From the NCBI RefSeq assembly GCF_001514285.1, contig NZ_KQ949030.1:370634-434633 (forward strand): 64,000 bases of DNA. Direction: 5' to 3'. This stretch comes from Streptomyces sp. DSM 15324 (GTDB lineage: Bacteria > Actinomycetota > Actinomycetes > Streptomycetales > Streptomycetaceae). The notes beneath the pieces are model-generated. The model worked only from the letters and a program-made list of their open reading frames with translations, ran no database searches and was not told the origin of the DNA. A program made the position numbers and the translations under genes. Below are positions 1 through 64,000 of this stretch, piece by piece. Within the stretch, counting starts at the first letter, position 1; each line of letters opens with the position of its first letter.

Positions 1-241
1 TGGGTCCGATGAGCAAGCTCCGTGGCTGCCCGTCGGACGAAATCCTGTAAGCACCGTTCGACGGGCTCCGCGGGCTCTTCGTGAAGAACGACCAGCCCTG
101 GGGCCACACCTTGCTGACGTACTGACGCGATTCGACGACTCCCGGCGAAGTGACCGCCGAACTCGGCAGGGCCACCAGCAGCGACGTCACACCGACCGTT
201 CCCCACAGAACGGCTCCGCCGAAGAAAGCTATGCGAGACAT
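1..241 (-). CDS. SdpA-family toxin-maturation protein, partial (runs off left edge)
   Basis: The reading frame opens at an ATG (239-241) and stays open to base 1, giving about 80 residues of the N-terminus. One hydrophobic segment near the start (residues 4-25) is followed by the block WPQGWSFFTKSPRSP. That block is the pattern I associate with the SdpA family, which in Bacillus works with SdpB to mature the SdpC killing peptide. A GGGGGTGAAG stretch upstream serves as the ribosome site. The gene lies 57 bases downstream of the SdpC-like gene on the same strand, so the two probably share a transcript. SdpB would be expected just left of the window. Family assignment is by motif recall only; a plain membrane protein is the alternative. 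Confidence 0.68.
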   Translation of the reverse strand, partial: MSRIAFFGGAVLWGTVGVTSLLVALPSSAVTSPGVVESRQYVSKVWPQGWSFFTKSPRSPSNGAYRISSDGQPRSLLIGP

Positions 242-257
242 GTCTCTTCACCCCCAA

Positions 258-287
258 GGCGGCTCCGCCGCACGCAGCGGAGCCGCC
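258..287 (-). terminator. Perfect 10-bp hairpin between sdpC-like and sdpA-like genes
   Basis: GGCGGCTCCG (258-267) pairs exactly with CGGAGCCGCC (278-287) around a 10-base loop. It lies between the toxin-like gene stop (299) and the sdpA-like start (241). There is no clear T-run after it, so it may be an attenuator or mRNA-processing hairpin rather than a full stop. It could make the precursor gene more strongly expressed than its maturation genes. Confidence 0.6.
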
Positions 288-298
288 CTTTCGAAGAC

Positions 299-943
299 CT
301 ACTTGCCGGCCAGCAGCTTGGTCACGATCGATACGGCCTTCTCGGTCGTCAGACCGCTCTTGCCAACCTCGAAGTCCGCATTGAAGGAGACCAAGATCAC
401 GGTTGAACGGTCGCCCTTGCCCGAGTCCACGGGCACGTCGGTGGCTTTCTTGTCCGCATTGAAGTTGATCAAGACCACGGTTGAATCGTCGCCGTTGCCC
501 GAGTCCACGGGCCCCTCGAGGCCGTCCTTGTGGACGGCCACGCCCATGGCGTCCAGCCGCTCCAGCGCGTCACGGACTCGGAACGGGTCACCCGAGGTGA
601 CATCCGCGCGGAACTTCTCGGCGAACCCCGCCTTCCGCAGCGAGGCCAGCGCCAGAAAGACCTCCACATCTCTGGGGGTCGCACCGACAACCTTCCCCTG
701 CACCAGGGCCAGGTCCGGATACTGCTTGGCCACGACCCCCTGACCCATGAACCCCAGGATGATCTCCGCCGCTGAGTATCCCGAGCACTTCTGCTCCGCC
801 TTGGCCACCTGCTCCGCGTGCGTCGGCTGCGCCGCTGACGCCCACGACGTACTCGCGATACCCGTCGCCGCCGCCACACCCACAGCCACCGTGAGCGCCA
901 CCGCCCGCGCCCCCACGACCCGACGTCCCTGGCTCTTGCGCAT
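299..943 (-). CDS. SdpC-like secreted toxin precursor with duplicated C-terminal repeat
   Basis: 214 residues from ATG 941-943, preceded by GAGGAA. An N-terminal signal sequence (basic MRKSQGRR, then a hydrophobic stretch ending near ASA-AQ) is followed by CSGYSAAEIILGFMGQGVVA. This resembles the FSGxxxFxGxxFGQG region of Bacillus SdpC, and a later TSGDPFRVRDALERL block matches an SdpC-like helix. In SdpC the C-terminal third is a hydrophobic peptide cut out as the toxin. Here it is instead two copies of a 20-residue unit, PVDSG-GD-STV-L--FNAD, six residues apart, then an amphipathic tail. Only one Cys is present outside the signal region, so the SDP disulfide is missing. Sits with the sdpA-like gene downstream. 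Function as an antimicrobial peptide is inferred from family resemblance and neighbour. Confidence 0.65.
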   Translation of the reverse strand: MRKSQGRRVVGARAVALTVAVGVAAATGIASTSWASAAQPTHAEQVAKAEQKCSGYSAAEIILGFMGQGVVAKQYPDLALVQGKVVGATPRDVEVFLALASLRKAGFAEKFRADVTSGDPFRVRDALERLDAMGVAVHKDGLEGPVDSGNGDDSTVVLINFNADKKATDVPVDSGKGDRSTVILVSFNADFEVGKSGLTTEKAVSIVTKLLAGK

Positions 944-1024
944 GATTCCTCGTCTCTTCCTGCATCGGCTTCCACATGACACGGAGCCCGCATCCATCGG
1001 CTGCGGCGTCTCCGCTCCTCGACT

Positions 1025-1065
1025 CTAGAAAAGCGGGGGCAACAGAACGCTGGACCGATTCTGGA
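1025..1065 (-). promoter_or_regulatory. Promoter-like block of the SdpC-like gene
   Basis: Read on the minus strand, TCCAGAA (1065-1059) and TCCAGC (1054-1049) form a direct repeat and are followed 20 bases later by CTAG (1028-1025). The same three elements with the same spacing lie upstream of the secreted repeat protein (2248-2288). The pair of repeats on one DNA face recalls activator half-sites (SARP-like heptamers) or an unusual -35; which of these is inference. Confidence 0.5.
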
Positions 1066-1612
1066 CCACCCACCAGCCCCCTGACCTGCGAAAACACACC
1101 CGGCGGCGCGAACACAGGCAGCGGCACCGGCAGTTCCTTGCCGGTAACCGGAAACGCGTGACTCACTGAGGCAGTTGACCAGCCGGCATTCAACCGGCCC
1201 CAAGTCTCCGCCGCGGACAGTCCGCGCTCCGGTTCTTCGGCGCGTACGCACGCTCGCTGTATCTGATCCCGCGCCGACAGCGAACCGGGTAACTCGAGCG
1301 AAGAACGTCCCGGCCGGCCGAAGACCGACAAGCTGGATGCCATCTGGCTCGCCAAGCTCACGGAACGGTGGCATGCTGCGCGCCCCACCCGTACTGCTCC
1401 ATGTGCCATGGCATCCCTGCGCAACCTGGCCGTCGGCGCTCTCCGAGACTCACCGTTCGGCCGAACACCGCCGCCGGACTCCGCCACCACACCCGCGACG
1501 CCGACCGACCACTGATCACCCTCGGCATCACGGGATGGACCAAGACACCACACCTGAACGACGTGGCCCTGGTGTACGGCCCCAGGCGGCGTTCGTCGGT
1601 TGGGCATGGCGA
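1066..1612. other. Intergenic DNA with only a transposase scar
   Basis: No credible gene on either strand. Open frames here have no recognisable protein content. The only recognisable material is the ISAs1-type fragment at 1411-1532, listed separately. Confidence 0.6.
1411..1532 (+). pseudogene. Fragment of ISAs1-type transposase C-terminus
   Basis: Two short pieces in different frames look like the C-terminal signature of ISAs1-family transposases. ASLRNLAVGAL is read from 1411, and NTAAGLRHHTRDADRPL followed by ITLGIT is read from 1464 to 1532. The usual intact form is RNLAIGxLR...NIAAALRHHARDxxRPLxxLG. One frameshift separates the two pieces and nothing remains upstream. It marks an old insertion between the two secreted-protein genes. 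Confidence 0.55.
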
Positions 1613-1640
1613 AAGGGGCCGCACCGGGATGCGGCCCCTT
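1613..1640 (-). terminator. Terminator after the secreted repeat protein
   Basis: AAGGGGCCGC (1613-1622) pairs perfectly with GCGGCCCCTT (1631-1640) around an 8-base loop, 14 bases past the stop codon at 1655 on the minus strand. A strong GC stem of this kind acts as a terminator in Streptomyces even without a T-run. Confidence 0.75.
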
Positions 1641-1654
1641 CGTGGTCTTGTGCA

Positions 1655-2152
1655 TCAGCAGCTGGAGGCGCCCTTCGGGCGGGGGTCGCGGAGGTACGGC
1701 TTGCCGGTGAGACCCTTCAGGACGTTGGACGGACAGGTCGCGATCCACGCGGCCCCTGCGTCATGGTTCTTGACCTTCTTGTCACTGCAGTACTCGACGC
1801 GGTCCGCGGTCTTGAAGCACTGGAAGGCCGGGTAACCGCTGCTCTCCGGGGTATCTTCACCAGAGCAGCTGAGGGCGCCCTCCGGGCGAAGGTCGCGGAG
1901 GTACGGCTTGTCGGTGAGGCCCTTCTGGACGTCGATGGGACAGGTCCCGATCCACGCGGCCCCTGCGGCATCATTCTCGACATTCGTGTCACTGCAGTAC
2001 TCGGCGCGGTCCGTCTTGAAACACTGGTAGGCCGGGTAACCGCCGCCCTCCGGGAACTCTTCGTCAGTGCCGGCGGCGAAGGTGGTTCCCGCCCCGGCGA
2101 GGAGGCCGGAGACGGCCAGAAGGGCGACGGGCAGGACGGTGCGGATACGCAT
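1655..2152 (-). CDS. Secreted protein of two tandem Cys-rich repeats
   Basis: 165 residues from ATG 2150-2152, chosen because AGGAGA lies just upstream; an in-frame ATG five codons earlier lacks a ribosome site. A signal peptide (MRIRTVLPVALLAVSG, cut near TFA-AG) precedes two near-identical units of about 60 residues. Each runs GYPA-QCFKT--- then EYCSD, GAAWI-TCP, KGLT-KPYLRD and ends in SC. Each unit thus has four cysteines, eight in all, consistent with two disulfide-bonded extracellular modules. I recognise no family. It has its own terminator (1613-1640) and shares promoter architecture with the neighbouring SdpC-like gene, so co-expression with that system is likely. It could be an inhibitor, an immunity-type factor or an effector; the sequence does not decide. 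Confidence 0.8.
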   Translation of the reverse strand: MRIRTVLPVALLAVSGLLAGAGTTFAAGTDEEFPEGGGYPAYQCFKTDRAEYCSDTNVENDAAGAAWIGTCPIDVQKGLTDKPYLRDLRPEGALSCSGEDTPESSGYPAFQCFKTADRVEYCSDKKVKNHDAGAAWIATCPSNVLKGLTGKPYLRDPRPKGASSC

Positions 2153-2247
2153 GGCTCTCCTGTGCATGTGATCGGCGTGTGAGTCGGGCCGATTTCTTCT
2201 GGGCTTCTCCCGAAGCCCCGTCGGTCGGCCGCTTTCGGGATCAGAGC

Positions 2248-2288
2248 CTAGGAAGCGGCCCCACAGAAAAAGCTGGAGCCGTTCTGGA
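2248..2288 (-). promoter_or_regulatory. Promoter-like block of the secreted repeat protein
   Basis: On the minus strand, TCCAGAA (2288-2282) and TCCAGC (2277-2272) are followed 20 bases later by CTAG (2251-2248), about 96 bases before the start codon. All spacings equal those in the block at 1025-1065 while the bases between have diverged, which argues for selection on the elements. Confidence 0.5.
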
Positions 2289-2674
2289 TCCGTCGGACCG
2301 GTCTGCCTATAGCTGCTGACCTGCCAAAACGCCGCTCATTGAGGGAGGTGGCACATCGTGACCGGCAAGGCGGAGTGAGGAAACCGGCAATCGACCGGCA
2401 ATCGAGCCGCAGAGGCTCGTTCAGGTGATCCGTGTGGTTCGATCATGTGATGCCCGGGCCGAGTGATCCTCACCCTGCCTCGACCCAGGCAAGGGCCGCC
2501 CGGCTCACCCTCGCCCAGCTCCGAGCCGCCCGAACGCAGCGGGCGCACCCGGCCCTTAGACACCGAGGCCGAACACCGCCTTCCCAGCCCTCCAGGCCTC
2601 GCCCGGAGCCAACGCCCACTACCGGCGCCGACGCGACCAGGGTGACTGGTATGAACCCGGCCGCGCCCCGACCC
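2289..2674. other. Intergenic / eroded DNA
   Basis: No supported gene. Bases 2500-2650 have gene-like codon bias on the plus strand but the frame is broken and I cannot name a family. It is probably debris between the secreted-protein unit and the amidohydrolase pseudogene. Confidence 0.4.
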
Positions 2675-3513
2675 CCGCTCGGGGATCGACGTGATGCCCG
2701 CGGCCAGGAGCGCGCCGGCCATCTTCTTCTGGGCGGCGAGGACCAGGTCCGGACTCGGCGGAGGGGTCACCTGGCTGACGAGCCCTTGGGCGTCGTCCGT
2801 CAGCCGACCGGTCGGCTCCCCGTCGGCGCCGCGGACGATCTTCCCGCCCGGCGGGTCGGGGGTGGTGCGGTCCACTCCCGCGAGGGCGAGCGCCCTGGTG
2901 TTGGCGAGGCTGTTGTGGAAGTCGGAACCCTGCAGGTAGATCGGGCGTCTGGTGTTCAACGAGTCGAGCAGCGACTTGTCCGCCACGGTGCCCGCGGGCA
3001 GCAGGCCGACGGGGTTCCAGTCGGTCACCTGGAGCCAGCCGTCCGGTTCCTGCGCTGCCGTGGCGTCCAAGCATCTCCTGGATCCTCGCGCGGAACTGCG
3101 CAACCGTCGTGCTCGCGTTGCCCAAGGACGGGTTCAGGGACTGCGCGGCCGCCCCCAGCGGGTGCATGTGCCCGTCCTGGATGCCCGGCATGACCGTACC
3201 GCCGTCGGCATCGATGACGACGGTACGGGGGCCGATGCGCCGGCGTATGTCCGCGTTGCTGCCGACCGCGAGTACCTTTCCGTCGGTGCCGACGGCCACC
3301 GCCTGCGCGCGCGCCGCCGGTGATTCCGGTGAACACCCGCCCGTTCAGGACGACGGTGGCCACCCGCACCGGGGGCCGGCCGGTCGCGGCCCGGGCGGCC
3401 GTACCGGCACCGGCCGCCGCGAGAGCGCCCGCCCCGGCCGCGGCCAGGAACGTCCGCCGCAGCAGCGGGCCACCCGCGGACCCCGCGGAGGGGCCGTCGA
3501 GAACGTCTGACAT
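2675..3513 (-). pseudogene. Tat-exported YtcJ-type amidohydrolase, frameshifted and 3' truncated
   Basis: Starts well at ATG 3511-3513 with a GAGGAG ribosome site and a Tat signal (LLRRTFLAAAGAGALAAAG). The frame then shifts near 3315, where VLNGRVFTGI continues in another frame as AVGTDGKVLAVGSNADI and IQDGHMHPLGAAA, with HxH metal ligands. It shifts again near 3068, continuing as DGWLQVTDWNPVGLLPAG through KKMAGALLAAGITSI. Homology ends at about 2675, so the C-terminal half of the TIM barrel with its remaining metal ligands is gone. It is divergent from the LacI gene at 3615, which may once have controlled it. It cannot make a working enzyme unless the sequence has errors. Confidence 0.8.
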
Positions 3514-3614
3514 CTGATCACTCCTCACCCGGCGGACGCACCGGCCGCCGACGCCCGGTACGGTGTGTGCTCAACGTCGTAACCACAAGCCGCCGCAAAG
3601 CCGTTGGGGTGCAG

Positions 3615-4667
3615 ATGACGAGCTCGCCTGTCTGGCGGCGTCCCACACTCGGCGCAGTCGCCGCACGGGCCGGGGTGTCCACGGCCACGGTGTCCAACGC
3701 ACTCAACGGCACCGGACGGCTGTCCGAGGCGACCAGGCAGCGCGTACTCGCCGCCGCACGCGAACTCGGGCACTCCCAGGCCAGCGGGGCCCGTGCCGTG
3801 GCCCACGGCGGCACCGGAGTGCTCGGCCTGACCATGACGACGTACGGCGACCTTCCCGTCCCGTACACCCAGATCCCCTACTACGCGCAGCTGACGCTGA
3901 GTGCCATGGCGGTGGCGCACGAGCGCGGCTATCTGCTCACGGTGATGCCGAGTTCCCTGTCACCACTGATGTGGCTCAACACGCCGATGGACGGCGTCAT
4001 CCACGTCGATCCGCGCGCCGATGACCCGGTGCGTTCCCTCCTGCGCGAGCGGGGCATCCCCATGGTCTACGACGGCCGGCCGCCCCAGCCGCACTGGTGC
4101 GACACGTGGGTCGACACCGACTACGAAGCGGGCCTGCGCCTCCTGCTCGACCACCTCGAGGAGTCCGGCGCCCGGCGGATCGGGCTCTGCCTGCCCGTTC
4201 ACGACGACACGTACCCGCACCTGATCGCACACGCGTACCGGTCATGGTGCGACGAACGCCACCTGCCCGTCCTCGTCGAGGAGTACGCCTCGCTGCCCGA
4301 CTACTTCGCTACCGAACAGGACGCCGCCGGCCGGCTCCTCGAGGGCGAACCACGGCCGGACGCCGTCATCGGTGTCTACTCCGACTCCGGCCACAACATC
4401 CTCGCCGCCGCCCGGCGCCACGGGCTTCGAGTTCCGCGGGATCTGCTGGTCGCGTGCATCAGCGAAGATCCGGAGTACGCGATGACGACCCCGCCCGTCA
4501 CCACGCTCAGCCTCCGCCCCGACCGGGTGGGCACCGAAGCGGTCGACCTGCTGATCGCTCTGATCAACGCCCGCAGCGGCGTGGACCGGCGACGACTCGT
4601 GCAGCCGACGCTGATCCCTCGCCGGTCCACACGGCACCCGACACGGCGGAGAGACGGCACAGCGTGA
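3615..4667 (+). CDS. LacI-family transcriptional regulator
   Basis: 350 residues. The DNA-binding part is at the extreme N-terminus (PTLGAVAARAGVSTATVSNA, residues 10-29, with the hinge RQRVLAAARELG after it), followed by a periplasmic-binding-protein-like sensor ending in the DRVGTEAVDLLIALI helix typical of the family. I chose ATG 3615; a GTG at 3567 would add 16 residues ahead of the helix-turn-helix. The sensor has the usual order, but the ligand is not predictable. It is transcribed away from the amidohydrolase pseudogene, with about 100 bases between them, so it may now be a regulator without its original target. Confidence 0.85.
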   Translation: MTSSPVWRRPTLGAVAARAGVSTATVSNALNGTGRLSEATRQRVLAAARELGHSQASGARAVAHGGTGVLGLTMTTYGDLPVPYTQIPYYAQLTLSAMAVAHERGYLLTVMPSSLSPLMWLNTPMDGVIHVDPRADDPVRSLLRERGIPMVYDGRPPQPHWCDTWVDTDYEAGLRLLLDHLEESGARRIGLCLPVHDDTYPHLIAHAYRSWCDERHLPVLVEEYASLPDYFATEQDAAGRLLEGEPRPDAVIGVYSDSGHNILAAARRHGLRVPRDLLVACISEDPEYAMTTPPVTTLSLRPDRVGTEAVDLLIALINARSGVDRRRLVQPTLIPRRSTRHPTRRRDGTA

Positions 4668-5079
4668 CGGCAGGGCCGCGAACGCATCGGCGGGCATGAC
4701 CTCGCTCCAGACGCCCTCTACGGGTTCACGTCCGGTGCGCAAGAGGGCAACCACACGATGGCGCGCCGGTCGGGGGCGGCACGTGAGCGAAGCCGCAGCA
4801 ATCGACCGCTCGGGGACGGGCGGCGAGCACCCGCGCCGTCAGGTCCGGCGAAGGTCCGTGGCGTACGAAGTTGTTCTCACTCCACCGCTCGGGCGTCGGG
4901 CGCGAGCCGGTGCAGGCCAACACACCACGGGCTTTCGATATCCCGGTCGAGTCGTTGAGCTCAGGCCCATGCTGAACGACTGCAACGGAATCCACGTTGG
5001 CCTCTGCCGCTACGAACGCACAGCAGACCCCTGCGCCCGGCGCCTCCTCCCCCGCCGCCGACGGAGATCACCCACAGGG
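4668..5079. other. Intergenic DNA
   Basis: No gene, RNA or clear terminator recognised between the LacI regulator and the transposase remnant. Open frames here show no family features. Confidence 0.5.
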
Positions 5080-5985
5080 GTCAGCACTTCGTCAATCCGC
5101 TCGCCGAGGCGTCTTTCCGGCGGACGTGCGGACAGATCCCTGCCGTCCTGGGCCGAATCCCCCGGCTGGTGTGGCGGACCGACCGGCGGGCCGTGCATCT
5201 GCTGCTCGGCTGCCAGCCCGTCGCGGGCGTCTCGGCCACCGTGCTGCTGACCGCCTCGGAGCGGTGGGAGTGGGTCTCGTAGTCGCGACGGTGTTGCATG
5301 AACCAGCCGAAGGTGCGCTCGACAACCCAACGCCGAGGGATCACCTTGAATCCTTTGACTCCCGGGTCGCGCTGGACGACTTCGACGTCGATTCCCAGGC
5401 GGGCCCCGTGGTCGATGGCCTTCGTGCAATGGCCGGTGTCGGCCCACGCCCTGGTCACGCGAGGGGTCGCGGCAGAGATCTGGGAGAGCAGATGGATGCC
5501 GCCGGCGTTGACGGAGACGCTCGCCGCGGTCACCCAGACGGCCAGAAGCAGGCCGAGGGTGTCGACGCCGATCTGACGCTTGCGACCTGCGATTTTCTTG
5601 CCCGCGTCGATTCCTTGGCTGGATGAGGGAACGTTGGCGGAGGTCTTGACGCTCTGGGCGTCCAGTACGCTGCGCTCGGCTCGGCGTCGCGGCCTTCGGC
5701 CTCGCGCACAAGGCGTCGCAGCGCGCCGTTGAGCTGGTCGAAGATGCCCTCTTTCTGCCAGGCGGCGAAGTAGCCGTAGACGGTCTCCCACGGCGCGAAG
5801 TCGTGGGGCAAGTAGCGCCAGGGGATCCCGGTGCGGTCGACGTAGAGGATGGCGTCCAGATGCGGCGCAGGTCGTGCTCGGGCGGGCGGCCGATCTCCAG
5901 GCCTTTGCCTCTGCGCTCAGCCCGCCAGGCGACGAGTGTGGGACCGATCAACTCCCAGCGGGCATGGAGCAGACAGGAGCGACTC
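5080..5985 (-). pseudogene. Degenerate IS5-family transposase
   Basis: Pieces of one transposase appear in three frames. WELIGPTLVAWRAERRGKG comes first (from about 5970). After a lost base near 5853 come PHDFAPWETVYGYFAAWQ and FDQLNGALRRLV. After another shift near 5675 come VLDAQSVKTSANVPSSSQG (the first catalytic Asp), KKIAGRKRQIGVDTLGLLL and ERTFGWFMQHRRDYE (the catalytic Glu region). The C-terminus is frameshifted too. Order and spacing fit a full-length IS5-type DDE transposase of about 280 residues, now dead. No terminal repeats were found. Confidence 0.8.
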
Positions 5986-6126
5986 CACCCAGGAATTGCC
6001 GGTCGATCATGGACGAGGGATTGGCGTACTGCTTGGGTAGAGTGCTGCCGCCCTGGTGCGGTCGAGGACGGCTTTCCAGGCCGACGCGGGTGTGGATCTA
6101 TCGTGAGGGCCTGGGGAGGGGGTGCC

Positions 6127-6474
6127 GTGGAACGAGATGTTCAGCTGGTGCGGGACTTGATCGCGGTCGCGCCTGGCTTCCAGGACCTACTTGACGCGCA
6201 TGTCTTCAACGAGGGCAGTGTCCTGCCCCATGTGTTCTTCTGGGATGTCGTTCAGGAGACCGTCGCGTCGTTCCTTGGAGAAGACGGGACCTGGCGCGTC
6301 ACGCTGCGGTTCCTGGAAGAGCAGCTTCGACTTGATCTCCCCGAAGTGAGCCAGGTGGTCAGCACTTCGTTCCTCTTCAATCTGCCATGGCCGGACCAGC
6401 CCGGATACGGCCTTGTTGATCACCTTGGTCCCGCCATGAGTGCGCGGTTCGCTGCGATCCGACCGTCCGGCTAG
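6127..6474 (+). CDS. Small acidic protein of unknown function
   Basis: 115 residues from GTG 6127, which has a strong GGGAGG ribosome site nine bases upstream; an in-frame GTG at 6103 has none. The protein is acidic, with no signal peptide or membrane segment (DVQLVRDLIAVAPGFQDLLD, then LPHVFFWDVVQETVASF and a C-terminal LVDHLGPAMSARF). Layout and composition resemble small stand-alone actinobacterial DUF proteins that occur beside mobile elements (DUF7674-like by recall, not certain). It is wedged between two dead IS5-type transposases. Its intact frame and good ribosome site suggest it is still expressed. Confidence 0.65.
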   Translation: MERDVQLVRDLIAVAPGFQDLLDAHVFNEGSVLPHVFFWDVVQETVASFLGEDGTWRVTLRFLEEQLRLDLPEVSQVVSTSFLFNLPWPDQPGYGLVDHLGPAMSARFAAIRPSG

Positions 6475-6499
6475 GGCTTGCGTGGTCGACCGTGTGACT

Positions 6500-7420
6500 G
6501 CCGCGTGGCGAGACCGTTGCTATGGCCATAAGGCCGGGCTATCCGAGAATGCGGAGTGGGTACGGCTGCGGCCGTTCCTGCCGGTCAGCAGTAGGCGTTG
6601 TGGCCGTTGGCGGGATCACCGGCAGGTGATCGACGGGATTCTGCACCGGGTGCGGACCGGCGTGCAGGGGCGTGACCTGCCCGAACGGTTCGGGGCATGG
6701 AAGGCGGTCTACGAACGGCACCGCCTGTGGTTGGCCGACGGGACGTGGGAGCGTCTGCTCCAGCAGGTCCAGGCCGCGGCGGATGCCGTAGGCGAGGACT
6801 GGGCTGTCTCGGTCGACTCCACCATCGTGCGGGCGCATCAGCATGCGGCGGGTGCCCGCACCGACCCGCCGCCGGCGCCCGCTTCAAAGGGGGCCGAAGG
6901 GTCAGAACATCAGGACGAAACTCCGTGGCAGAGCCTGCACGCCCGCCTGGTGGAGGTGGTGCGGGAGGTGAGGGCCTGGGCCGCTCGCGCGGCGGCTTCA
7001 CGACCAAGCTCCACCTGAGCGCGGACGGTCATTGCCGCCCGCTGTCCCTGATCGTCACACCGGGTCAGCGAGCGGACTGCACCCAGTTCCAACCGGTTCT
7101 GGAGAAGATCCGAGTCCCGAAGTCGGGGCCGGGCAGGCCTCGCAAGAAGCCCGACAGCGTCGCGGCGATCCCGGAGAAGACCGGCAGCCAGGCCGCCCGC
7201 CTGCGCAAAGGCTTACGCGGCGGGCGGCCACCCGGCTTCGACGAGGAGCAGTACAAGAAACGCAACACCGTCCAGGGTGGGCGAGGCGTTCGGGGCGGTC
7301 AAACGCTTGCGGGACATGGAGTCCTCCACAGGAAGGGCGGTGGGCAGGTGGGGCAGCCGGCCGGCTTGCTGTCCACGTCGAGGCCCCCGAAGGACTCGGC
7401 TCCGAGTTGCGATGTGCCCT
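6500..7420 (+). pseudogene. Degenerate IS5-family transposase with internal deletion
   Basis: The N-terminal half is read from about 6535 (RRCGRWRDHRQVIDGILHRV, LPERFGAWKAVYERH, WAVSVDSTIVRAHQHAAGAR). It shifts frame near 6960 into LGRSRGGFTTKLHLSADG and SLIVTPGQRADCTQF. A segment between VAA and IPEKTGSQAARLRKG, normally holding the second Asp region, has been deleted. After KKRNTV the frame breaks again into FGAVKRLRDMES. It is a different copy from the minus-strand IS5 remnant at 5080. It ends about 70 bases before the NTPase gene and could have supplied sequence to its promoter. Confidence 0.8.
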
Positions 7421-7485
7421 CAACAAATTTGGTCATTTGCGCTGTTCGCGTCCTGTCGGGGGGCGGGAGGGGAGACGATGGTGCG

Positions 7486-10400
7486 ATGAGTGGCGACACG
7501 GGGGGCGGCCGACTGGACCCGAGTGGCCCGAAGCGGCCGCGGCCGCTGAAACGGGCGCGGGTGGGATGGCCGCCCGCGCTGCGCAAGCTCAAGGAGCTGC
7601 TGTACGAGGTGCATCTGGCAGCGGATGCCCCCAGCCTGGACGAGATCGTCAGGGACATCGCCGACGACGACGGCCTGCCCGGGTCGCCAGGTCCGGATAC
7701 GGTCCACCGCCTCATCACCGACAACGAACGGCCCGGCCAGCAGGCCGATGTGGTGGCCGTGGCCACGGTGCTGGCCCGCCGGGCCCGCTGGGATGCACCG
7801 GATCTGGCGGGGCGGGTGCGCGAACTGTGGGTGCAGGCGGGGACGGCGCAGGGGGCGGGGCGCCCGATCAGCGACCTTCGCGGCGATGTTCGGCTCGTTC
7901 TGGACGGAGGTCTAGGGGTCCACCCGGCGCTGGACACCGATGGCGCCCGCGAGCGGTTCGGGGCCCTGCCCGCCTACGTCCCGCGGGACCACGACGCGCA
8001 CGTGAAGGCGGTGGTCGATGCGGCGAAAGCCGGGCACAGCGGCATCGCGGTCCTGGTCGGGGGTTCGTCCACGGGCAAGACCCGCGCTTTGTGGGAGGCC
8101 GTCGGCGAGTTGCCGGACAGCTGGAGGCTGTGGCATCCCCTGAGCCCCACCGCGCCTGATGCGGTTCTGGCTTCACTGCCGGACATCGCCCCGAAGACCG
8201 TGGTGTGGCTCAACGAGGCCCAGCATTACCTGACCCCGACCCCGCTCGGTGAGCAGGTCGCGGCGGGCCTGCGGGAGCTGCTGAACGATCCGTCCCGGGG
8301 CCCAGTGCTGGTCCTGGGCACCCTGTGGCCCCAGCACTGGGACACCTTGACCACCCGCGACCGGCACGCCGGCGCCCGCGAACTGCTCGGCGGGCACAAG
8401 ATAGACGTGCCGGATGCCTTCACACCGGCCGACCTGGCCGCACTCGATGCCACCGACCCCCGGCTTGCGCAGGCCGCGCAGGACGCAAAGAGTGCGCAGG
8501 TCACCCAGTACCTGGCCGGCGTGCCGTACCTGATGGACCGCTATGGCGCAGCCCGGCGAGCAACCCTGGCCTTCATCCACGCGGCGATGGACGCCCGTCG
8601 CCTGGGCGCTGGCCTTCACCTCCCGCTGGCCTGGCTCGCCGATGCCGCCCCCGGCTACCTCGACGACGACGAATACCGCACTCTCGACCGCAATTGGCTG
8701 ACCCGGGCCCTCGACTACGTCACCACGTCCTGCAACGGCATCCCCGGCATCCTCACTCTGGTCACCAACAGCGGCCCCCGCAACCAGCGCACCCGCCGTG
8801 AGCCCACGCCCAGTCCGCAGGGGCCGCACTACCTGCTGGCCGATTACCTCGACCAGCACGGCCGCCAACACCGAGCCGAGACCATTCCGCCCATTGACTT
8901 CTGGACTGCAGCCGCCCAACGCGCCCGCCCCGCCGACTTGTGCATCCTTGGTGAGGCCGCCTGGAGTCGCGGCCTATACCGCGACGCTGCCCAGCTCCAC
9001 AAGAACGCCACTGCCCACGGTGATCCCAACGCCCCGCAAAGCCTCGTCAGTCACTTTCGAGACCTGCATCCCACCGACCCCCGCCCTGCCCATTGGGCTG
9101 CCGCGCACGCGGCCATCGACCACCCAGGTGCGGTATCCCTTCTGTTCGACTACCTGACGCACGGGGCCGTGGAGCAGGCCATGGTCCTTGCCAAACGTGC
9201 CGCCGCGCATGTGGCCCTCGACGACCCGGGTACGGTGCTTGGGTTGCTGGCCAGGCTGCGACGGGACGGGGCCATCGAGCAGGCCACGACCCTGGCCACA
9301 CGCGCTGCCACACACATGGCCCTGGACGACCCGGGCGAAGTGACCCGGCTTTTGGACGACCTGCGACGGGCCGGGGCTGTCGAGCAAGCCATGGTCCTGG
9401 CCAAACGTGCCGCCGCGCATGTGGCCCTCGACCGCCCGAAGGAGGTGGCCCATGTGCTGCAACAGTTGCGGGTGGTCTATGCAGACGATCAGGTGGCTGC
9501 GCTGCTGGCCCGTGACCCCGCGGCACACGTAGCCCTCGACGACCCGGGCGCGGTAGCCCATCTTCTTTACCAGCTACGGGAGGCCGGGGCCGTTGCCCAG
9601 GTGGCTGCGCTGCTGTCCCGTGACCCCGCCGCACAGGTGGCCCTCGACGACCCGGGCGCGGTAGCCCATCTTCTTTACCAGCTACGGGAGGCCGGGGCCG
9701 TTGCCCAGGTGGCTGCGCTGCTGTCCCGTGACCCCGCCGCACACGTGGCCGTCAGCTCCGCATACTGGGTGGACAATCTGCTGCGGATTCTGCGGATGGC
9801 CGGGGGCGGCGAGCAGGCCGACGCCCTGGCAACACGATTTGCAGCGCACGTAGACATCACCGACTCAAATGAGCTGGCCGGGCTGCTATGGCATCTGCGG
9901 GAGAACGAATGCGTCGAGCAGGCCGTCGCGTTGCTGGCCCGTGACCCCGCCGCACACGTGACCATCAACGACCCGGCGGCGGTGGCTGCGCTGCTGAGCG
10001 GCCTGCGAGTGGTCTGCGCGGACGAGCAAATCGCTGCGCTGCTGGCTCGTGACCCCGCCGCACACGCGACCTTCGACGACCCGTACGGGGTGTCCCGGCT
10101 GCTGTACGAGTTGCGGTGGGCTGGCGCCGTCGACCAAGCCAACGCGTTGTTGGCCCGTGACCCTGCCGCACACGTGACTATCAACGACCCGGCGGCGGTG
10201 GCTGCGCTGCTGGGCGAGTTACAAGAGGCCGGGGCCGTGGAGCAGGTGGCTGCACTGCTGGCCCGTGACCACGCCGCGCACGTATCCCTCGACGACCCGC
10301 GCGGAGTGACCGGATTGCTGAATCGCCTGCAGAAGGCCGGCGCCGTGGAGCAGGTGGCTGCACTGCTGGCCCGTAACCCTGCCATCCACGTACCCTTCGA

Positions 10401-10713
10401 CGACCCAGAGGGGGTAGCCGGGTTGCTGTACAAATTCCGGGAGGCAGGGGCAGTCGACCAGGTGACTGTGTTATTAGCCCGTAACCCTGCCGCACACGTA
10501 CCCCTCAACGACCCAAACGCCGTCACCAAGTTGGTGGACAGCCTGCGGAAGGTTGGGGCCGACGATCAGGCCAAGGTCTTGGCCGAGCGGCTCCCCGCCA
10601 CAGGGAGTTTCCATCATTTCATCAGGCTCCAAGGCAATGCACCCCAGTTCAGACTTGGCCGCGAACCTGACGGGCGTGCCGCCCTTTCGTGGGACTGGGG
10701 CGATTTGGAGTGA
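7486..10713 (+). CDS. Large P-loop NTPase (STAND-like) with about 14 tandem helical repeats
   Basis: 1075 residues from ATG 7486 (GGGAGGGGAG upstream). N-terminus: a helix-turn-helix-like segment (residues 30-110, SLDEIVRDIADDDGLPG). Then a P-loop NTPase core with Walker A GGSSTGKT (about 192-199) and a Walker-B-like TVVWLNEAQ (about 238-246). A helical middle follows, and from residue 546 to about 1035 there are 14 repeats of 34-36 residues with consensus DPxAVAxLLxxLREAGAxEQVAALLARDPAAHVxL. The C-terminal tail ends SWDWGDLE. The order sensor/helix-turn-helix, NTPase, superstructure-forming repeats is that of STAND signalling or defence ATPases; the ligand is unknown. Two adjacent TTA codons (10471-10476) make translation likely to need the bldA leucyl-tRNA. 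Flanked on both sides by dead transposases, which fits an accessory locus. Confidence 0.85.
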   Translation: MSGDTGGGRLDPSGPKRPRPLKRARVGWPPALRKLKELLYEVHLAADAPSLDEIVRDIADDDGLPGSPGPDTVHRLITDNERPGQQADVVAVATVLARRARWDAPDLAGRVRELWVQAGTAQGAGRPISDLRGDVRLVLDGGLGVHPALDTDGARERFGALPAYVPRDHDAHVKAVVDAAKAGHSGIAVLVGGSSTGKTRALWEAVGELPDSWRLWHPLSPTAPDAVLASLPDIAPKTVVWLNEAQHYLTPTPLGEQVAAGLRELLNDPSRGPVLVLGTLWPQHWDTLTTRDRHAGARELLGGHKIDVPDAFTPADLAALDATDPRLAQAAQDAKSAQVTQYLAGVPYLMDRYGAARRATLAFIHAAMDARRLGAGLHLPLAWLADAAPGYLDDDEYRTLDRNWLTRALDYVTTSCNGIPGILTLVTNSGPRNQRTRREPTPSPQGPHYLLADYLDQHGRQHRAETIPPIDFWTAAAQRARPADLCILGEAAWSRGLYRDAAQLHKNATAHGDPNAPQSLVSHFRDLHPTDPRPAHWAAAHAAIDHPGAVSLLFDYLTHGAVEQAMVLAKRAAAHVALDDPGTVLGLLARLRRDGAIEQATTLATRAATHMALDDPGEVTRLLDDLRRAGAVEQAMVLAKRAAAHVALDRPKEVAHVLQQLRVVYADDQVAALLARDPAAHVALDDPGAVAHLLYQLREAGAVAQVAALLSRDPAAQVALDDPGAVAHLLYQLREAGAVAQVAALLSRDPAAHVAVSSAYWVDNLLRILRMAGGGEQADALATRFAAHVDITDSNELAGLLWHLRENECVEQAVALLARDPAAHVTINDPAAVAALLSGLRVVCADEQIAALLARDPAAHATFDDPYGVSRLLYELRWAGAVDQANALLARDPAAHVTINDPAAVAALLGELQEAGAVEQVAALLARDHAAHVSLDDPRGVTGLLNRLQKAGAVEQVAALLARNPAIHVPFDDPEGVAGLLYKFREAGAVDQVTVLLARNPAAHVPLNDPNAVTKLVDSLRKVGADDQAKVLAERLPATGSFHHFIRLQGNAPQFRLGREPDGRAALSWDWGDLE
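9532..9743 (+). repeat. Exact 104-bp direct repeat inside the NTPase repeat domain
   Basis: Bases 9532-9635 recur identically at 9640-9743, a 108-base period equal to one 36-residue protein repeat (repeats 5 and 6). Neighbouring repeats differ at many positions, so this is a recent unit duplication and a likely site for gain or loss of repeats in frame. Confidence 0.9.
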
Positions 10714-10755
10714 ACCAATCTCTCTACGCGGACACTCGGTAGGGTGTTCGCCTGA

Positions 10756-11500
10756 CGTGGACACGGCCTTCGGCTGATCCTGCGTCCGGACCGTCTGTTC
10801 TGTCACGTCTACGGCCGCGGTGGCCGGTCCTCGGACCAGTTCGTGCCGGGCTGGCCCTACTCGTTCGTAGCCGCGCTGGAGAAGCACGGCGGGGAGTTCC
10901 GCTTCGCCACACCGGAGACCTGGGGCACTGCGGACGCGGCAACCGTGCAGGTAACCGACCGCTACGGCACCGCCCGCACGATGGCCTGGGACCGCATCCA
11001 CCCGCGCCTGACCACCCGCTCCACCTGGATCGACCACACCACCGAACTCCCCGTCATCGAAGGAACCCAGATCCGCCTCCAGGTCGACCGGCTGCCCGGC
11101 GGGAACGATCCCCTCCCGCTCTGGCTGTGGTCCTCGGCCACCGGCCTGACCGGCGACGACACCGACATCCGCTGGCAGGCGTTCCTCCGCCGCTTCGACC
11201 TGGAACACACCTTCCGGATAGCCAAACAGACACTGGGCTGGACCCGCCCCAAGCTCCGCACCCCCGAGGCAGCCGACCGCTGGACCTGGCTGATCATCAC
11301 TGCCCACACCCAACGTCGTCTCCTCCGTGAGACTGCCGCTGATCTCCGCCACCCCTGGGAACGACCCGCTGAGCCCGGTCGGCTGACCCCGGCCCGCGTC
11401 CGCCAGGGGTGCAGGAACCTCCGCCCGCATCGCCAAACGGTCCGAGAGCATCAAAGAACGCTCACGGGCCGGGGGATAAAGCACAACCTGAGCAAGGACG
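10756..11500 (+). pseudogene. 5'-truncated transposase (IS4-like, NF041680 type)
   Basis: The open frame starts directly after a stop at 10753 with LILRPDRLFCHVYGRGGRSS and DQFVPGWPYSFVAALE. It continues through a DDE-type core to WQAFLRRFDLEHTFRIAKQ and AADRWTWLIITAHTQ. The normal N-terminal third is missing. After RLTPARVRQG the C-terminus is frameshifted (the usual Pro/Lys-rich tail appears in another frame). It immediately follows the NTPase gene stop (10713), so the insertion edge lies near 10720-10770. Confidence 0.7.
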
Positions 11501-11641
11501 GTTCCCAACCCGGCAGCCGGTCCCATCTGCCGCGGGGCTGCCGGTGCCACACCTCTCCGTCGGCGATCACAATGGCGGGAACCGACCACTCCACGTGACA
11601 GTCTTCACACGCGTGTGATCCAACCCGTTGCGGTGTCGCCC

Positions 11642-13114
11642 TCAACACGTGTCGGCGGCTGCTGAGCGCCCGGCGCGCCTGCCGAGCACCGAACCGGCGG
11701 TGAGGCCGGAGCCACCGGGGTAGTTGAACCAGAAGAGCCCGCCGACGAGTTCGCCGGCCGCGTACAGCCCAGGGACGGGGCGACCGCTCAGGTCCAGCAC
11801 GCGCGCGTCGGCGTCGATCCGCAGCCCGCCGAAGGTGAAGGTGATGCCGCAGGTCACCGGGAAGGCGACGTACGGAGGAGTGGTCAGCGGCTGGGCCCAG
11901 TTGGACTTGGGAGGAGTGATGCCCTCGGTCCGGCAGCCGTCCTTGACCGTCGGGTCGAAGCGACCGGGGACAACGGCGGCGTTGAACCGCTCAACCGTCT
12001 CCGCCAGCCGGCCCTCGTCCATGCCGAGTTGCTTGGCCAGGCCCTCCACGGTGGCGGACTCCACCCTGGTGATGCCCGCCGAGGCGTACTCCTCGGGGCG
12101 CAGCAGCGGCGCGGACGTCGCGTCGAAGAGCTGGTAGGCGACGCCTGCCGGTTGCTTGAGGATCTCGGCACCGTACTTGGCGTAGGTGTAGTTGCGGAAG
12201 TCCGCTCCCTCGTCGACGAACCGGCGGCCCTCGGTGTTGACTACGATGCCGAACGGGTAGCCGCCGCGAGTGAGTTGGTTGGTCAGCTCCCGGTCGCCGG
12301 TCGCTCGTGCCTGGCTGTCCCAGGCCACCGCGTGGCAGCCGCTCCAGTGGCCGTAGGGTTGCGCGCCGGCCGCCAGGGCCATGCGGATGCCGTCGCCGGT
12401 GTTGTACGGGGTTCCGCGCACCAGGGCCAGGTCCCAGCCCGCGCCCAGGTAGGCGGCCCGCATCTGCGGGTTGGCCTCGAAGCCGCCGCTGGTGAGTACC
12501 ACGCCGTCGGCCTGGATGCGCTGCCCGTCGGCGAGCATCACGCCGCGGACGGAGCCGTCGGGTCCGGTGGCCAGGCCGCTGACGGGGCTGTCGAAGCGGA
12601 TGTCGATGCCGCTGCGATCGGCGGCGGCAAGGTGCTGGTCGATCATTCCTTTGCCCCCGCCGACCACGCCGACGGCCAGTCCGCCCCAGAACCGGTAGCG
12701 CCCGTCCACCTGGTAAGCCTGGCGGTGGAACATGAGCTCGAATCGCAGGCCGAGGCTGCGCAGCCAGGTCATCGTCTCGCGGGATTCACCGACCAGGATC
12801 CCGGCGAGTTCGGGGTCGGTCCTTCCCTGGGTTACCCGGGACAGGTCGGCGAGGAAGTCGTCGTCGGTGTAGGGGGCGAGGTCGACGCGTCCTGCGCGGT
12901 CCGCGGGAAGCGGCTCGACCAGCGAGGTGAGGTCGGTGAGCCCGCCGTGGCTGGTGCGCATCGCCCCGGCTGTGAAGTAGGAGTTGCCTCCGGCCCATGG
13001 GCGGGGGGCCTTCTCCAGCAGCAGCACCCGTGCTCCCTGCTGTCGGGCGGACTGAGCCGCGCTGAAGCCGGCGTTCCCGCCGCCGACCACGACGACGTCC
13101 CACTGCTCGCTCAT
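11642..13114 (-). CDS. FAD-dependent tricarballylate dehydrogenase-like flavoprotein
   Basis: 490 residues from ATG 13112-13114, after GGGAG. It begins with the dinucleotide-binding fold WDVVVVGGGNAGFSAAQSAR, then a capping domain, and ends with the FAD-contact block GLYAAGELVGGLFWFNYPGG near residue 455. This is the fumarate reductase / succinate dehydrogenase flavoprotein superfamily; the overall pattern matches TcuA, which oxidises tricarballylate to cis-aconitate. A related 3-ketosteroid or fumarate-type substrate is possible. No partner electron-transfer protein (TcuB) or permease sits next to it. It is divergent from a LysR gene that probably controls it. Confidence 0.8.
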   Translation of the reverse strand: MSEQWDVVVVGGGNAGFSAAQSARQQGARVLLLEKAPRPWAGGNSYFTAGAMRTSHGGLTDLTSLVEPLPADRAGRVDLAPYTDDDFLADLSRVTQGRTDPELAGILVGESRETMTWLRSLGLRFELMFHRQAYQVDGRYRFWGGLAVGVVGGGKGMIDQHLAAADRSGIDIRFDSPVSGLATGPDGSVRGVMLADGQRIQADGVVLTSGGFEANPQMRAAYLGAGWDLALVRGTPYNTGDGIRMALAAGAQPYGHWSGCHAVAWDSQARATGDRELTNQLTRGGYPFGIVVNTEGRRFVDEGADFRNYTYAKYGAEILKQPAGVAYQLFDATSAPLLRPEEYASAGITRVESATVEGLAKQLGMDEGRLAETVERFNAAVVPGRFDPTVKDGCRTEGITPPKSNWAQPLTTPPYVAFPVTCGITFTFGGLRIDADARVLDLSGRPVPGLYAAGELVGGLFWFNYPGGSGLTAGSVLGRRAGRSAAADTC

Positions 13115-13254
13115 GTGTACTCCCATGGGTTCGGGGCTGCGTACGCGACCGCAGCGTGGATGTCTTTCACCAGGGCCTGGTGAGCGGGGCGAAGGCTGCG
13201 CGGCCCGCCTGCAGGTCAACACGACGATGCGCCAGCAGTGCCATCAGTACAATC

Positions 13255-13276
13255 GAAAGAAATTGAGGGTGCTTTC
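13255..13276. promoter_or_regulatory. Candidate LysR operator (GAAAG-N12-CTTTC)
   Basis: An inverted repeat GAAAG (13255-13259) and CTTTC (13272-13276) with a 12-base spacer lies in the 184-base gap between the divergent flavoprotein and LysR genes, 23 bases before the LysR start. Position and shape fit an autoregulatory LysR site. Confidence 0.4.
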
Positions 13277-13298
13277 ATGAATACTTAAGGCGGTGAGG

Positions 13299-14204
13299 AT
13301 GAGCTTCGACGTACGCCGCATGCTGGTGCTGGCCGAGGTGGCTCGCCGGGGCTCCATCACGGCGGCCTCGATCGCCCTGAGCTATACGCCCTCGGCGGTG
13401 TCCCAGCAGATCAGCAGGCTGGAAGCGGAGGCCGGGCAGCCGCTGATCGTGCGGCACCCCCGGGGCGTCACGCTCACCGAGGCCGGCCGCACTCTGGTCG
13501 AGCATGCTGCACGGATCGATCGCCAGTTGCGGGCCGCACGCCGATCCCTCGATGACATCGCGGGCCTGCACAGCGGGACCTTGCACATCGGTACCTTCCC
13601 CACCATCGCCGCATCCCTGCTGCCCCGCGTCGTGCGCGCCTTTCGCACCCGGTACCCGCAGGTTGAGCTGGCCGTGCACAGCGCCCGCAACGCCGGCCTG
13701 ATGGACATCCTGGAGAGCCGGGAGATCGAGCTGTCCTTGATGTGGGACTACCCGTGGCGGCGCCTGGACGAGACCAACCTCGATGTCATCCATCTGCTGG
13801 ACGACCACACCTGCCTGGTCGTCGCCACCAGCCACCCGCTCGCCGCCCGGCACTCCGCCGGTTTTGATGAGCTGGCCGAGGAGAACTGGATCGTCCGGGG
13901 CGATCACCCGGTCGCCGAGCTGCTCACCCGTAGCTGCCGTGCCGCCGGCTTCGAGCCGAAGATCGCCTACCGGGCACACGACTACCAGGAGGCCCAGGCC
14001 ATGGCGGCGGTCGGCCTGGGCATCACGCTCGCCCCCAGGTTCGCCCTGGCCGGCCTGCGGGATGACGTCACCACCATCGATCTGGGCCCCGCGGCCCCGG
14101 TTCGCCGCATCCTGCTCACCCGGCTGCGCGACAATCCACCGACACCGTCAGCCAAGGCCATCGCGGAACTGTTCATCGAGACGGCCGGGACGCTGTGTTC
14201 ATAG
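13299..14204 (+). CDS. LysR-family transcriptional regulator
   Basis: 301 residues from ATG 13299 (a GTG two codons upstream is possible). The winged helix is at residues 1-60 (MLVLAEVARRGSITAAS, SPSAVSQQISRLE-type recognition helix, GVTLTEAGRTLVEHAARI). The rest is the periplasmic-binding-like effector domain (SGTLHIGTFPTIAASLLP to VGLGITLAPRFAL). It is divergent from the TcuA-like gene, the classical arrangement for a LysR activator of its neighbour. The likely ligand is the substrate of that enzyme. Confidence 0.9.
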   Translation: MSFDVRRMLVLAEVARRGSITAASIALSYTPSAVSQQISRLEAEAGQPLIVRHPRGVTLTEAGRTLVEHAARIDRQLRAARRSLDDIAGLHSGTLHIGTFPTIAASLLPRVVRAFRTRYPQVELAVHSARNAGLMDILESREIELSLMWDYPWRRLDETNLDVIHLLDDHTCLVVATSHPLAARHSAGFDELAEENWIVRGDHPVAELLTRSCRAAGFEPKIAYRAHDYQEAQAMAAVGLGITLAPRFALAGLRDDVTTIDLGPAAPVRRILLTRLRDNPPTPSAKAIAELFIETAGTLCS

Positions 14205-14454
14205 ACAGGCGTCCCCGGTGTGACTGCCGGCGATCGCCGCCGTCCCGCGGGGCGTGCCCAGGCCCCGTGGCCGCCGAGCTGCGCGAGCGGACGCAGGAGC
14301 GGCCGCAGGCGTCGCCGTTGAGACCGGAATGCCCTCCAGCGCCGGGCGGGGACCAGCGTCTCGCAGGCCCCGGACACCGGCGCGGGCCACCTCGGCCCCC
14401 AGGGGGAAAGGGGAGGCCGGTGTGCGATGGTGACCCGCTCGCACGGGACACCCG

Positions 14455-14793
14455 TCAGCCGATGGCCGCCGCCGCGTGCGTCACAGCGATGAGGGCCAGT
14501 ACGGCGGCCGGGACGGCCCGGACCGGCGGGTCGCCGTGGCGCAGGTGGACCACTGCCGCCGCGGCCATCAGCAGGGCGAGGCCTGTCGCGGCGGCCACGC
14601 CCAGCGGCATCCAGGTCAGCCCCGTCAGCAGACCGGCAACCCCGGCCACCTCCAGCGCGCCGACGACGCGATAGAGCCGTACCGACATGCCGAGATGGGC
14701 CGCCGCCTGGCGCATGAACGGCGCCGCGGCCAGCTTCGCCAGCCCCAGCGGAAGGAAGACCAGGGACAGGGCGACGGCGAGCACGGTGGTCAT
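14455..14793 (-). CDS. DoxX-family membrane protein
   Basis: 112 residues with four hydrophobic segments (FLPLGLAKLAAAPFMRQAA, VVGALEVAGVAGLLTGL, VAAATGLALLMAAAAVVHL, VPAAVLALIAVTHAAA), the small four-helix DoxX fold. Its ATG overlaps the stop of the acetoacetyl-CoA synthetase gene by four bases (TCAT at 14790-14793), so it is translationally coupled as the last gene of the ring-cleavage operon. DoxX-like proteins are often linked with redox or quinone metabolism; a role here is not evident. Confidence 0.85.
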   Translation of the reverse strand: MTTVLAVALSLVFLPLGLAKLAAAPFMRQAAAHLGMSVRLYRVVGALEVAGVAGLLTGLTWMPLGVAAATGLALLMAAAAVVHLRHGDPPVRAVPAAVLALIAVTHAAAAIG

Positions 14794-16757
14794 GAGGCGG
14801 ACCTGCCCTTACGGCGCTCCTTGCCCAACCGGGCGTAGTGGTCGATGAGTTCGGGGCTGTCCACAGTGGCCGGATTGACGACCTGCTCCACTGCGGCGCC
14901 CTGGAGCAGTCGCTTGATCGGGACCTCCAGCTTCTTGCCGGTGCGGGTGTGCGGGATGCCCGGCACTTCGAGGATCTCGTCGGGTACGTGGCGGGGTGAG
15001 GCGCCGGTGCGGACGGCGTCGCAGATCTTGTCGCGCAGGGTGTCGTCCAGGGTCACCCCGGCCGCCGGGACCACGAACAGCGGCATCCAGTAGCCGCCGT
15101 CCGGCTCCTCCGCGCCGATGACCAGGGCCTCGGCGATCTCGGGGAGACGTTCGACGACGTCATGGATGTCGGCGCTGCCGAGCCGTACACCGTTGCGGTT
15201 GAGCGTCGAGTCGGATCGGCCGTGGATGATCACCGAGCCGTGCCCCGTGACCGTGATCCAGTCGCCGTGTCGCCACACTCCGGGGTATGCCGAGAAGTAG
15301 GCGTCGCGGTAGCGGGTGCCCTCCGGGTCGTTCCAGAAGTACAGCGGCATCGAGGGCATGGGGCGGGTGACGACCAGTTCGCCGACCTGGTCGATGACGG
15401 GGAAGCCCTCGGCGTCGTACGCAGCCAGCGCCACGCCCAGGTGTGGCGCGGACAACTCCCCCGCCCAGACCGGAGTGTTGGGGGCGCTGCCCGCGAAGCC
15501 GGAGACTATGTCGGTGCCGCCGCTGATGGAGGCCAGGAGAATGTGGTCGCCGACGTGCTCGCGGACCCAGGGGTAGGCGGAGGCGGGCAGGGCCGAGCCC
15601 GTGCAGCCGACGACGCGGATCGAGGAGAGGTCGTAGACGGACGGGTCGATGCCGAACTTGGCCATGCCCAGCAGGTATTGGGGGCTGGTGCCGAAGACGG
15701 TGACCCGGTGGCGGGCGGCCAGTTCCCATAGGCGGTCGGGCTTGGCGAAGGGGGCCGGGCTGCCGTCGTAGGTGCAGGTAGTGGCGCCGGTGAGGAGGGT
15801 GGAGGCGACCAGGTTCCACATCATCCAGTGGGTGGTGGTGAACCAGAGGAGACGGTCGCCGGGCCCCAAGTCCGAGTGCAGCCCCAGGGTTTTGAGATGC
15901 TCCAGGAGCACGCCGCCGTGGCCGTGGACGATGCCCTTGGGCAGGCCGGTGGTGCCGGAGGAGAACACGACCCACAGCGGATGGTCGAACGGGACCGGTA
16001 CACGGGCGAGTGCCTCGGTACGGGTGGCGGCATCCTCCCAGGGGACCACCAGCGACGGGTACGCCTGCGACGACCAGGGCAGGCCCATGTGGTCCACCAG
16101 CAGGGTCGCCTTCAAGGTGGGGAGGGCGTGGGCGAGTTCGAGGACGGCTTCGCGGCGGTCGTGGGTGGTGCCGTTGAACAGGTAGCCGTCGGCGGCGATC
16201 AGCACGGTGGGTTCGAGCTGGGCGAAGCGGTCGGCGGCGGCCTTGGGGGCGTAGTCCTGACCGCACACCGACCACACGGCGCCCAGGCTCGCGGCGGCGA
16301 GGAACGTGACGATGGCGTGCGGGGTGTTGGGCAGATAGCCGACGACCCGGTCGCCCTTGCCGACGCCGAGCTCGCGCAGGGTGGCGGCCACGGACGCCAC
16401 CAGGGCACGCAGCCGGGCGCCGGTCACCTCGTATCCGGCACCGGTCTCGTCGAGGGCAGTGATCGCCACGTCGTCGTCGGCCAGGTTACGCAGGGCATGG
16501 TGGGCGTAATTGAGGGTGGCGCCGGGGAACCAGCGGGCGCCCGGCATCCGCTCCTCGGCCAGCACCTGCTCGTAGGGGGTGTCGGCGTCGATGTCGAAGT
16601 ACTCCCACACCGCGCCCCAGAAGCCCTCCAGGTCGGTGACCGACCAGCGGTGCAGGGCGGCGTAGTCGTCGGGAGCGATGCCCTGACGCCGGGCGAAGTC
16701 CGCGATGCGACTGGCGGCCGCCGTCTCCGGATCGGGTGTGAAGAAGGGCGTGCTCAT
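14790..16757 (-). CDS. Acetoacetate-CoA ligase (acetoacetyl-CoA synthetase)
   Basis: 655 residues, the family's normal length. The N-terminal AACS extension ([20 protein letters not shown]) is followed by the adenylate-forming core with the phosphate-binding loop [20 protein letters not shown], the HWMMWNLV block, GGTDIVSGF and YRTGD-equivalent [13 protein letters not shown]. The C-terminal catalytic Lys lies in [16 protein letters not shown]. It converts acetoacetate, ATP and CoA to acetoacetyl-CoA in the cytosol. It overlaps by four bases both the upstream monooxygenase stop and the downstream doxX start. In this operon it would recover acetoacetate from ring cleavage. It could also serve the homogentisate pathway at 36-40 kb, whose CoA-transferase gene is a stub. 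Confidence 0.9.
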
Positions 16758-18334
16758 CGCGTCGTACTCCTCAACAGGCTTTTCGGGGCCGTCCGTTCGG
16801 AAGGGACAGGGCTTCGTGTGGTGTGCAGGAGGGTTGCCCAGGCGGCGGTCGACGTGAAGTCGCGGCCGCCTGCCGGGACGATGTCCATGACGACCCGGTC
16901 GGGCCTCAGCAGAACCGCGTCTGCGCGTCCGGCACGCAGCCAGGCGGCGAGGGTGCCGTCGTCGCCGAGGTCGGCCACCGGGACGGCGGAAACGCCGAGA
17001 CTGTGGGCAAGCGCGGTCAGGGAAGGGCCGGGCTCGGTGGCGGTCAGTACGGCGAAGGAGTCGCCGAGCGCCTCGTCGAGCCGGGTGTGCCGTCCACCGA
17101 CGCTCACCCATGGCTGGGGGCAGTGTGTGCCCGCCAGGCGTCGGCGGACCCCGCGCCGCACGAGCGGTCCGGCGGTCAGGGGCGGGCTGAGGTCGCGGCC
17201 GGCCAGCTCGGTCAGGCCGGGTATGCGGCAGGCCGCGGCAAGCGCTCGGCGGCGGATCGCGGCGGCGCGGTCCTGGCCGCCGGTCATGGCCCAGCCCATG
17301 GCGACCGCGAGGCGGACCACATGCCGTGCATGCGGCCTGCGTTCGCCCTCGTAGGTGTCCAACAGCCGTTCGTCGCCGCCCTGCTGGAGGACACGGGCGA
17401 GTTTCCAGGTGAGGTTGTAGGCGTCCCGGAGCCCCGAGCACAGGCCCTGTCCGATGAACGGCGGGGTGAGGTGGGCGGCGTCGCCGAGCAGGAAGACCCG
17501 TCCGCTGCGCCAGCGGTCGGCGACGCGGGCCCGGAAGGTGTACTGCGTCTCGCGGACCACCTCGAAGTCCCCGTCGTACGAGGGTGTCAGCCACGGGGCG
17601 ACCAGCTCGCGGACCGTCTCTTGTCCCTCCCCGAGCCGGAACTCCCAGCGGTAGCGGTTCTCGCTCACGCGCATGAAGGTGGCAGGCCGGGCCGGGTCGC
17701 AGATCTGGTCGACGCCTTCCCAGCAGCGGACGGCGCCCGTCGTGTCGACGTCGATGACCTTCCAGCTTTCCTCGAAGCGCAGGTCCTCCCAGGCGCCGCC
17801 GATGGCTTCGCGGGTGCGGCTGCCCGCGCCGTCGCAGCCGAGGACCGCGTCGGCCCACAGCTCGTGATAGCCGGTGTCGTCGCGGTAGGTGACACGGACA
17901 GGGCCGGTGGAGGCCGGACCGACGCCGGTGACCTCCACGCCACCGCGCAGTTCGCACTCGGGGCGCCGGGCCAGGGCGTCTCGCAGTACGCGTTCCAGCT
18001 CGGGTTGGTCGAACATGCTGGTCTGCGGATAGCCGTGGTGGCCGTGCTCGGTGCGCCGGAACTCGGCCATCACCCGGTGCCGGGCGTCCAGCAGCCGCAG
18101 CCCCTTCGCCGGGCGGGCGATCGCGGTGAACTCCTCACCGACGCCCGCAGCCTGAAGGATGCGGTGGATCTCGTCGTCGGCTGCGACGGCGCGCGGCAAC
18201 GGGTAGACGTCCCGGTGGCGTTCGAGGACGACACTGCGGACTCCGCGCCGGGCCAGGAGAAGGGCGGCGGTCACACCCACCGGCCCGGCCCCGACGATCA
18301 CGACGGGCACACGTGCGGCTTCATCGACGGTCAT
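16754..18334 (-). CDS. FAD-dependent aromatic hydroxylase (MhpA-like)
   Basis: 526 residues from ATG 18332-18334 (GAGGTGA upstream). It shows the GxGxxG FAD site [20 protein letters not shown] at residues 11-30, a DG-type motif ([18 protein letters not shown]), and the second FAD motif [21 protein letters not shown]-terminal thioredoxin-like region is present, as in 3-(3-hydroxyphenyl)propionate hydroxylase and phenol hydroxylases. It would add an OH next to an existing ring OH to make the catechol cleaved by the dioxygenase two genes upstream. The exact substrate is unknown. 19 bases separate it from the upstream hydrolase. Confidence 0.85.
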
Positions 18335-18353
18335 GTGCGGCTCACCTCGGGTA

Positions 18354-19292
18354 TCAGTTCGCGGCCGCGACGGGCGTGCGCTGCTCGCCGAGGTCGATAC
18401 GGCCGTCGGGGGTCGCGATCGTCGCCGTGATCACGTCGCCCGGGTTCAGGTAGTGCGGGTTCCTCGCCTGGCTCTTGAAGAAGGCCTTCCATTTCACGGC
18501 GGGCGGCAGCAGCGCGCCGATCTTCTCGACGGCCTTCGGCGGGGCCTTCAGGGCCGTGCCGCCGGGGGTGCCGGTGAGCAGCAGGTCGCCGGCGTCCAGG
18601 GTCTGGAAACGGGCCAGCAGGGTGAGCGCCTGGGCCGGGCGGACGATCATGTCGGCGAGGGTGCGGTCCTGGCGCAGCTCGCCGTTGACACTCAACTTCA
18701 GCCGCAGGTCCAGGAGATGGGCGAAGTCCTCCGGCTCCAGCAACGACAGGTACGGACCGGTCGGCGTGAAGGTGGGGTACGACTTGCTCTCGTAGAACTG
18801 CGTCTTGGTCAGCTGCACCTCACGGGCGCTGACATCGTTGGTGATCACCAGTCCGGCGACGTACGACGGCAGGTCCCGCTCCTCGACCACGGTGCCGACG
18901 GGCAGGGGCGCGCCCATGACGAGCCCGAGTTCGATCTCGTAGTCGAGGAACTTCACGTGGGAGGGGCGGACGACGGCGTCGCCGGGGCCGCTGACCGAGC
19001 CGGACGCCTTGCGGAAGAACGCGGGCGGGATGTCGCCCTTGAAACCCGAATCTCGGGCATGGCTGCGGTAGTTGACCATCTGGGCGACCACCCGGCAGGG
19101 GGTGGTGACCGGCGAGAGGGCGGCCAGGTCGGCGACGGGTGTGCCCGCCTCACCTGAGAGGGCCGCCTCTCGGACGACGTCGCGGTCGGCGAGCAGTTCG
19201 GCGGTGGTGGCGGCCTTGGTGTCGACCGGGACGGCGCGTTCGCCGAGGACGACCCACCAGCCGTCAGCGGTGCGCAGGACATTGGTGCTCAT
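18354..19292 (-). CDS. FAH-superfamily hydrolase/hydratase
   Basis: 312 residues. The core holds the metal-binding acid pair in FLDYEIELGLVMG and the block VITNDVSAREVQLTK, then GDLLLTGTPGGTAL. These are diagnostic for the fumarylacetoacetase / 2-hydroxyhepta-2,4-diene-dioate family. Members hydrate or cleave the C-C bond of ring-cleavage products. Lying between the extradiol dioxygenase and the hydroxylase, it most likely processes the meta-cleavage product. The operon has no alpha/beta MhpC-type hydrolase, so this enzyme may do the C-C cleavage. AAAGG precedes the ATG at 19292. Confidence 0.85.
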   Translation of the reverse strand: MSTNVLRTADGWWVVLGERAVPVDTKAATTAELLADRDVVREAALSGEAGTPVADLAALSPVTTPCRVVAQMVNYRSHARDSGFKGDIPPAFFRKASGSVSGPGDAVVRPSHVKFLDYEIELGLVMGAPLPVGTVVEERDLPSYVAGLVITNDVSAREVQLTKTQFYESKSYPTFTPTGPYLSLLEPEDFAHLLDLRLKLSVNGELRQDRTLADMIVRPAQALTLLARFQTLDAGDLLLTGTPGGTALKAPPKAVEKIGALLPPAVKWKAFFKSQARNPHYLNPGDVITATIATPDGRIDLGEQRTPVAAAN

Positions 19293-19328
19293 GTCAGTGC
19301 CTTTGTGAGGGGGATTCGCTTGCGGGGG

Positions 19329-20471
19329 TCAGGAGTTGGCGGCCTTGAGCAGGCCGAACAGTCGTGCCGGGTCCATCTCGTTGTCGCCGCGCAGGGCCTC
19401 GATGACATCGCGGACCCGCTGCGGGGAGGGGCTCGCGCCGAGGAAGTCGCGGGTGGCCGGCGGGCCCCACTGGGCGAGGCCGCTGGTCGACATCGGCGCC
19501 CAGCCGGGTTCCACGTCGCAGGAGAACAGGTCGCCGTCGGCGAAGTGCTCCAGCATGAAGTGGTCGGGGTCGCGCCAGTAGTCGAAGAGCTGGCTGCCCT
19601 GGATGTGCCGGCCGATGCCCCAACTGCGCTTGTATCCGCGCTCCTTGAGGTATTCCCCGCCGGCGGCGATGGAGTCGAGGTCGGTGACCTGGTAGGCGGA
19701 GTGGACGTACCCCGTCCCCGGCCCCAGGTGCATCGCGAGGGTGTGGTGGTCGGCCGGCACACCGCCCAGGTCGCAGCGGATGAACGCCATCGTCGGCCCG
19801 CGCCCGCGCTGCCCGTCCAGGAACAGGAAGTCGGACACGATCATCCCGAGGGTGTCCAGGTACCAGTCCAGGGCCCGGCCGAACACCCGCGTCTCCAGCA
19901 CCACGTGGCCGAGCCGCTGGATGCGGGACGGCTCGCGCGGCGGCCGCTGGGTGGCGTTGGTGCGACGGTGATCCGTGCCGGAATTGAGGAGCAGCGGTTG
20001 CTGTTCCGGCAGTGCGGGGAGCCGTTCGCCGCACTGCACGACTCGGACCGGGAAGCCGGACGGGTCGAGCAGGTCGACCACCTTGCCGCCGCCGGGCACG
20101 TCGGAGTCCCGTACGGACGATCCGGTGGCGCGGGCCAGCCGGTCGAGATCGCCCCGCTCGGCGGCGCGAAACGCGGGACCGATGAAGCGGGACGTGCGGC
20201 CGCGCCGGATCACCATGCAGGGCGAGCCAGCGAAGGTGCCCCGCAGCCACAGCTCGCTCGCGGTGCGGGCGGCGACGCCGAAGCCGAAGTCGCGGGCGAA
20301 GACCTCCGCACGGTCCAGGTCGGGCTTCTCGAACTCCAGCCAGGCCAGGTCCGCCACCTTGATCACGGGATTCCGGGAGCGGCCGGGGTGTTCGCCGCGC
20401 AGGGCGCCCTGCTCACTGTGGAGGTCCTGGTGGGCCGTGATGACGTCCCCGTCGACGTGTGTTTCAGACAT
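19329..20471 (-). CDS. Type I extradiol ring-cleavage dioxygenase
   Basis: 380 residues from ATG 20469-20471 (GGAGGG upstream; 31 codons of open frame before it lack a ribosome site). Two vicinal-oxygen-chelate domains are present. The catalytic second one carries the likely iron ligands His in IQRLGHVVLETRV, His in PADHHTLAMHLG and Glu in DHFMLEHFADGD. This is the 2,3-dihydroxybiphenyl / catechol 2,3-dioxygenase pattern. First gene of the minus-strand operon, divergent from a TetR regulator, so it is probably the inducible step. The substrate is a substituted catechol not identifiable from sequence. Confidence 0.88.
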   Translation of the reverse strand: MSETHVDGDVITAHQDLHSEQGALRGEHPGRSRNPVIKVADLAWLEFEKPDLDRAEVFARDFGFGVAARTASELWLRGTFAGSPCMVIRRGRTSRFIGPAFRAAERGDLDRLARATGSSVRDSDVPGGGKVVDLLDPSGFPVRVVQCGERLPALPEQQPLLLNSGTDHRRTNATQRPPREPSRIQRLGHVVLETRVFGRALDWYLDTLGMIVSDFLFLDGQRGRGPTMAFIRCDLGGVPADHHTLAMHLGPGTGYVHSAYQVTDLDSIAAGGEYLKERGYKRSWGIGRHIQGSQLFDYWRDPDHFMLEHFADGDLFSCDVEPGWAPMSTSGLAQWGPPATRDFLGASPSPQRVRDVIEALRGDNEMDPARLFGLLKAANS

Positions 20472-20517
20472 CGTGCCCTCCGAGCAACATTGCCGTAATG
20501 AGGAAATCATCAACTGT

Positions 20518-20529
20518 GACAGTTCTGTC
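20518..20529. promoter_or_regulatory. Candidate operator between TetR gene and ring-cleavage operon
   Basis: GACAG-TT-CTGTC, a 12-base inverted repeat, sits centrally in the 135-base gap between the divergent dioxygenase and TetR starts. ATGA-N5-TCAT symmetry lies beside it (about 20498-20510). Either could be the TetR site; the assignment is by position only. Confidence 0.4.
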
Positions 20530-20606
20530 GTCAAGACGTCCGCCGCAGGAAATGATGAATCCATCAGGACTGCGATCCCTATCGTCCCGACGGGTAGGCT
20601 TTGCGC

Positions 20607-21242
20607 ATGTCTACGTCAGCCCTGCCCAGCAACCGGTTCGAGCGACGTCGCGCAGAGACCCGTGGGGCTCTTGTGCGAGCGGCCCGGCAGATACTCGCCG
20701 AGAGCGGCGACACCAGCGCGAGCATCCAGGCGATCGCCGAGCGCGCGGACGTGGGCTTCGGCTCCTTCTACAACCACTTCGACTCCAAGGCGGAGTTGTT
20801 CGAGACGGCAGTGGTCGACGCCCTCGAGGAGTTCGGGCAGGCTTTCGACGAGCGCCTGAAGGGGATCGACGACCCGGCGGAGCTGCTCGCGGCCGGCTTC
20901 CGGCTCAGTGCCCGCATGGCCGACTCCCACCCGGAGCTGATGCAGGTCCTGCGCCGCCGCGGCCTCGGGCACATCCACTCGGACAACGGACTGGCCCGAC
21001 GCGCCCTGCGTGATCTCCAGGTCGGCATCGCCTCCGGCCGCTTCACGACCCTCGACCCCGTGGTCGCCCTGTCCGCGCTGGGCGGCACCCTGCTGTCCCT
21101 GGTGGAGCTGCGGTTCGCCCGCCCCGAGGTGGACGGCGACGAGGCCGCGGTCAACCTCGCCGAGATGGTCCTACGGATGCTGGGCCTGCCCGCGGACGAC
21201 GCCCACGAGGTCGCCCGACGCCCCTTGCCTGACGCCGCCTGA
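20607..21242 (+). CDS. TetR-family regulator of the ring-cleavage operon
   Basis: 211 residues from ATG 20607. The N-terminal helix-turn-helix reads ILAESGDTSASIQAIAERAD followed by GFGSFYNHFDSKAELFETA, a textbook TetR domain. The C-terminal ligand domain ends in LRMLGLPADDAHEVARRP. Transcribed divergently from the dioxygenase operon with a compact shared promoter, so probably a repressor released by an aromatic intermediate. Ends two bases before the convergent DUF2993 stop. Confidence 0.88.
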   Translation: MSTSALPSNRFERRRAETRGALVRAARQILAESGDTSASIQAIAERADVGFGSFYNHFDSKAELFETAVVDALEEFGQAFDERLKGIDDPAELLAAGFRLSARMADSHPELMQVLRRRGLGHIHSDNGLARRALRDLQVGIASGRFTTLDPVVALSALGGTLLSLVELRFARPEVDGDEAAVNLAEMVLRMLGLPADDAHEVARRPLPDAA

Positions 21243-21244
21243 CC

Positions 21245-22021
21245 TCACGCGGACGACGAGTCCGGGCGGAACGTGACCGAGCGGCCTGTGAAGCGGGCGT
21301 CGATTCCGTCCTCGGTGGTGGTGACCGACCTCAGCCGGAGCCCTCCGGGCACGTTCTGCAGTGGTATGGGCTCGTCCAGGGCCTTGTCGAGCAGTGTTGT
21401 CAGCGGAGGGAGCACTTCACCCCGCTCCGCGCGTACGTCCGTGAAGGCGATGCGGTTGCCGCCGGCCGCCGAGACGGCCGCGCTCACGGTCACGTCGCCG
21501 ACGAGCGGCAGACTCGCGGTCGCGTCGACCCGGCCGGGCTCGTCCCCCTGGGACACCTGCACGCCGAGCGCGCTCGACACGTCCGCGGACGACAGGAACG
21601 CGGTCGCCGTGACGCCGTCCGCGTGAGCCTCGTCGGCGCTCCCCGAGGTCTTCAGCCCGTCCATCCCGACCGTCAGCCTCGTCACCGGGAGCGGCCGGGT
21701 GGTGCCGTCGGCCGGAATGTCGTGGGCGGTCAAGTCGACATGGTCCAGGCTGCCCGCAGCCAGTTGGTTCAGTACAGGAAAACCCCTGACGTGCACCGAC
21801 GGCCGATCGGCGGTTCCCATGCCGTCCTGGAACGCCTTGGCCGTACGGCTCTCCGCGCGAGCTGCGGCGATCCGGTCGGCCGAGAGTCCGCCGACCAGCA
21901 GGGCCAGCAGGGACGCGGCGGCGATGATCAGGCGCCGTCCGGTCCGGGTCGGGGGGCTCACGTACACGGCGCCGTCGCCGTCGCCGGAGCGGGGCTCCTC
22001 GTCGCGGTGGGACTGATACAT
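21245..22021 (-). CDS. DUF2993 (LmeA-type) membrane-anchored protein
   Basis: 258 residues from ATG 22019-22021 with AGGAGA upstream. A single membrane segment (GRRLIIAAASLLALLVGGLS, residues about 28-47) anchors an extracytoplasmic beta-rich domain. That domain has the DUF2993 pattern VHVRGFPVLNQLAAGSLDHV, LTVGMDGLK and a C-terminal TGRSVTFRP. The family includes a mycobacterial lipid-binding protein tied to lipomannan synthesis. The open frame continues upstream without a stop into the broken TetR gene, but the internal ribosome site marks the true start. Confidence 0.82.
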   Translation of the reverse strand: MYQSHRDEEPRSGDGDGAVYVSPPTRTGRRLIIAAASLLALLVGGLSADRIAAARAESRTAKAFQDGMGTADRPSVHVRGFPVLNQLAAGSLDHVDLTAHDIPADGTTRPLPVTRLTVGMDGLKTSGSADEAHADGVTATAFLSSADVSSALGVQVSQGDEPGRVDATASLPLVGDVTVSAAVSAAGGNRIAFTDVRAERGEVLPPLTTLLDKALDEPIPLQNVPGGLRLRSVTTTEDGIDARFTGRSVTFRPDSSSA

Positions 22022-22029
22022 CGTTCTCC

Positions 22030-22600
22030 TCTTCAAGTGGTGCTTGGAAATACGCCCACGCGGCGTCGCCCTCGGGCCGGACAAGCATGGGGCGCAGGCC
22101 GCAGCGCTGTCTCCGGCCACGCCCATCGCGATCAGGGCGGCGGCCGCGGCGCCGGTGCCGTCATCGCTCCGGACCCCGCTGTTCACGCAGTCGAGAAGCC
22201 CTAGCAGGTGCCCCTCCAGCGCCCGGGTCAGGACGACCGGGGGGGACGCCGACCTGGAAGGCGCCGTGCCGTTGCCCCCGGCCGGTGATCGCCTCCGCCA
22301 TGTCCCGCGCGGGGGCCAGGACTTCGGTGAACCGATCGGCCCCGAGGTCCTGGAGAGCGAGGCGGAGCAGGATGCGGTAGCGATCTCCGACGGGCCAGAC
22401 ACCAGCCCCTCCACCAGTGCGGCCCGGCCGTTGAAGTGGCCATGGACCGTGCGGCGCACCACCCCTGCGGCCTCGGCGATGTCACCGAGGCCGCTGTCGG
22501 GGTCGCGGCCGAGTTCCTGCCGGGCCGCTTCGAGGATGCGGGCGCGCGCGAGCAGGGTTCGGCTGTGTTCCGAGGCGGCTGTCACGGGTGCGTGGATCAT
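22030..22600 (-). pseudogene. TetR-family regulator, internally deleted and frameshifted
   Basis: Begins normally at ATG 22598-22600 (GGAGG ribosome site) with RILEAARQELGRDPDSG and GVVRRTVHGHFNGRAALVEG. About 30 residues are then missing and the frame is wrong: WPVGDRYRILLRLALQDLGA continues in the next frame to HGAFQVGVPP. At a run of seven G (22239-22245) the frame reverts to PPVVLTRALEGHLLGLL. The original stop is gone, so the last frame runs into the DUF2993 gene. It is a close paralogue of the intact TetR gene at 24686 and is divergent from the MFS exporter, which it presumably repressed. Confidence 0.78.
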
Positions 22601-22636
22601 GTCGGACCTCCGATTGACGGGGAGGGCGACTCGATA

Positions 22637-22683
22637 GTTGCACATCAGCGAGCAACAAACTAGTCTGCACATCAGCGGGCAAT
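22637..22683. promoter_or_regulatory. Tandem operator-like repeats upstream of the MFS exporter
   Basis: GTTGC-N10-GCAAC (22637-22656) is followed 27 bases on by the related TCTGC-N10-GCAAT (22664-22683). Both contain the core GCACATCAGCG. They lie between the broken tetR and the exporter, the position expected of TetR operators, and a third relative is at 24594. Confidence 0.6.
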
Positions 22684-22786
22684 TAGCTGCCCCTCACGTC
22701 GGGCCCCTCTTGGCCGCGCCCGCACCGCTTCCGTCGATTCCGCACCCCCGAAGCCTCCGCTTCCCCTCCTGCCGAGGAGCCTGATC

Positions 22787-24400
22787 ATGCCGCTCTCTCC
22801 GAACACACCCGTCGAGAAGATGACGGAGCCCTACCACCGGCGCTGGTGGGCCCTGCTGGTCCTGTGCCTGAGCCTGCTGATCGTCGTCATGGCGAACACA
22901 TCACTGATCGTGGCCGCCCCCGACATGACCAAGGACCTGGGGCTGAGCAGCAGTGACCTGCAGTGGGTCATCGACGGCTACACCGTCCCCTACGCCGCCC
23001 TGATGCTCGTGCTGGGCGCGATCGGCGACAAGTACAGCCGCCGCGGTGCCCTCGTCCTCGGCCTGCTGATCTTCGCCGGAGGTGCGGTGATGGGCGGCCT
23101 GGTCGACGAGACGAACCTGGTCATCACAGCCCGCGCGATCATGGGTGTCGGTGCCGCCGTCGTCATGCCGGCCACACTGTCGCTGCTGGTCGCGATGTTC
23201 CCTCGCGCCGAGCGCGCCAAGGCGATCACCGCCTGGTCCGCGACCTCCGGTCTCGCCATCGCCGCCGGTCCGCTGGCCGCCGGCTGGCTGTTGGAGAACC
23301 ACGCCTGGGGCTCCACGTTCCTGATGAACGTCCCCATCGCCGTCCTCGGCGTCGTCGGCGCGCTGCTGCTCGTGCCGCCGTCGAAGGCGGAGGGCATGGG
23401 CCGCATCGACTACGTCGGCGGTCTGCTGTCGATCGTGTCGGTCGGCTCCCTGGTCTACGCGACCATCGAGGGCCCGCACTTCGGCTGGGGCGCCGGCCCG
23501 ATCACCGCGGCCGTCGTTGCCGGCGTGGGCCTGCTGGCCTTCGTGGCCTGGGAGTTGAAGCACCCCAACCCCATGCTGGACGTGCGCAAGTTCACCGAGC
23601 GTCCCTTCAGCGGCTCGATGATGGCTGTGCTGTTCTTCTTCTTCGGCACCTTCGGTTCGATCTACTACTCCACCCAGTTCCTGCAGTTCGTCCTCGGCTA
23701 CAACGCCCTGGAGACCGGCATCCGCCTGCTGCCGCTGGCCGGATCCGTGTTCGTCGGCGCCGCCGTCACCGGCAAGCTGGCTCCGAAGCTCGGCGTGAAG
23801 CTGGTGGTCGGCACCGGCATGGCGATCGGCACCGTGGGCGTCTTCCTACTCAGCCGCATCGACTCCGGCTCCACCTACACCGACTTCGTGACCCCGCTGC
23901 TGCTGCTCGGCTTCGCCATCGGCCTGAGCCTGTCCCCGGCCACCGACACCATCATGGGCTCCTTCCCCGAGTCGGAGCTGGGCGTCGGCGGCGGCGCCAA
24001 CGACACCGCCCTGGAACTCGGCGCCTCGCTGGGCATCGCCATCCTCGGCTCGCTGCTCGCCACGTCGTACAAGGACAAGCTGACCGACCTGGTGGGCGGC
24101 CACCTCCCGGCCGAGGCCATGGACACCGCCAAGGACTCCGTCGGCGGCGGCATCGCGGTCGCCGAACAGGTCGCCAAGAACCCCCAGGGCGGCGCCCAGC
24201 AGGCCCACACCCTGCTGGGAGCGGTCCACGAGTCCTTCGCTCACGCCATCGCCCACACCAGCGTCATCGGCGGCATCATCATGGCCGCCGGAACCCTGAT
24301 CGTCATCGCCGTCCTGCCCGGCCGCAAGCACACCGCCGAGCACGGTGAGGAAGATGCGGCGCCGGCTACCGAGGAGCAGACCGCGACCGTGGGCGCCTGA
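22787..24400 (+). CDS. MFS drug exporter, DHA2 (14-helix) family
   Basis: 537 residues from ATG 22787 (GAGGAG upstream). About 14 membrane segments are visible. They start with WWALLVLCLSLLIVVMANTS and the motif-D1 region LQWVIDGYTVPYAALML, then GAIGDKYSRRGAL (motif A) and the motif-C-type SGLAIAAGPLAAGWLLE. A charged C-terminal tail follows the last helix. DHA2 members export cationic dyes, drugs and antibiotics by proton antiport. Flanked by two TetR-type genes and preceded by tandem operator-like sites, so inducible. A strong terminator follows. With the adjacent repressor broken, it may be constitutive or controlled by the paralogous TetR at 24686. Confidence 0.92.
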   Translation: MPLSPNTPVEKMTEPYHRRWWALLVLCLSLLIVVMANTSLIVAAPDMTKDLGLSSSDLQWVIDGYTVPYAALMLVLGAIGDKYSRRGALVLGLLIFAGGAVMGGLVDETNLVITARAIMGVGAAVVMPATLSLLVAMFPRAERAKAITAWSATSGLAIAAGPLAAGWLLENHAWGSTFLMNVPIAVLGVVGALLLVPPSKAEGMGRIDYVGGLLSIVSVGSLVYATIEGPHFGWGAGPITAAVVAGVGLLAFVAWELKHPNPMLDVRKFTERPFSGSMMAVLFFFFGTFGSIYYSTQFLQFVLGYNALETGIRLLPLAGSVFVGAAVTGKLAPKLGVKLVVGTGMAIGTVGVFLLSRIDSGSTYTDFVTPLLLLGFAIGLSLSPATDTIMGSFPESELGVGGGANDTALELGASLGIAILGSLLATSYKDKLTDLVGGHLPAEAMDTAKDSVGGGIAVAEQVAKNPQGGAQQAHTLLGAVHESFAHAIAHTSVIGGIIMAAGTLIVIAVLPGRKHTAEHGEEDAAPATEEQTATVGA

Positions 24401-24482
24401 GCCCCGTACACCGGAGGCCGGAACCCCGATTCCGGCCTCCTCCACCCCCAGGACGGGCTGTGCCTGAGCGGCGCACAGCCCC

Positions 24483-24525
24483 GGGACGGTGCCGGGAGGG
24501 GACACCCGGCACCGTCCCCTTTTTT
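24483..24525 (+). terminator. Rho-independent terminator of the MFS gene
   Basis: GGGACGGTGCCGGG (24483-24496) pairs perfectly with CCCGGCACCGTCCC (24505-24518) around an 8-base loop and is followed by a run of six T (24520-24525). This is the most canonical terminator in the window. Confidence 0.92.
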
Positions 24526-24593
24526 GCTGTCCGTCCCGGGTGGCCGGGGTGGCGTTCAGCGGACCCACGGGCCTGCGGCTCATCCTGAAGATA

Positions 24594-24613
24594 GTTGCAC
24601 ATTCAGGGGTAAC
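24594..24613. promoter_or_regulatory. Third GTTGC-N10-GTAAC operator-like copy
   Basis: GTTGC (24594-24598), ten bases, GTAAC (24609-24613). Together with the flanking ATA and TA it strongly resembles the exporter operators at 22637. It sits past the exporter terminator with no start codon nearby on either strand, so it is an orphan site or a relic of a duplicated tetR-exporter unit. Confidence 0.5.
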
Positions 24614-24641
24614 TAAAGAAGCGGAGGCGGACAGGGAAAGT

Positions 24642-24662
24642 CCCCGGTGCATCGCACCGGGG
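24642..24662 (-). terminator. Terminator of the TetR gene at 24686
   Basis: CCCCGGTGC and GCACCGGGG form a perfect 9-bp stem with a 3-base loop, 23 bases past the stop codon on the minus strand. Confidence 0.7.
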
Positions 24663-24685
24663 TCACTCGAACTGTGGGGGCGACC

Positions 24686-25312
24686 TCACCCCTCGGCGGC
24701 GGCCACCTCGTCGACGACGATCCGCGCACGCTTCTCCGGCACACCGGCCGCGATGAGCGTGGTGACGGCCACCCGGGTGCCGTCGTCCTCCAGCGCCCCG
24801 GTGTTGACCTCTTCCAGCAGGGCGACCGTCATCGCTTCAAGACCGGCGCTCAGCACCGAGGCCGGTAGGTGGGAGTGGAAGACACCGTCCCGCTGTCCCT
24901 GCTCCACGATGGCCGTGGCTCTGACCCGGGCGGGCTCCAGGATCCCGGCGACCCGGTCCGTGCCGAGGTCCCGTCGGGCCAGCGCCAGGAGCATCCGGTA
25001 GCGATCGCCCACGGGCCACAGCGACAGCGTGAAGTGTGCGAGCGCCCGATCGGCGGGTACCGTTGTGCCCGCTCCGATCGCAACGGCGGCCTGGAGCGTC
25101 TCCGCGGCCTCCTCGGCCAGCGCGTCCAGCAGTGCCGTCCGCCCGGGGAAGTGCCCGAACAGAGTGCGCCGTACAACGCCAGCGGCGCGGGCGAGTTCCT
25201 CCTGGGTGATGTCGGGGTTCCGGCCGAGCTCCTGGCGGGCGGTGGCGAGGATGCGGGCCCGGTTGGACCGGGCGTTGCGTCGCTGGGGCACACGGCCGAC
25301 GGGCTGGGACAC
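24686..25312 (-). CDS. TetR-family regulator, intact paralogue
   Basis: 208 residues from GTG 25310-25312, chosen for a GAGG site upstream; a start farther upstream is possible. The helix-turn-helix reads RILATARQELGRNPDITQEE, then ARAAGVVRRTLFGHFPGRTA. The ligand domain includes LSLWPVGDRYRMLLALARRD and ends VVDEVAAAEG. It is a clear paralogue of the broken TetR gene at 22030-22600. A 20-base palindrome sits just upstream of the start, suggesting autoregulation. It may have taken over control of the exporter, though its own palindrome differs from the exporter operators. Confidence 0.85.
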   Translation of the reverse strand: MSQPVGRVPQRRNARSNRARILATARQELGRNPDITQEELARAAGVVRRTLFGHFPGRTALLDALAEEAAETLQAAVAIGAGTTVPADRALAHFTLSLWPVGDRYRMLLALARRDLGTDRVAGILEPARVRATAIVEQGQRDGVFHSHLPASVLSAGLEAMTVALLEEVNTGALEDDGTRVAVTTLIAAGVPEKRARIVVDEVAAAEG

Positions 25313-25336
25313 GAGGGGAACCTCGAAGTAGCCAGG

Positions 25337-25356
25337 AGAATGGACTTCTCCATTCT
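25337..25356. promoter_or_regulatory. Palindrome upstream of TetR gene
   Basis: AGAATGGA (25337-25344) and TCCATTCT (25349-25356) form a perfect 8-bp inverted repeat with a 4-base centre, 25 bases before the GTG start. Size and position fit a TetR autoregulatory operator. Confidence 0.6.
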
Positions 25357-25367
25357 GGCACGCGAGT

Positions 25368-25403
25368 CCCGACCGACCCCGGCCGCATCCGGGGTCGGTC
25401 GGG
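25368..25403 (-). terminator. Terminator of the peroxidase operon
   Basis: CCCGACCGACCCCGG (25368-25382) pairs exactly with CCGGGGTCGGTCGGG (25389-25403) around a 6-base loop, 6 bases after the catalase-like gene stop (25410) on the minus strand. Confidence 0.88.
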
Positions 25404-25409
25404 ATCTGG

Positions 25410-26498
25410 TCAGGCGGGCAGTTCCTGGATGGTGGCCGGCTCCTGCGGCTCGATGCCGTTGAAGCGGTGCCGGAAGTCGCTGGACGCGGGGTATGCGGCG
25501 CGGCGGGAGCGCATGATCGAGCCCAGCGGGCGGTGGGCCTCCAGGGCGTGCCAGGGGCTGAAGGAAAGGACGTCGTCGGCGTAGCGGCGGCGGGCGTCGC
25601 TGTAGGCGTCCTGGGCGGGCAGATGCAGCACGGCCACGGTCTGGTGCGGTGACAGGTCCTCGGGCCACGGGACCGAGGCGTCCTCCACCGGCATCCGGTC
25701 GATGTCAGTGCACAGCTGGGCGCGGATGTCGTACTCGGCGCTGTTGTGTGCGAAGAAGTCGATGACGAGGTCGCGCAGGGCGGACTCGCCGGCCTTTTTG
25801 TCGACGTGGCTGCCGGTGAGGGCCTTGACGTTCGCCGAGCGGGGCGCGGCGGACATCTTCGCCACATGGTCGCCGTAGCGCAGCGCGGCCATGGAGTGGA
25901 AGGTCTCGCCGAGGATGTGGTCGTTGGCGGCCGCCAGGGTCTCGACGGCGGGCGGAAGCGGACGTCCGACGCGCGTGAGGGCCTTGGCGGCCACTCGGGC
26001 GGCCGCGCCGGTGAGCTGGAGCTGCTGGTCGCTCTGGCGGGGCTGTTTCTCCAGGAGGTCCTGGAGTCTGGCGTATTCGGCGATGTTGCCGAAGGGCAGG
26101 GTGGGGTGGTTGACGAGGAGGAAGTCCTGGGTGGTGAAGCTGTCGTCGAGGGCGCGGGGCCCGGGGGCGCCGATCACCTTCATCGCGAGGCCGCGCTGGA
26201 CGGGTACCTGGTCGGAGCGTAGGTCGCCGGGGGCGGAGGAGAAGCGGACGATCACCGGGTAGGTGGCCGCTGCGGCGAAGAGACCCTGGGCGAGGTGGGC
26301 GGGCAGGTCGGGCTGGATGCGCAGCTCACCGGCGAGGACGCCGTGGCTCTTGGCGTGGGCGTCGCGCAGGCCGTGACGGTGTTTGTCGGCGACCTGCTGG
26401 TTGGCCTTGCCCATGGCCGCGACGACCTGGCGGACGAGTTCGTCCTCGTTCGGAAAGGGTTGTTCGAGGTCGGGGCTGTAGCGGACGTACGAGGTCAT
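25410..26498 (-). CDS. Catalase-family heme protein (SrpA-like)
   Basis: 362 residues, about the size of the small SrpA-type catalase-like proteins rather than a full catalase of 480 or more. The core reads AKSHGVLAGELRIQPDLPAH, then VIVRFSSAPGDLRSDQVPVQ and RGLAMKVIGAPG, followed by DFLLVNHPTLPFGNIAEY. This is the catalase beta-barrel pattern around the heme pocket. The family binds heme and may act as an organic peroxidase. Last of a three-gene minus-strand operon, 27 bases after the DyP peroxidase gene. Pairing with DyP suggests joint peroxide detoxification or oxidation of an aromatic compound. Confidence 0.85.
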   Translation of the reverse strand: MTSYVRYSPDLEQPFPNEDELVRQVVAAMGKANQQVADKHRHGLRDAHAKSHGVLAGELRIQPDLPAHLAQGLFAAAATYPVIVRFSSAPGDLRSDQVPVQRGLAMKVIGAPGPRALDDSFTTQDFLLVNHPTLPFGNIAEYARLQDLLEKQPRQSDQQLQLTGAAARVAAKALTRVGRPLPPAVETLAAANDHILGETFHSMAALRYGDHVAKMSAAPRSANVKALTGSHVDKKAGESALRDLVIDFFAHNSAEYDIRAQLCTDIDRMPVEDASVPWPEDLSPHQTVAVLHLPAQDAYSDARRRYADDVLSFSPWHALEAHRPLGSIMRSRRAAYPASSDFRHRFNGIEPQEPATIQELPA

Positions 26499-26525
26499 GG
26501 GCAGTGCCTTCGCGCAGGATGGGGG

Positions 26526-27866
26526 TCAGTTGCCGCTGAGCCAGCGGATGGCGGACAAGCTCGGCAGGAAGAAGTACTCGCCGCCGAGGAGGGTGTTGAA
26601 GGACTGGATGTTCTGCACCCGGCGCGGCGGGGTCCCGGGCACGGTGAAGTAGGCGCCCTTGTCCTGGAGCGAGATCATCGGGTCCTTCTCCTTGCCCAGG
26701 CCCATGAAGTTGCCGGAGCCGACCCATTCGCTCTGGAGGAACTCGACGTTGTCGATGGCTCGGGCGCCGAGGGCGATGAAGTCCAGGCCTCGCGGTGTGC
26801 CGTCGTCCCTGAGGCGATCCGGGGGGAGCGGGGTGCCGTAGGAGGTGCCGCGCCGGATGATGCGGCGGATGTTGACGTCGGTGAGGACCGTCAGCTTGGT
26901 GTCGCGCGGGTTCATCCGGCGGATGTGGGAGCCGAGCGGGGTGCGCAGTCCGCGCGGGTCGGCGGAGTAGTCGAAGTCGTTGATCCGGTTCGGGTCTTCG
27001 CCGATGGCGGGGGTGTCGCGGTCGGGCGAGAGGGCGAGAGGGGCGCCGCTGCGCCAGCGGCCGACCAACTTCGCGGCCAGCAGCTCGCGTTCGGCCTCGG
27101 TAGAGGCGTTGTCGTGCAGCCATTTGTTGAAGGCCGCGACGTGGGAGTGGTACTTGCGGAAGACGACGTACGTGCCGTTGCGGCCCAGGACGTCCGGAGC
27201 CGGCACGGGCAGCGGCACACCGGTCTCGCTCGGGTAGCCGAGGACGAACTCACCGGCCTTGATGGGCCGTCCGTCGCCGCGCAGGGGTTCGGCACCACTG
27301 CCCTCGACCACCGGCTGGCTGAAGCCGTCCCGGTAGCCGAAGACGTTGAACCCGTCGGCCGCGAAGTCCTGGTGCGACAGCAGCCGTACGCCCGGTACCT
27401 CGCCCAGTTCCTTTTCGTACGCCACGACTTCGGCCCGCCAGTCGTCCTCGCTCGCGGCAAACACCGTGACGGCGACATGTACCCGCGGCGTGCCGAAGGG
27501 GAACTCCCAGCGGTCCGGCGCGTTCACGCCGGTGTCCCGCAGCCGCTCGGCGCGGGCGGCCATTCCGGCGCGGAAGTTGGCCGGGAACGAGGCCAGTGAC
27601 GTCTTCGGGAGCCCCAGTGCGACCAGCCCCTGGTAGCTGAGGGCGAGGGCCAGCCAGGACGGCTGCGGTTCGTCCCAGCGCGCCGCTGAGGTCACCCTCG
27701 GCGCCAGGCGGCGCAGCAGTTCCCTGCCCGCGGCCGGTTCGGTGATCTCCAGGATCGCGTGGGTGCCGAAGTAGGGCTCGGGCCGGGCCCGCAGCAGGGT
27801 CGCCTGGATGTCGTCGAGGTCCAGGGTGGGCGGGCGGCGCAGCCGCCGGAACAGCGGGGAAGGCAT
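26526..27866 (-). CDS. Dye-decolorizing (DyP-type) heme peroxidase
   Basis: 446 residues. The hallmark GxxDG motif is GYRDGFSQP (residues 177-185, catalytic Asp about 180). The proximal heme His is in TPLGSHIRRMNPRD (about His314), and VNIRRIIRRGTSYG supplies the conserved Arg downstream. There is no Tat or Sec signal, so it is cytoplasmic or encapsulated. It overlaps neither neighbour: 13 bases separate it from the upstream companion gene and 27 from the catalase-like gene. It oxidises phenols or dyes with peroxide; the physiological substrate is unknown. Confidence 0.92.
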   Translation of the reverse strand: MPSPLFRRLRRPPTLDLDDIQATLLRARPEPYFGTHAILEITEPAAGRELLRRLAPRVTSAARWDEPQPSWLALALSYQGLVALGLPKTSLASFPANFRAGMAARAERLRDTGVNAPDRWEFPFGTPRVHVAVTVFAASEDDWRAEVVAYEKELGEVPGVRLLSHQDFAADGFNVFGYRDGFSQPVVEGSGAEPLRGDGRPIKAGEFVLGYPSETGVPLPVPAPDVLGRNGTYVVFRKYHSHVAAFNKWLHDNASTEAERELLAAKLVGRWRSGAPLALSPDRDTPAIGEDPNRINDFDYSADPRGLRTPLGSHIRRMNPRDTKLTVLTDVNIRRIIRRGTSYGTPLPPDRLRDDGTPRGLDFIALGARAIDNVEFLQSEWVGSGNFMGLGKEKDPMISLQDKGAYFTVPGTPPRRVQNIQSFNTLLGGEYFFLPSLSAIRWLSGN

Positions 27867-27879
27867 GGTGTCCTTGCCC

Positions 27880-28488
27880 TCAGTTGAGGTCCGACAGGAA
27901 ACGCTGCACGGCGGCCTCCTGCCGCTTGAGCCGGTGGCCTTCAGCGACGGTGAGGTTGGGATGGGCGACGAACCACGCCTCCGCCGGGATCTGGTACTTG
28001 ACGATGAAGTCCTTCACGTCCGGCGAGGTGATGCCGGGCCAGCCCTCGACGTTGGCGAACAGGAAGTCCATCATCTCGGGGATCTTGGTGGCGAAGTCGT
28101 CGATGTAGGGGTCCCACTCGCCGTCGAAGGCGGTCGCGAACAGCAGCTTCGTGTCGTTGTCGAGGAAGACGAACCGCATGTTGTGCAGGGTGCCGACCTG
28201 ACCGGCGCCGGCCAGGTTCCCGCCGAGCAGGCCGAAGAATTTCCGCAGCCGCTCTGCGCCGTTCGGCTTCAGCGGCAGGATCGTCGTCAGCTCGGACACC
28301 TCCCCGCTCTTGGCGCCGATCCGGCCGGCGGTGGTGACGGCGTGTTCGGCCAGCTCCTCCTTGTCGGCGAGGATCTCGGCGGCCTTGAGCTTGAGGGCGA
28401 TCTTGGCGTCCGACAGTGCGGTCTCGACCTTCTCGCGGACCGCATCGGGGAACTGCTGGAACTTCGCGTGCAGGTCGTTCTCGCTCAT
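27880..28488 (-). CDS. Uncharacterised companion of the DyP/catalase operon
   Basis: 202 residues from ATG 28486-28488 with AAGGAGAGG upstream. It is soluble with an alpha/beta composition. An N-terminal helix is followed by LTTILPLKPNGAERLRKFFG, then HNMRFVFLDNDTKLLFATAF and DGEWDPYIDDFATKIPEMMD. The alternation suggests a ferredoxin-like alpha+beta barrel, a fold shared with DyP and chlorite-dismutase-type heme proteins, but no heme His is obvious. I do not recognise a named family. First gene of the operon, so its promoter faces the DUF4331 gene. It could be a heme chaperone or a peroxidase subunit (inference). Confidence 0.75.
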   Translation of the reverse strand: MSENDLHAKFQQFPDAVREKVETALSDAKIALKLKAAEILADKEELAEHAVTTAGRIGAKSGEVSELTTILPLKPNGAERLRKFFGLLGGNLAGAGQVGTLHNMRFVFLDNDTKLLFATAFDGEWDPYIDDFATKIPEMMDFLFANVEGWPGITSPDVKDFIVKYQIPAEAWFVAHPNLTVAEGHRLKRQEAAVQRFLSDLN

Positions 28489-28595
28489 GGCGCCTCTCCT
28501 TGGGCGTGGGCGGCAACGCTTCAATACCGCCACAAATAGGCCATTGCAGGGTGGTGGGCAAGCGGGACGAAACCCGCTTCTGACCATCTCCGCAT

Positions 28596-28615
28596 AACTG
28601 ATTACATCATCAGTT
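28596..28615. promoter_or_regulatory. Palindrome in the peroxidase / DUF4331 divergent promoter
   Basis: AACTGAT-TACATC-ATCAGTT, perfect 7-bp arms. It lies about 110 bases upstream of the operon start. A second perfect stem, AAGCGGG-N6-CCCGCTT, is at 28560-28579. TetR/MarR-type operator size. Confidence 0.55.
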
Positions 28616-28673
28616 CACCGCGCCGGCTTGTCAACGCACCACGCGCCAGCAGTCGACATGACGCACAGGACTA

Positions 28674-28718
28674 TGAGACAGATTGACCCACAGCATCTCT
28701 GTGAGTCATTGTGTCTCA
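28674..28718. promoter_or_regulatory. 45-bp near-perfect palindrome before the DUF4331 gene
   Basis: Two 20-base arms (28674-28693 and 28699-28718) match at 17 of 20 positions around CATCT. The outer ends are TGAGACA / TGTCTCA and the inner ends ACAG / CTGT. It ends 44 bases before the DUF4331 GTG start, a position that could control both divergent units. Confidence 0.65.
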
Positions 28719-28762
28719 AAGATTGCGCACCTCGACCCACCCATCACTCGAAGGAGTTCCCG

Positions 28763-29843
28763 GTGGCGGATCACTTCTCCGGACCGCGCATCCTCTGCGA
28801 CCCCGCGTCCGCCGTCGCTCACGTCTTCTCCTTTCCCAGCCCCGACCGCCCCGGCTGCCTGGTACTCGTCCTCGATGTGTTTCCGGCCGCAGCTCCCACC
28901 GCGCTGTTCTCCGACGCGATCACCTACCGCTTCCGGGTCCGGCCGGTCGCCCCGGCGGCAGCTCGCGCCGCGTTCACTGTCGGCGACACCGAGTACGGCC
29001 TCGATTTCACCTTCGCCACGCCCGGTCGGCTCCCTGGCGGCGACGACCCTCTTCAGATCGGCACCTGCACGACGTCCAGCGGTGAGGAGGTCGTGTTCCT
29101 GGTCGGCGGCGACAAGCACGCCGAGGCCGAAGGGCTGAGGATCTTCGCCGGACCACGGCTCGACCCGTTCTTCATCGACCTCGCGGGCGTTCCGGCCGCC
29201 GACGCCACCCAGAAGCCGGCCTTCCGTCCCGGCGCGGACAACGTCCTCCAAGGGATGAACGTGCTGAGCATCCTCGTCGAGGTGGACCCCGAAGTGGTGT
29301 TCGGCCTGGACTGCGGCCCCCTGCTCGGCGTCGTCGGCGAGACCGTGACCTCCGGCGGGCGCCCGGTCCGGCTGGAACGCATGGGCCGCCCCGAGATCAA
29401 GTATGTCGTCCTGGCGAGCAAGAGCCACGACCTCGTCAACAGCGATCTGGAGATCCGAGACCTCTACAACGAGGAGAATGCCTTCGCTCTGCGACCGGAA
29501 TACGTCGAGGCCTACCGTGCACGGTTCAACGCCAACCTGGCCTTCTTCGACCGTCTGGAGAACTCGTCCGGCCGCCGGACGACCAGGGCACCCACCCCCT
29601 GACGGAACTCCTCTGGCCGACTTCCTTGTCGTCGACATCTCCAAGCCGTTCGCCGAGGACAGCTGCTTCGAGATCGGGACCGCGCTGCTCGCCGGACGCC
29701 CCCACGCGACCTGCGGCGGCCGTGCGCCCAACGACGACATCGTGGACACCCTCTACACACTCCTGGTCAACGGCGTCGACGGCCCGCGCATCAGCGACGG
29801 CGTCGACCGGGCCACCCGGCCGGCCACCCACGACTTCCCGTAG
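28763..29843 (+). pseudogene. DUF4331-family protein, frameshifted near its C-terminus
   Basis: GTG 28763 has an AAGGAG site and begins ADHFSGPRILCDP, the usual DUF4331 opening. The first frame runs 279 residues to a stop at 29602 (FGLDCGPLLGVVGET, ENAFALRPEYVEAYRARFNA inside). The family's conserved C-terminus then appears in other frames: DDQGTHPLTELL, then LADFLVVDISKPFAEDSCFE, CGGRAPNDDIVDTLYTLLVN and DGVDRATRPATHDFP, stopping at 29843. Two small indels therefore split one gene. DUF4331 proteins are secreted or cytoplasmic proteins of unknown role. Residual function of the 279-residue product is possible. Confidence 0.78.
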
Positions 29844-30135
29844 CTCATGGCCCCCAACCCGAACCCGCCGGACCCCATGACGGGGAGGTGCTGGTCGCAC
29901 GTCACCCGGAGGCGTACGCCGATAACACCGCCGACTTCTGGCTCATGGCCTGAGGCGATGTCGACAGAGGGCTCCCACTCGCCCTTCAGAGCCTGGTCGT
30001 GCGCCAGACCAGCCACACGTACGCCCTGGTCAAGCGCGCCCGCGAGGCAAGCCGGGGACTCGCCCATGACGCCTTTGGACCGCGACACCCTGCGACTAGC
30101 ATGTGAGGCAACTTGGCTCACACGAAGGGTGCCGC
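29844..30135. other. Intergenic DNA
   Basis: Leading edge may hold the last few eroded codons of the DUF4331 gene (PNPNPPDP). Nothing else is recognised before the TetR start. Confidence 0.4.
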
Positions 30136-30729
30136 ATGCCGGAGCAGCGAGCCGATCCACGCCAGGTGCGCAGCCGCGCGGCCATGGTGACCGCAGCCAC
30201 CGCGCTGCTCACCGAGGGCGGCCTGGAGGCCGTCACGCACCAGGCGGTTGCCGCCCACGCCGGAGTCGGCCGGGCCACGGTCTACCGTCACTGGGCCGAC
30301 CTGCTCGGTCTCCGTCTGGCGGCTCTGGAGGCAGGCATGCCGCCCCTGTCACCGGCGCCCGAGGACGTGCGGGCGGCGTCCGGTGCCGAGCCGCGCGCCG
30401 AGCTGGTCCATTACCTGCGCCAGCTCGGCGAGCGGCTCGACGACGCCCACGCCGGGGCTGTTCTCGCCGCCGTACTGGGCGGGGCACAGTACGACGACGG
30501 GATGCAGCGCCTCCGTCAGACTGTCCTGACCCAGATCGTCGACTCCCTGCGCCCTGCCGTCACCGCTGCCGTCGCCCGTGGGCGCCTGCGAGACGACCTG
30601 ACGGCCGAGACGTTCGCCATGACGATCGTCGGGCCGCTCGTCTATCAGCGGTTCCTCGTGGGCGCCCGGCTCGGTCACGACATGGTGGACGCGGTGGTGG
30701 ATGCGGCGCTGCGGGCGTGGGCGCCGTAG
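30136..30729 (+). CDS. TetR-family regulator
   Basis: 197 residues from ATG 30136 (GAAGG upstream). The DNA-binding region reads TALLTEGGLEAVTHQAVAAH then AGVGRATVYRHWADLLGLRL, typical of TetR. The C-terminal domain includes LRQTVLTQIVDSLRPAVTAA and MTIVGPLVYQRFLVG. No neighbour is clearly its target: upstream is a broken DUF4331 gene and downstream a P450 fragment on the same strand. It may once have governed the P450. Confidence 0.85.
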   Translation: MPEQRADPRQVRSRAAMVTAATALLTEGGLEAVTHQAVAAHAGVGRATVYRHWADLLGLRLAALEAGMPPLSPAPEDVRAASGAEPRAELVHYLRQLGERLDDAHAGAVLAAVLGGAQYDDGMQRLRQTVLTQIVDSLRPAVTAAVARGRLRDDLTAETFAMTIVGPLVYQRFLVGARLGHDMVDAVVDAALRAWAP

Positions 30730-30763
30730 CGATTCGGTTCGACCGGAACCCCACACAAACCGG

Positions 30764-31260
30764 GTGCGCTACGTGTCCGACGGCATGACCCGGCTGACTC
30801 CGGACACCATCGGACTGTGCGGGGTCGGGCACCGGTTCGAGTCCTTCCGCAGCGAGGAGCCGGGCCCCTTCCTCCAGGCGATGTTGCGGACCCTGACACA
30901 GGTGATGAACCGCACCCGTCACATACCGCTGGTCACACGGCTGCGACTCGAGGAGCATCGGGCGTACCAGCAGAGCGTCCGGTTCGACATCGACCGGTGG
31001 CTGCCCGAGAACAGGGCCCAGCACCACCCGTACGCCTACCGCCCCTTCGGCACAGGTGAACGTGCCTGCATCGGGCGGCAGTTCGCGCTGACCGAGGCCC
31101 GGCTCGCCCTCGCGCTCATCCTGCGAAGGTTCGCTGTCTCCGCCCCGAGCGACTACCGGCTGCATGTCGACGAGGCGCTCACGTACAAGCCGTCCGGCTT
31201 CACGCTGTGGCTGCGGACCCGGCAGCCCCGCAACCGGCGTCCGGCCGCGGTCCAGTCGCC
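30764..31260 (+). pseudogene. Cytochrome P450 fragment (CYP102-like)
   Basis: Starts inside the I-helix-proximal region without an N-terminus (DGMTRLTPDTIGLCGVGHRF, FLQAMLRTLTQVMNRTR). It jumps after RLEEHRAYQQ straight to FDIDRWLPENRAQHHPYAYR and the heme-binding loop PFGTGERACIGRQFALTEA with the axial Cys intact. About 110 N-terminal and about 150 central residues are missing. The pattern recalls self-sufficient CYP102/CYP505 heme domains. No reductase domain follows, only low-information sequence. Confidence 0.75.
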
Positions 31261-31466
31261 GGAGCCCGCTGCTGTTCCTCCCGCTGCGGCTGGGGCCCGC
31301 CGGGGCCGACGCCCTGCGACTGCTCACGCGGCGGTCGACGCCGGGAGGGCTCGGATGCCGAGGCCGGGGAGGGGGTGCATCCAAGGTGAGAGCCCAAAAG
31401 CCGCCACGGGATGATCTCGGCCGGTGAGGGCTTCGGTAGCGTGACGTAGAGCCGTCATACGCACGC

Positions 31467-31800
31467 ATGCGCACGGGGCTCCGGCTGCGGGGAACCTTGG
31501 TACAGCCGCTACTGACGCCTGAACGGCAGGCGTTGCGCGAGCGGATCCGGCCGGAGGCCGCGGAGCGATTCGCTGCGGGTGCCTCCCACCCCGAGGTCGC
31601 CAAGGACTTACGGGTGGTGTGCGCTCGGTGCAGCGCCGGCGCCGGGCCTGGCACGACACCGGCGCCGAGGGGCTGCGGTCTGCCGGGCCCGTGTCGCGGC
31701 CCAAGCTGAGTGAAGCCCTGGCTTTCGCGAACGGCGACCTGCGGAAACAGAGTCGCGTCGGTCACTGTCGCAGAACTCTCATGGGTGGTCCGTCTATGAG
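31467..31800 (+). pseudogene. IS630-type transposase N-terminal fragment
   Basis: TPERQALRERIRPEAAERFA and AGASHPEVAKDLRV match the winged-helix N-terminus of IS630-type transposases. After a frameshift near 31615 the next part appears as SVQRRRRAWHDTGAEGLRSA and GPVSRPKLSEAL. The catalytic domain is absent. Lies between the P450 fragment and the ABC exporter terminus. Confidence 0.65.
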
Positions 31801-31854
31801 AGACCCCCGGCGAGGCTGCCGCGAGCCACCCGGACCTCGCTCCTGGGAGGACAC

Positions 31855-32679
31855 TCACACGTCGCGGCGCCTCACGACGAGAACGGCGAGTGCGACCGTG
31901 ATCAGCGGCCAGAGCGTGTACACGAGCCAGGAGCCGGAGACTGTGGCGGTGTAGCCCAGGGATCCGGGCTCCGGCCCCCAGGTTTGGATCAGGCGGTTCC
32001 AGGCGGCCGACACCAGCGCGTGTTTGATGTCCGCCGACCAGCGGCTGCTGTCCGAGAACATGGGGGGCAGCATCACCAGGGTGAAGATGCTGGTGACCAT
32101 GGTCCCGGCGGTATGCCGGAGCAGAACACCGAGACCCAGACCGACCAGGGCGCAGACCGGAGCCAGCAGCGCGGAGGCGACCAGCGCCCGGAGCACCCCG
32201 GGGTGGGTGATCGGAAGGTCGGCATGGTGCCCGTTCAGGATGGCCTGGGAGATCAGGAAGGAACCGGTGGAGGCGGTCGTGCCGACCGCGGTCCACAGTG
32301 CGGCGGTGACGGCTGCCTTGGCCAGCACGATCGAGCCGCGGGCCGGGACGGCCACGGTGGTGGTGCGGATCAGCCCGGTGGTGTACTCGCTCACGACCGT
32401 GAGGGCGCCCATGCTGCTGGCGACAAGGATCAGCGTCCAGTAGCCGGCCGGCGGATAGGCGTCGTAGGGCCGGAAGTCAGCGGGGCCGGAGGGCGGGGCC
32501 TTGTCCGCCAGCGTGGCCACGGCGGTGGACCCGATGACGAACAGGAGGGTGAGTGCGATCGTCCACGGTGTGGACCGCAGGGACCGTGTCTTGATCCACT
32601 CGGCGGCGAGCAGGTCGCGGAAGCGGGCGGGCGGCGCGGTGACGGGGGTGGTCCGGGGGGCGGAGGTGAGCGTGGTCAT
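31855..32679 (-). CDS. ABC exporter permease (ABC-2 type)
   Basis: 274 residues with six predicted membrane segments after a cytoplasmic N-terminus (RDLLAAEWIKTRSLRSTPWT, the usual opening of actinobacterial ABC-2 permeases). The first extracellular loop is large and Pro-rich. ATG overlaps the stop of the ATPase gene by four bases (32676-32679), so the two make one transporter. Related modules export antibiotics or respond to cell-envelope stress. A divergent NarL-type two-component pair (33805-35639) is the likely controller. Confidence 0.9.
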   Translation of the reverse strand: MTTLTSAPRTTPVTAPPARFRDLLAAEWIKTRSLRSTPWTIALTLLFVIGSTAVATLADKAPPSGPADFRPYDAYPPAGYWTLILVASSMGALTVVSEYTTGLIRTTTVAVPARGSIVLAKAAVTAALWTAVGTTASTGSFLISQAILNGHHADLPITHPGVLRALVASALLAPVCALVGLGLGVLLRHTAGTMVTSIFTLVMLPPMFSDSSRWSADIKHALVSAAWNRLIQTWGPEPGSLGYTATVSGSWLVYTLWPLITVALAVLVVRRRDV

Positions 32680-33596
32680 CGAGGCTGTCCTGCCTGGTAT
32701 TCGGTGCTGTCGGCGGTGAGTTCCATGAAGGCCGCCTCCAGTGAGGCGGTGCGGGTGGTCAGCTCGTTCAGCTGGATACCGTTGTCGAAGGCGAGCGCCC
32801 CGATCCGGTCGGCCGGGAGCCCGGTCACGGCGAGTTTCTCCACGCCGGTCGAGCCCTCCGGCTCGACCGAGGCGCCCGCCGCGGTCAGCACGGCTGCCAG
32901 CTCGGCGGCCTGCGGTGTCCCCACCACCACGCTGCTCCGGGTGCTGCGGGCCGCGAAGTCCCGTACCGTATCGGCGGCTATGAGGCGGCCCCGGCCGATG
33001 ACGACCAAATGGTCGGCGGTGTTCTCCATCTCCGACATCAGGTGGCTGGAGAGGAAGACCGTGCGCCCCTCGGCGGCCAGGCGCCGGAAGAGCCTGCGTA
33101 CCCAGAGCACACCCTCCGGATCCATGCCGTTGATCGGCTCGTCGAACATGAGCACGGGCGGGTCGCCGAGCAAGGCGGTGGCGATGCCGAGACGCTGCTT
33201 CATACCGAGGGAGAATCCGCCGATGTGGCGGTTTGCCACCTCAGCCAGCCCCACCTCGTGAAGCACCTCGCCCACCCGGCGCCGCGGGATGCCGTTGCTG
33301 CGGGCCAGAGCGGACAGGTGGGCCGCAGCGCTGCGTCCGCCGTGAACCTGTCCGGCGTCGAGGAGGGCACCGACGTGCCGCAGTCCGCGCGGGTGGCGGT
33401 GGAAGGGGACGCCGCTGACGGTGGCGGCGCCGGTGGTGGGCGCGTCCAGACCGAGGATCATCCGCAGGGTGGTGGACTTGCCGGCTCCGTTGGGGCCGAG
33501 GAATCCGGTGACCTGGCCCGGCAGCACGGTGAAGGACAGATGGTCGACGGCCGTCTTGCCGCCGTAGCGCTTGGTGAGTTCGCTGACTTCGATCAC
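32676..33596 (-). CDS. ABC exporter ATPase subunit
   Basis: 306 residues from GTG 33594-33596; no strong ribosome site, so the start is uncertain. Walker A is GFLGPNGAGKSTTLRMIL, the signature is GGFSLGMKQRLGIA, Walker B is VLMFDEPINGMDPEG, and the switch His is in FLSSHLMSEME. The C-terminal extension (about 90 residues) is typical of DrrA/CcmA-like drug-resistance ATPases. Powers the permease encoded next. Transcribed away from the histidine kinase gene. Confidence 0.92.
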   Translation of the reverse strand: MIEVSELTKRYGGKTAVDHLSFTVLPGQVTGFLGPNGAGKSTTLRMILGLDAPTTGAATVSGVPFHRHPRGLRHVGALLDAGQVHGGRSAAAHLSALARSNGIPRRRVGEVLHEVGLAEVANRHIGGFSLGMKQRLGIATALLGDPPVLMFDEPINGMDPEGVLWVRRLFRRLAAEGRTVFLSSHLMSEMENTADHLVVIGRGRLIAADTVRDFAARSTRSSVVVGTPQAAELAAVLTAAGASVEPEGSTGVEKLAVTGLPADRIGALAFDNGIQLNELTTRTASLEAAFMELTADSTEYQAGQPR

Positions 33597-33804
33597 GGCA
33601 CCCACACTGCCGAGAGGAGCCCCGTCCGGGCATGGGGCCGTGGGCGGCAATCGTGCGGCCTGATTGAACCGTGGGCGTACGTCCCCGGGCTGACGCCGAG
33701 CTGCTGATGTCCGGTTAGGCTCGCGGCGTGAACCCCATGACGACGATTTCGTTGCCTGCGCGCGTCGCGCACCTCGTCCTTGTTCCCGGGAGGGGACACC
33801 GCCG

Positions 33805-34980
33805 ATGACGAGAACCAAGGCCGTGGCCTGGGCAGGGGGTGCCTCCTACCTCCTCGTGGTGAGTCTGCTGGTGGGGGCCGCACCGCGGGCGTCGGGCACG
33901 GTCCACGGTGTCGGGGCGCTGCTGGCTGTGAGCCTGCTCGCCGGTGTGGTGCGACGGATGCCGCTGCTGGCCCTGGTCATGGCGCTCTTCGGATCCACCG
34001 TTGTGGTGCTGGGCCCTCCGAGTTCCGCACAGGAGAGCCGGGCGGCGTCGTCCCAGGGCCAGTTCCTGTCGTATCTGGCGGTGGACCTCGTGCTGGGCTT
34101 CATCGTCGCCACTTGTGCACGGCGCGCTTCGGCTGTTGCCGTGGCCGTGTCTTTCACCGTGCAACTCCTGGTGATCGGCCTGTCCACACATGGAGACGGC
34201 CTGGCCGTCAACGTGGTGATCGCCCTCCTGGCGTTGGCCGCATCCTGCATGGCCGGTCTGCTGAGCCGCGAGCGCCGCGAGCACGCAGCGGCGCTGCGGG
34301 CACAGGAGGTGGGCGAGGCGGTGACCGCCGAACGGCTGCGGATTGCACGGGAGTTGCACGACATGGTCGCGCACAGCATCGGCATCATCGCGATCCAGGC
34401 CGGTGTGGGCAGCCGGGTCATCCAGACCCAGCCGGCCGAGGCGCGCGAGGCCCTGCGCGCCATCGAGGCCACCAGCAGAGAGACCCTGTCGGGACTTCGG
34501 CGCACGCTGGTGTCGCTCCGTCGGGCCGACCGAGGCGCGACCGCATCGGAACAGTCACCGCTCGCACCCACGCCGGGGCTGGCGGACATCGAACGGTTGG
34601 CGGCAGCGACCGCGGGCGCGGGGGTACGCGTCGACGTGCGCTGCACCGGGGAGCGGCGTCCCGTGCCGGCCGACATCGACCTGTCCGCCTACCGCATCGT
34701 GCAGGAGGCACTGACCAACGTGGTACGACATGCGGACACCGGGCGGTGCCGGGTGGCCATCGACTACGGAGACGGGGAACTGTCCGTGGAGGTCGTCGAC
34801 AACGGGCGCGGCTCCATCGGGAACGGCTCGGCCCACGGCTTCGGCATCATCGGGATGCGGGAGCGGGCTGGTCTGCTGGGCGGCCACCTCAGCGCCGGAC
34901 CGCGCCCCGAGGGCGGCTTCCGGGTGGCGGCCCGGCTGCCGCTGCCCGCACACGTCGGAGTTCCGGTGGAGGCACAGTGA
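33805..34980 (+). CDS. Sensor histidine kinase (NarL-type partner)
   Basis: 391 residues from ATG 33805 (GGGAGGGGAC upstream). About six membrane segments are followed by the HisKA_3 dimerisation block RLRIARELHDMVAHSIGIIA with the phospho-acceptor His. The ATPase domain shows DLSAYRIVQEALTNVVRHA, VVDNGRG and HGFGIIGMRERAGLLGG. It phosphorylates the regulator encoded next, overlapping it by four bases (GTGA). The membrane sensor has no extracellular loop of size, so it probably senses the membrane itself or the adjacent exporter. Confidence 0.92.
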   Translation: MTRTKAVAWAGGASYLLVVSLLVGAAPRASGTVHGVGALLAVSLLAGVVRRMPLLALVMALFGSTVVVLGPPSSAQESRAASSQGQFLSYLAVDLVLGFIVATCARRASAVAVAVSFTVQLLVIGLSTHGDGLAVNVVIALLALAASCMAGLLSRERREHAAALRAQEVGEAVTAERLRIARELHDMVAHSIGIIAIQAGVGSRVIQTQPAEAREALRAIEATSRETLSGLRRTLVSLRRADRGATASEQSPLAPTPGLADIERLAAATAGAGVRVDVRCTGERRPVPADIDLSAYRIVQEALTNVVRHADTGRCRVAIDYGDGELSVEVVDNGRGSIGNGSAHGFGIIGMRERAGLLGGHLSAGPRPEGGFRVAARLPLPAHVGVPVEAQ

Positions 34981-35639
34981 CCGTCCGGGTGGTGCTCGCC
35001 GACGACCAGCCCCTGGCGCGGTCCGGTCTGCGCGTGCTCATGGCCGATCACAGCGACCTGGAGGTCGTCGGTGAAGCTGCCACCGGTGCCGAGGCCGTCC
35101 AACTGGTGAGCGACACCAGTCCCGACGTCGTGGTCATGGACATCCGGATGCCCGGGATGGACGGGATCGAGGCCACCCGCCTGATCACGGCCGGTCCGGC
35201 AAGCACACGCGTCCTCGTCCTGACCACCTTCGACGAGGACGACCACGTCTACGGCGCGCTCCGGGCCGGGGCGAGCGGCTTCGTGGTCAAGGACATGGCG
35301 CTGGACGACATCCTCGCGGCGATCCGCGTGGTCGCCGCCGGCGACGCACTGATCGCGCCGGGTGTGACGCGCCGTCTGATCGCGGACTTCATCGGGCGCC
35401 CCGCGGCTGTCCCGGAGCGCTTCCCCCGGCCGGTCGAGGGCATCACCGAGCGGGAACGGGAAGTGCTGACCCTGGTCGGACGCGGCCGGTCGAACACCGA
35501 AATCGCCGAAGACCTCTTCATCACGGTGGCCACCGCCAAGTCGCACGTGTCACGGCTGCTCACCAAACTGGGCGCCCGGGACCGGGTCCAGCTCGTCATC
35601 ACCGCCTATGAGATGGGGCTCGTCACCTTGTCTCGCTGA
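34977..35639 (+). CDS. LuxR/NarL-family response regulator
   Basis: 220 residues from GTG 34977, overlapping the kinase stop. The receiver domain has the acidic pair in VRVVLADDQPLARSG, the phospho-Asp in DVVVMDIRMPGMDGIEATR, and the conserved Lys in GFVVKDMALDDILAA. The C-terminal LuxR helix-turn-helix is GITEREREVLTLVGRGRSN and TVATAKSHVSRLLTKLGARD. Likely activates the divergent ABC exporter in response to the kinase signal. Confidence 0.93.
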   Translation: MTVRVVLADDQPLARSGLRVLMADHSDLEVVGEAATGAEAVQLVSDTSPDVVVMDIRMPGMDGIEATRLITAGPASTRVLVLTTFDEDDHVYGALRAGASGFVVKDMALDDILAAIRVVAAGDALIAPGVTRRLIADFIGRPAAVPERFPRPVEGITEREREVLTLVGRGRSNTEIAEDLFITVATAKSHVSRLLTKLGARDRVQLVITAYEMGLVTLSR

Positions 35640-35648
35640 GTACGGGGG

Positions 35649-35800
35649 TCATGCCGCTGGGACCTGTTCGTCCTCCAACACGCTGAAGTCGACGGGGAGG
35701 TGGGTGTCGTAGTCGTCCGGGGTGACCCCTCTCTCATGGGTGGAGCGGACGCCGAACCGGTTGACGTGCCCCGTCAGGCGTGGCGCGTTGGGCACGTCGC
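35649..35800 (-). pseudogene. C-terminal scrap of an unidentified protein
   Basis: A frame with gene-like content ends at the stop 35649-35651 and reads LTGHVNRFGVRSTHERGVTP then DDYDTHLPVDFSVLEDEQVP. It looks like a natural protein C-terminus but its upstream part is cut off within about 150 bases, before the hppD gene. I cannot name the family. Probably a deletion scar. Confidence 0.35.
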
Positions 35801-35860
35801 GCGGCCTGCGCCCCGGCCCGTCAGCACGAGCCGGGCGCCCCCTGGACGACCTGGGCGGAC

Positions 35861-37069
<1,209 letters not shown>

Positions 37070-37255
37070 TCATCCCTTTCGGTGTGCGTGTCTCCAACGC
37101 GTGGCGGTAGAACACACCGGGACTCCTCACCTGCACAAGAGTCGCCTTCCAGGCTGTTCAAGCTGCTCAGTTTGCCCCATGCAACCGCCCCCCATATATA
37201 CAATCTGCCTAGTTGCGAGTGGGCGAGGACCAGCTGATGCCATATTGCTTTCACC

Positions 37256-37281
37256 GCACAAAAATGTGCGCTGAGCGCACA
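37256..37281. promoter_or_regulatory. Nested palindromes in the hppD-hmgA promoter
   Basis: GCACA-AAAA-TGTGC (37256-37269) overlaps TGTGCGCT-G-AGCGCACA (37265-37281), a perfect 8-bp inverted repeat. The two share the TGTGC half-site. They end 46 bases before the hmgA TTG start and about 190 bases from the hppD start, a position suited to a regulator of tyrosine catabolism. Confidence 0.65.
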
Positions 37282-37327
37282 TGTCCTCAAGCGCGGCACC
37301 GCGACTCCGATTCCCGAGGAGAGGGAC

Positions 37328-38509
37328 TTGCCGTACTACCACCGGGCGGGCGCGGTTCCGCCGAAACGTCACACCCAGTACCGGGACCCGGACGGGAATC
37401 TCTACTACGAGGAACTGATGGGCGAGGAGGGCTTCTCCTCCGACTCCTCGCTGCTCTATCACCGGCACATTCCGTCGGCGGTGCGGGAGTACCGGGTGTG
37501 GGACCTCGGGGACCAGTCCCTGGTGCCCAACCACCCCCTGATCCCCCGTCACCTCTCCACGCACAAGCTGTTCACGGAAGGCGAGTCCGGCATCGACGCG
37601 GTGACCGGCCGCAGGCTGCTGCTGGGCAACGACGACGTCCGCCTGGCGTATGTCGTGGCCGACACGGTCAGCCCCTACTACCGCAACGCGATCGGTGACG
37701 AGTGCCTCTACGTCGAGGACGGGCGGGCGCGCGTGGAGACGGTCTTCGGTGACCTGGAGGTCGGCGACGGGGACTATGTGATCATCCCCCGGGCGACCAC
37801 ATACCGGATCGTGCCGGACGGGGTCGTACGGATGTATGCCGTTGAGGCGAACTCGCACATCGGACCCGCGCGCCGCTACCTGTCCCGGAACGGTCAGCTC
37901 CTTGAGCACGCGCCGTACTGCGAGCGCGACCTCCGCCTCCCGGACGGGCCGAAGCCCGCCGAGGGCGAGAAGGTCGAGGTGTACATCAAGCACCGCGGCC
38001 CGGGTGGCGTCGCGGGGACCGTCCACACCCTCCCGAACCACCCCTTCGACGTGGTCGGCTGGGACGGCTGCCTCTATCCGTACGTGTTCAACATCCGTGA
38101 CTTCGAGCCGATCACGGGCCGGGTCCACCAGCCGCCGCCGGCGCACCAGGTCTTCGAGGGCCACAACTTCGTGATCTGCAACTTCGTGCCGCGCAAGGTC
38201 GACTACCACCCACTGGCCGTCCCGGTGCCGTACTACCACTCCAACGTCGACTCCGACGAGGTGATGTTCTACTGCGGCGGGGACTACGAGGCGCGCAAGG
38301 GCTCGGGGATCGGCCAGGGCTCGATCTCCCTGCACCCCGGCGGCCACCCCCACGGTCCCCAGCCGGGTGCCATGGAGCGGTCGATCGGGGCGGAGTCCTT
38401 CGACGAGCTCGCGGTCATGGTCGACACCTTCCGTCCTCTGCAGCTCGGTGAGGCCGCTCGCGCGACGGACGACGGGACGTACGCCTACTCCTGGGAGCAG
38501 AACCGATGA
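37328..38509 (+). CDS. hmgA: Homogentisate 1,2-dioxygenase
   Basis: 393 residues from TTG 37328, preceded by GAGGAGAGGG; no ATG fits the conserved N-terminus PYYHRAGAVPPKRHTQYRDP. The iron-binding region holds the His and Glu of VPYYHSNVDSDEVMFYCGGD and the His of GSISLHPGGHPHGPQPGAME, as in HGD cupins. Opens the homogentisate ring to maleylacetoacetate. Its stop overlaps the next start by four bases (ATGA at 38506). First gene of the operon hmgA-orf-fahA. Confidence 0.95.
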   Translation: MPYYHRAGAVPPKRHTQYRDPDGNLYYEELMGEEGFSSDSSLLYHRHIPSAVREYRVWDLGDQSLVPNHPLIPRHLSTHKLFTEGESGIDAVTGRRLLLGNDDVRLAYVVADTVSPYYRNAIGDECLYVEDGRARVETVFGDLEVGDGDYVIIPRATTYRIVPDGVVRMYAVEANSHIGPARRYLSRNGQLLEHAPYCERDLRLPDGPKPAEGEKVEVYIKHRGPGGVAGTVHTLPNHPFDVVGWDGCLYPYVFNIRDFEPITGRVHQPPPAHQVFEGHNFVICNFVPRKVDYHPLAVPVPYYHSNVDSDEVMFYCGGDYEARKGSGIGQGSISLHPGGHPHGPQPGAMERSIGAESFDELAVMVDTFRPLQLGEAARATDDGTYAYSWEQNR

Positions 38510-38853
38510 GCGCCCCGCTGAGGCCGGGGATCCCCCCGGTGCCCGCCGGCCTGTTCGACGACGCGGCGGTCTTCCCGCCCGGCGGCCTGCCGATCGAGGA
38601 GGCCGTGCCGGCCCCTGTGGAGCACACCCGCGGCGCCCACGCCGGGCTGGCCGGTGCGTTCGTCCTCGCCGCCGGGGACGTCGACCGTCTCGCCGAGCTG
38701 ACCGCGGACCGGCCCGAGGGCTCCTTCGCCCTCTCGGTGACCGTTCCGCCGCCGGGTGTCTCCGACGCGGTCGCCGAACCCGCCGCCGGGTCGGCCGGTC
38801 TCGGCCTGCCGCCCGCCGCGACGACCGCCCAGCTCACCGAGGTGTCCGCATGA
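38506..38853 (+). CDS. Short protein in the homogentisate operon, probably shortened
   Basis: 115 residues, overlapping hmgA and fahA by four bases each. The N-terminus PPVPAGLFDDAAVFPPGGLP matches a conserved opening I have seen in longer (about 280-300 residue) uncharacterised proteins beside hmgA in Streptomyces. After FALSVTVPPPGVSDAVAEP the rest is Ala-rich, low-information sequence. An internal deletion that kept the coupled stop-start is the simplest reading. No maleylacetoacetate isomerase gene is present, and the function is unknown. Confidence 0.6.
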   Translation: MSAPLRPGIPPVPAGLFDDAAVFPPGGLPIEEAVPAPVEHTRGAHAGLAGAFVLAAGDVDRLAELTADRPEGSFALSVTVPPPGVSDAVAEPAAGSAGLGLPPAATTAQLTEVSA

Positions 38854-40046
38854 CCAGCACTACTCGACTCGCCGTCCCGGCCGACTCGTTGTTCGGCCTG
38901 ACCAACCTGCCCTACGGCGTCTACGCGGCGCCCGGCCGGGCACCGCGCGTGGCGACCCGCTACGGCGAGCACGTCATCGATCTGGCCGTGCTGCTGGACG
39001 ACGACGTCTTCGCCCGACCCAGCCTGAACGCCTTCATGGCCCAGGGGCACGCCCGCTGGGTCGAGGTACGTGGCGCGATCACCGAGCGGCTCCGGGGCCC
39101 GGTTCCCGTGGAGGCGGTCCACGACCTCGGCACGGTGACCCTGTGCCTGCCTTTCGAGGTCGCCGACTACGTCGACTTCTACGCCTCCGAGCACCACGCC
39201 TCCAACCTGGGCAGGTTGTTCCGGCCCGACAACCCCGACCCGCTCATGCCGAACTGGAAGCACCTCCCGGTCGGCTACCACGGGCGGGCGGCGTCCGTCG
39301 TCGTCTCGGGCACCGACATCGTCCGCCCCTCGGGCCAGCGCAAGGGACCAGACGACCCCGTACCGGTCTTCGGGCCCTCGACCCGCCTCGACATCGAGGC
39401 CGAGCTCGGCTTCGTCCTCGGGACCGGCAACGCCATGGGCGAGTCCATCGGCGCCGAGGACGCGGAGCGGCACATCTTCGGGGTGGTGCTCTTCAACGAC
39501 TGGTCCGCGCGCGACATCCAGGCCTGGGAGTACGTCCCCCTCGGCCCCAACCTGGGCAAGTCGTTCGCGTCGACGATCTCGCCGTGGGTGGTGCCGCTGC
39601 TCGCCCTGGACGCCGCCCGGGTCCCGACCCCGGTCCAGGAACCCACCGTGCTGCCGTATCTGCGGATGGCACAGCCCTGGGGCCTCGACGTCGACCTCAC
39701 GGTCGAGTGGAACGGTCAGGTCGTCTCCCGGCCGCCGTACGCCGCGATGTACTGGTCCCCCGCCCAGATGCTGGCCCACCAGACCGTGGGCGGCGCTCCC
39801 TCGCGCACCGGGGACCTGTTCGCGTCCGGCACCGTCTCCGGCCCGGAGAAGGAGCAACGCGGCGCCTTCATCGAACTGACCTGGGGCGGCCGGGAGCCCG
39901 TCACCGTGGGCGGTCGGCAGCGCACGTTCCTGGAGGACGGGGACGAGGTCGTCCTGACCGCCACGGCCCCGGGCGCCGACGGAACCCGGATCGGCTTCGG
40001 CGAGGCGCGCGGCCGGATCACCGGCAGCAAGCAGGAGGACCGATGA
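38850..40046 (+). CDS. fahA: Fumarylacetoacetase
   Basis: 398 residues, full family length. It has the N-terminal SH3-like domain, then catalytic and metal residues in VDFYASEHHASNLGRLFRP (Asp and His), RLDIEAELGFVLGTG (Glu pair) and FNDWSARDIQAWEYVPLGPN followed by LGKSF (Asp and Lys). Hydrolyses fumarylacetoacetate to fumarate and acetoacetate, the last step of tyrosine breakdown. Coupled to the preceding gene by ATGA overlap. Its stop overlaps the ATG of a truncated CoA-transferase gene. Confidence 0.95.
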   Translation: MTSTTRLAVPADSLFGLTNLPYGVYAAPGRAPRVATRYGEHVIDLAVLLDDDVFARPSLNAFMAQGHARWVEVRGAITERLRGPVPVEAVHDLGTVTLCLPFEVADYVDFYASEHHASNLGRLFRPDNPDPLMPNWKHLPVGYHGRAASVVVSGTDIVRPSGQRKGPDDPVPVFGPSTRLDIEAELGFVLGTGNAMGESIGAEDAERHIFGVVLFNDWSARDIQAWEYVPLGPNLGKSFASTISPWVVPLLALDAARVPTPVQEPTVLPYLRMAQPWGLDVDLTVEWNGQVVSRPPYAAMYWSPAQMLAHQTVGGAPSRTGDLFASGTVSGPEKEQRGAFIELTWGGREPVTVGGRQRTFLEDGDEVVLTATAPGADGTRIGFGEARGRITGSKQEDR

Positions 40047-40141
40047 GCAAGACGGCGGCCTCGGCCGCGGAGGCGGTCGCCGACACCGCCTCGGGCAGCT
40101 CCCTCGCCGGTCGCCCAGGGCGGCCTGCCGTGGAAGCGTGA
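40043..40141 (+). pseudogene. Stub of a 3-oxoacid CoA-transferase subunit A gene
   Basis: ATG 40043 overlaps the fahA stop and has a perfect AGGAGG-type site (GCAGGAGGACCG). The first 20 residues, MSKTAASAAEAVADTASGSS, match the start of CoA-transferase alpha subunits (xxASAAEAVADIPDGASLAVGG). The sequence then diverges and stops after 32 residues. The rest of subunit A and all of subunit B are absent, and a terminator hairpin follows. It reads as the scar of a deletion that removed the acetoacetate-activating enzyme from this operon. Confidence 0.65.
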
Positions 40142-40163
40142 CCGGGCGGGCATCACCGCCCGG
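40142..40163 (+). terminator. Terminator of the hmgA-fahA operon
   Basis: CCGGGCGG (40142-40149) pairs with CCGCCCGG (40156-40163) around a 6-base loop, immediately after the stub gene stop; a run of G follows. Confidence 0.7.
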
Positions 40164-40334
40164 GGGGGGTACGCGAGTTCCGCGGCCGTCCGCAGAAGGG
40201 AACTGCATCCGGCCTCGGGAACAGGCGGTCCGGTCCGCATGGTTGCATCGAGGAGGGGCCGGCGCGCCGCACGGGCGGGGACGTCGGAGCCGCGCACCCG
40301 GACCAAGAACGTATTGCCGCAGGAGGACTGCTTG

Positions 40335-41168
40335 ATGACTGACCCGCCCTTGACGCTCATGGCGGTGCACGCCCACCCCGACGACGAGGCCACCGGAACC
40401 GGAGGGGTCCTCGCGCGGTACGCGGCGGAAGGCATCCGCACGGTTCTCGTGACGTGTACCGACGGCGGTTGCGGTGACGGACCCGGGGGTGTCAAGCCGG
40501 GCGACCCCGGGCACGATCCGGCGGTGGTCGCCTCGCTGCGCCGTCGGGAACTCGAGGCGAGCTGTGAGGTCCTGAAGATCAGCGATCTTGAGATGCTGGA
40601 TTACGCCGACTCCGGGATGATGGGCTGGCCGAGCAACGACGCCCCCGGATCCTTCTGGCAGACCCCCGTGGAGGAAGGCGCGGCCCGGCTCGCGGAACTC
40701 ATGCTGCACTACCGACCCGATGTGGTCGTCACCTACGACGAGAACGGCTTCTACGGCCACCCCGACCACATCCAGGCCCACCGCATCACGATGGCGGCGC
40801 TGGAGATGACCGAGCTGACACCGAAGGTGTACTGGACCACGATGCCCCACTCGGGGATGCGGCGGTTCGGCGAGATCATGCGCGAGTTCCAGCCGGGCAT
40901 GCCGGAGCCGGATCCCGCCGAGGCCGCCGCGATGGCCGAGATCGGCCTCCCCGACGAGGAGATCACCACGTGGGTGGACGCCACCGCGTTCAGCGACCAG
41001 AAGTTCGACGCGCTGGCCGCGCACGCCAGTCAGGGCGAGAACATCTTCTTCCTCAGGATGGGCAAGGAACGGTTCGGCGAGATGATGGGCACGGAGACCT
41101 TCATGCGTGTCCAGGACACCACCGGAGCGGCCGTACCCGAGAACGATCTCTTCGCCGGCCTGCGCTGA
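40335..41168 (+). CDS. PIG-L family zinc deacetylase
   Basis: 277 residues from ATG 40335 (AGGAGG upstream). The zinc site motif is AVHAHPDDEATGTGG near the N-terminus, with the third His in YGHPDHIQAHRIT. This is the LmbE/PIG-L fold that removes acetyl groups from GlcNAc-type conjugates. Actinobacterial relatives include MshB and Mca of mycothiol metabolism; length and the short C-terminus fit a paralogue rather than a clear MshB. It has its own transcription unit between a hairpin terminator on each side. The substrate is undetermined; a mycothiol S-conjugate amidase role is one option. Confidence 0.88.
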   Translation: MTDPPLTLMAVHAHPDDEATGTGGVLARYAAEGIRTVLVTCTDGGCGDGPGGVKPGDPGHDPAVVASLRRRELEASCEVLKISDLEMLDYADSGMMGWPSNDAPGSFWQTPVEEGAARLAELMLHYRPDVVVTYDENGFYGHPDHIQAHRITMAALEMTELTPKVYWTTMPHSGMRRFGEIMREFQPGMPEPDPAEAAAMAEIGLPDEEITTWVDATAFSDQKFDALAAHASQGENIFFLRMGKERFGEMMGTETFMRVQDTTGAAVPENDLFAGLR

Positions 41169-41247
41169 TCCGCCCGCCCCACCAGCCGGGAGGGACATCG
41201 ACCGCACGGCGCCTTCAAGCGACCCACACACGCGGGCGGGTGTCGGC

Positions 41248-41280
41248 GGCCGGCCCGGCGAGTCGTTCGCCGGGCCGGCC
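41248..41280. terminator. Bidirectional terminator (14-bp perfect stem)
   Basis: GGCCGGCCCGGCGA (41248-41261) and TCGCCGGGCCGGCC (41267-41280) with a 5-base loop. It lies between the converging PIG-L gene stop (41168) and the amino-acid permease stop (41299), so it can serve both. Confidence 0.85.
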
Positions 41281-41298
41281 GTCCGGTGCCCCGTTCGG

Positions 41299-42846
41299 TC
41301 AGAACTGAATGTCGTGCTCGATGGCGGCCAGTTCCTCGGCCGTGCCCTGGACCTTCGGGCCGGTGAACCACTTGCGGGCGGAGATCAGCCACCACGCGCC
41401 GGCGAAGCCGAGGACGAGGAGGACCGCGAGTGGTGTGTAGTTGAAGGTCGTCGCGGTGACCGGGCTGCTCGTCGGCAGCATGAACAGCACCGAGATGAAC
41501 AGGGTCCATCCGACCGCGATCACACCGACGAGCCTGCTCCACCGGCCGAGGTGCCACGGTCCGCGTTCGAACCGGCTGCCCTGCACCAGGCGGAGGAAGA
41601 CGGGCAGGACGTAGGCGATGTACAGGCCGATGACCGCGATCGAGGTGACGGCCGCGTACGCCGTGGCGTTCCACAGGTAGGGCAGCCCCAGCAGGAAGGC
41701 ACCGCCGGCCGCCAGCCATACCGCGTTGGTCGGTGTCCTGGTCCGCTTGTTGATGCGGTGCCACACCCGGGAGCCGGGAAGCGCGCCGTCTCGCGAGAAG
41801 GCGTAGATCATGCGCGAATTGGCGGTGACGGACGACATCCCGCAGAAGAACTGTGCGCCGATGACGACGAGCAGGAGCAGCTTGCCGCCCGTGGCACCGA
41901 GCGCGTCGATGAAGATCTGCGCCGGGGGCACGCCGGTCTCGCTGGCCAGGGCGCCGCCGTAGTCCTGGATGGCGAAGGTGATACCGACCAGCAGGATCCA
42001 CCCGGCGACGAGCGAGACGAGGATGGACATCACGATGCCCCGCGGACCGGCCTTGGCCGCGTCGTGCGTCTCCTCACTCATGTGCGCCGAGGCGTCGTAC
42101 CCGGTGAAGGTGTACTGCGCGAGGAGCAGGCTCAGCAGGCCGACGTAGAAGCCGGAGTGCCAGCCGGTGTTGTTGACGAAGTGCGTGAAGACGAAGGAGG
42201 CGGACTGGTGCCTGGACGGCAGGACGGCGAGCGCGCCCACGATGACCAGGACGCCGAGGACGTGCCACCACACGCTGACGTTGCTGAGGAAGGAGACCAG
42301 CTTCACGCCGAAGGTGTTGAGCAGGCCGTGGGCCAGGAGCACCAGCCCGAACAGCATGATGGTGTGTGCCGGGGTGGCGGCGAAGCCGAACTGCAGGTCC
42401 AGCAGCGCGTTCATGAAGAACGCGGCCCCGAAGTCGACGCCCGCCGTCACCGCGATCTGGCCGAGGAAGTTGAACCAGCCGGTGAACCAGGCCCACGCCG
42501 GGCCGTGTGAGGGCGCCAGCTTCGCCGCCCAGTAGTACAGGCCGCCCGCGGTGGGGTAGCTGGAGCAGACCTCCGCCATGGCCAGGCCCACGAACAGTGT
42601 CATGGCGCCTACCAGGGGCCACCCCCACGTGATGAGTGCCGGGCCTCCCGTGTTCATTCCGAAGCCGTACAACGTCAGGCAGCCGGAGAGGACGGAGATG
42701 ATGGTGAAGGAGACGGCGAAGTTGGAGAACGCCGACATCGAACGGGCCAGTTCCTGAGCGTAACCGAGTTGATGCAGCCGTTGCTCGTCGCTGAGCGGCG
42801 GGGACGTTCTCTCGTGCAGGTCCGCACTCGGGACATGCTTGTCCAT
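41299..42846 (-). CDS. APC-superfamily amino acid / GABA permease
   Basis: 515 residues from ATG 42844-42846 (a GTG at 42850-42852 also sits behind the GGAGG). Twelve or more membrane segments, with the conserved first-helix region SAFSNFAVSFTIISVLSGCL and EVCSSYPTAGGLYYWAAKLA typical of the GabP/Bat1 APC subgroup. Intracellular loop HMSEETHDAAKAGPRGI carries the family's EE signature. Probably imports GABA, polyamine or choline-like amines. It has its own copy of the cluster operator (42922-42945), so it is a separate unit of the amine regulon, downstream of the amide-hydrolase gene. Confidence 0.88.
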   Translation of the reverse strand: MDKHVPSADLHERTSPPLSDEQRLHQLGYAQELARSMSAFSNFAVSFTIISVLSGCLTLYGFGMNTGGPALITWGWPLVGAMTLFVGLAMAEVCSSYPTAGGLYYWAAKLAPSHGPAWAWFTGWFNFLGQIAVTAGVDFGAAFFMNALLDLQFGFAATPAHTIMLFGLVLLAHGLLNTFGVKLVSFLSNVSVWWHVLGVLVIVGALAVLPSRHQSASFVFTHFVNNTGWHSGFYVGLLSLLLAQYTFTGYDASAHMSEETHDAAKAGPRGIVMSILVSLVAGWILLVGITFAIQDYGGALASETGVPPAQIFIDALGATGGKLLLLVVIGAQFFCGMSSVTANSRMIYAFSRDGALPGSRVWHRINKRTRTPTNAVWLAAGGAFLLGLPYLWNATAYAAVTSIAVIGLYIAYVLPVFLRLVQGSRFERGPWHLGRWSRLVGVIAVGWTLFISVLFMLPTSSPVTATTFNYTPLAVLLVLGFAGAWWLISARKWFTGPKVQGTAEELAAIEHDIQF

Positions 42847-42921
42847 GGGCACAATGCCTCCGAGGGCCTCGAGTAGCCACAGTGGGTGCAGGGGTCGCGG
42901 CGAGTCGCAGCCCGCCTTGAA

Positions 42922-42945
42922 CAAAGGTGTGAAGCGATACCATTA
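42922..42945. promoter_or_regulatory. Amine-cluster operator, third copy (half degenerate)
   Basis: CAAAGGT-N10-ACCATTA, 76 bases upstream of the permease start. The left half-site and the 10-base spacing equal those of the copies at 45286 and 45680; the right half has one change in ACCTTTA. Confidence 0.55.
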
Positions 42946-43043
42946 ACCCTTGGGTGACTCAGCGCAAGACCCTGACGATAAAATTCAGGAGCGGAATGCC
43001 CTGGCCGCAGTACGGGTGGCGGGCGTTCTCAAAAGGTTCTTGC

Positions 43044-43766
43044 TCATGCCTTCTGTGCTGCGGTCACCAGCGCCCGCATCACCCGGAGGTCGTCGCCGGC
43101 TTCCGGGTGCCATTGAACGGCCAGGGTGAAGGGGTTCGCCGTCGGCAGTTCGATCGCTTCGACCGTGCCGTCCTCGGCGTGTGCGCAGGGCAGCAGTCCG
43201 CCGCCGAGCCGGTCCACCGCCTGGTGGTGGTAGGTGGCCACGCTCACCTCCTCGGGCACCGCCGCGGCCAGCTGTGTCCCGGGTACGGGTTTCACGCGGT
43301 GCGCGGCGAAGACTCCGGGCGGACCGGAGTGGTCGCCGTGCCCCACCCGGTCGGGCAGGTGCTGGACCAGGGTGCCGCCCAGGGCGACGTTGAGCAGTTG
43401 CATGCCCCGGCAGATGCCCAGCAGCGGCTTGCCCGCCGCCCGGGCCGCTTCGATCAGGGCCAGTTCCCAGGCGTCCCGCTCCGCGTAGGCCGGTCCGGTC
43501 CTCGGGTGACGTTCGGCTCGGTAGCGCACGGGGTCCACATCCGGGCCGCCCGCGATCACGAGGCCGTCGAGCCGGGCCACCACCGCCTCGGCGGCGGCCG
43601 GGGTGTCCGGCGGCAGGAGTGCCGGCAGGGCGCCCGCCTTCTGGGCGAGGCGGTGGTAACCCGCCGGCAGTACGGCGGCGGGCAGCTCCCACACGCCCCA
43701 CCGCACCGACGTCTCGAGGTAGGTGCTGATGCCGATCAGCGGTTGGAACACGGGCTCTCCTGTCAT
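43044..43766 (-). CDS. Gamma-glutamyl amide hydrolase, class I amidotransferase fold (PuuD-like)
   Basis: 240 residues. The nucleophile Cys is in GKPLLGICRGMQLLNVALGG and the catalytic His-Glu in FTLAVQWHPEAGDD; the oxyanion region is LVIAGGPDVDPVRY. This is the peptidase C26 family of gamma-glutamyl-GABA hydrolases (PuuD). With the GlnA4-like ligase it would complete a gamma-glutamylated route: ligase adds glutamate to an amine, the aldehyde is oxidised, and this enzyme frees the product. ATG overlaps the ethanolamine permease stop by four bases. Confidence 0.9.
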   Translation of the reverse strand: MTGEPVFQPLIGISTYLETSVRWGVWELPAAVLPAGYHRLAQKAGALPALLPPDTPAAAEAVVARLDGLVIAGGPDVDPVRYRAERHPRTGPAYAERDAWELALIEAARAAGKPLLGICRGMQLLNVALGGTLVQHLPDRVGHGDHSGPPGVFAAHRVKPVPGTQLAAAVPEEVSVATYHHQAVDRLGGGLLPCAHAEDGTVEAIELPTANPFTLAVQWHPEAGDDLRVMRALVTAAQKA

Positions 43767-45265
43767 GGCCGGGGTGGTGTCGCGTCGCGTTCGAGTTCGG
43801 CCTCGGCCGCGGCCAGCGCGGCGAACTCCTCCTCCGGTGCGGAGGCGACGAGGCGGTGACGGCTGTAGAAGGCGAAGTAGGCGATCGCCACGCCGTAGAC
43901 GCCGAGCGCGATGAAGGCGGCTTCCCGGTCCACCAGGAAGGTGGCCGCGAGCGCCGCGCACGCGAGAACGAGCGCGATCGAGGAGGTCACCACGCCTCCC
44001 GGGGTGCGGTAGACGCGCGGCAGGTCGGGCTCGCGGCGGCGCAGTGCGATGTGGGACAGCGCCATCAGCGCGTAGGAGATGGTCGCGCCGAAGACGGCGA
44101 CGTTGAGCATGCGCGCACCGTCGCCGGTCCCGGCGGCGAGAGCGAAGCCGACCGCGCCGGGCACCAGCAGGCCGAGGTAGGGCGCCTTGCGGCGGCTGGT
44201 GAGGGACAGGAAGCGCGGCAGGTAGCCGGCGCGCGAGAGGGCGAAGAGCTGGCGGGAGCCGGCGTAGATGAGGGAGAAGAAGGAGGCGACCAGACCGGCC
44301 AGGCCGGCGTAGTTCACGAACCGGCTCAGCAGGGTCGGCTCGCCGCCGCCCTCAAGGGCCGCCACCAGGGGATTGCCCTCCGCCTGTACCGCGGCGGCGC
44401 CCCGCGCACCGGTGGTGGCGATGAAGGTGAGTACCGCGAGGACGAGCAGGATGCCCATGGACAGGGCCATCGCCCTCGGCAGGGAGCGCGCCGGATCCTT
44501 GGTCTCCTCGGCGGCCAGAGGCACTCCTTCGACGCCCAGGAAGAACCACATGCCGAAGGGGAAGGCCGCCCAGATGCCGAGGACACCGAACGGCAGCCAC
44601 GAGTTCGCGCCGAAGGCCGATGCGTGCACCGGGATGTCGTTGAGCCGATCCGCGTCGAAGTGGCGGAGGGCGCCGAGAACGAAGATGATCAGCGCGGCGA
44701 CCGCGATACCGGTGACGATGAAGCTGAAGCGCAGGGCCTCGCCGACGCCCCAGAGGTGGATGCCGATGAAGATCGCGAAGCAGGCCAGGTAGACGGGCCA
44801 TCCCGCGCGCAGTCCGAACAGGTGCAGCGACTGGACGTAATCCCCGATGAAGACGGCGATGGCCGCCGGGGCGAGCATGTACTCGATGAGGATGGCGGTG
44901 CCGGTGAGGAAGCCTCCCCACCTGCCGAGAGCACGGCGGGCGAAGCCGTAGCCCCCGCCGGCCGTCGGCAGCACCGCCGCCATCTCCGCCTGGGAGAAGA
45001 CCAGACAGGTGTACATCAGGCCCATCAGGGCGGCGGCGACGGCGAGGCCGCCGAAGCCGGCCTCGGCCAGGCCGAAATTCCAGCCTGCGTAGTCGCCGGA
45101 GACGACGTAGGCCACGCCGAGACCGGTCAACAACAGCCAGCCGGCGCTGCCGCGGCGCAGGGTGCGCCGCTCCAGGTAGGCGTCCTCGCCCGACGGCCCC
45201 GTGGAGGGCGCGCCACCCGGTGGCGCGGAGGGTGTTGCGATACGCGAGTCGGTGCCGTCGGCCAT
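43763..45265 (-). CDS. Ethanolamine permease-like APC transporter
   Basis: 500 residues from ATG 45263-45265 (AGGGAG upstream). Twelve membrane segments. The N-terminal TLRRGSAGWLLLTGLGVAYV and VVSGDYAGWNFGLAEAGFGG blocks are those of the Eat/EutP-type ethanolamine permease subgroup, and FFLGVEGVPLAAEETKDPAR is its conserved loop. Imports ethanolamine (inference from family and neighbours). First gene of the minus-strand unit, with the cluster operator 21 bases upstream of the start codon. Confidence 0.88.
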   Translation of the reverse strand: MADGTDSRIATPSAPPGGAPSTGPSGEDAYLERRTLRRGSAGWLLLTGLGVAYVVSGDYAGWNFGLAEAGFGGLAVAAALMGLMYTCLVFSQAEMAAVLPTAGGGYGFARRALGRWGGFLTGTAILIEYMLAPAAIAVFIGDYVQSLHLFGLRAGWPVYLACFAIFIGIHLWGVGEALRFSFIVTGIAVAALIIFVLGALRHFDADRLNDIPVHASAFGANSWLPFGVLGIWAAFPFGMWFFLGVEGVPLAAEETKDPARSLPRAMALSMGILLVLAVLTFIATTGARGAAAVQAEGNPLVAALEGGGEPTLLSRFVNYAGLAGLVASFFSLIYAGSRQLFALSRAGYLPRFLSLTSRRKAPYLGLLVPGAVGFALAAGTGDGARMLNVAVFGATISYALMALSHIALRRREPDLPRVYRTPGGVVTSSIALVLACAALAATFLVDREAAFIALGVYGVAIAYFAFYSRHRLVASAPEEEFAALAAAEAELERDATPPRP

Positions 45266-45285
45266 GGCCGCTCCCTGCCTCGATC

Positions 45286-45309
45286 CAAAGGTTCGGGATG
45301 AAACCTTTA
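45286..45309. promoter_or_regulatory. Amine-cluster operator, first copy
   Basis: CAAAGGT (45286-45292), ten bases, ACCTTTA (45303-45309). Symmetry extends one base inward (GGTT / AACC). Located directly upstream of the ethanolamine permease ribosome site, a position expected to block transcription. Confidence 0.7.
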
Positions 45310-45365
45310 CCCGACGGAAGGTGAAGCGCAAGACCCGGGAAGGAAGACGATCGATCACACCGCTC

Positions 45366-45692
45366 TCACGGGAGGAAGTCGCGCAGAAGGGCGGCGGCGC
45401 CCGCGCCGCGTTCGCGCAGCACCTCCCGCACACCGTCCGCGCATCGCCCGCGCCCCCTTCAGCACCGCCTCGACCAGCGCTTCGTGCCACGGCCGGGAGT
45501 GTTCCAGGTTGGACACCAGGGGCGGGTCGCGGTTCAGCGGGCCGTTCACGTCGCCGGGACGGCTGCATACCGGGCGGCGAGCCCTCCCCGCACCGGCCGG
45601 AGCGCCGGCCGGAGGACCGGCGCCGGACCGCGCGTCGGCGGCACCTCTCCCAGCTCGTCCAGCGAACCCCCTTCCCAATCAAAGGTCTCCAT
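45366..45692 (-). pseudogene. Remnant of a GntR/FadR-type regulator
   Basis: Gene-like sequence appears in shifting frames on the minus strand: RYAAVPA then NRDPPLVSNLEHSRPWHEAL and VEAVLKG, then after a shift DGVREVLRERGAGAAALLRD and FLP before the stop at 45366-45368. This resembles the C-terminal effector (FCD) helices of a GntR regulator. No winged-helix domain survives; the only ATG (45690-45692) lies inside the second operator copy. It occupies the place a local regulator would have between the divergent transport and ligase genes. If dead, another regulator must use the operators. Confidence 0.5.
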
Positions 45693-45703
45693 GCATACCT
45701 TTG
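45680..45703. promoter_or_regulatory. Amine-cluster operator, second copy (perfect)
   Basis: CAAAGGT (45680-45686), ten bases, ACCTTTG (45697-45703), a perfect 7-bp inverted repeat 77 bases upstream of the GlnA4-like start. Same arms and spacing as the copy at 45286. Confidence 0.75.
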
Positions 45704-45779
45704 CCCCATCCGGTGCGGCACCCCTGGGAGATGGCCTTCCCGCTCCCAGATCACCGACTGACGCCAGGAGGCATCCCCA

Positions 45780-47147
45780 ATGGCTGACCGTACGCCCCCG
45801 CTTTCCGTCGACGAACTGAGAGAACTCGTCGACTCCGGTGCCATCGACACCGTGGTCCTCGCCTTCACCGACATGCAGGGACGGCTGCAGGGCAAGCGGT
45901 TCGCCGCCCGCTTCTTCCTCGACGACGTACTCGCCCACGGCACCGAGGGCTGCAACTACCTGCTCGCCGTGGACGCCGACATGAACACCGTCGGCGGCTA
46001 CACCATGTCCTCCTGGGAGCGGGGCTACGGCGACTTCGCCCTCCACGCCGACCCGGCCACCCTGTGTCGCACCTCCTGGGACGCGGGCACCGCGCTGCTG
46101 CTCGCGGATCTGGCGTGGCACGACGGCTCCCCGGTGGTGGCCTCCCCGCGGCAGATCCTGCGCCGCCAGCTGGACCGGCTCGCCCAGCACGGCTGGACCG
46201 CCTACGCCGGCACCGAACTGGAGTTCATGGTCTTCAAGGACACCTACGAAGAGGCCTGGGGGCGCGGCTACCGCGACATGAACCCCGCCAACCAATACAA
46301 CATCGACTACTCGATCCTCGGCACCGGCCGCGTCGAGCCCTTGCTGCGCCGCATCCGCAACGAGATGGGCGCGGCGGGTATGACCGTGGAGTCCGCCAAG
46401 GGGGAGTGCAACCTCGGGCAGCACGAGATCGCCTTCCGCTACGACGAGGCCCTGACCACCTGCGACCAGCACAGCGTCTACAAGACCGGTGCCAAGCAGA
46501 TCGCCGGGCAGGAGGGCATGTCGCTCACCTTCATGGCCAAGTGGGACGAGCGCGAGGGCAACTCCTGCCACATCCACCTCTCGCTGCGCGACGAGGCCGG
46601 ACACCCCGTCCTCGCCGACGACGAGAACGAGTACGGCATGTCCAAGCTCATGCGGCACTTCCTCGCCGGGCAGCTCGCCGCCATGCGCGAGCTCACCCTG
46701 CTGTACGCGCCGAACATCAACTCCTACAAGCGGTTCCGTCCCGGGTCCTTCGCCCCCACAGCGGTCGCCTGGGGCCCCGACAACCGCACCTGCGCCCTGC
46801 GCGTCATCGGGCACGGCCCCTCCCACCGGTTCGAGAACCGGCTGCCCGGCGGAGATGTGAACCCGTATCTCGCGGTCGCCGGCATGGTGGCCGCAGGTCT
46901 GTACGGCGTCGAGCACGAGCTGGAGCTGCCCGAGCCGTGCACCGGCAACGCCTACACCGGCGACGCCCGGCACGTCCCCACCACCCTGCGGGAGGCCGCC
47001 GAGCTCTGGGCGAACAGCCGGATCGCCCGCGCCGCCTTCGGCGACGAGGTCGTCGAGCACTACCTGAACATGGCGCGCGTCGAGCTGGACGCGTTCGACT
47101 CGGCCGTGACGGACTGGGAGCGGTTCCGGTCCTTCGAGCGGATGTGA
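45780..47147 (+). CDS. Gamma-glutamyl amine ligase, GlnA4-like (glutamine-synthetase fold)
   Basis: 455 residues, the usual GS length. The metal/ATP residues lie in GTELEFMVFKDTYEEA, GECNLGQHEIAFRYDEAL and NSCHIHLSLRD; FGNRTCALRVIGHGPS-type AVAWGPDNRTCALRVIGHG and FENRLPGGDVNPYLAVAG complete the active site. The adenylylation Tyr region of true GlnA is absent. S. coelicolor GlnA4 is established as a gamma-glutamylethanolamide synthetase, and the neighbours here (ethanolamine permease, aldehyde dehydrogenase, PuuD-like hydrolase) fit that role. A polyamine ligase (GlnA3/PuuA-like) is the alternative. Confidence 0.9.
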   Translation: MADRTPPLSVDELRELVDSGAIDTVVLAFTDMQGRLQGKRFAARFFLDDVLAHGTEGCNYLLAVDADMNTVGGYTMSSWERGYGDFALHADPATLCRTSWDAGTALLLADLAWHDGSPVVASPRQILRRQLDRLAQHGWTAYAGTELEFMVFKDTYEEAWGRGYRDMNPANQYNIDYSILGTGRVEPLLRRIRNEMGAAGMTVESAKGECNLGQHEIAFRYDEALTTCDQHSVYKTGAKQIAGQEGMSLTFMAKWDEREGNSCHIHLSLRDEAGHPVLADDENEYGMSKLMRHFLAGQLAAMRELTLLYAPNINSYKRFRPGSFAPTAVAWGPDNRTCALRVIGHGPSHRFENRLPGGDVNPYLAVAGMVAAGLYGVEHELELPEPCTGNAYTGDARHVPTTLREAAELWANSRIARAAFGDEVVEHYLNMARVELDAFDSAVTDWERFRSFERM

Positions 47148-47221
47148 CCCCTCCCCCGGGCGGCACCTGCGCCCCGCCCCCTGTCCCGTAACCGCCTCGC
47201 CCCATCCCTGGAGAACCTGCC

Positions 47222-48589
47222 TTGAGTGAGCACCACGTACTCAATCCGGCGACCGAGGAGATCGTCGCCACCGTCCTCGCGTCCACCGCGTCCGACGTGG
47301 ACACCGCGGTCACGCGGGCGGTGAAGGCCCAGGCGAGCTGGGCGAGCGCCGCCCCCGGCGACCGGGCCCGGCTGCTGCGCCGCTTCGCCGCCGTCATCGA
47401 CGACCACCTCGAGGAGCTGGCCGGGCTGGAGGTCGCCGAAGCGGGACACCCGATCGGCAACGCCCGCTGGGAGGCCGGCAACGCCCGCGACCTGTTCGAA
47501 TACGCGGCCGGCGGCATCGAGCGCCTGGCCGGGCGTCAGATACCCGTCGCGGGCGGGATGAACATCACGATCCACGAGCCCCTCGGCGTCGTCGCGGTGA
47601 TCGCACCGTGGAACTTCCCCATGCCGATCGCGTCCTGGGGAGTCGCCCCCGCGCTCGCGGCGGGCAACGCCGTCCTCCTCAAGCCCGCCGAGACGACCCC
47701 GCTGACCGCGATCCGCCTCGCCGAGCTGGGACTGGAAGCGGGTCTGCCGGAGGGTCTGTTCCAGGTTCTGCCGGGCGCCGGGCGGGTCGCGGGCAACGCT
47801 CTCGTCGAGCACCCGGCCGTGGCCAAGATCGTCTTCACCGGCTCCACCTCCGTCGGCAAGCAGATCATGGCCAAATGCGCCGCAGGCGTGAAGCGGGTGA
47901 CCCTGGAGCTCGGCGGCAAGAGCCCGAACATCGTCTTCGCCGACGCCGACCTCGACAAGGCCGCCGCGGCCGCCCCCGCCTCCTTCCTGGACAACACCGG
48001 GCAGGACTGCTGCGCCCGTAGCCGCATCCTCGTCCAGCGCAGCGTCTACGACCGCTTCCTGGAGCTGCTCGAACCGGCCGTGCATGCCTGGCGGGTCGGT
48101 GACCCCGCGGACCCGGACACCCGGATGGGGCCGCTGATCTCCGCCGCCCAACGGGAGACCGTGCGCTCCTACGTCCCCGACGGGGCCCCCGTGGTCATCC
48201 GCGGCGAAGCTCCCGAGGGCAAGGGATTCTGGTACCCGGCGACCGTGCTCGCCCCCACCTCGCCCGACGACCGGACGGTCACCGAGGAGATCTTCGGCCC
48301 GGTCGCCGTCGTCCTGCCCTTCGAGGACGAGGCCGACGCCGTACGCCTGGCCAACGCCACCGACTACGGCCTGTCGGGTTCCATCTGGACCCGCGACGTC
48401 GGGCGCGCGCTGCGGGTCTCGGGCGCTGTCGCGGCCGGAAACCTGTCGGTCAACTCGCACAGCAGCGTGCGGTACTGGACGCCCTTCGGGGGCTACAAGC
48501 ATTCCGGTCTCGGCCGGGAGCTGGGCCCCGACGCGCTGACCGCCTTCACCGAGACCAAGAACGTCTTCATCAGCACCGAGGAGAACTGA
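47222..48589 (+). CDS. NAD(P)-dependent aldehyde dehydrogenase
   Basis: 455 residues from TTG 47222 (GGAG upstream, 74 bases after the ligase gene). Active-site Glu in VTLELGGKSPNIVFADAD and nucleophile Cys in FLDNTGQDCCARSRIL; cofactor-binding AVIAPWNFPMPIASWGVAPA and FTGSTSVGKQIM. Would oxidise the gamma-glutamyl aldehyde formed after the ligase step. No amine oxidase or dehydrogenase that makes this aldehyde is visible in the cluster; the SDR that follows is the only other oxidoreductase and could oxidise the alcohol of glutamylethanolamide. Confidence 0.92.
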   Translation: MSEHHVLNPATEEIVATVLASTASDVDTAVTRAVKAQASWASAAPGDRARLLRRFAAVIDDHLEELAGLEVAEAGHPIGNARWEAGNARDLFEYAAGGIERLAGRQIPVAGGMNITIHEPLGVVAVIAPWNFPMPIASWGVAPALAAGNAVLLKPAETTPLTAIRLAELGLEAGLPEGLFQVLPGAGRVAGNALVEHPAVAKIVFTGSTSVGKQIMAKCAAGVKRVTLELGGKSPNIVFADADLDKAAAAAPASFLDNTGQDCCARSRILVQRSVYDRFLELLEPAVHAWRVGDPADPDTRMGPLISAAQRETVRSYVPDGAPVVIRGEAPEGKGFWYPATVLAPTSPDDRTVTEEIFGPVAVVLPFEDEADAVRLANATDYGLSGSIWTRDVGRALRVSGAVAAGNLSVNSHSSVRYWTPFGGYKHSGLGRELGPDALTAFTETKNVFISTEEN

Positions 48590-48591
48590 CC

Positions 48592-49374
48592 ATGACCGAG
48601 ACCGTCCTCTGCCGCCGCCTGGTCGGCCGCACCGCCGTCGTCACCGGAGCCGGCAGCGGCATCGGCCTGGCCACCGTCCGCCGCCTCGCCTCCGAGGGCG
48701 CCAACGTCGTCTGCGCCGACATCGACGAGAGGGCGGGCAAGGCGGCGGCCGCCGAGGTCGGCGGACTGTTCGTCCCGGTGGACGTCACCGACCCCGAGCA
48801 GGTCGACGCCCTGTTCAAGACCGCCTTCGACACCTACGGCTCCGTCGACATCGCCTTCAACAACGCCGGCATCTCCCCGCCCGACGACGACTCGATCCTC
48901 ACCACCGGCCTGGAGGCGTGGAAGCGGGTCCAGGAGGTCAACCTCACCTCCGTCTACCTGTGCTGCAAGGCCGCCATCCCCTACATGCAGCGCCAGGGCA
49001 GGGGCTCCATCATCAACACCGCCTCCTTCGTGGCCGTCATGGGCGCCGCCACCTCGCAGATCAGCTACACCGCGTCCAAGGGCGGTGTGCTGGCCATGTC
49101 CCGTGAGCTCGGTGTGCAGTTCGCCCGGGAGGGCATCCGCGTGAACGCGCTGTGCCCGGGACCGGTGAACACCCCCCTGTTGAAGGAACTGTTCGCCAAG
49201 GACCCCGAGCGGGCCGCCCGCCGCCTGGTCCACGTCCCCGTGGGCCGCTTCGCGGAACCGGAGGAGATGGCCGCCGCGGTCGCCTTCCTCGCGAGCGACG
49301 ACTCCTCCTTCGTCAACGCCGCCGAATTCCTCGTCGACGGCGGTATCGCCGGCGCCTACGTCACCCCGCTGTAG
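48592..49374 (+). CDS. Short-chain dehydrogenase/reductase
   Basis: 260 residues, ATG two bases after the aldehyde dehydrogenase stop with GAGGAG in that gene's last codons. Cofactor loop TGAGSGIGLATVRRLASEGA; Asp after beta-2 (VVCADID) predicts NAD preference; NNAGISPPDDDS; catalytic Ser region and YTASKGGVLAMSRELG. The C-terminal FVNAAEFLVDGGIAGAY is the classical SDR end. In this operon it probably oxidises the hydroxyl of gamma-glutamylethanolamide to the aldehyde used by the preceding enzyme; this is inference from order and chemistry. Confidence 0.9.
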   Translation: MTETVLCRRLVGRTAVVTGAGSGIGLATVRRLASEGANVVCADIDERAGKAAAAEVGGLFVPVDVTDPEQVDALFKTAFDTYGSVDIAFNNAGISPPDDDSILTTGLEAWKRVQEVNLTSVYLCCKAAIPYMQRQGRGSIINTASFVAVMGAATSQISYTASKGGVLAMSRELGVQFAREGIRVNALCPGPVNTPLLKELFAKDPERAARRLVHVPVGRFAEPEEMAAAVAFLASDDSSFVNAAEFLVDGGIAGAYVTPL

Positions 49375-50089
49375 GCCTCCTCCTCCACGTTCTCGCCGAG
49401 CGCGGCCGCGCGGTGGCTCCACGCCGCTACCTCGAACGCTGCGGACATCACGACGCCGGCCGTCTGCGGCAGCCGCTCCAGGAGTGCCAGGTTGTTCGGA
49501 CGGGGGGCGCGGACGGACGGCGCGCCGGTGCAGCCGGGTACGGGTTCGGCGCGGTAGCCGCGAGCACGTGGAGACGGCCGGACTTGGCGGCGGTCAACCG
49601 CCGCGCGCCCGCGTTCCCGGCGAGCACCCCGGCCGACGGGACGCGGTGCCCGGCCGTGTTCCTGCCGGACGCGGGTACGGGGCAGCGTCGCGCCACCTGG
49701 CCCGTACACGGTGGACGACCCGGCGGACGACGTGCCGGGGCTGTCCGCCTCGGGCCGTGGCCGGACGGGGCTCGCCCCCAGGTGCCGGCCCGCTGCCGGG
49801 GCCGGTGCCGGGGCCGGGGCCAGGGCCAGGGCCAGGGCCGGGGCCGGGGCCGGGGCCAGGGCCAGGGCCGGGGCCAGGGCCAGGGCCGGTGCGGGTGCCG
49901 GGGCCAGGGCCGGGGCCAGGGCCGGACAGGGCCGGACAGGGCCGGACAGGGCATGGTCCCGGACCCACGGCCCGTAGGCTCCCGGCGTCACACCGCGGGG
50001 TCGCACCGCGGGTGCGTCGAGGCCCAGGTCAGCCCCGGCACCGGGTCCGTCCACGGGGTGGGCGCGAGCCGGCCGACGCCCCGCGATCC
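49375..50089. other. Intergenic DNA with low-complexity G-rich repeat
   Basis: No gene I can support. A minus-strand frame ends with RPNNLALLERLPQTAGVVMS and AAFEVAAWSHRAAALGEN, which looks protein-like, but its upstream part is only an Ala-Pro run from the repeat, so it may be a relic. The repeat itself is listed separately. Confidence 0.45.
49795..49950 (+). repeat. GGGGCC / GGGCCA hexanucleotide tract
   Basis: About 125 bases of uninterrupted six-base units mixing GGGGCC and AGGGCC, followed by three exact copies of the 10-mer GCCGGACAGG (49921-49950). Runs of three to four G at regular spacing on the plus strand could fold into G-quadruplexes. Noncoding as far as I can see. Confidence 0.85.
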
Positions 50090-52516
50090 TCACCCTGGCA
50101 GCGGCTGCTCCGCCCAGATCGTCTTTCCCGTCGGGGTCTGGCGGCTGCCCCAGCGCTGCGCGAGCTGGGCGACGAGCAGCAGCCCGCGTCCGCCTTCGTC
50201 GAAGATGCGGGCCCTCCGCAGGTGCGGGGCGGTGCTGGTGCCGTCGGACACCTCGCAGATGAGTGCGTCACCCCGGATCAGGCGCAGCTGGATGGGCGCG
50301 CTGCCGTAGCGAATGGCGTTGGTGACGAGTTCGCTGACGATCAGCTCGGTGGCGAAGGCCATCTCGGCCAGCCCCCAGGCGGCCAGCTGGTCGTCCGCCA
50401 TTCGGCGGGCTCCGGCGACGGCCGCGGGATCGGAAGGCAGCTGCCAGGTGCGCACCTGCTCGGCACCGAGCACGCGGGTGCGGGCCAGGAGCAGGACGAT
50501 GTCGTCGGCGGGAGGGTCGGGCATCACCTTGCGCACCACCCGGTCGCAGGTCTCCTCCAGATCGGGGGCGGGCTCGGCCAGAGCGTCCCGCAGAAGCCCG
50601 AGGCCGATGTCGATGTCCCGGTCGGCGGCCTCGACCAGACCGTCGGTGTAGAGGGCGAGCGTGCAGCCCTCGTCGAGGTCGACCGTGGTGGCCTCGAAGG
50701 GCAGCCCTCCCAGGCCGAGCGGCGGCCCGGCGGGCAGGTCCAGGAACCGTACCGTGCCGTCGGGGAGCGCCAGGGCCGGCGGCGGATGCCCTGCCCTGGC
50801 CAGTTGGCAGCGGCGGGAGACCGGGTCGTAGACGGCGTACAGGCAGGTGGCCCCGACCTCTCCCGCCGCTTCCTCCCTGGGCTCCCGCGCGTCCGGCCCC
50901 TCCTCACGGTCGAGGCGCAGAACCAGATCGTCCAGCTGGGTGAGCAGTTCGTCGGGGGCGAGATCGACGTCGGCGAGGGTGTGGACGGCGGCTCGCAGGC
51001 GGCCCATGGTGGCCGACGCGTGGATCCCGTGCCCCACGACGTCGCCCACCACCAGGGCGACCCGCCCTCCGGACAGCGGGATGGCGTCGAACCAGTCCCC
51101 GCCGACGCCGCTCTCGGAACCGGTCGGCAGATAGCGGTACGCGAGGTCCACGGCCGCCGGCGTCGGCAGCCGTTCCGGCAGCAGACTGCGCTGGAGGGCA
51201 AGTGCGGTCCGGCGCTGGTGGGTGTACCGGCGGGCGTTGTCGATGCTCACGGCCGCCCTGGCGGCGATCTCCTCGGCGAGCAGGAGGTCGTCGTCGCCGA
51301 ACGCCTCCGGCGTACGGTGCCGCACCAAGTGGACCAGGCCCAGAGTGACGCCGCGGGCACGCAGCGGCACCAGCAGCACGGAATGCATCCCGTAGCGCCG
51401 CACGGTCTCGGCGCGCGGCGGGTGGGCCTGGAGCCACTCCCGAAACGGCGGGTCACCGACGCGGTGCCGAGTGCCCCGTGCCGTGAGAACCGCCCGGGCC
51501 GGTGGGGAATCCGGGGGACAGACATTCGTCCCGCCCACGGGGAGCACGGCCTCGGGGCAGCCGGGAAGCACCGAATCGTATGCCGCGCGGTGGAAGACGA
51601 TCGGTGCGGTCGGCGATATCGGCTCCGGCTCCTCACCTTGTACGACGCTCGTCAGCAGGTCGACGGCCACGAAGTCCGCGAACCCGGCCACCGCCGCCTC
51701 GGCCAGTTCCTCGGCGGTCCGGTTCACGTCCAGGGTGGTGCCGATGCGCAGTCCGGCGTCGTTGAGGACCTCCAGACGGCGCTGGGCCCAGTACTGCTGC
51801 GTGGTGTCGATGACCAGCGCCGACAGCCCCTGCACCGCGCCGGTCCCGTCCTTCAGCGGGGTGAGGAAGACCGACCAGGCGTGATCGTGGATCTCGCCGA
51901 GGGCTCGCGCGGGCCGCTCCTGGCGGTGGATCATCTCGCCGGTGCGCAGCACCTGCCGTTGAAGACGGTCCATCTCCTCGTGCGTGGGCTGGATCTCCGT
52001 GAGAGTCAGACCTGCCATCTCCTGCGGGGTCATGCCCATGGCACGGCTCATCGTCAGGTTGCAGGTCACGAACCGCGCCTCGCGATCGTAGACGGCCACG
52101 GGCAGCGGCAGCTGCGCGAGTGTCCGGTCCCACAGCTCCGCCGCCTGCGGGGCGGTCGGCCCGGAGGGGTACGTCAGGGCCGGACCCGTGATGAGCCAGA
52201 CGGGCCGCGCGTCCGCGTCCACCAGCGGCGTTCCCCTGAGCTGAACGGTGAGACGGCCCTCGTCCCGGTGCCGCAGGGCCACATCGCTCGTCCACGGTTC
52301 CCGGGCGGACAGATGACGTCGGGCGGAGAAGGGAAGGCCCGCGGCGAGCAGGCGCGCGGCCGGGCGGCCCATGACCTCCTCGGCCGCGTACCCCAGCAGT
52401 TCCCGGGCTCCGGCGCCCCACAGCGTGATCCTTCCCCTGCTGTCGACGACGACCGCGAAGTCCTCGGGCACCCCGCCGTCCTGCGACGCTCCGGGGACGA
52501 CAGACTCGTTGTCCAT
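50090..52516 (-). CDS. PAS-PAS-GAF-SpoIIE phosphatase with C-terminal anti-sigma-type ATPase
   Basis: 808 residues from ATG 52514-52516. Order: a first PAS domain (about 15-110), a second PAS (about 125-240, MGMTPQEMAGLTLTEIQPTH), and a GAF domain (about 265-430). Next comes the PP2C-type SpoIIE phosphatase (SGVGGDWFDAIPLSGGRVAL, VVGDVVGHGIHASATMGRLR, YTDGLVEAADRDIDIG, metal Asp residues present). The last domain is an HATPase of the RsbW/SpoIIAB type (AFATELIVSELVTNAIRYGS, FDEGGRGLLLVAQLA). Such proteins are very common in Streptomyces and tune sigma factors through partner switching. No anti-anti-sigma gene is adjacent. Confidence 0.93.
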   Translation of the reverse strand: MDNESVVPGASQDGGVPEDFAVVVDSRGRITLWGAGARELLGYAAEEVMGRPAARLLAAGLPFSARRHLSAREPWTSDVALRHRDEGRLTVQLRGTPLVDADARPVWLITGPALTYPSGPTAPQAAELWDRTLAQLPLPVAVYDREARFVTCNLTMSRAMGMTPQEMAGLTLTEIQPTHEEMDRLQRQVLRTGEMIHRQERPARALGEIHDHAWSVFLTPLKDGTGAVQGLSALVIDTTQQYWAQRRLEVLNDAGLRIGTTLDVNRTAEELAEAAVAGFADFVAVDLLTSVVQGEEPEPISPTAPIVFHRAAYDSVLPGCPEAVLPVGGTNVCPPDSPPARAVLTARGTRHRVGDPPFREWLQAHPPRAETVRRYGMHSVLLVPLRARGVTLGLVHLVRHRTPEAFGDDDLLLAEEIAARAAVSIDNARRYTHQRRTALALQRSLLPERLPTPAAVDLAYRYLPTGSESGVGGDWFDAIPLSGGRVALVVGDVVGHGIHASATMGRLRAAVHTLADVDLAPDELLTQLDDLVLRLDREEGPDAREPREEAAGEVGATCLYAVYDPVSRRCQLARAGHPPPALALPDGTVRFLDLPAGPPLGLGGLPFEATTVDLDEGCTLALYTDGLVEAADRDIDIGLGLLRDALAEPAPDLEETCDRVVRKVMPDPPADDIVLLLARTRVLGAEQVRTWQLPSDPAAVAGARRMADDQLAAWGLAEMAFATELIVSELVTNAIRYGSAPIQLRLIRGDALICEVSDGTSTAPHLRRARIFDEGGRGLLLVAQLAQRWGSRQTPTGKTIWAEQPLPG

Positions 52517-52533
52517 GGGGCCACCTCTCGCCT

Positions 52534-53112
52534 CTACGGTGACCGCGCAGCGCACCTCAGCGAGACAGGTACGTGCGCCCCCTCCAGCATCCCGCCGCGG
52601 CACACCCCTCTCAAGCGCCGGACCGCTGATCCGTTTCCGTACCTGCTCGGGACGCGGAGCCTCCGTCGGGTGGCGGCGTCCGGGCGCTCCCCTGGTGGGG
52701 AGAGGGCGACCTCTTCGAAGGAGCCGGCGTTGATCTCGTCGGACCGCGAGAGACAGGCGCGCGCACGGCCCGGCCGGCCGAACGGACCGCCAGGTCGCCG
52801 TCCGTGGTCGAACAGGACCAGAGCGTTGAGCGTCCGCACGCGTGCCAAGCCCAGGAACAGCGGGTGACCGACGGCATCGGCACCGAGTTCGAGGTGGGCG
52901 GCGACCGCCTGGTCCGACTCCAGCACCGCCGACACACCGTTGTCCAAACCGCTCAGTGCCTGCGCGGCACGGGCGTGGACATCGACAGCCCGGGCCCCCA
53001 TGCCCGGCTCGCCGACACTGCGCAGGGCCGAGCCGAGCCCGTACAGAGCGCGTGACTTCTGGAAGAGCTCGCCCACCCGGTCCTTGTCACGCGATCGGGT
53101 CAGCTCCGGCAC
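52534..53112 (-). CDS. Possible remnant of a TPR-type protein
   Basis: A 192-residue frame from a GTG overlapping the end of the peptidase gene. The first 90 residues (ELFQKSRALYGLGSALRSVG, ARAVDVHARAAQALSGLDNG, LESDQAVAAHLELGADAVGH) have the helix pairs of TPR repeats; the rest is Arg/Pro-rich and not protein-like. No ribosome site. Probably a truncated or decaying gene. Confidence 0.3.
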   Translation of the reverse strand: MPELTRSRDKDRVGELFQKSRALYGLGSALRSVGEPGMGARAVDVHARAAQALSGLDNGVSAVLESDQAVAAHLELGADAVGHPLFLGLARVRTLNALVLFDHGRRPGGPFGRPGRARACLSRSDEINAGSFEEVALSPPGERPDAATRRRLRVPSRYGNGSAVRRLRGVCRGGMLEGAHVPVSLRCAARSP

Positions 53113-54641
53113 GTCATATCACCGGGCGGCAGGGTGCCGTCCTTCAGGTATGTGTTGACTGCCTTGTCGACGCACATGTTCTTCGGGGCGAAGAGGCCCG
53201 CGTAGACCGTGTGGTGGAAGGCGCCGCGCAAGGTGACCAGGCGCGAACCGCGCAGATCCCGGTGCGCCGCCAGCTGGCCCTGGTAGACGGCCGCCGGGTC
53301 ACCGGTGGCACCCACCATCAGGACGGGCACGTCGTTGCGGACCTTGGTGGCGGGCTCCGCGGGTGCCGCCGGCCAGAAGGAGCAGGGAGTCACGGTGCGG
53401 GCGAGCGGTCCGAAGACGGGCTCGGTGGTGCGGTGGGCCTGGATGTCGCGGTAGTAGGCCTCCGGGTCGTGGGAGGCTGCCCGGTCGGCGCACTGGATCG
53501 CGGTCTGGACGCTGAACGTGCCGTCCGTGTCCGGGGCGGCCAGGCCGGTCAGGGTCTGCTCGAGTACCTGGGTGGGATTGGCCTCGCTGCCGCGAGCAGC
53601 CGTCACCAGCACGCGGACATCAGCGGAGTAGCTCGCATACGCCTCGTCGTCGTCCCCCGCGGTGACGTTCCACAGGAGCTGGGGCAGGACCTGGCTGTCA
53701 ACGGTGTGGCGGCCGACCCGGATCGGGCCACGGCTGACGGTCCGGTTGAGCTCGTTGACGGCGTTGAGGACCTCTGCGGTGGTGGAGCCGAGATGGTAGC
53801 GGCTGTCGCGGCGGGCCACCCAGGCCGCCCAGTGCTCCAGAGCCCGGCCGACGGCCGGCCCCATGGTACGGGTCAGGTCAGGTCCGTAGAGGTCGGGATC
53901 CAGGGTGCTGTCGAGCACCACGCGGTCGGCTCGGTGCGGGAAGAGCTGAAGGTATACCTCTCCCAGATAGGTGCCGTAGGAGGAACCGAGGTAGTTGATC
54001 TTCTTCTCGCCCAGGGCGGCGCGGATCACGTCCATGTCGCGGGCCGTGTTGCGCGTGGAGACGAAGGGCAGCACGGACCGGTGCCGGGCGCAGCGGGATG
54101 CCAGGTCCCTGGACAGCCGCACGGTTTTCTCGAACGTGCTCCTGTCGGGTCCTGCGGAGCCGATGCTGACGGTCGGCCAGTGGCAGTCGAGGGGCGTGCT
54201 GCGGCCGACGAATCGGGGGTCCATGCCGATCACGTCGTACCGGGCGGCCAGCAAGGGTTCGGCTTGTCGCAGCTGAAGAGCGAGGTACAGGGCGGGCACG
54301 CCGGGGCCGCCGGGGTTGTAGAGGAGCGTGCCGTGACGGTGGGCGCGGTCGGTGGCCCGCAGTCGCGACAGCGCCACCTTGATGACCCGGCCGTCGGGGT
54401 GCCGGTAGTCCAACGGCACCGTGACCTCGCCGCACCGGGCGCCGGCCTTGTCCAACTCGTCGCCCATGGTGTCCCTCGGACTGTTCTTGCAGCCGTGCCA
54501 GACGACCTTCTGGCGCTGGGAACGGGCCAGCCCGCCGTCGTAGGTTGCGGCTTCTCCGTGAAACGCACACCCGGTGATCAGGGAAGCACTTGTCATGGCC
54601 GCCGCGGCAGCGGCTGCGGCGGCTCTGCGTAGGCGCAGCAT
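53100..54641 (-). CDS. Secreted tripeptidyl-aminopeptidase-like hydrolase (S33), lipoprotein
   Basis: 513 residues from ATG 54639-54641 (AAGGAG upstream). A signal peptide with lipobox (SLITGC, residue about 25) anchors it outside. Alpha/beta-hydrolase core: oxyanion LLYNPGGPGVPALYLAL, nucleophile Ser in INYLGSSYGTYLGEVY, Asp in PVLMVGATGDPAAVY and His in LRGAFHHTVYAG. The normal family GHC is HHT here, with the paired Cys elsewhere (MCVDKAV). This matches Streptomyces Tap/SlpD-type proteases that trim peptides from secreted proteins. Monocistronic. Confidence 0.9.
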   Translation of the reverse strand: MLRLRRAAAAAAAAAMTSASLITGCAFHGEAATYDGGLARSQRQKVVWHGCKNSPRDTMGDELDKAGARCGEVTVPLDYRHPDGRVIKVALSRLRATDRAHRHGTLLYNPGGPGVPALYLALQLRQAEPLLAARYDVIGMDPRFVGRSTPLDCHWPTVSIGSAGPDRSTFEKTVRLSRDLASRCARHRSVLPFVSTRNTARDMDVIRAALGEKKINYLGSSYGTYLGEVYLQLFPHRADRVVLDSTLDPDLYGPDLTRTMGPAVGRALEHWAAWVARRDSRYHLGSTTAEVLNAVNELNRTVSRGPIRVGRHTVDSQVLPQLLWNVTAGDDDEAYASYSADVRVLVTAARGSEANPTQVLEQTLTGLAAPDTDGTFSVQTAIQCADRAASHDPEAYYRDIQAHRTTEPVFGPLARTVTPCSFWPAAPAEPATKVRNDVPVLMVGATGDPAAVYQGQLAAHRDLRGSRLVTLRGAFHHTVYAGLFAPKNMCVDKAVNTYLKDGTLPPGDMTCRS

Positions 54642-55383
54642 GAGTTCTCCTTCAGCTCTCCAGGGCACGACCGACAGCGGTCCGTCGGCCGCGCCGCTTG
54701 CCGTCTGCAGAACCTAGATCGCGTGGCCGAACCCGCGCATCGGCTCTCGGTCGGCCTGTCACCGGCCGGACGCACTACGGCGAACACCTCCTACCGAATG
54801 CCTCATCCAGGCCTTTGACCTGCGGCTTTTGGTGACTGAGCCATATCTCGTCGGCAGGTTCGCGTACGACTGGGGGATGAATCCCGGGCCGCTGAGACGT
54901 CCTGCGCGCCGACGAGCACCGGCCCCCGGCGGCGTCCCGCGAGGGGTGCGGGGGATCAAGGCGCCGGATCCGCGAGTGGGAGCCGCTGGCTCCACGGGCT
55001 CGGGCGTTCGCCCCGCTTCAGCAGGACGCTTCGCGGACTGGCACCTCGCCGGAGATCGCCACGGGCCCGGAACCGGAATGCGGCGCTCGATCGCCTCCCC
55101 CCGTAGCGGGGCACAGCCCGGCGCCCGGGCCACAGGTGCAGCCGGTACTGGACGGCTCGGCCGCGATCCTCTGCCGTTGCCGACTGCCAGAGTGGTCTCC
55201 TGATGTGTGACACGACGCAGCCCAGGTCAGCGGCCGTCTTTGCCACTGGGGTAGGAACGGGACGTCCTCCTCAGGGCGCAGTCTCGGCGCGGCGCTCTCA
55301 GACGAGGAGCTCATGTGGTCAGCGGGTCGGCGACCTAGGGTGATGAACCGTCGAACCGATCGGCTCCTAGGAGGCACCCCGCG
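54642..55383. other. Intergenic DNA, no gene recognised
   Basis: 742 bases between the peptidase start and the ABC ATPase remnant. Open frames are Arg/Pro/Gly-rich shadows. No terminator, RNA gene or transposase relic recognised. The last bases supply a good AGGAGG ribosome site for the ATPase remnant. Confidence 0.5.
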
Positions 55384-55690
55384 ATGGTCACGGCCAGGGC
55401 TCTCACGAAACGCTACGGGGAGAAGACCGGTATTCCGGGCGGCCGGGTCGAGGAGGCCATCACATGGTGGGCCTGCGGCGGGTCGCGAAGAAGCGGGCCG
55501 GCGGTTTCTCGCTCGGCATGGGCCAGCGGCTCGGAACCGCGAGGGCCTGCTCGGCGACCCGGCCACGATCATTCTCGACGAACCGGTCAACGGCCTGCAC
55601 CCCGAGGGCACGCGGTGGATCCGCGACCTGCTGAAGCCACCGGCCGCCGAGGGGCCGAAGTCCTGGCCGCCGTCGTACGGAAACCGCGAG
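55384..55690 (+). pseudogene. Decayed ABC exporter ATPase
   Basis: ATG 55384 behind AGGAGG begins VTARALTKRYGEKT as DrrA-type ATPases do, but the Walker A region and about 120 residues are deleted. The signature RAGGFSLGMGQRLGTARA and Walker B LLGDPATIILDEPVNGLHPE then WIRDLLK follow in two other frames, and the remainder is garbled. It sits just before a histidine kinase/regulator pair, mirroring the intact ABC and two-component module at 31.9-35.6 kb. No permease remains. Confidence 0.75.
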
Positions 55691-55706
55691 ACGGGTGAGG
55701 GAAGCG

Positions 55707-56945
55707 ATGGTGGTCGAGGTGACGGCCTGCCCCGGGACCGAAAACCCCCGGGGCCGGCCTGGCGGGCGCCGACAGGCGATGCGACGCGCCCGGTTCGCTG
55801 CCGCGTTCCGGTCCGTGCGGCTGGTGAACGCCGTGCTGCGCGCCGGTTCCCGGCTCGCACCCTGGGCGTGGGACTCTCTACTGGCGTCCCTGCTGTTCAT
55901 GGCGCCGCTGTCGGCGCTGGCCGGAAAGCCGGGGCCGGTGGCGGTCAGCGGCATGCTCCTGCTGCCTCTGGTCTGGCGACGCCACGCTCCCTGGGCGGTG
56001 TTCTGTGCCGTGGCTGCCGCGGCGTTCGCCCAGTGGCTGCTGGGCTTTCAGCTGCCGGCGGACAGTGCTCTGCTGGTGGCCCTGTACACGGTGGCAGCGC
56101 ACTCGGCCCGTCGCCACCTGCTCTTGGCCTGCGCCGTCCTGGAGTGCGGCATCGTGCTGGCCTGCCTGCGCTGGGCGGCCGATGGCCGCTTCGCGATCAC
56201 CGTCCTCACGTTGAACGCGTTGGCTGCCGCTGCCGCCGCCCTCGGAGCGAACATGCGCGCCCTCCGGGAGCGGGCGGCTCACCTGGAAGTCGAACAGGAC
56301 CAGCGGGCGCGGCTGGCAGTGGCTGAGGAAAGGGCTCGCATCACCCGCGAGCTGCACGACATCGTCACCCACAACCTTTCCGTCATGGTCGCGCTGGCGG
56401 ACTCCGCCGCCTACGCCCGGTCGGCCGACAAGTCGTCCGCCGTGCTGCCGCAGATATCCGAGACGGGCCGGCAGGCTCTGACCGACATGCGGCGCGCGCT
56501 GGGTATTCTGCGGGCGGGTGAACCGGACGCGGAGCGTCATCCACCGCCCGGCATCGCCCAGTTGGAGGCTCTGGCCGACCAGATGCGCGCGGCGGGGCTG
56601 CCGACCCGCCTGGAGGTGGAGGGCGATCACACGTCCGTGCCCTCCACGGCACAACTGACCGTTTATCGCCTGGTGCAGGAAGCCTTGACCAACACCCTCA
56701 AACACACACCCTCCGGCACCCACGCGGAGGTCCGGATACAGTGCCTGGCCGAGACCGTCACGGTGGACGTCACCGACGACGGACCCCCGCGACCTGTCGG
56801 CGCCCCGTCCGGGCACGGCATCGCCGGCATGCGCGAGCGAGCGAGCGCCTATGGCGGGACACTGCACGCCGGAGCGCTCCCGGGTGGCGGCTGGCGAGTG
56901 CGCACCCGCCTGGAACTCGGCGGCGGCGCGGACGCGTCCGTATGA
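55707..56945 (+). CDS. Sensor histidine kinase
   Basis: 412 residues from ATG 55707 (GAGGGAAG upstream). Four to five membrane segments are followed by the HisKA_3 block RARITRELHDIVTHNLSVMV with the phospho-acceptor His. The ATPase domain has LTVYRLVQEALTNTLKHTPS and the G-box HGIAGMRERASAYGGTLHA. Coupled to the response regulator by ATGA overlap. The exporter it presumably served has decayed, so it may signal elsewhere. Confidence 0.9.
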   Translation: MVVEVTACPGTENPRGRPGGRRQAMRRARFAAAFRSVRLVNAVLRAGSRLAPWAWDSLLASLLFMAPLSALAGKPGPVAVSGMLLLPLVWRRHAPWAVFCAVAAAAFAQWLLGFQLPADSALLVALYTVAAHSARRHLLLACAVLECGIVLACLRWAADGRFAITVLTLNALAAAAAALGANMRALRERAAHLEVEQDQRARLAVAEERARITRELHDIVTHNLSVMVALADSAAYARSADKSSAVLPQISETGRQALTDMRRALGILRAGEPDAERHPPPGIAQLEALADQMRAAGLPTRLEVEGDHTSVPSTAQLTVYRLVQEALTNTLKHTPSGTHAEVRIQCLAETVTVDVTDDGPPRPVGAPSGHGIAGMRERASAYGGTLHAGALPGGGWRVRTRLELGGGADASV

Positions 56946-57604
56946 CGATCCGCGTCCTGCTCGCCGACGACGAGGCACTCCTGCGCATGGCCTTCACCAC
57001 GGTGCTGGACGCCCAGCCGGACATGCAACCGGTCGGCGAGGCTGCGGACGGCGACGAAGCCGTCCGTCTCTCCCGGCGACTGCGCCCCGATGTCGTACTC
57101 ATGGACGTCCGTATGCCCGGAGTGGACGGTATCGAGGCGACCCGACGGATCATCCGCGTCTCGCCGCAGAGCAGAGTGCTCATCCTCACCACGTTCGACC
57201 TGGACGAATACGCGTTCGCCGGACTCAGGGCCGGCGCGTCGGGCTTCCTGCTGAAGAACACACGGCCCGAGGACCTTCTCACCGCCGTTCGTAATGTCGC
57301 CGCAGGAGACGCGGTGGTCTCCCCCCGGGTCACCCGCCGCCTGCTGGAGCACTTCGCCGCCCACATTCCCGGCGGCGGCAGCGGTCAGCGGGAGGAACGT
57401 CTGCAACGGCTGACCGCCCGCGAGCGCCAGGTACTCGTCCAGGTGGCCCGCGGCCTGTCCAACACGGAGATCGCGGCCACGCTGTACCTTGCGGAGGCCA
57501 CCGTGAAGTCCCACCTGGGACGGATCCTTCAAAAGCTCGAACTGCGCGACCGCGCACAGGCTGTGGTCTTCGCCTACGAAAGCCGCCTCATTCACCCCGA
57601 CTGA
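56942..57604 (+). CDS. LuxR/NarL-family response regulator
   Basis: 220 residues. Receiver acidic pair in IRVLLADDEALLRMAF, phospho-Asp in VVLMDVRMPGVDGIEATRRI, Lys in GFLLKNTRPEDLLTA. LuxR-type helix-turn-helix LTARERQVLVQVARGLSNTE and EATVKSHLGRILQKLELRDR. Equal in length to the regulator at 34977 and clearly paralogous. Overlaps the kinase stop by four bases. Confidence 0.93.
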   Translation: MTIRVLLADDEALLRMAFTTVLDAQPDMQPVGEAADGDEAVRLSRRLRPDVVLMDVRMPGVDGIEATRRIIRVSPQSRVLILTTFDLDEYAFAGLRAGASGFLLKNTRPEDLLTAVRNVAAGDAVVSPRVTRRLLEHFAAHIPGGGSGQREERLQRLTARERQVLVQVARGLSNTEIAATLYLAEATVKSHLGRILQKLELRDRAQAVVFAYESRLIHPD

Positions 57605-57978
57605 CGTGCGGGACCGTCGAGGCCGGGATGCCGGTGCCTTCGGCGAAGCTACGACCTACCTGGGCGGGGATCCTGGGTCGGCTGAGGCGCCCGTACCGCC
57701 TTGACACCCTTGCCGACACCGAGCCGTCGCGCGAGCCGGGTGGCGGCCTGTGTGCCCTGGCCTCTGTCGGTCCTGGCGAGGAGCATGAGAGGACCGTCGC
57801 ATCCGGGGCCGAGCGTGTCGCTGCCAGAGCCGGACGGCAGGACGGTGTCGGGACGGACGCTGACCTCACCCGTCCGGACGCGAGCCGACCACGCCTTGCT
57901 GAGGGCATACCACCATGCGAACATGCCGTCAGCGCAGGCTTGTTGCATCGCGAAAAAGTCGCGGAGGGGGAACAAGGC
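57605..57978. other. Intergenic DNA
   Basis: A minus-strand frame here reads FFAMQQACADGMFAWWYALS and VRTGEVSVRPDTVLPSGSGS, which has protein-like composition but no family I recognise and no start with a ribosome site. Otherwise nothing seen. Confidence 0.35.
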
Positions 57979-59091
57979 ATGGCGTTCTGGCGACGGGGAG
58001 ACCGGCACGACTCCCGCACATCGGGGACGACTTCAGCAAAGCCCCCTTCCACCTACGATCCGCTCGACAAGCAGCCTGGCACTGAACCGCTTGCCACTCT
58101 GCGGAGGGGGGCCGTGCTCAGCGCCGTGGACCAGGCCAATGACGCCGTGGACGCCTCGTACGACGACTGGTACGCCCTGGCCCGGAGCGCCGCCGTCCTC
58201 GGCCGGGCACAGTACAGGAGCGGCGATGCCGAACTCGCCGTAGCCGCCTACGACCAGGCGGTCCGCCTGTACAACGACAACGCGCGTGCCATGGGCCGCG
58301 GCGCCGATGCCGTCACGGGGCTCGCCACCCTGGTGGACTGCGCGGGCCGGGCCATGCTCCTCCATCACCGCCAGGGACGCCGCAAGCTGGCGGACGCGGC
58401 CTTCGACGTGGGCCGCCTCTTTGCCGAGTTCCTCGCCGGTAACGGCCTGACCGATCCCGCTTCCCAGCTCCTCGGCCGCCGGGCCGCGGTCCTGCAGCGT
58501 ACGGGGCAGCCCACCGGCGGCCTGCTGGATGCCGCGGTGCTCTCCCGGCTGGCTCCGCAGGACACTCTGCGCGAGGCCTCCTGGGCCGTGGCCGAGTACC
58601 TGGAGCACCCTGGTCCCCACACCCTGGCGGAGGCCCTGCATGCCACTGGTGCTGCGGATCAGCGTTGGGCGACCGATCTCGCCGCGGCACTGACCGTGGA
58701 CGGCGGCCGCAAGGAGGACCGCTGGTCGCCCACCTTGCGCGGTAGTCACCTCGGCTTCCTGCCCGACGCCGCGCGAGCCGTGTCCCACGCCCTCGGCGAT
58801 GCCACAGGCACAGCCAGGGACGGCTGGCGCCTGACCGGCCGAGAGATCCACATGTGCTATTCGGTGGCCTCCGGCCACGGCGAACTGCGCTACGGCCTCG
58901 GCGACCACGCCGAACATTGGGGAGGGCTCCTGCTGGCCCTGGGCATGGATGCCCTACGCGCCGGCGACATTCCTCTTGCCGCCGACTGCGGCGGCTGGCT
59001 GCGTGGCCTGCTCACCCAGGCTCTTCCTCACGCCCTGGTGACCTCCTGGGGACAGGAGCTGCGGGCCGGCGCAGAGCAACTGCCGTCCTGA
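57979..59091 (+). CDS. Uncharacterised helical (TPR-like) protein
   Basis: 370 residues from ATG 57979, chosen because GGAGGGGG lies upstream and the sequence before it is Arg/Gly-rich shadow. Soluble, without signal or membrane segment. Paired helices such as YALARSAAVLGRAQYRSGDA then ELAVAAYDQAVRLYND have TPR spacing. The C-terminal half (WSPTLRGSHLGFLPDAARAV, GGLLLALGMDALRAGDIPLA, GGWLRGLLTQALPHAL) is also helical. No catalytic motif. Stand-alone gene; role unknown. Confidence 0.75.
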   Translation: MAFWRRGDRHDSRTSGTTSAKPPSTYDPLDKQPGTEPLATLRRGAVLSAVDQANDAVDASYDDWYALARSAAVLGRAQYRSGDAELAVAAYDQAVRLYNDNARAMGRGADAVTGLATLVDCAGRAMLLHHRQGRRKLADAAFDVGRLFAEFLAGNGLTDPASQLLGRRAAVLQRTGQPTGGLLDAAVLSRLAPQDTLREASWAVAEYLEHPGPHTLAEALHATGAADQRWATDLAAALTVDGGRKEDRWSPTLRGSHLGFLPDAARAVSHALGDATGTARDGWRLTGREIHMCYSVASGHGELRYGLGDHAEHWGGLLLALGMDALRAGDIPLAADCGGWLRGLLTQALPHALVTSWGQELRAGAEQLPS

Positions 59092-59211
59092 GGCCGCCGT
59101 TCAGCCGGTCACCCCGGACACGCGCTCCCTACGGCGCTGACCTCTACTCGGGCTGTACCTTTGGCCGGCGCTCAGGGGTCTGGCGCCAGGCCGAAGGCTT
59201 CGTCAACCTCG

Positions 59212-59622
59212 TCAGTTGATGATCTCGGCGCGCTCGTCCAGACGGATCGCGGCCAGCCGGTCCCGCCACATCCGGAGAGCTTCGGGTGTTTGTCGCGTCC
59301 AGTCGGTGACCTCGCCGACGATCCGGAGCGGATCCCTGCTGCGATAGGAGCGGGTGGGATTGCCGGGGAACTTCTTGTCCGTGACGTTGGGATCGTTCTC
59401 GAACTCCCCGGTCGGTTCGACGACATACACGCGCGGGGCCCCATCGCCGGCGGCGAGCTCGGCGGCGAGTCCCGCGCCGTCGCGCAATGCGGTGAAGTAG
59501 ATGTGGTTCATCACGATTTCCGGCCGGTAGTTGGAACGGAAACCGGCAGTGAGGTGATCTCCGACGCGCAGGTCAGCCTTTGTGCCGTGAAAGAACGGCC
59601 CTTCGTCCAACACCTTGTCCAT
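59212..59622 (-). CDS. arr: Rifamycin NAD-dependent ADP-ribosyltransferase
   Basis: 136 residues, normal for the Arr family. FFHGTKADLRVGDHLTAGFR carries the conserved His-Gly-Thr NAD site, followed by NYRPEIVMNHIYFTALRDGA. The block RVYVVEPTGEFENDPNVTDK then KFPGNPTRSYRSRDPLRIVG is nearly invariant in Arr proteins and includes the catalytic Asp region. Arr transfers ADP-ribose to the ansa-chain hydroxyl of rifamycins and inactivates them; environmental actinobacteria carry such genes as intrinsic resistance. Weak ribosome site. Lies about 70 bases from the end of a transposable element, on its outside. Confidence 0.93.
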   Translation of the reverse strand: MDKVLDEGPFFHGTKADLRVGDHLTAGFRSNYRPEIVMNHIYFTALRDGAGLAAELAAGDGAPRVYVVEPTGEFENDPNVTDKKFPGNPTRSYRSRDPLRIVGEVTDWTRQTPEALRMWRDRLAAIRLDERAEIIN

Positions 59623-59692
59623 CAGGGCAGATTACCAAGCACGCCGGTTTGACGGCGATCTACCACTACGGCTCGGACACCCACATTCACTA

Positions 59693-61195
59693 GGGCCTGT
59701 CTGACAATTCCCGTCGGATCAGGCCGGGCGGCCGGACCCGACGGGAAGGGACAGGCAGGTGCCAGGTCGGACCTTATGGCCGGGCTGTCCCGTCCGGCAC
59801 CGGCGTGGCCTGGTGGTAGTAGAGCCGGAATTCCCCGGCGGCGTCGCGGCGCCAGATCGACGAACGGCGGGCGTGCCGGTCCTCGATGCGGGTCTCGTAG
59901 GTGAGGTGGATGATCCCGGGGGCGAGGACTGTGCCCTCGAAGTGCTCTGCGGTGATGGGGGTGCTGTTTTCGGCGCCGCCGTGGAGTGTGGGCAGGGCGG
60001 CGACCATCTCCGCGTGCGTCCACCGCCGCCCGGAGGCACCCACCTCGATGAAATCGGGGCCGAAGAGGGCTTCGGCGAGGAAGCCGGAGAGGCGGACGGA
60101 GGGGTCGTGAAGGCGTTGCTCCCGGATAATCGCCTCGGTGACGTCCGGATGCTGCTGGAGCGCCTCGGACGCGTGCTGGTCGTTTTGGATCATGGCGACA
60201 TGATGCCCGGTTGCAACTGGCGGACCCTCGGCAGCCGGGGCGGCCTTCAGCAGCGACGGGCCCTGGCACTGCCTGATAATTGATCTTGTGGTGGGTCGTG
60301 GAGAGCTGACGGATGCGGCGTGGGAACGGATAGCGCCGCTGTTGCCGGGTGTTGACGGGCGGGGTCGTCCATGGCGGGATCACCGGCAGGTGATCAACGG
60401 GGTGTTGTGGCGGTTGCGGACAGGTGCTCCGTGGCGTGACCTGCCGGAACGCTTCGGACCGTGGCAGACGGTCTATGAACGGTTCGCCCGCTGGGAGGCG
60501 GACGGCACGTGGGCCTGCCTGCTCGAGGAGGTCCAGGTCCGTGACGACTCCGTCGGGGCGGTGGAGTGGACGGTCTCGGTCGACTCCACGATCAATCGGG
60601 CCCACCAGCACGCAGCCGGCGCACGCAAAAAGGGGCGGCAGCGGGGGACGAACTGGAAGATCCGGAACGCGCACAGGCTGGTCAGGCGCTCGGCCGGTCC
60701 CGCGGCGGGCTGACCACCAAGGTCCACCTCGCCTGCGACGGCCGGGGTCTGCCCCTGGCCCTCCTCGTCACGCCGGGCAACGTCAACGACTCCACTGCCT
60801 TCGGCGCGGTCCTGGACGCGGTGCGAGTGCCCCGGACCGGCGTCGGTCGGCCGCGCCGCAGGCCCGACGCGGTCATCGCGGACAAGGCGTATTCGTCACG
60901 GGCGATCCGCCAGACGCTGCGGCGCCGGGGCATCCGGGCGGTGATCCCGGAGCGGGCCGACCAGAAGGCCAACCGGATACGGCGTGGCCGGGCTGGCGGT
61001 AGACCGCCTGCCTTCGACCGTGAGCTCTACAAGGCCCGCAATGTCGTCGAACGCTGCTTCAACCGGCTCAAACAGTTCCGCGCCATCGCCACACGCTTCG
61101 ACAAACTCGCCGCCCGTTACCGGGCCGGACTCCGTCTCGCGGCACTCATCCTCTGGCTCCGCGAACCCGGACAAGATCATTTGTCAGACAGGCCC
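59693..61195. mobile_element. IS5-family (IS427-type) element with passenger gene, 1503 bp
   Basis: Ends are perfect inverted repeats GGGCCTGTCTGACAA (59693-59707) and TTGTCAGACAGGCCC (61181-61195), each flanked by TA (59691-59692 and 61196-61197), the usual 2-bp target duplication of this group. Inside are an NTF2-like gene (minus) and a two-frame transposase (plus). A degraded copy of the left end (CCTGATAATTGATCTTG, about 60269-60285) directly precedes the transposase. An ordinary IS of about 920 bp thus appears to have acquired a new outer left end about 580 bases away, taking the passenger gene with it. Confidence 0.75.
59774..60193 (-). CDS. NTF2-like (DUF4440-type) protein, transposon passenger
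   Basis: 139 residues, ATG 60191-60193, stop TAA. Single SnoaL/NTF2-like cone fold: a helix (HPDVTEAIIREQRLHDPSVR), the strand block GPDFIEVGASGRRWTHAEMV, and C-terminal strands GIIHLTYETRIEDRHARRSS followed by IWRRDAAGEFRLYYHQATP. Family members range from small enzymes to binding proteins; DUF4440 members are mostly uncharacterised. A hairpin CCCGTCGG / CCGACGGG (59710-59717 / 59738-59745) just past its stop can end transcription. It lies between the outer inverted repeat and the transposase. Confidence 0.78.
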   Translation of the reverse strand: MIQNDQHASEALQQHPDVTEAIIREQRLHDPSVRLSGFLAEALFGPDFIEVGASGRRWTHAEMVAALPTLHGGAENSTPITAEHFEGTVLAPGIIHLTYETRIEDRHARRSSIWRRDAAGEFRLYYHQATPVPDGTARP

Positions 61196-61198
61196 TAG
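60288..61198 (+). CDS. IS5-family transposase, two frames joined by -1 frameshift
   Basis: The first frame opens at GTG 60288 and ends at 60713 (LTDAAWERIAPLLPGVDGRG, RDHRQVINGVLWRLRTGAPW, VSVDSTINRAHQHAAGARKK with the first catalytic Asp). The second frame, -1 relative to the first, supplies LGRSRGGLTTKVHLACDGRG, VIADKAYSSRAIRQTLRRRG (second Asp) and RNVVERCFNRLKQFRAIATR (Glu), ending at TAG 61196-61198. A slippery C-AAA-AAG heptamer at 60626-60632 is positioned to make the fusion by programmed -1 frameshifting, as known for the IS427 group. All DDE residues are present, so the element may be active. The stop codon TAG is completed by the flanking TA. Confidence 0.82.
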
Positions 61199-61278
61199 CC
61201 GCGGCAAGGCCATGTGCCATTTCCGCGGCCTCCGCCGTACCCCTTACGCATTTCACGGCCGAAACGTACATTTGAAAC

Positions 61279-62133
61279 ATGGCCACACGAAACCCGGACC
61301 CGTCCTTAGCGGGCAGTGTCTCGACAACGGCAGCGGGTGGGCGACTGATATTCGTGCCAAGTCGGTTCCGGGAGATCGGTGTCGCGCTCGGCGCGAGCGT
61401 CGTGGTCCCGCTGTGGATCGCGGCCCCCCTCCTGGTGGTGACCCTGCTGGTCGCCGTACTCACCGCGTCCGCGCTGGTCTGGGCCATCGTCTGGGTGGTT
61501 CTCGGGCTGACAGTCCTGTCCGTGGCCGTGCTCGTCCTGGCGTTGACGGTCACGACGTCGACCACGATGGTGCGGTGGATCGAGTTCCGCCCTGCGGGCC
61601 GTGCGACGCAGATCGTGGTCGCCCGCTTTCTTCGTTCGTCCACCGTGGCCGTAGCTGATCTACAGCGCGTCGTCGTGGTCGAGCGGCTCAGACTGGGTCG
61701 GCGAAAGTCGATCAGGGTGGTGTTGCAGACGCCGCATGGAGCGACGGTGGACTGCGAACCGGCACTCCACGCGCCCTTGTCCCAGGTCGGCACGGAAGCC
61801 CTGCTCGACTGGTTGGCGGGCCAACTCGGCTCGACCCAGGCAGTGATGGAACACCGGACGGAGGTCGACCGGGACTTCCAGTGCCCGGACGAGTGGTGGA
61901 CTCCTTCGGACCTGTCTGCCCTGTGGCACGTACCCGTGAGCGCCGTCGACCAGCTGGCTGTCCGCCACGGGATCCGCAGTTACCAGTACACGCCCCGGGG
62001 CGCCGCGACGCACAGGGACGGAACGAAGACGGTCTACGACCCGGCTCGGGCACACGAAGTCGCCGAGGAACTCCGCGAGGCACACGCCGTGGACTTGGGG
62101 GGCAACGGCACGAAAGAGGTTCCGCAGGGCTGA
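61279..62133 (+). CDS. Membrane protein of unknown function with C-terminal DNA-binding-like tail
   Basis: 284 residues from ATG 61279; no clear ribosome site, possibly a near-leaderless transcript. Two membrane segments (IGVALGASVVVPLWIAAPLL and IVWVVLGLTVLSVAVLVLAL) flank a short turn, followed by a cytoplasmic domain resembling a PH-like beta fold (MVRWIEFRPAGRATQIVVAR to TVDCEPALHAPL). The C-terminal 80 residues (WWTPSDLSALWHVPVSAVDQ, RHGIRSYQYTPRGAATHRDG, YDPARAHEVAEELREAH) look like a MerR/excisionase-type winged helix. This pairing is unusual. Next to the right end of the IS element. Confidence 0.75.
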   Translation: MATRNPDPSLAGSVSTTAAGGRLIFVPSRFREIGVALGASVVVPLWIAAPLLVVTLLVAVLTASALVWAIVWVVLGLTVLSVAVLVLALTVTTSTTMVRWIEFRPAGRATQIVVARFLRSSTVAVADLQRVVVVERLRLGRRKSIRVVLQTPHGATVDCEPALHAPLSQVGTEALLDWLAGQLGSTQAVMEHRTEVDRDFQCPDEWWTPSDLSALWHVPVSAVDQLAVRHGIRSYQYTPRGAATHRDGTKTVYDPARAHEVAEELREAHAVDLGGNGTKEVPQG

Positions 62134-62248
62134 GGGAGAGCAGAAGCCCACCAGCAAGTGTCTTCACCTGGGGATTCACCGGACGTGAGGGCGGCCTTCG
62201 TCTGATTCTGTGCTCGGGCCGAGGTGCACGTGACCAAGACGACCGCGC

Positions 62249-62870
62249 TCACCGCCGCCCCTGGGGGTGTCGTCGAGCGGCTCGGCGATCCCCCCGTTCG
62301 TTCAGCAGATCGGTACCCCAGGCAGCCTGGTTCTCCGGCACGCTGAGATAGATGTTGGTCATGTAGTCGCCGTACTGCAGCAGTTGAGCCCACCAGTCGT
62401 TGACGTAGGGTGGTTGACTGACCTGCTGGCCGCGCTTCTGGCAGCCGACGAGTACCTCGACTCCGGCAGGCAGCATGGTGAGCGTCCCGGAGTCGGTCGT
62501 CGTCTGGGTCCGGACGCGGACCCCGCTGCCCCAGGTACCGATCCACGTACCGGCGGGGCGGGAGGCGCCGGGGACGTTCAGTGAACGGGTCAGCCGGCCG
62601 ATGTCCGTGTACGCCGTGCCGTACGACGTTCCGCTGGGGTGCAGGGTGAAGACCGCCACGATGGAACGGTCACCCGGGCCCACCACACCCGTCGTGTGCA
62701 GGGTGGGACGGGAGAGATCCACGGCGTCGACGCCCGCCGACGTCCGGGCGGCGGGCCTTCCCCCGCGGCCCCCGCGGCCCCCGCGGCCCCTGCGGCCTCA
62801 GCGGTCTTCGCGGCCTCAGCAGTCTTCGCGGCTGTCGTGGTCGGCGCCGTGCAACCGCCCGAACTGAAGC
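62249..62870 (-). pseudogene. Lipoprotein with SH3-like domain, frameshifted
   Basis: The main frame (to the stop at 62249) has SAGVDAVDLSRPTLHTTGVV, TSYGTAYTDIGRLTRSLNVP, then an SH3b-like stretch VRVRTQTTTDSGTLTMLPAG, VEVLVGCQKRGQQV, NDWWAQLLQYGDYMTNIYLS. It has no start of its own. Upstream in another frame are FSSGGCTAPTTTAAKTAEAA (lipobox-like GGC) and AGAAGAAGAAG. The frames change within GC repeats of nine bases (about 62758-62795). Intact, this would be a cell-surface lipoprotein with an Ala-rich linker and a wall-binding domain. Confidence 0.55.
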
Positions 62871-63096
62871 CCGACCAGCCCTGCTTGACCGCCCAGGGGC
62901 GGTTGAAGGAGGGCGCAGCGGCCCCTTCGCGGTCGCCCTCATCCATGGCACCACGACCGCAACGTGAACGTCGGCGCCGACCCGGGTCCCGGCATCCCCG
63001 GCTGCTGACCGACTCACCTCCGATGCTCCGGTGTGACGGGCGAGCCCCTTCCCGGGAACGGGCCGTGGGAGGGGCTGGACTCGCGGCGGAACGCGT

Positions 63097-64000
63097 TCAC
63101 TGTCTGGTGAGCGGGAGGCTGAGGACTCCGCGGTCGTGTCCGACGATCAGGTCCGCACCCGCGGTGGCCAGACAGGTGAGCGCCACGTCCAGCGCGATGT
63201 GCCCCACCTCGCCGCTCTCCGGTTCCCAGACGCGCAGTCGGTGGCCGTGGCGGGTTCCGGCCACCAGAATCGTGCGACCGCCGTGCAGGGTGGTGCCGGT
63301 GATGACCGGCGGGCCTGCGGTGCCGGTGGAGGCGGGCAGACCACTACCGATCGGGGCACCGGTGGTGAGGTCCCACAGCATGACCACGCCCTGGTGGTCT
63401 GCTGTGGCCAGCACGGTTCGGTCGGGGGTGGGAACGGCCGCCACGGCTGCCGCACGGTGGTCGGCGTCGGCGAGCGCGCGGGCGTTCAACTGTACGGCCG
63501 CGCCCGATTCCCAGGGGTCGTCGACGGCGGGATCCCACACGTGAACGCGGCCCGCGGTGTCCGACGCCGCGATCAACGTGCGGGCGGCGGAGAGCGGGAC
63601 GGCGGCGATCGACTGGATCGGACTGCCGTAGGGGTTGAGGCGCCCGACGCACTCGCCGGTGTCCGGGTCCCAGAGCCGGACCGCGCCTCGGGGCGTGGCG
63701 GTGACGAGCAACGTACGGCCGTCGGGGACGGTCGCGGCACACATCCCGGTCACCCCGCCGGGCCATTCGCCGGCCGGTTCGCGAACCGGCTGCCCGGTGG
63801 CGGGGTCCCACAGGGCGATCGTCCCTTTGTCGCCGCCACTCGCCAGGAGGACGCGCCCGTCGGGCAAGGGCAGGGACGTCATCGAGCGGATACGGTCCGG
63901 ATGCTCCGGCAGCAGGTCATGGACGAGGCGGCCGTCGACCACGTCCCACAGCCGCACCACGCCCTGGTCCCCGGCGCCGGCCACGAGCGCGGGCCGACCG
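63097..64000 (-). CDS. WD40 beta-propeller protein, partial (5' part beyond right edge)
   Basis: The frame is open to the right edge and ends at 63097. At least seven WD-type blades are visible, each closing with VRLWD-like strands: GVVRLWDVVDGR, GTIALWDPATGQ, GAVRLWDPDTGE, GRVHVWDPAVDD, GVVMLWDLTTGA, HRLRVWEPESGE. The last blade is LIVGHDRGVLSLPL. In Streptomyces such C-terminal propellers often follow an N-terminal NTPase, kinase or protease domain; that part lies outside the window. The ATG at 63984 is internal and not the start. Confidence 0.88.
   Translation of the reverse strand, partial: GRPALVAGAGDQGVVRLWDVVDGRLVHDLLPEHPDRIRSMTSLPLPDGRVLLASGGDKGTIALWDPATGQPVREPAGEWPGGVTGMCAATVPDGRTLLVTATPRGAVRLWDPDTGECVGRLNPYGSPIQSIAAVPLSAARTLIAASDTAGRVHVWDPAVDDPWESGAAVQLNARALADADHRAAAVAAVPTPDRTVLATADHQGVVMLWDLTTGAPIGSGLPASTGTAGPPVITGTTLHGGRTILVAGTRHGHRLRVWEPESGEVGHIALDVALTCLATAGADLIVGHDRGVLSLPLTRQ

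Follow-up and report, generated by a model that had tools for sequence, protein, structure and literature searches.

A STAND-type ATPase with internally homogenised solenoid repeats is a candidate non-self receptor in Streptomyces sp. DSM 15324

What might a large ATPase do that ends in a long array of near-identical repeats and is encoded amid the remains of insertion sequences? This question is raised by a gene of Streptomyces sp. DSM 15324 located in a 64,000-nucleotide stretch of contig NZ_KQ949030.1 (hereafter the window, in whose numbering all coordinates are given), which a first-pass annotation of the sequence had proposed to encode a signalling or defence protein. The open reading frame is intact, running on the forward strand from an ATG at 7486 to a stop codon ending at 10713 (7486..10713), and encodes a protein of 1075 amino acids that, on the basis of the ORF and of full-length relatives, was listed as a putative NLR-like (STAND-type) receptor. 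The frame is open upstream as far as 6697 only because an IS5 remnant is read through, and the start at 7486 is supported by an annotated plasmid homologue that begins at the matching residue 1. The mobile-element debris described in the first-pass annotation is real, with transposase fragments on both sides of the gene: a decayed IS5-family fragment on the reverse strand (5081..5791; NF033580), a frameshifted IS5-family remnant on the forward strand directly upstream (6440..7290; matching NF033580 in one frame over 6440-7018 and in a second from 6697 on) and, directly downstream on the forward strand, the C-terminal fragment of an NF041680-family transposase (10843..11598; E 6.5e-64). All parts of the protein described below are likewise encoded on the forward strand.

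The AAA+/STAND NTPase core with its helical lid (residues 161-372; 7966..8601) was delimited by conservation and fold. It is strongly conserved among 78 relatives, in which the motifs YVxRxHD, GxSSTGKTR, WLNEAQ, GTxWP and AGxP hold many invariant residues. The P-loop and the Walker B noticed in the first-pass annotation are present and nearly invariant in these relatives: Walker A reads GGSSTGKT (residues 192-199; 8059..8082), with GK198T199 invariant, and the Walker B strand reads TVVWLNEAQ (residues 238-246; 8197..8223; WLNEAQ itself at residues 241-246), with WLN243E244 invariant and Asn in place of the more usual Asp. The motif YVPRDHDAH (residues 164-172; 7975..8001), in which Y164, R167 and D170 are invariant in the 78 relatives, occupies the position that hhGRExE has in STAND proteins, and AGVP (residues 344-347; 8515..8526; A344, G345 and P347 invariant) is GxP-like and stands at the place of GxP; both are near invariant in the family, and their equivalence to the STAND motifs was judged by eye.

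The whole protein was modelled with AlphaFold2 from an alignment of 50 relatives (mean pLDDT 86.5, pTM 0.76), and residues 1-560 were modelled alone (pLDDT 87.4). Both models predicted a winged-helix domain after the lid (residues 381-452; 8626..8841; helix-helix-helix-strand-strand order) and then solenoid repeats, of which the first helices, TPR-like and preceding the regular array, span residues 453-544 in the model (8842..9117). A Foldseek search with the core had SAMD9, Apaf-1, MalT, ORC, ZAR1 (resistosome) and CED-4 as its best matches, in the significant range; with the whole model, the first match was Avs3 bound to phage terminase, and the STAND-TPR protein 6mfv ranked lower. VIA-align placed the AAA+ domains of NSF and ORC, which are general AAA+ proteins, first (Z about 13) and did not distinguish STAND proteins from the other members of AAA+. 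The predicted AAA+ fold of the core is well supported, and the STAND assignment, made by architecture and motifs, is supported; the motifs, fold matches and architecture likewise support the earlier suggestion of a STAND-type ATPase that senses through its repeats. Searches of the whole protein with Pfam, NCBIfam and PADLOC showed no credible domain, and the family has no name in any of the three; PADLOC gave weak RmrA matches in relatives only and none for the DSM 15324 protein.

The N-terminal module (residues 30-121; 7573..7848) consists of five helices in the model. Pfam detected nothing at this end of the DSM 15324 protein, yet relatives carry a plain Cro/C1 HTH at the same place (Pfam), and profile-profile comparison aligned the N-terminus with the HTH of these relatives (hhalign 95%, E 3e-8), which agrees with the HTH-like N-terminus seen in the first-pass annotation. 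In the subfamily, the tight turn of Cro/C1 HTHs gives way to a loop, DDDGLPGSPG, that is about nine residues long, so DNA binding by the module is not to be assumed. Neither a SARP-type N-terminus (OmpR-like HTH plus BTA) nor NB-ARC was found in the protein with Pfam and NCBIfam, and an enzymatic effector is absent from it, in line with the earlier remark that no effector domain is obvious. In L027, a relative from Pseudofrankia, the place of the HTH is taken by a TIR domain (PF13676, TIR_2, E 6.6e-36), fused in a single ORF with the family core and followed at the other end by a TPR-like tail. Two members of the DSM 15324 protein's own repeat subfamily, L086 and L006, carry at the N-terminus a short VQ[IA]G motif (VVQAG/AVQIG), RHIM-like and assigned by eye. 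Bacterial NLRs have been found to carry RHIM-like amyloid signalling sequences N-terminally (PMC7889193); no Bell-type partner was seen near L006, and the L086 locus was too short for one to be sought. The occurrence of Cro/C1 HTH, TIR and RHIM-like motifs on one core indicates that the N-terminal module is exchanged between relatives, as in NLRs.

The regular array (residues 545-1043; 9118..10614), a predicted alpha-solenoid sensor, contains 14 tandem repeats: ten have 36 residues, three have 35 and one has 34. This bears out the count of 14 in the first-pass annotation, with 36 rather than 35 as the commonest length. It is followed by a C-terminal cap (residues 1044-1075; 10615..10710) with a family-wide PDG motif (consensus GLxPDGxxxxPW), in which G1058 is nearly invariant in the family. 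At the DNA level, nine copies of a 287-nt reference were found, mostly at 108-nt spacing, in arrays built of 105-nt and 108-nt units, and five near-exact 37-mers were observed against 0.00 expected in shuffled sequence; the array is far beyond chance. Units 5 and 6, which adjoin each other, differ hardly at all and so point to a recent duplication. The structure prediction proposed for the array was run and gave, at good confidence, an alpha-solenoid of the TPR/PPR kind, in which each repeat has two helices, A at positions 3-15 and B at positions 19-27. In profile searches, the repeats of relatives matched TPR, PPR, Sel1 and Ank models, and other branches of the family carry a 32-residue TPR-like repeat. 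The earlier statement that the repeat is not TPR is therefore nominally right, but the repeat belongs, as a divergent form, to the TPR/PPR-like class of alpha-solenoids. DUF7922, Peptidase_S66C, YidB and other low-E Pfam matches within the repeats were rejected as repeat-composition matches.

Internal homogenisation of the repeats was evident. Among 12 proteins with the DSM 15324 repeat type, copy number varied from 6 to 15, and repeats were mostly more alike within a protein than between proteins. At least 85% internal identity over a stretch of about 100 residues was found in 25 of 99 relatives, the DSM 15324 protein included; for their cores, which served as control, the figure was 0 of 89. 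In a set of 100 repeats, positions 4, 8, 11, 12 and 19 showed an entropy of 3.4-3.7 bits, and positions 6, 9, 10, 13, 21, 25 and 28 were nearly fixed. The variability of helix A is limited to one face (permutation p 0.0001), made up of positions 4, 8, 11 and 12; position 19 is the fifth variable position of the repeat. Helix periodicity, rather than model coordinates, puts these variable residues presumably on the inner face of the solenoid.

The ratio of pN to pS was determined for pairs of repeats at least 80% identical in DNA, the positions being picked without the tested protein (leave-one-out). At the variable positions, pN was 0.288 and pS 0.175, a ratio of 1.64 (about 1.37-2.44 in a bootstrap over proteins). 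This ratio was estimated by counting, from pairs that are related; constraint on GC-rich third positions can raise it, and relaxed constraint alone could bring it near 1 or slightly above. At the remaining repeat positions, pN was 0.104 and pS 0.152 (ratio 0.69). The leave-one-out value equals the pooled value because the five positions were identical in every fold. In the DSM 15324 protein alone, whose repeats are more diverged, the values were 1.05 at the variable positions and 0.56 elsewhere. The same test on the independent 32-aa repeat type (28 proteins), in which positions 21, 25 and 28 are the counterparts of 4, 8 and 11 in the DSM 15324 type, gave 1.71 versus 0.63. In both repeat types, one face of helix A thus shows an excess of amino-acid change, suggesting diversifying selection on the predicted sensor surface, and a receptor that discriminates between self and non-self would be expected to show such one-face hypervariability.

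The first-pass annotation had named conservation in all Streptomyces cores as an outcome that would speak against its proposal. What was found instead was a match in 70 of 199 Streptomyces species genomes and in 5 of 21 near relatives, the DSM 15324 genome included, often in chromosome arms and also on plasmids; the family is therefore accessory. On near-complete chromosomes, 11 of 20 placed copies lie within 15% of a chromosome end (binomial p 0.017), and a uniformity test on the same 20 copies gave p 0.06, genome sizes being rounded. Plasmid records carrying the family number 85, mostly from Streptomyces, several of them linear, and the gene is mostly annotated as hypothetical; no copy was found in 50,697 phage records. 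Single genomes hold up to eight matches, and elsewhere some copies contain stop codons or are broken up (L016 among them). The family also occurs in other genera, including Herbidospora, Micromonospora, Saccharothrix, Virgisporangium and Pseudofrankia; a phylum-wide survey with the core profile, in which three candidates per genome were scored, returned Streptomyces only (3 of 396).

The proposed survey of gene neighbourhoods was run over 79 loci and showed no conserved partner, no neighbour gene family recurring among the ORFs common to these loci, which speaks neither for nor against the earlier suggestion of partners encoded elsewhere. The top shared neighbour clusters were rejected as antisense shadows of the receptor gene itself. 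Linked vWA/MoxR genes, as in the VMAP/iSTAND ternary conflict system, did not appear as a recurring family across the 79 loci and are not annotated in 10 plasmid neighbourhoods. Among these 10 plasmid neighbourhoods, an uncontrolled sample, one copy lies beside type I-E cas genes, one beside restriction endonuclease and ABC-3C genes, one beside an NB-ARC gene and others beside trypco2-TPR genes. Comparison of the flanks with near relatives revealed no clean empty site, and an upstream LacI gene (85%) was the only flank feature in common with one near relative.

We consider it probable, if some way from assured, that the product of the gene is a single-protein NLR-like signal-transduction ATPase whose solenoid senses foreign elements, that is, a candidate non-self receptor. 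Ligand class, ATP-driven oligomerisation, output and non-self role are inferred here as follows. The sensor would be the C-terminal alpha-solenoid of 14 tandem repeats, whose A helices would form the inner face and bind a foreign protein or peptide (from a phage, a plasmid or another strain). Ligand binding would release the AAA+/STAND switch, ADP would be swapped for ATP, and the resulting oligomerisation would cluster the N-terminal module, a divergent HTH here and a TIR domain or RHIM-like motif in relatives. Clustering may then give rise to the output, in which responder genes would be transcribed or a partner recruited. As to the defence role suggested earlier, the TIR-fused relative, the diversification of the repeat face and the two plasmid copies by cas or restriction/ABC-3C genes point towards it indirectly, but PADLOC reported nothing. 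The protein is without enzymatic effector, PADLOC match or conserved defence partner, and its HTH would fit a regulator too; these features speak against an NLR-like reading, as do the general AAA+ proteins heading the VIA-align ranking, the limits of the pN/pS estimate given above and the value of 1.05 for the DSM 15324 protein alone.

The main rival to the NLR-like reading is a STAND-type transcription activator resembling AfsR (SARP-NB-ARC-TPR) or MalT, in which the HTH would bind DNA, the solenoid would sense an intracellular effector, and ATP-driven oligomers would switch on promoters, near or far, that serve physiology and not defence. AfsR and MalT do combine the same three parts, HTH, ATPase and solenoid, in another order; the fold search with the core had MalT among its best matches, and most relatives have kept the Cro/C1-type HTH. 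However, the family is patchy and plasmid-borne and adjoins no constant target gene, TIR replaces the HTH in one relative, the loop in the HTH turn of the subfamily may spoil DNA binding, and repeat homogenisation with diversification would be unexpected for a metabolic ligand. An activator of this kind is possible but doubtful.

Two further readings concern the repeats themselves. PPR-like repeats might read ssRNA or ssDNA of an invader base by base, and the repeat length (35/36 residues), the profile and Foldseek matches to designed PPR proteins and PPR10, and the variable residues carried by helix A are in keeping with this. The PPR code, however, uses two positions, versus the four to five variable positions per repeat here, and the 32-aa TPR-like repeats of other branches share the same variable face, so that we regard a nucleic-acid reader as highly improbable. 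Nor is there much to commend the view that the gene is drifting mobile-element cargo, in which repeat variability would reflect relaxed constraint and slippage instead of selection. The IS remnants on both flanks and the stops or splits in some copies elsewhere would suit such drift, but the ORF is intact, all motifs are conserved and the repeat scaffold is under purifying selection (pN/pS 0.63-0.69), with only the hypervariable positions above 1; drift, too, appears very unlikely.

If the NLR-like reading holds, the receptor layout is already known, and what would be new is the presence of fungal-style diversifying solenoid repeats in a bacterial NLR-like receptor. Diversifying, internally homogenised immune-receptor repeats are documented in fungal NLRs. 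Freshly amplified sensors of bacteria have, in the literature consulted, been described mainly as beta-propellers (PMC9218822). We think it unlikely, yet deserving of mention, that the family is, in Streptomyces and other filamentous actinomycetes, a patchy, plasmid-mobile bacterial counterpart of the fungal non-self receptors, with solenoids diversified by repeat recombination and one-face selection that discriminate phage, plasmid or kin between mycelia. Were this true, effector swapping together with recombination and selection of solenoids would be the same evolutionary strategy in mycelial bacteria, and the family would offer a genetically tractable route to what multicellular bacteria recognise as non-self.

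In its build, a switch ATPase joined to stacked repeats, the protein resembles innate-immune receptors of plants, animals and fungi, and several known systems come close to it. AfsR and MalT resemble it in having an HTH, a STAND ATPase and a TPR-like solenoid; the family differs in its Cro/C1-like rather than SARP or LuxR HTH, its patchy plasmid-borne occurrence and its apparently diversifying repeats. The bNACHT proteins (PMC12169576) have the same tripartite layout, and their clade 14 provides phage defence without a discernible effector domain, but the DSM 15324 core is not recognised as NACHT and is followed by a solenoid instead of a SNaCT/NCH1 C-terminus. BASS amyloid-signalling bacterial NLRs (PMC7889193) are matched by the RHIM-like N-termini before the same core in L086 and L006, unlike the DSM 15324 protein itself, which has no RHIM-like motif; no Bell-domain partner was found near L006. 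Avs3 of the Avs/AVAST group (PDB 8dgc) likewise joins a STAND-type core to a long solenoid sensor of TPR-like build, but the DSM 15324 protein is about half as long, lacks a nuclease or other enzymatic N-terminus and has no PADLOC match. WRAP-type STAND proteins (PMC9218822) are also bacterial and have recently amplified sensor repeats, which form a beta-propeller rather than an alpha-solenoid and for which the available part of that source describes no one-face hypervariability. In fungal non-self NLRs, the TPR, ANK or WD repeats are homogenised, differ in copy number and show positive selection on the inner face (PMC4986451). The NOD-like receptors of the HET-D/HET-E/HET-R type of Podospora (PMC4986451) differ from the bacterial family in repeat sequence and in having the fungal effector set in place of HTH, TIR or RHIM-like N-termini, but share with it an exchangeable N-terminal effector, a STAND NTPase, near-identical repeats within a protein, variable copy number and an excess of amino-acid change on helix faces, in their case of TPR repeats.

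Plasmid-borne copies of the family were found adjoining a type I-E cas operon at locus L118 (NZ_CP108865.1) and restriction endonuclease, ABC-three-component and HEPN genes at locus L117 (NZ_CP120984.1). The Streptomyces genome survey showed that genome G159 carries two family copies with equal scores, one per chromosome end (C1:31313 and C1:9610303), which fits the expectation for a gene within terminal inverted repeats. Family members also adjoin each other within single loci, in direct orientation in L051 (7503-10100 and 12709-15450) and tail-to-tail in L053 (7725-10388, + strand; 10472-12868, - strand). Frameshifts or stop codons break the copies at L016:8001-11036 and, in genomes G104 and G174, at C1:7754377 and C1:3686, respectively, implying that the family is also subject to decay.

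Elsewhere in the window, mobile-element debris adjoins a divergent tcuA-like FAD dehydrogenase (NF006130) and LysR regulator (11642-14204), and an internally duplicated, secreted-looking small protein (1655-2167, - strand) contains YPAYQCFK..EYCSD..AGAAWI..CP twice.

The HTH is replaced by an N-terminal RHIM-like motif in the members at L086:40-3054 (- strand; VVQAGSIHGG) and L006:4240-6594 (+ strand; AVQIGS); no partner protein bearing the RHIM-like motif of L006 was seen in the vicinity of that locus. The Pseudofrankia relative at L027:1194-4163 (+ strand) carries a TIR domain at its N-terminus, fused with the family's ATPase core and a TPR-like tail, and, because TIR output is measurable, is a good proxy for experiments.
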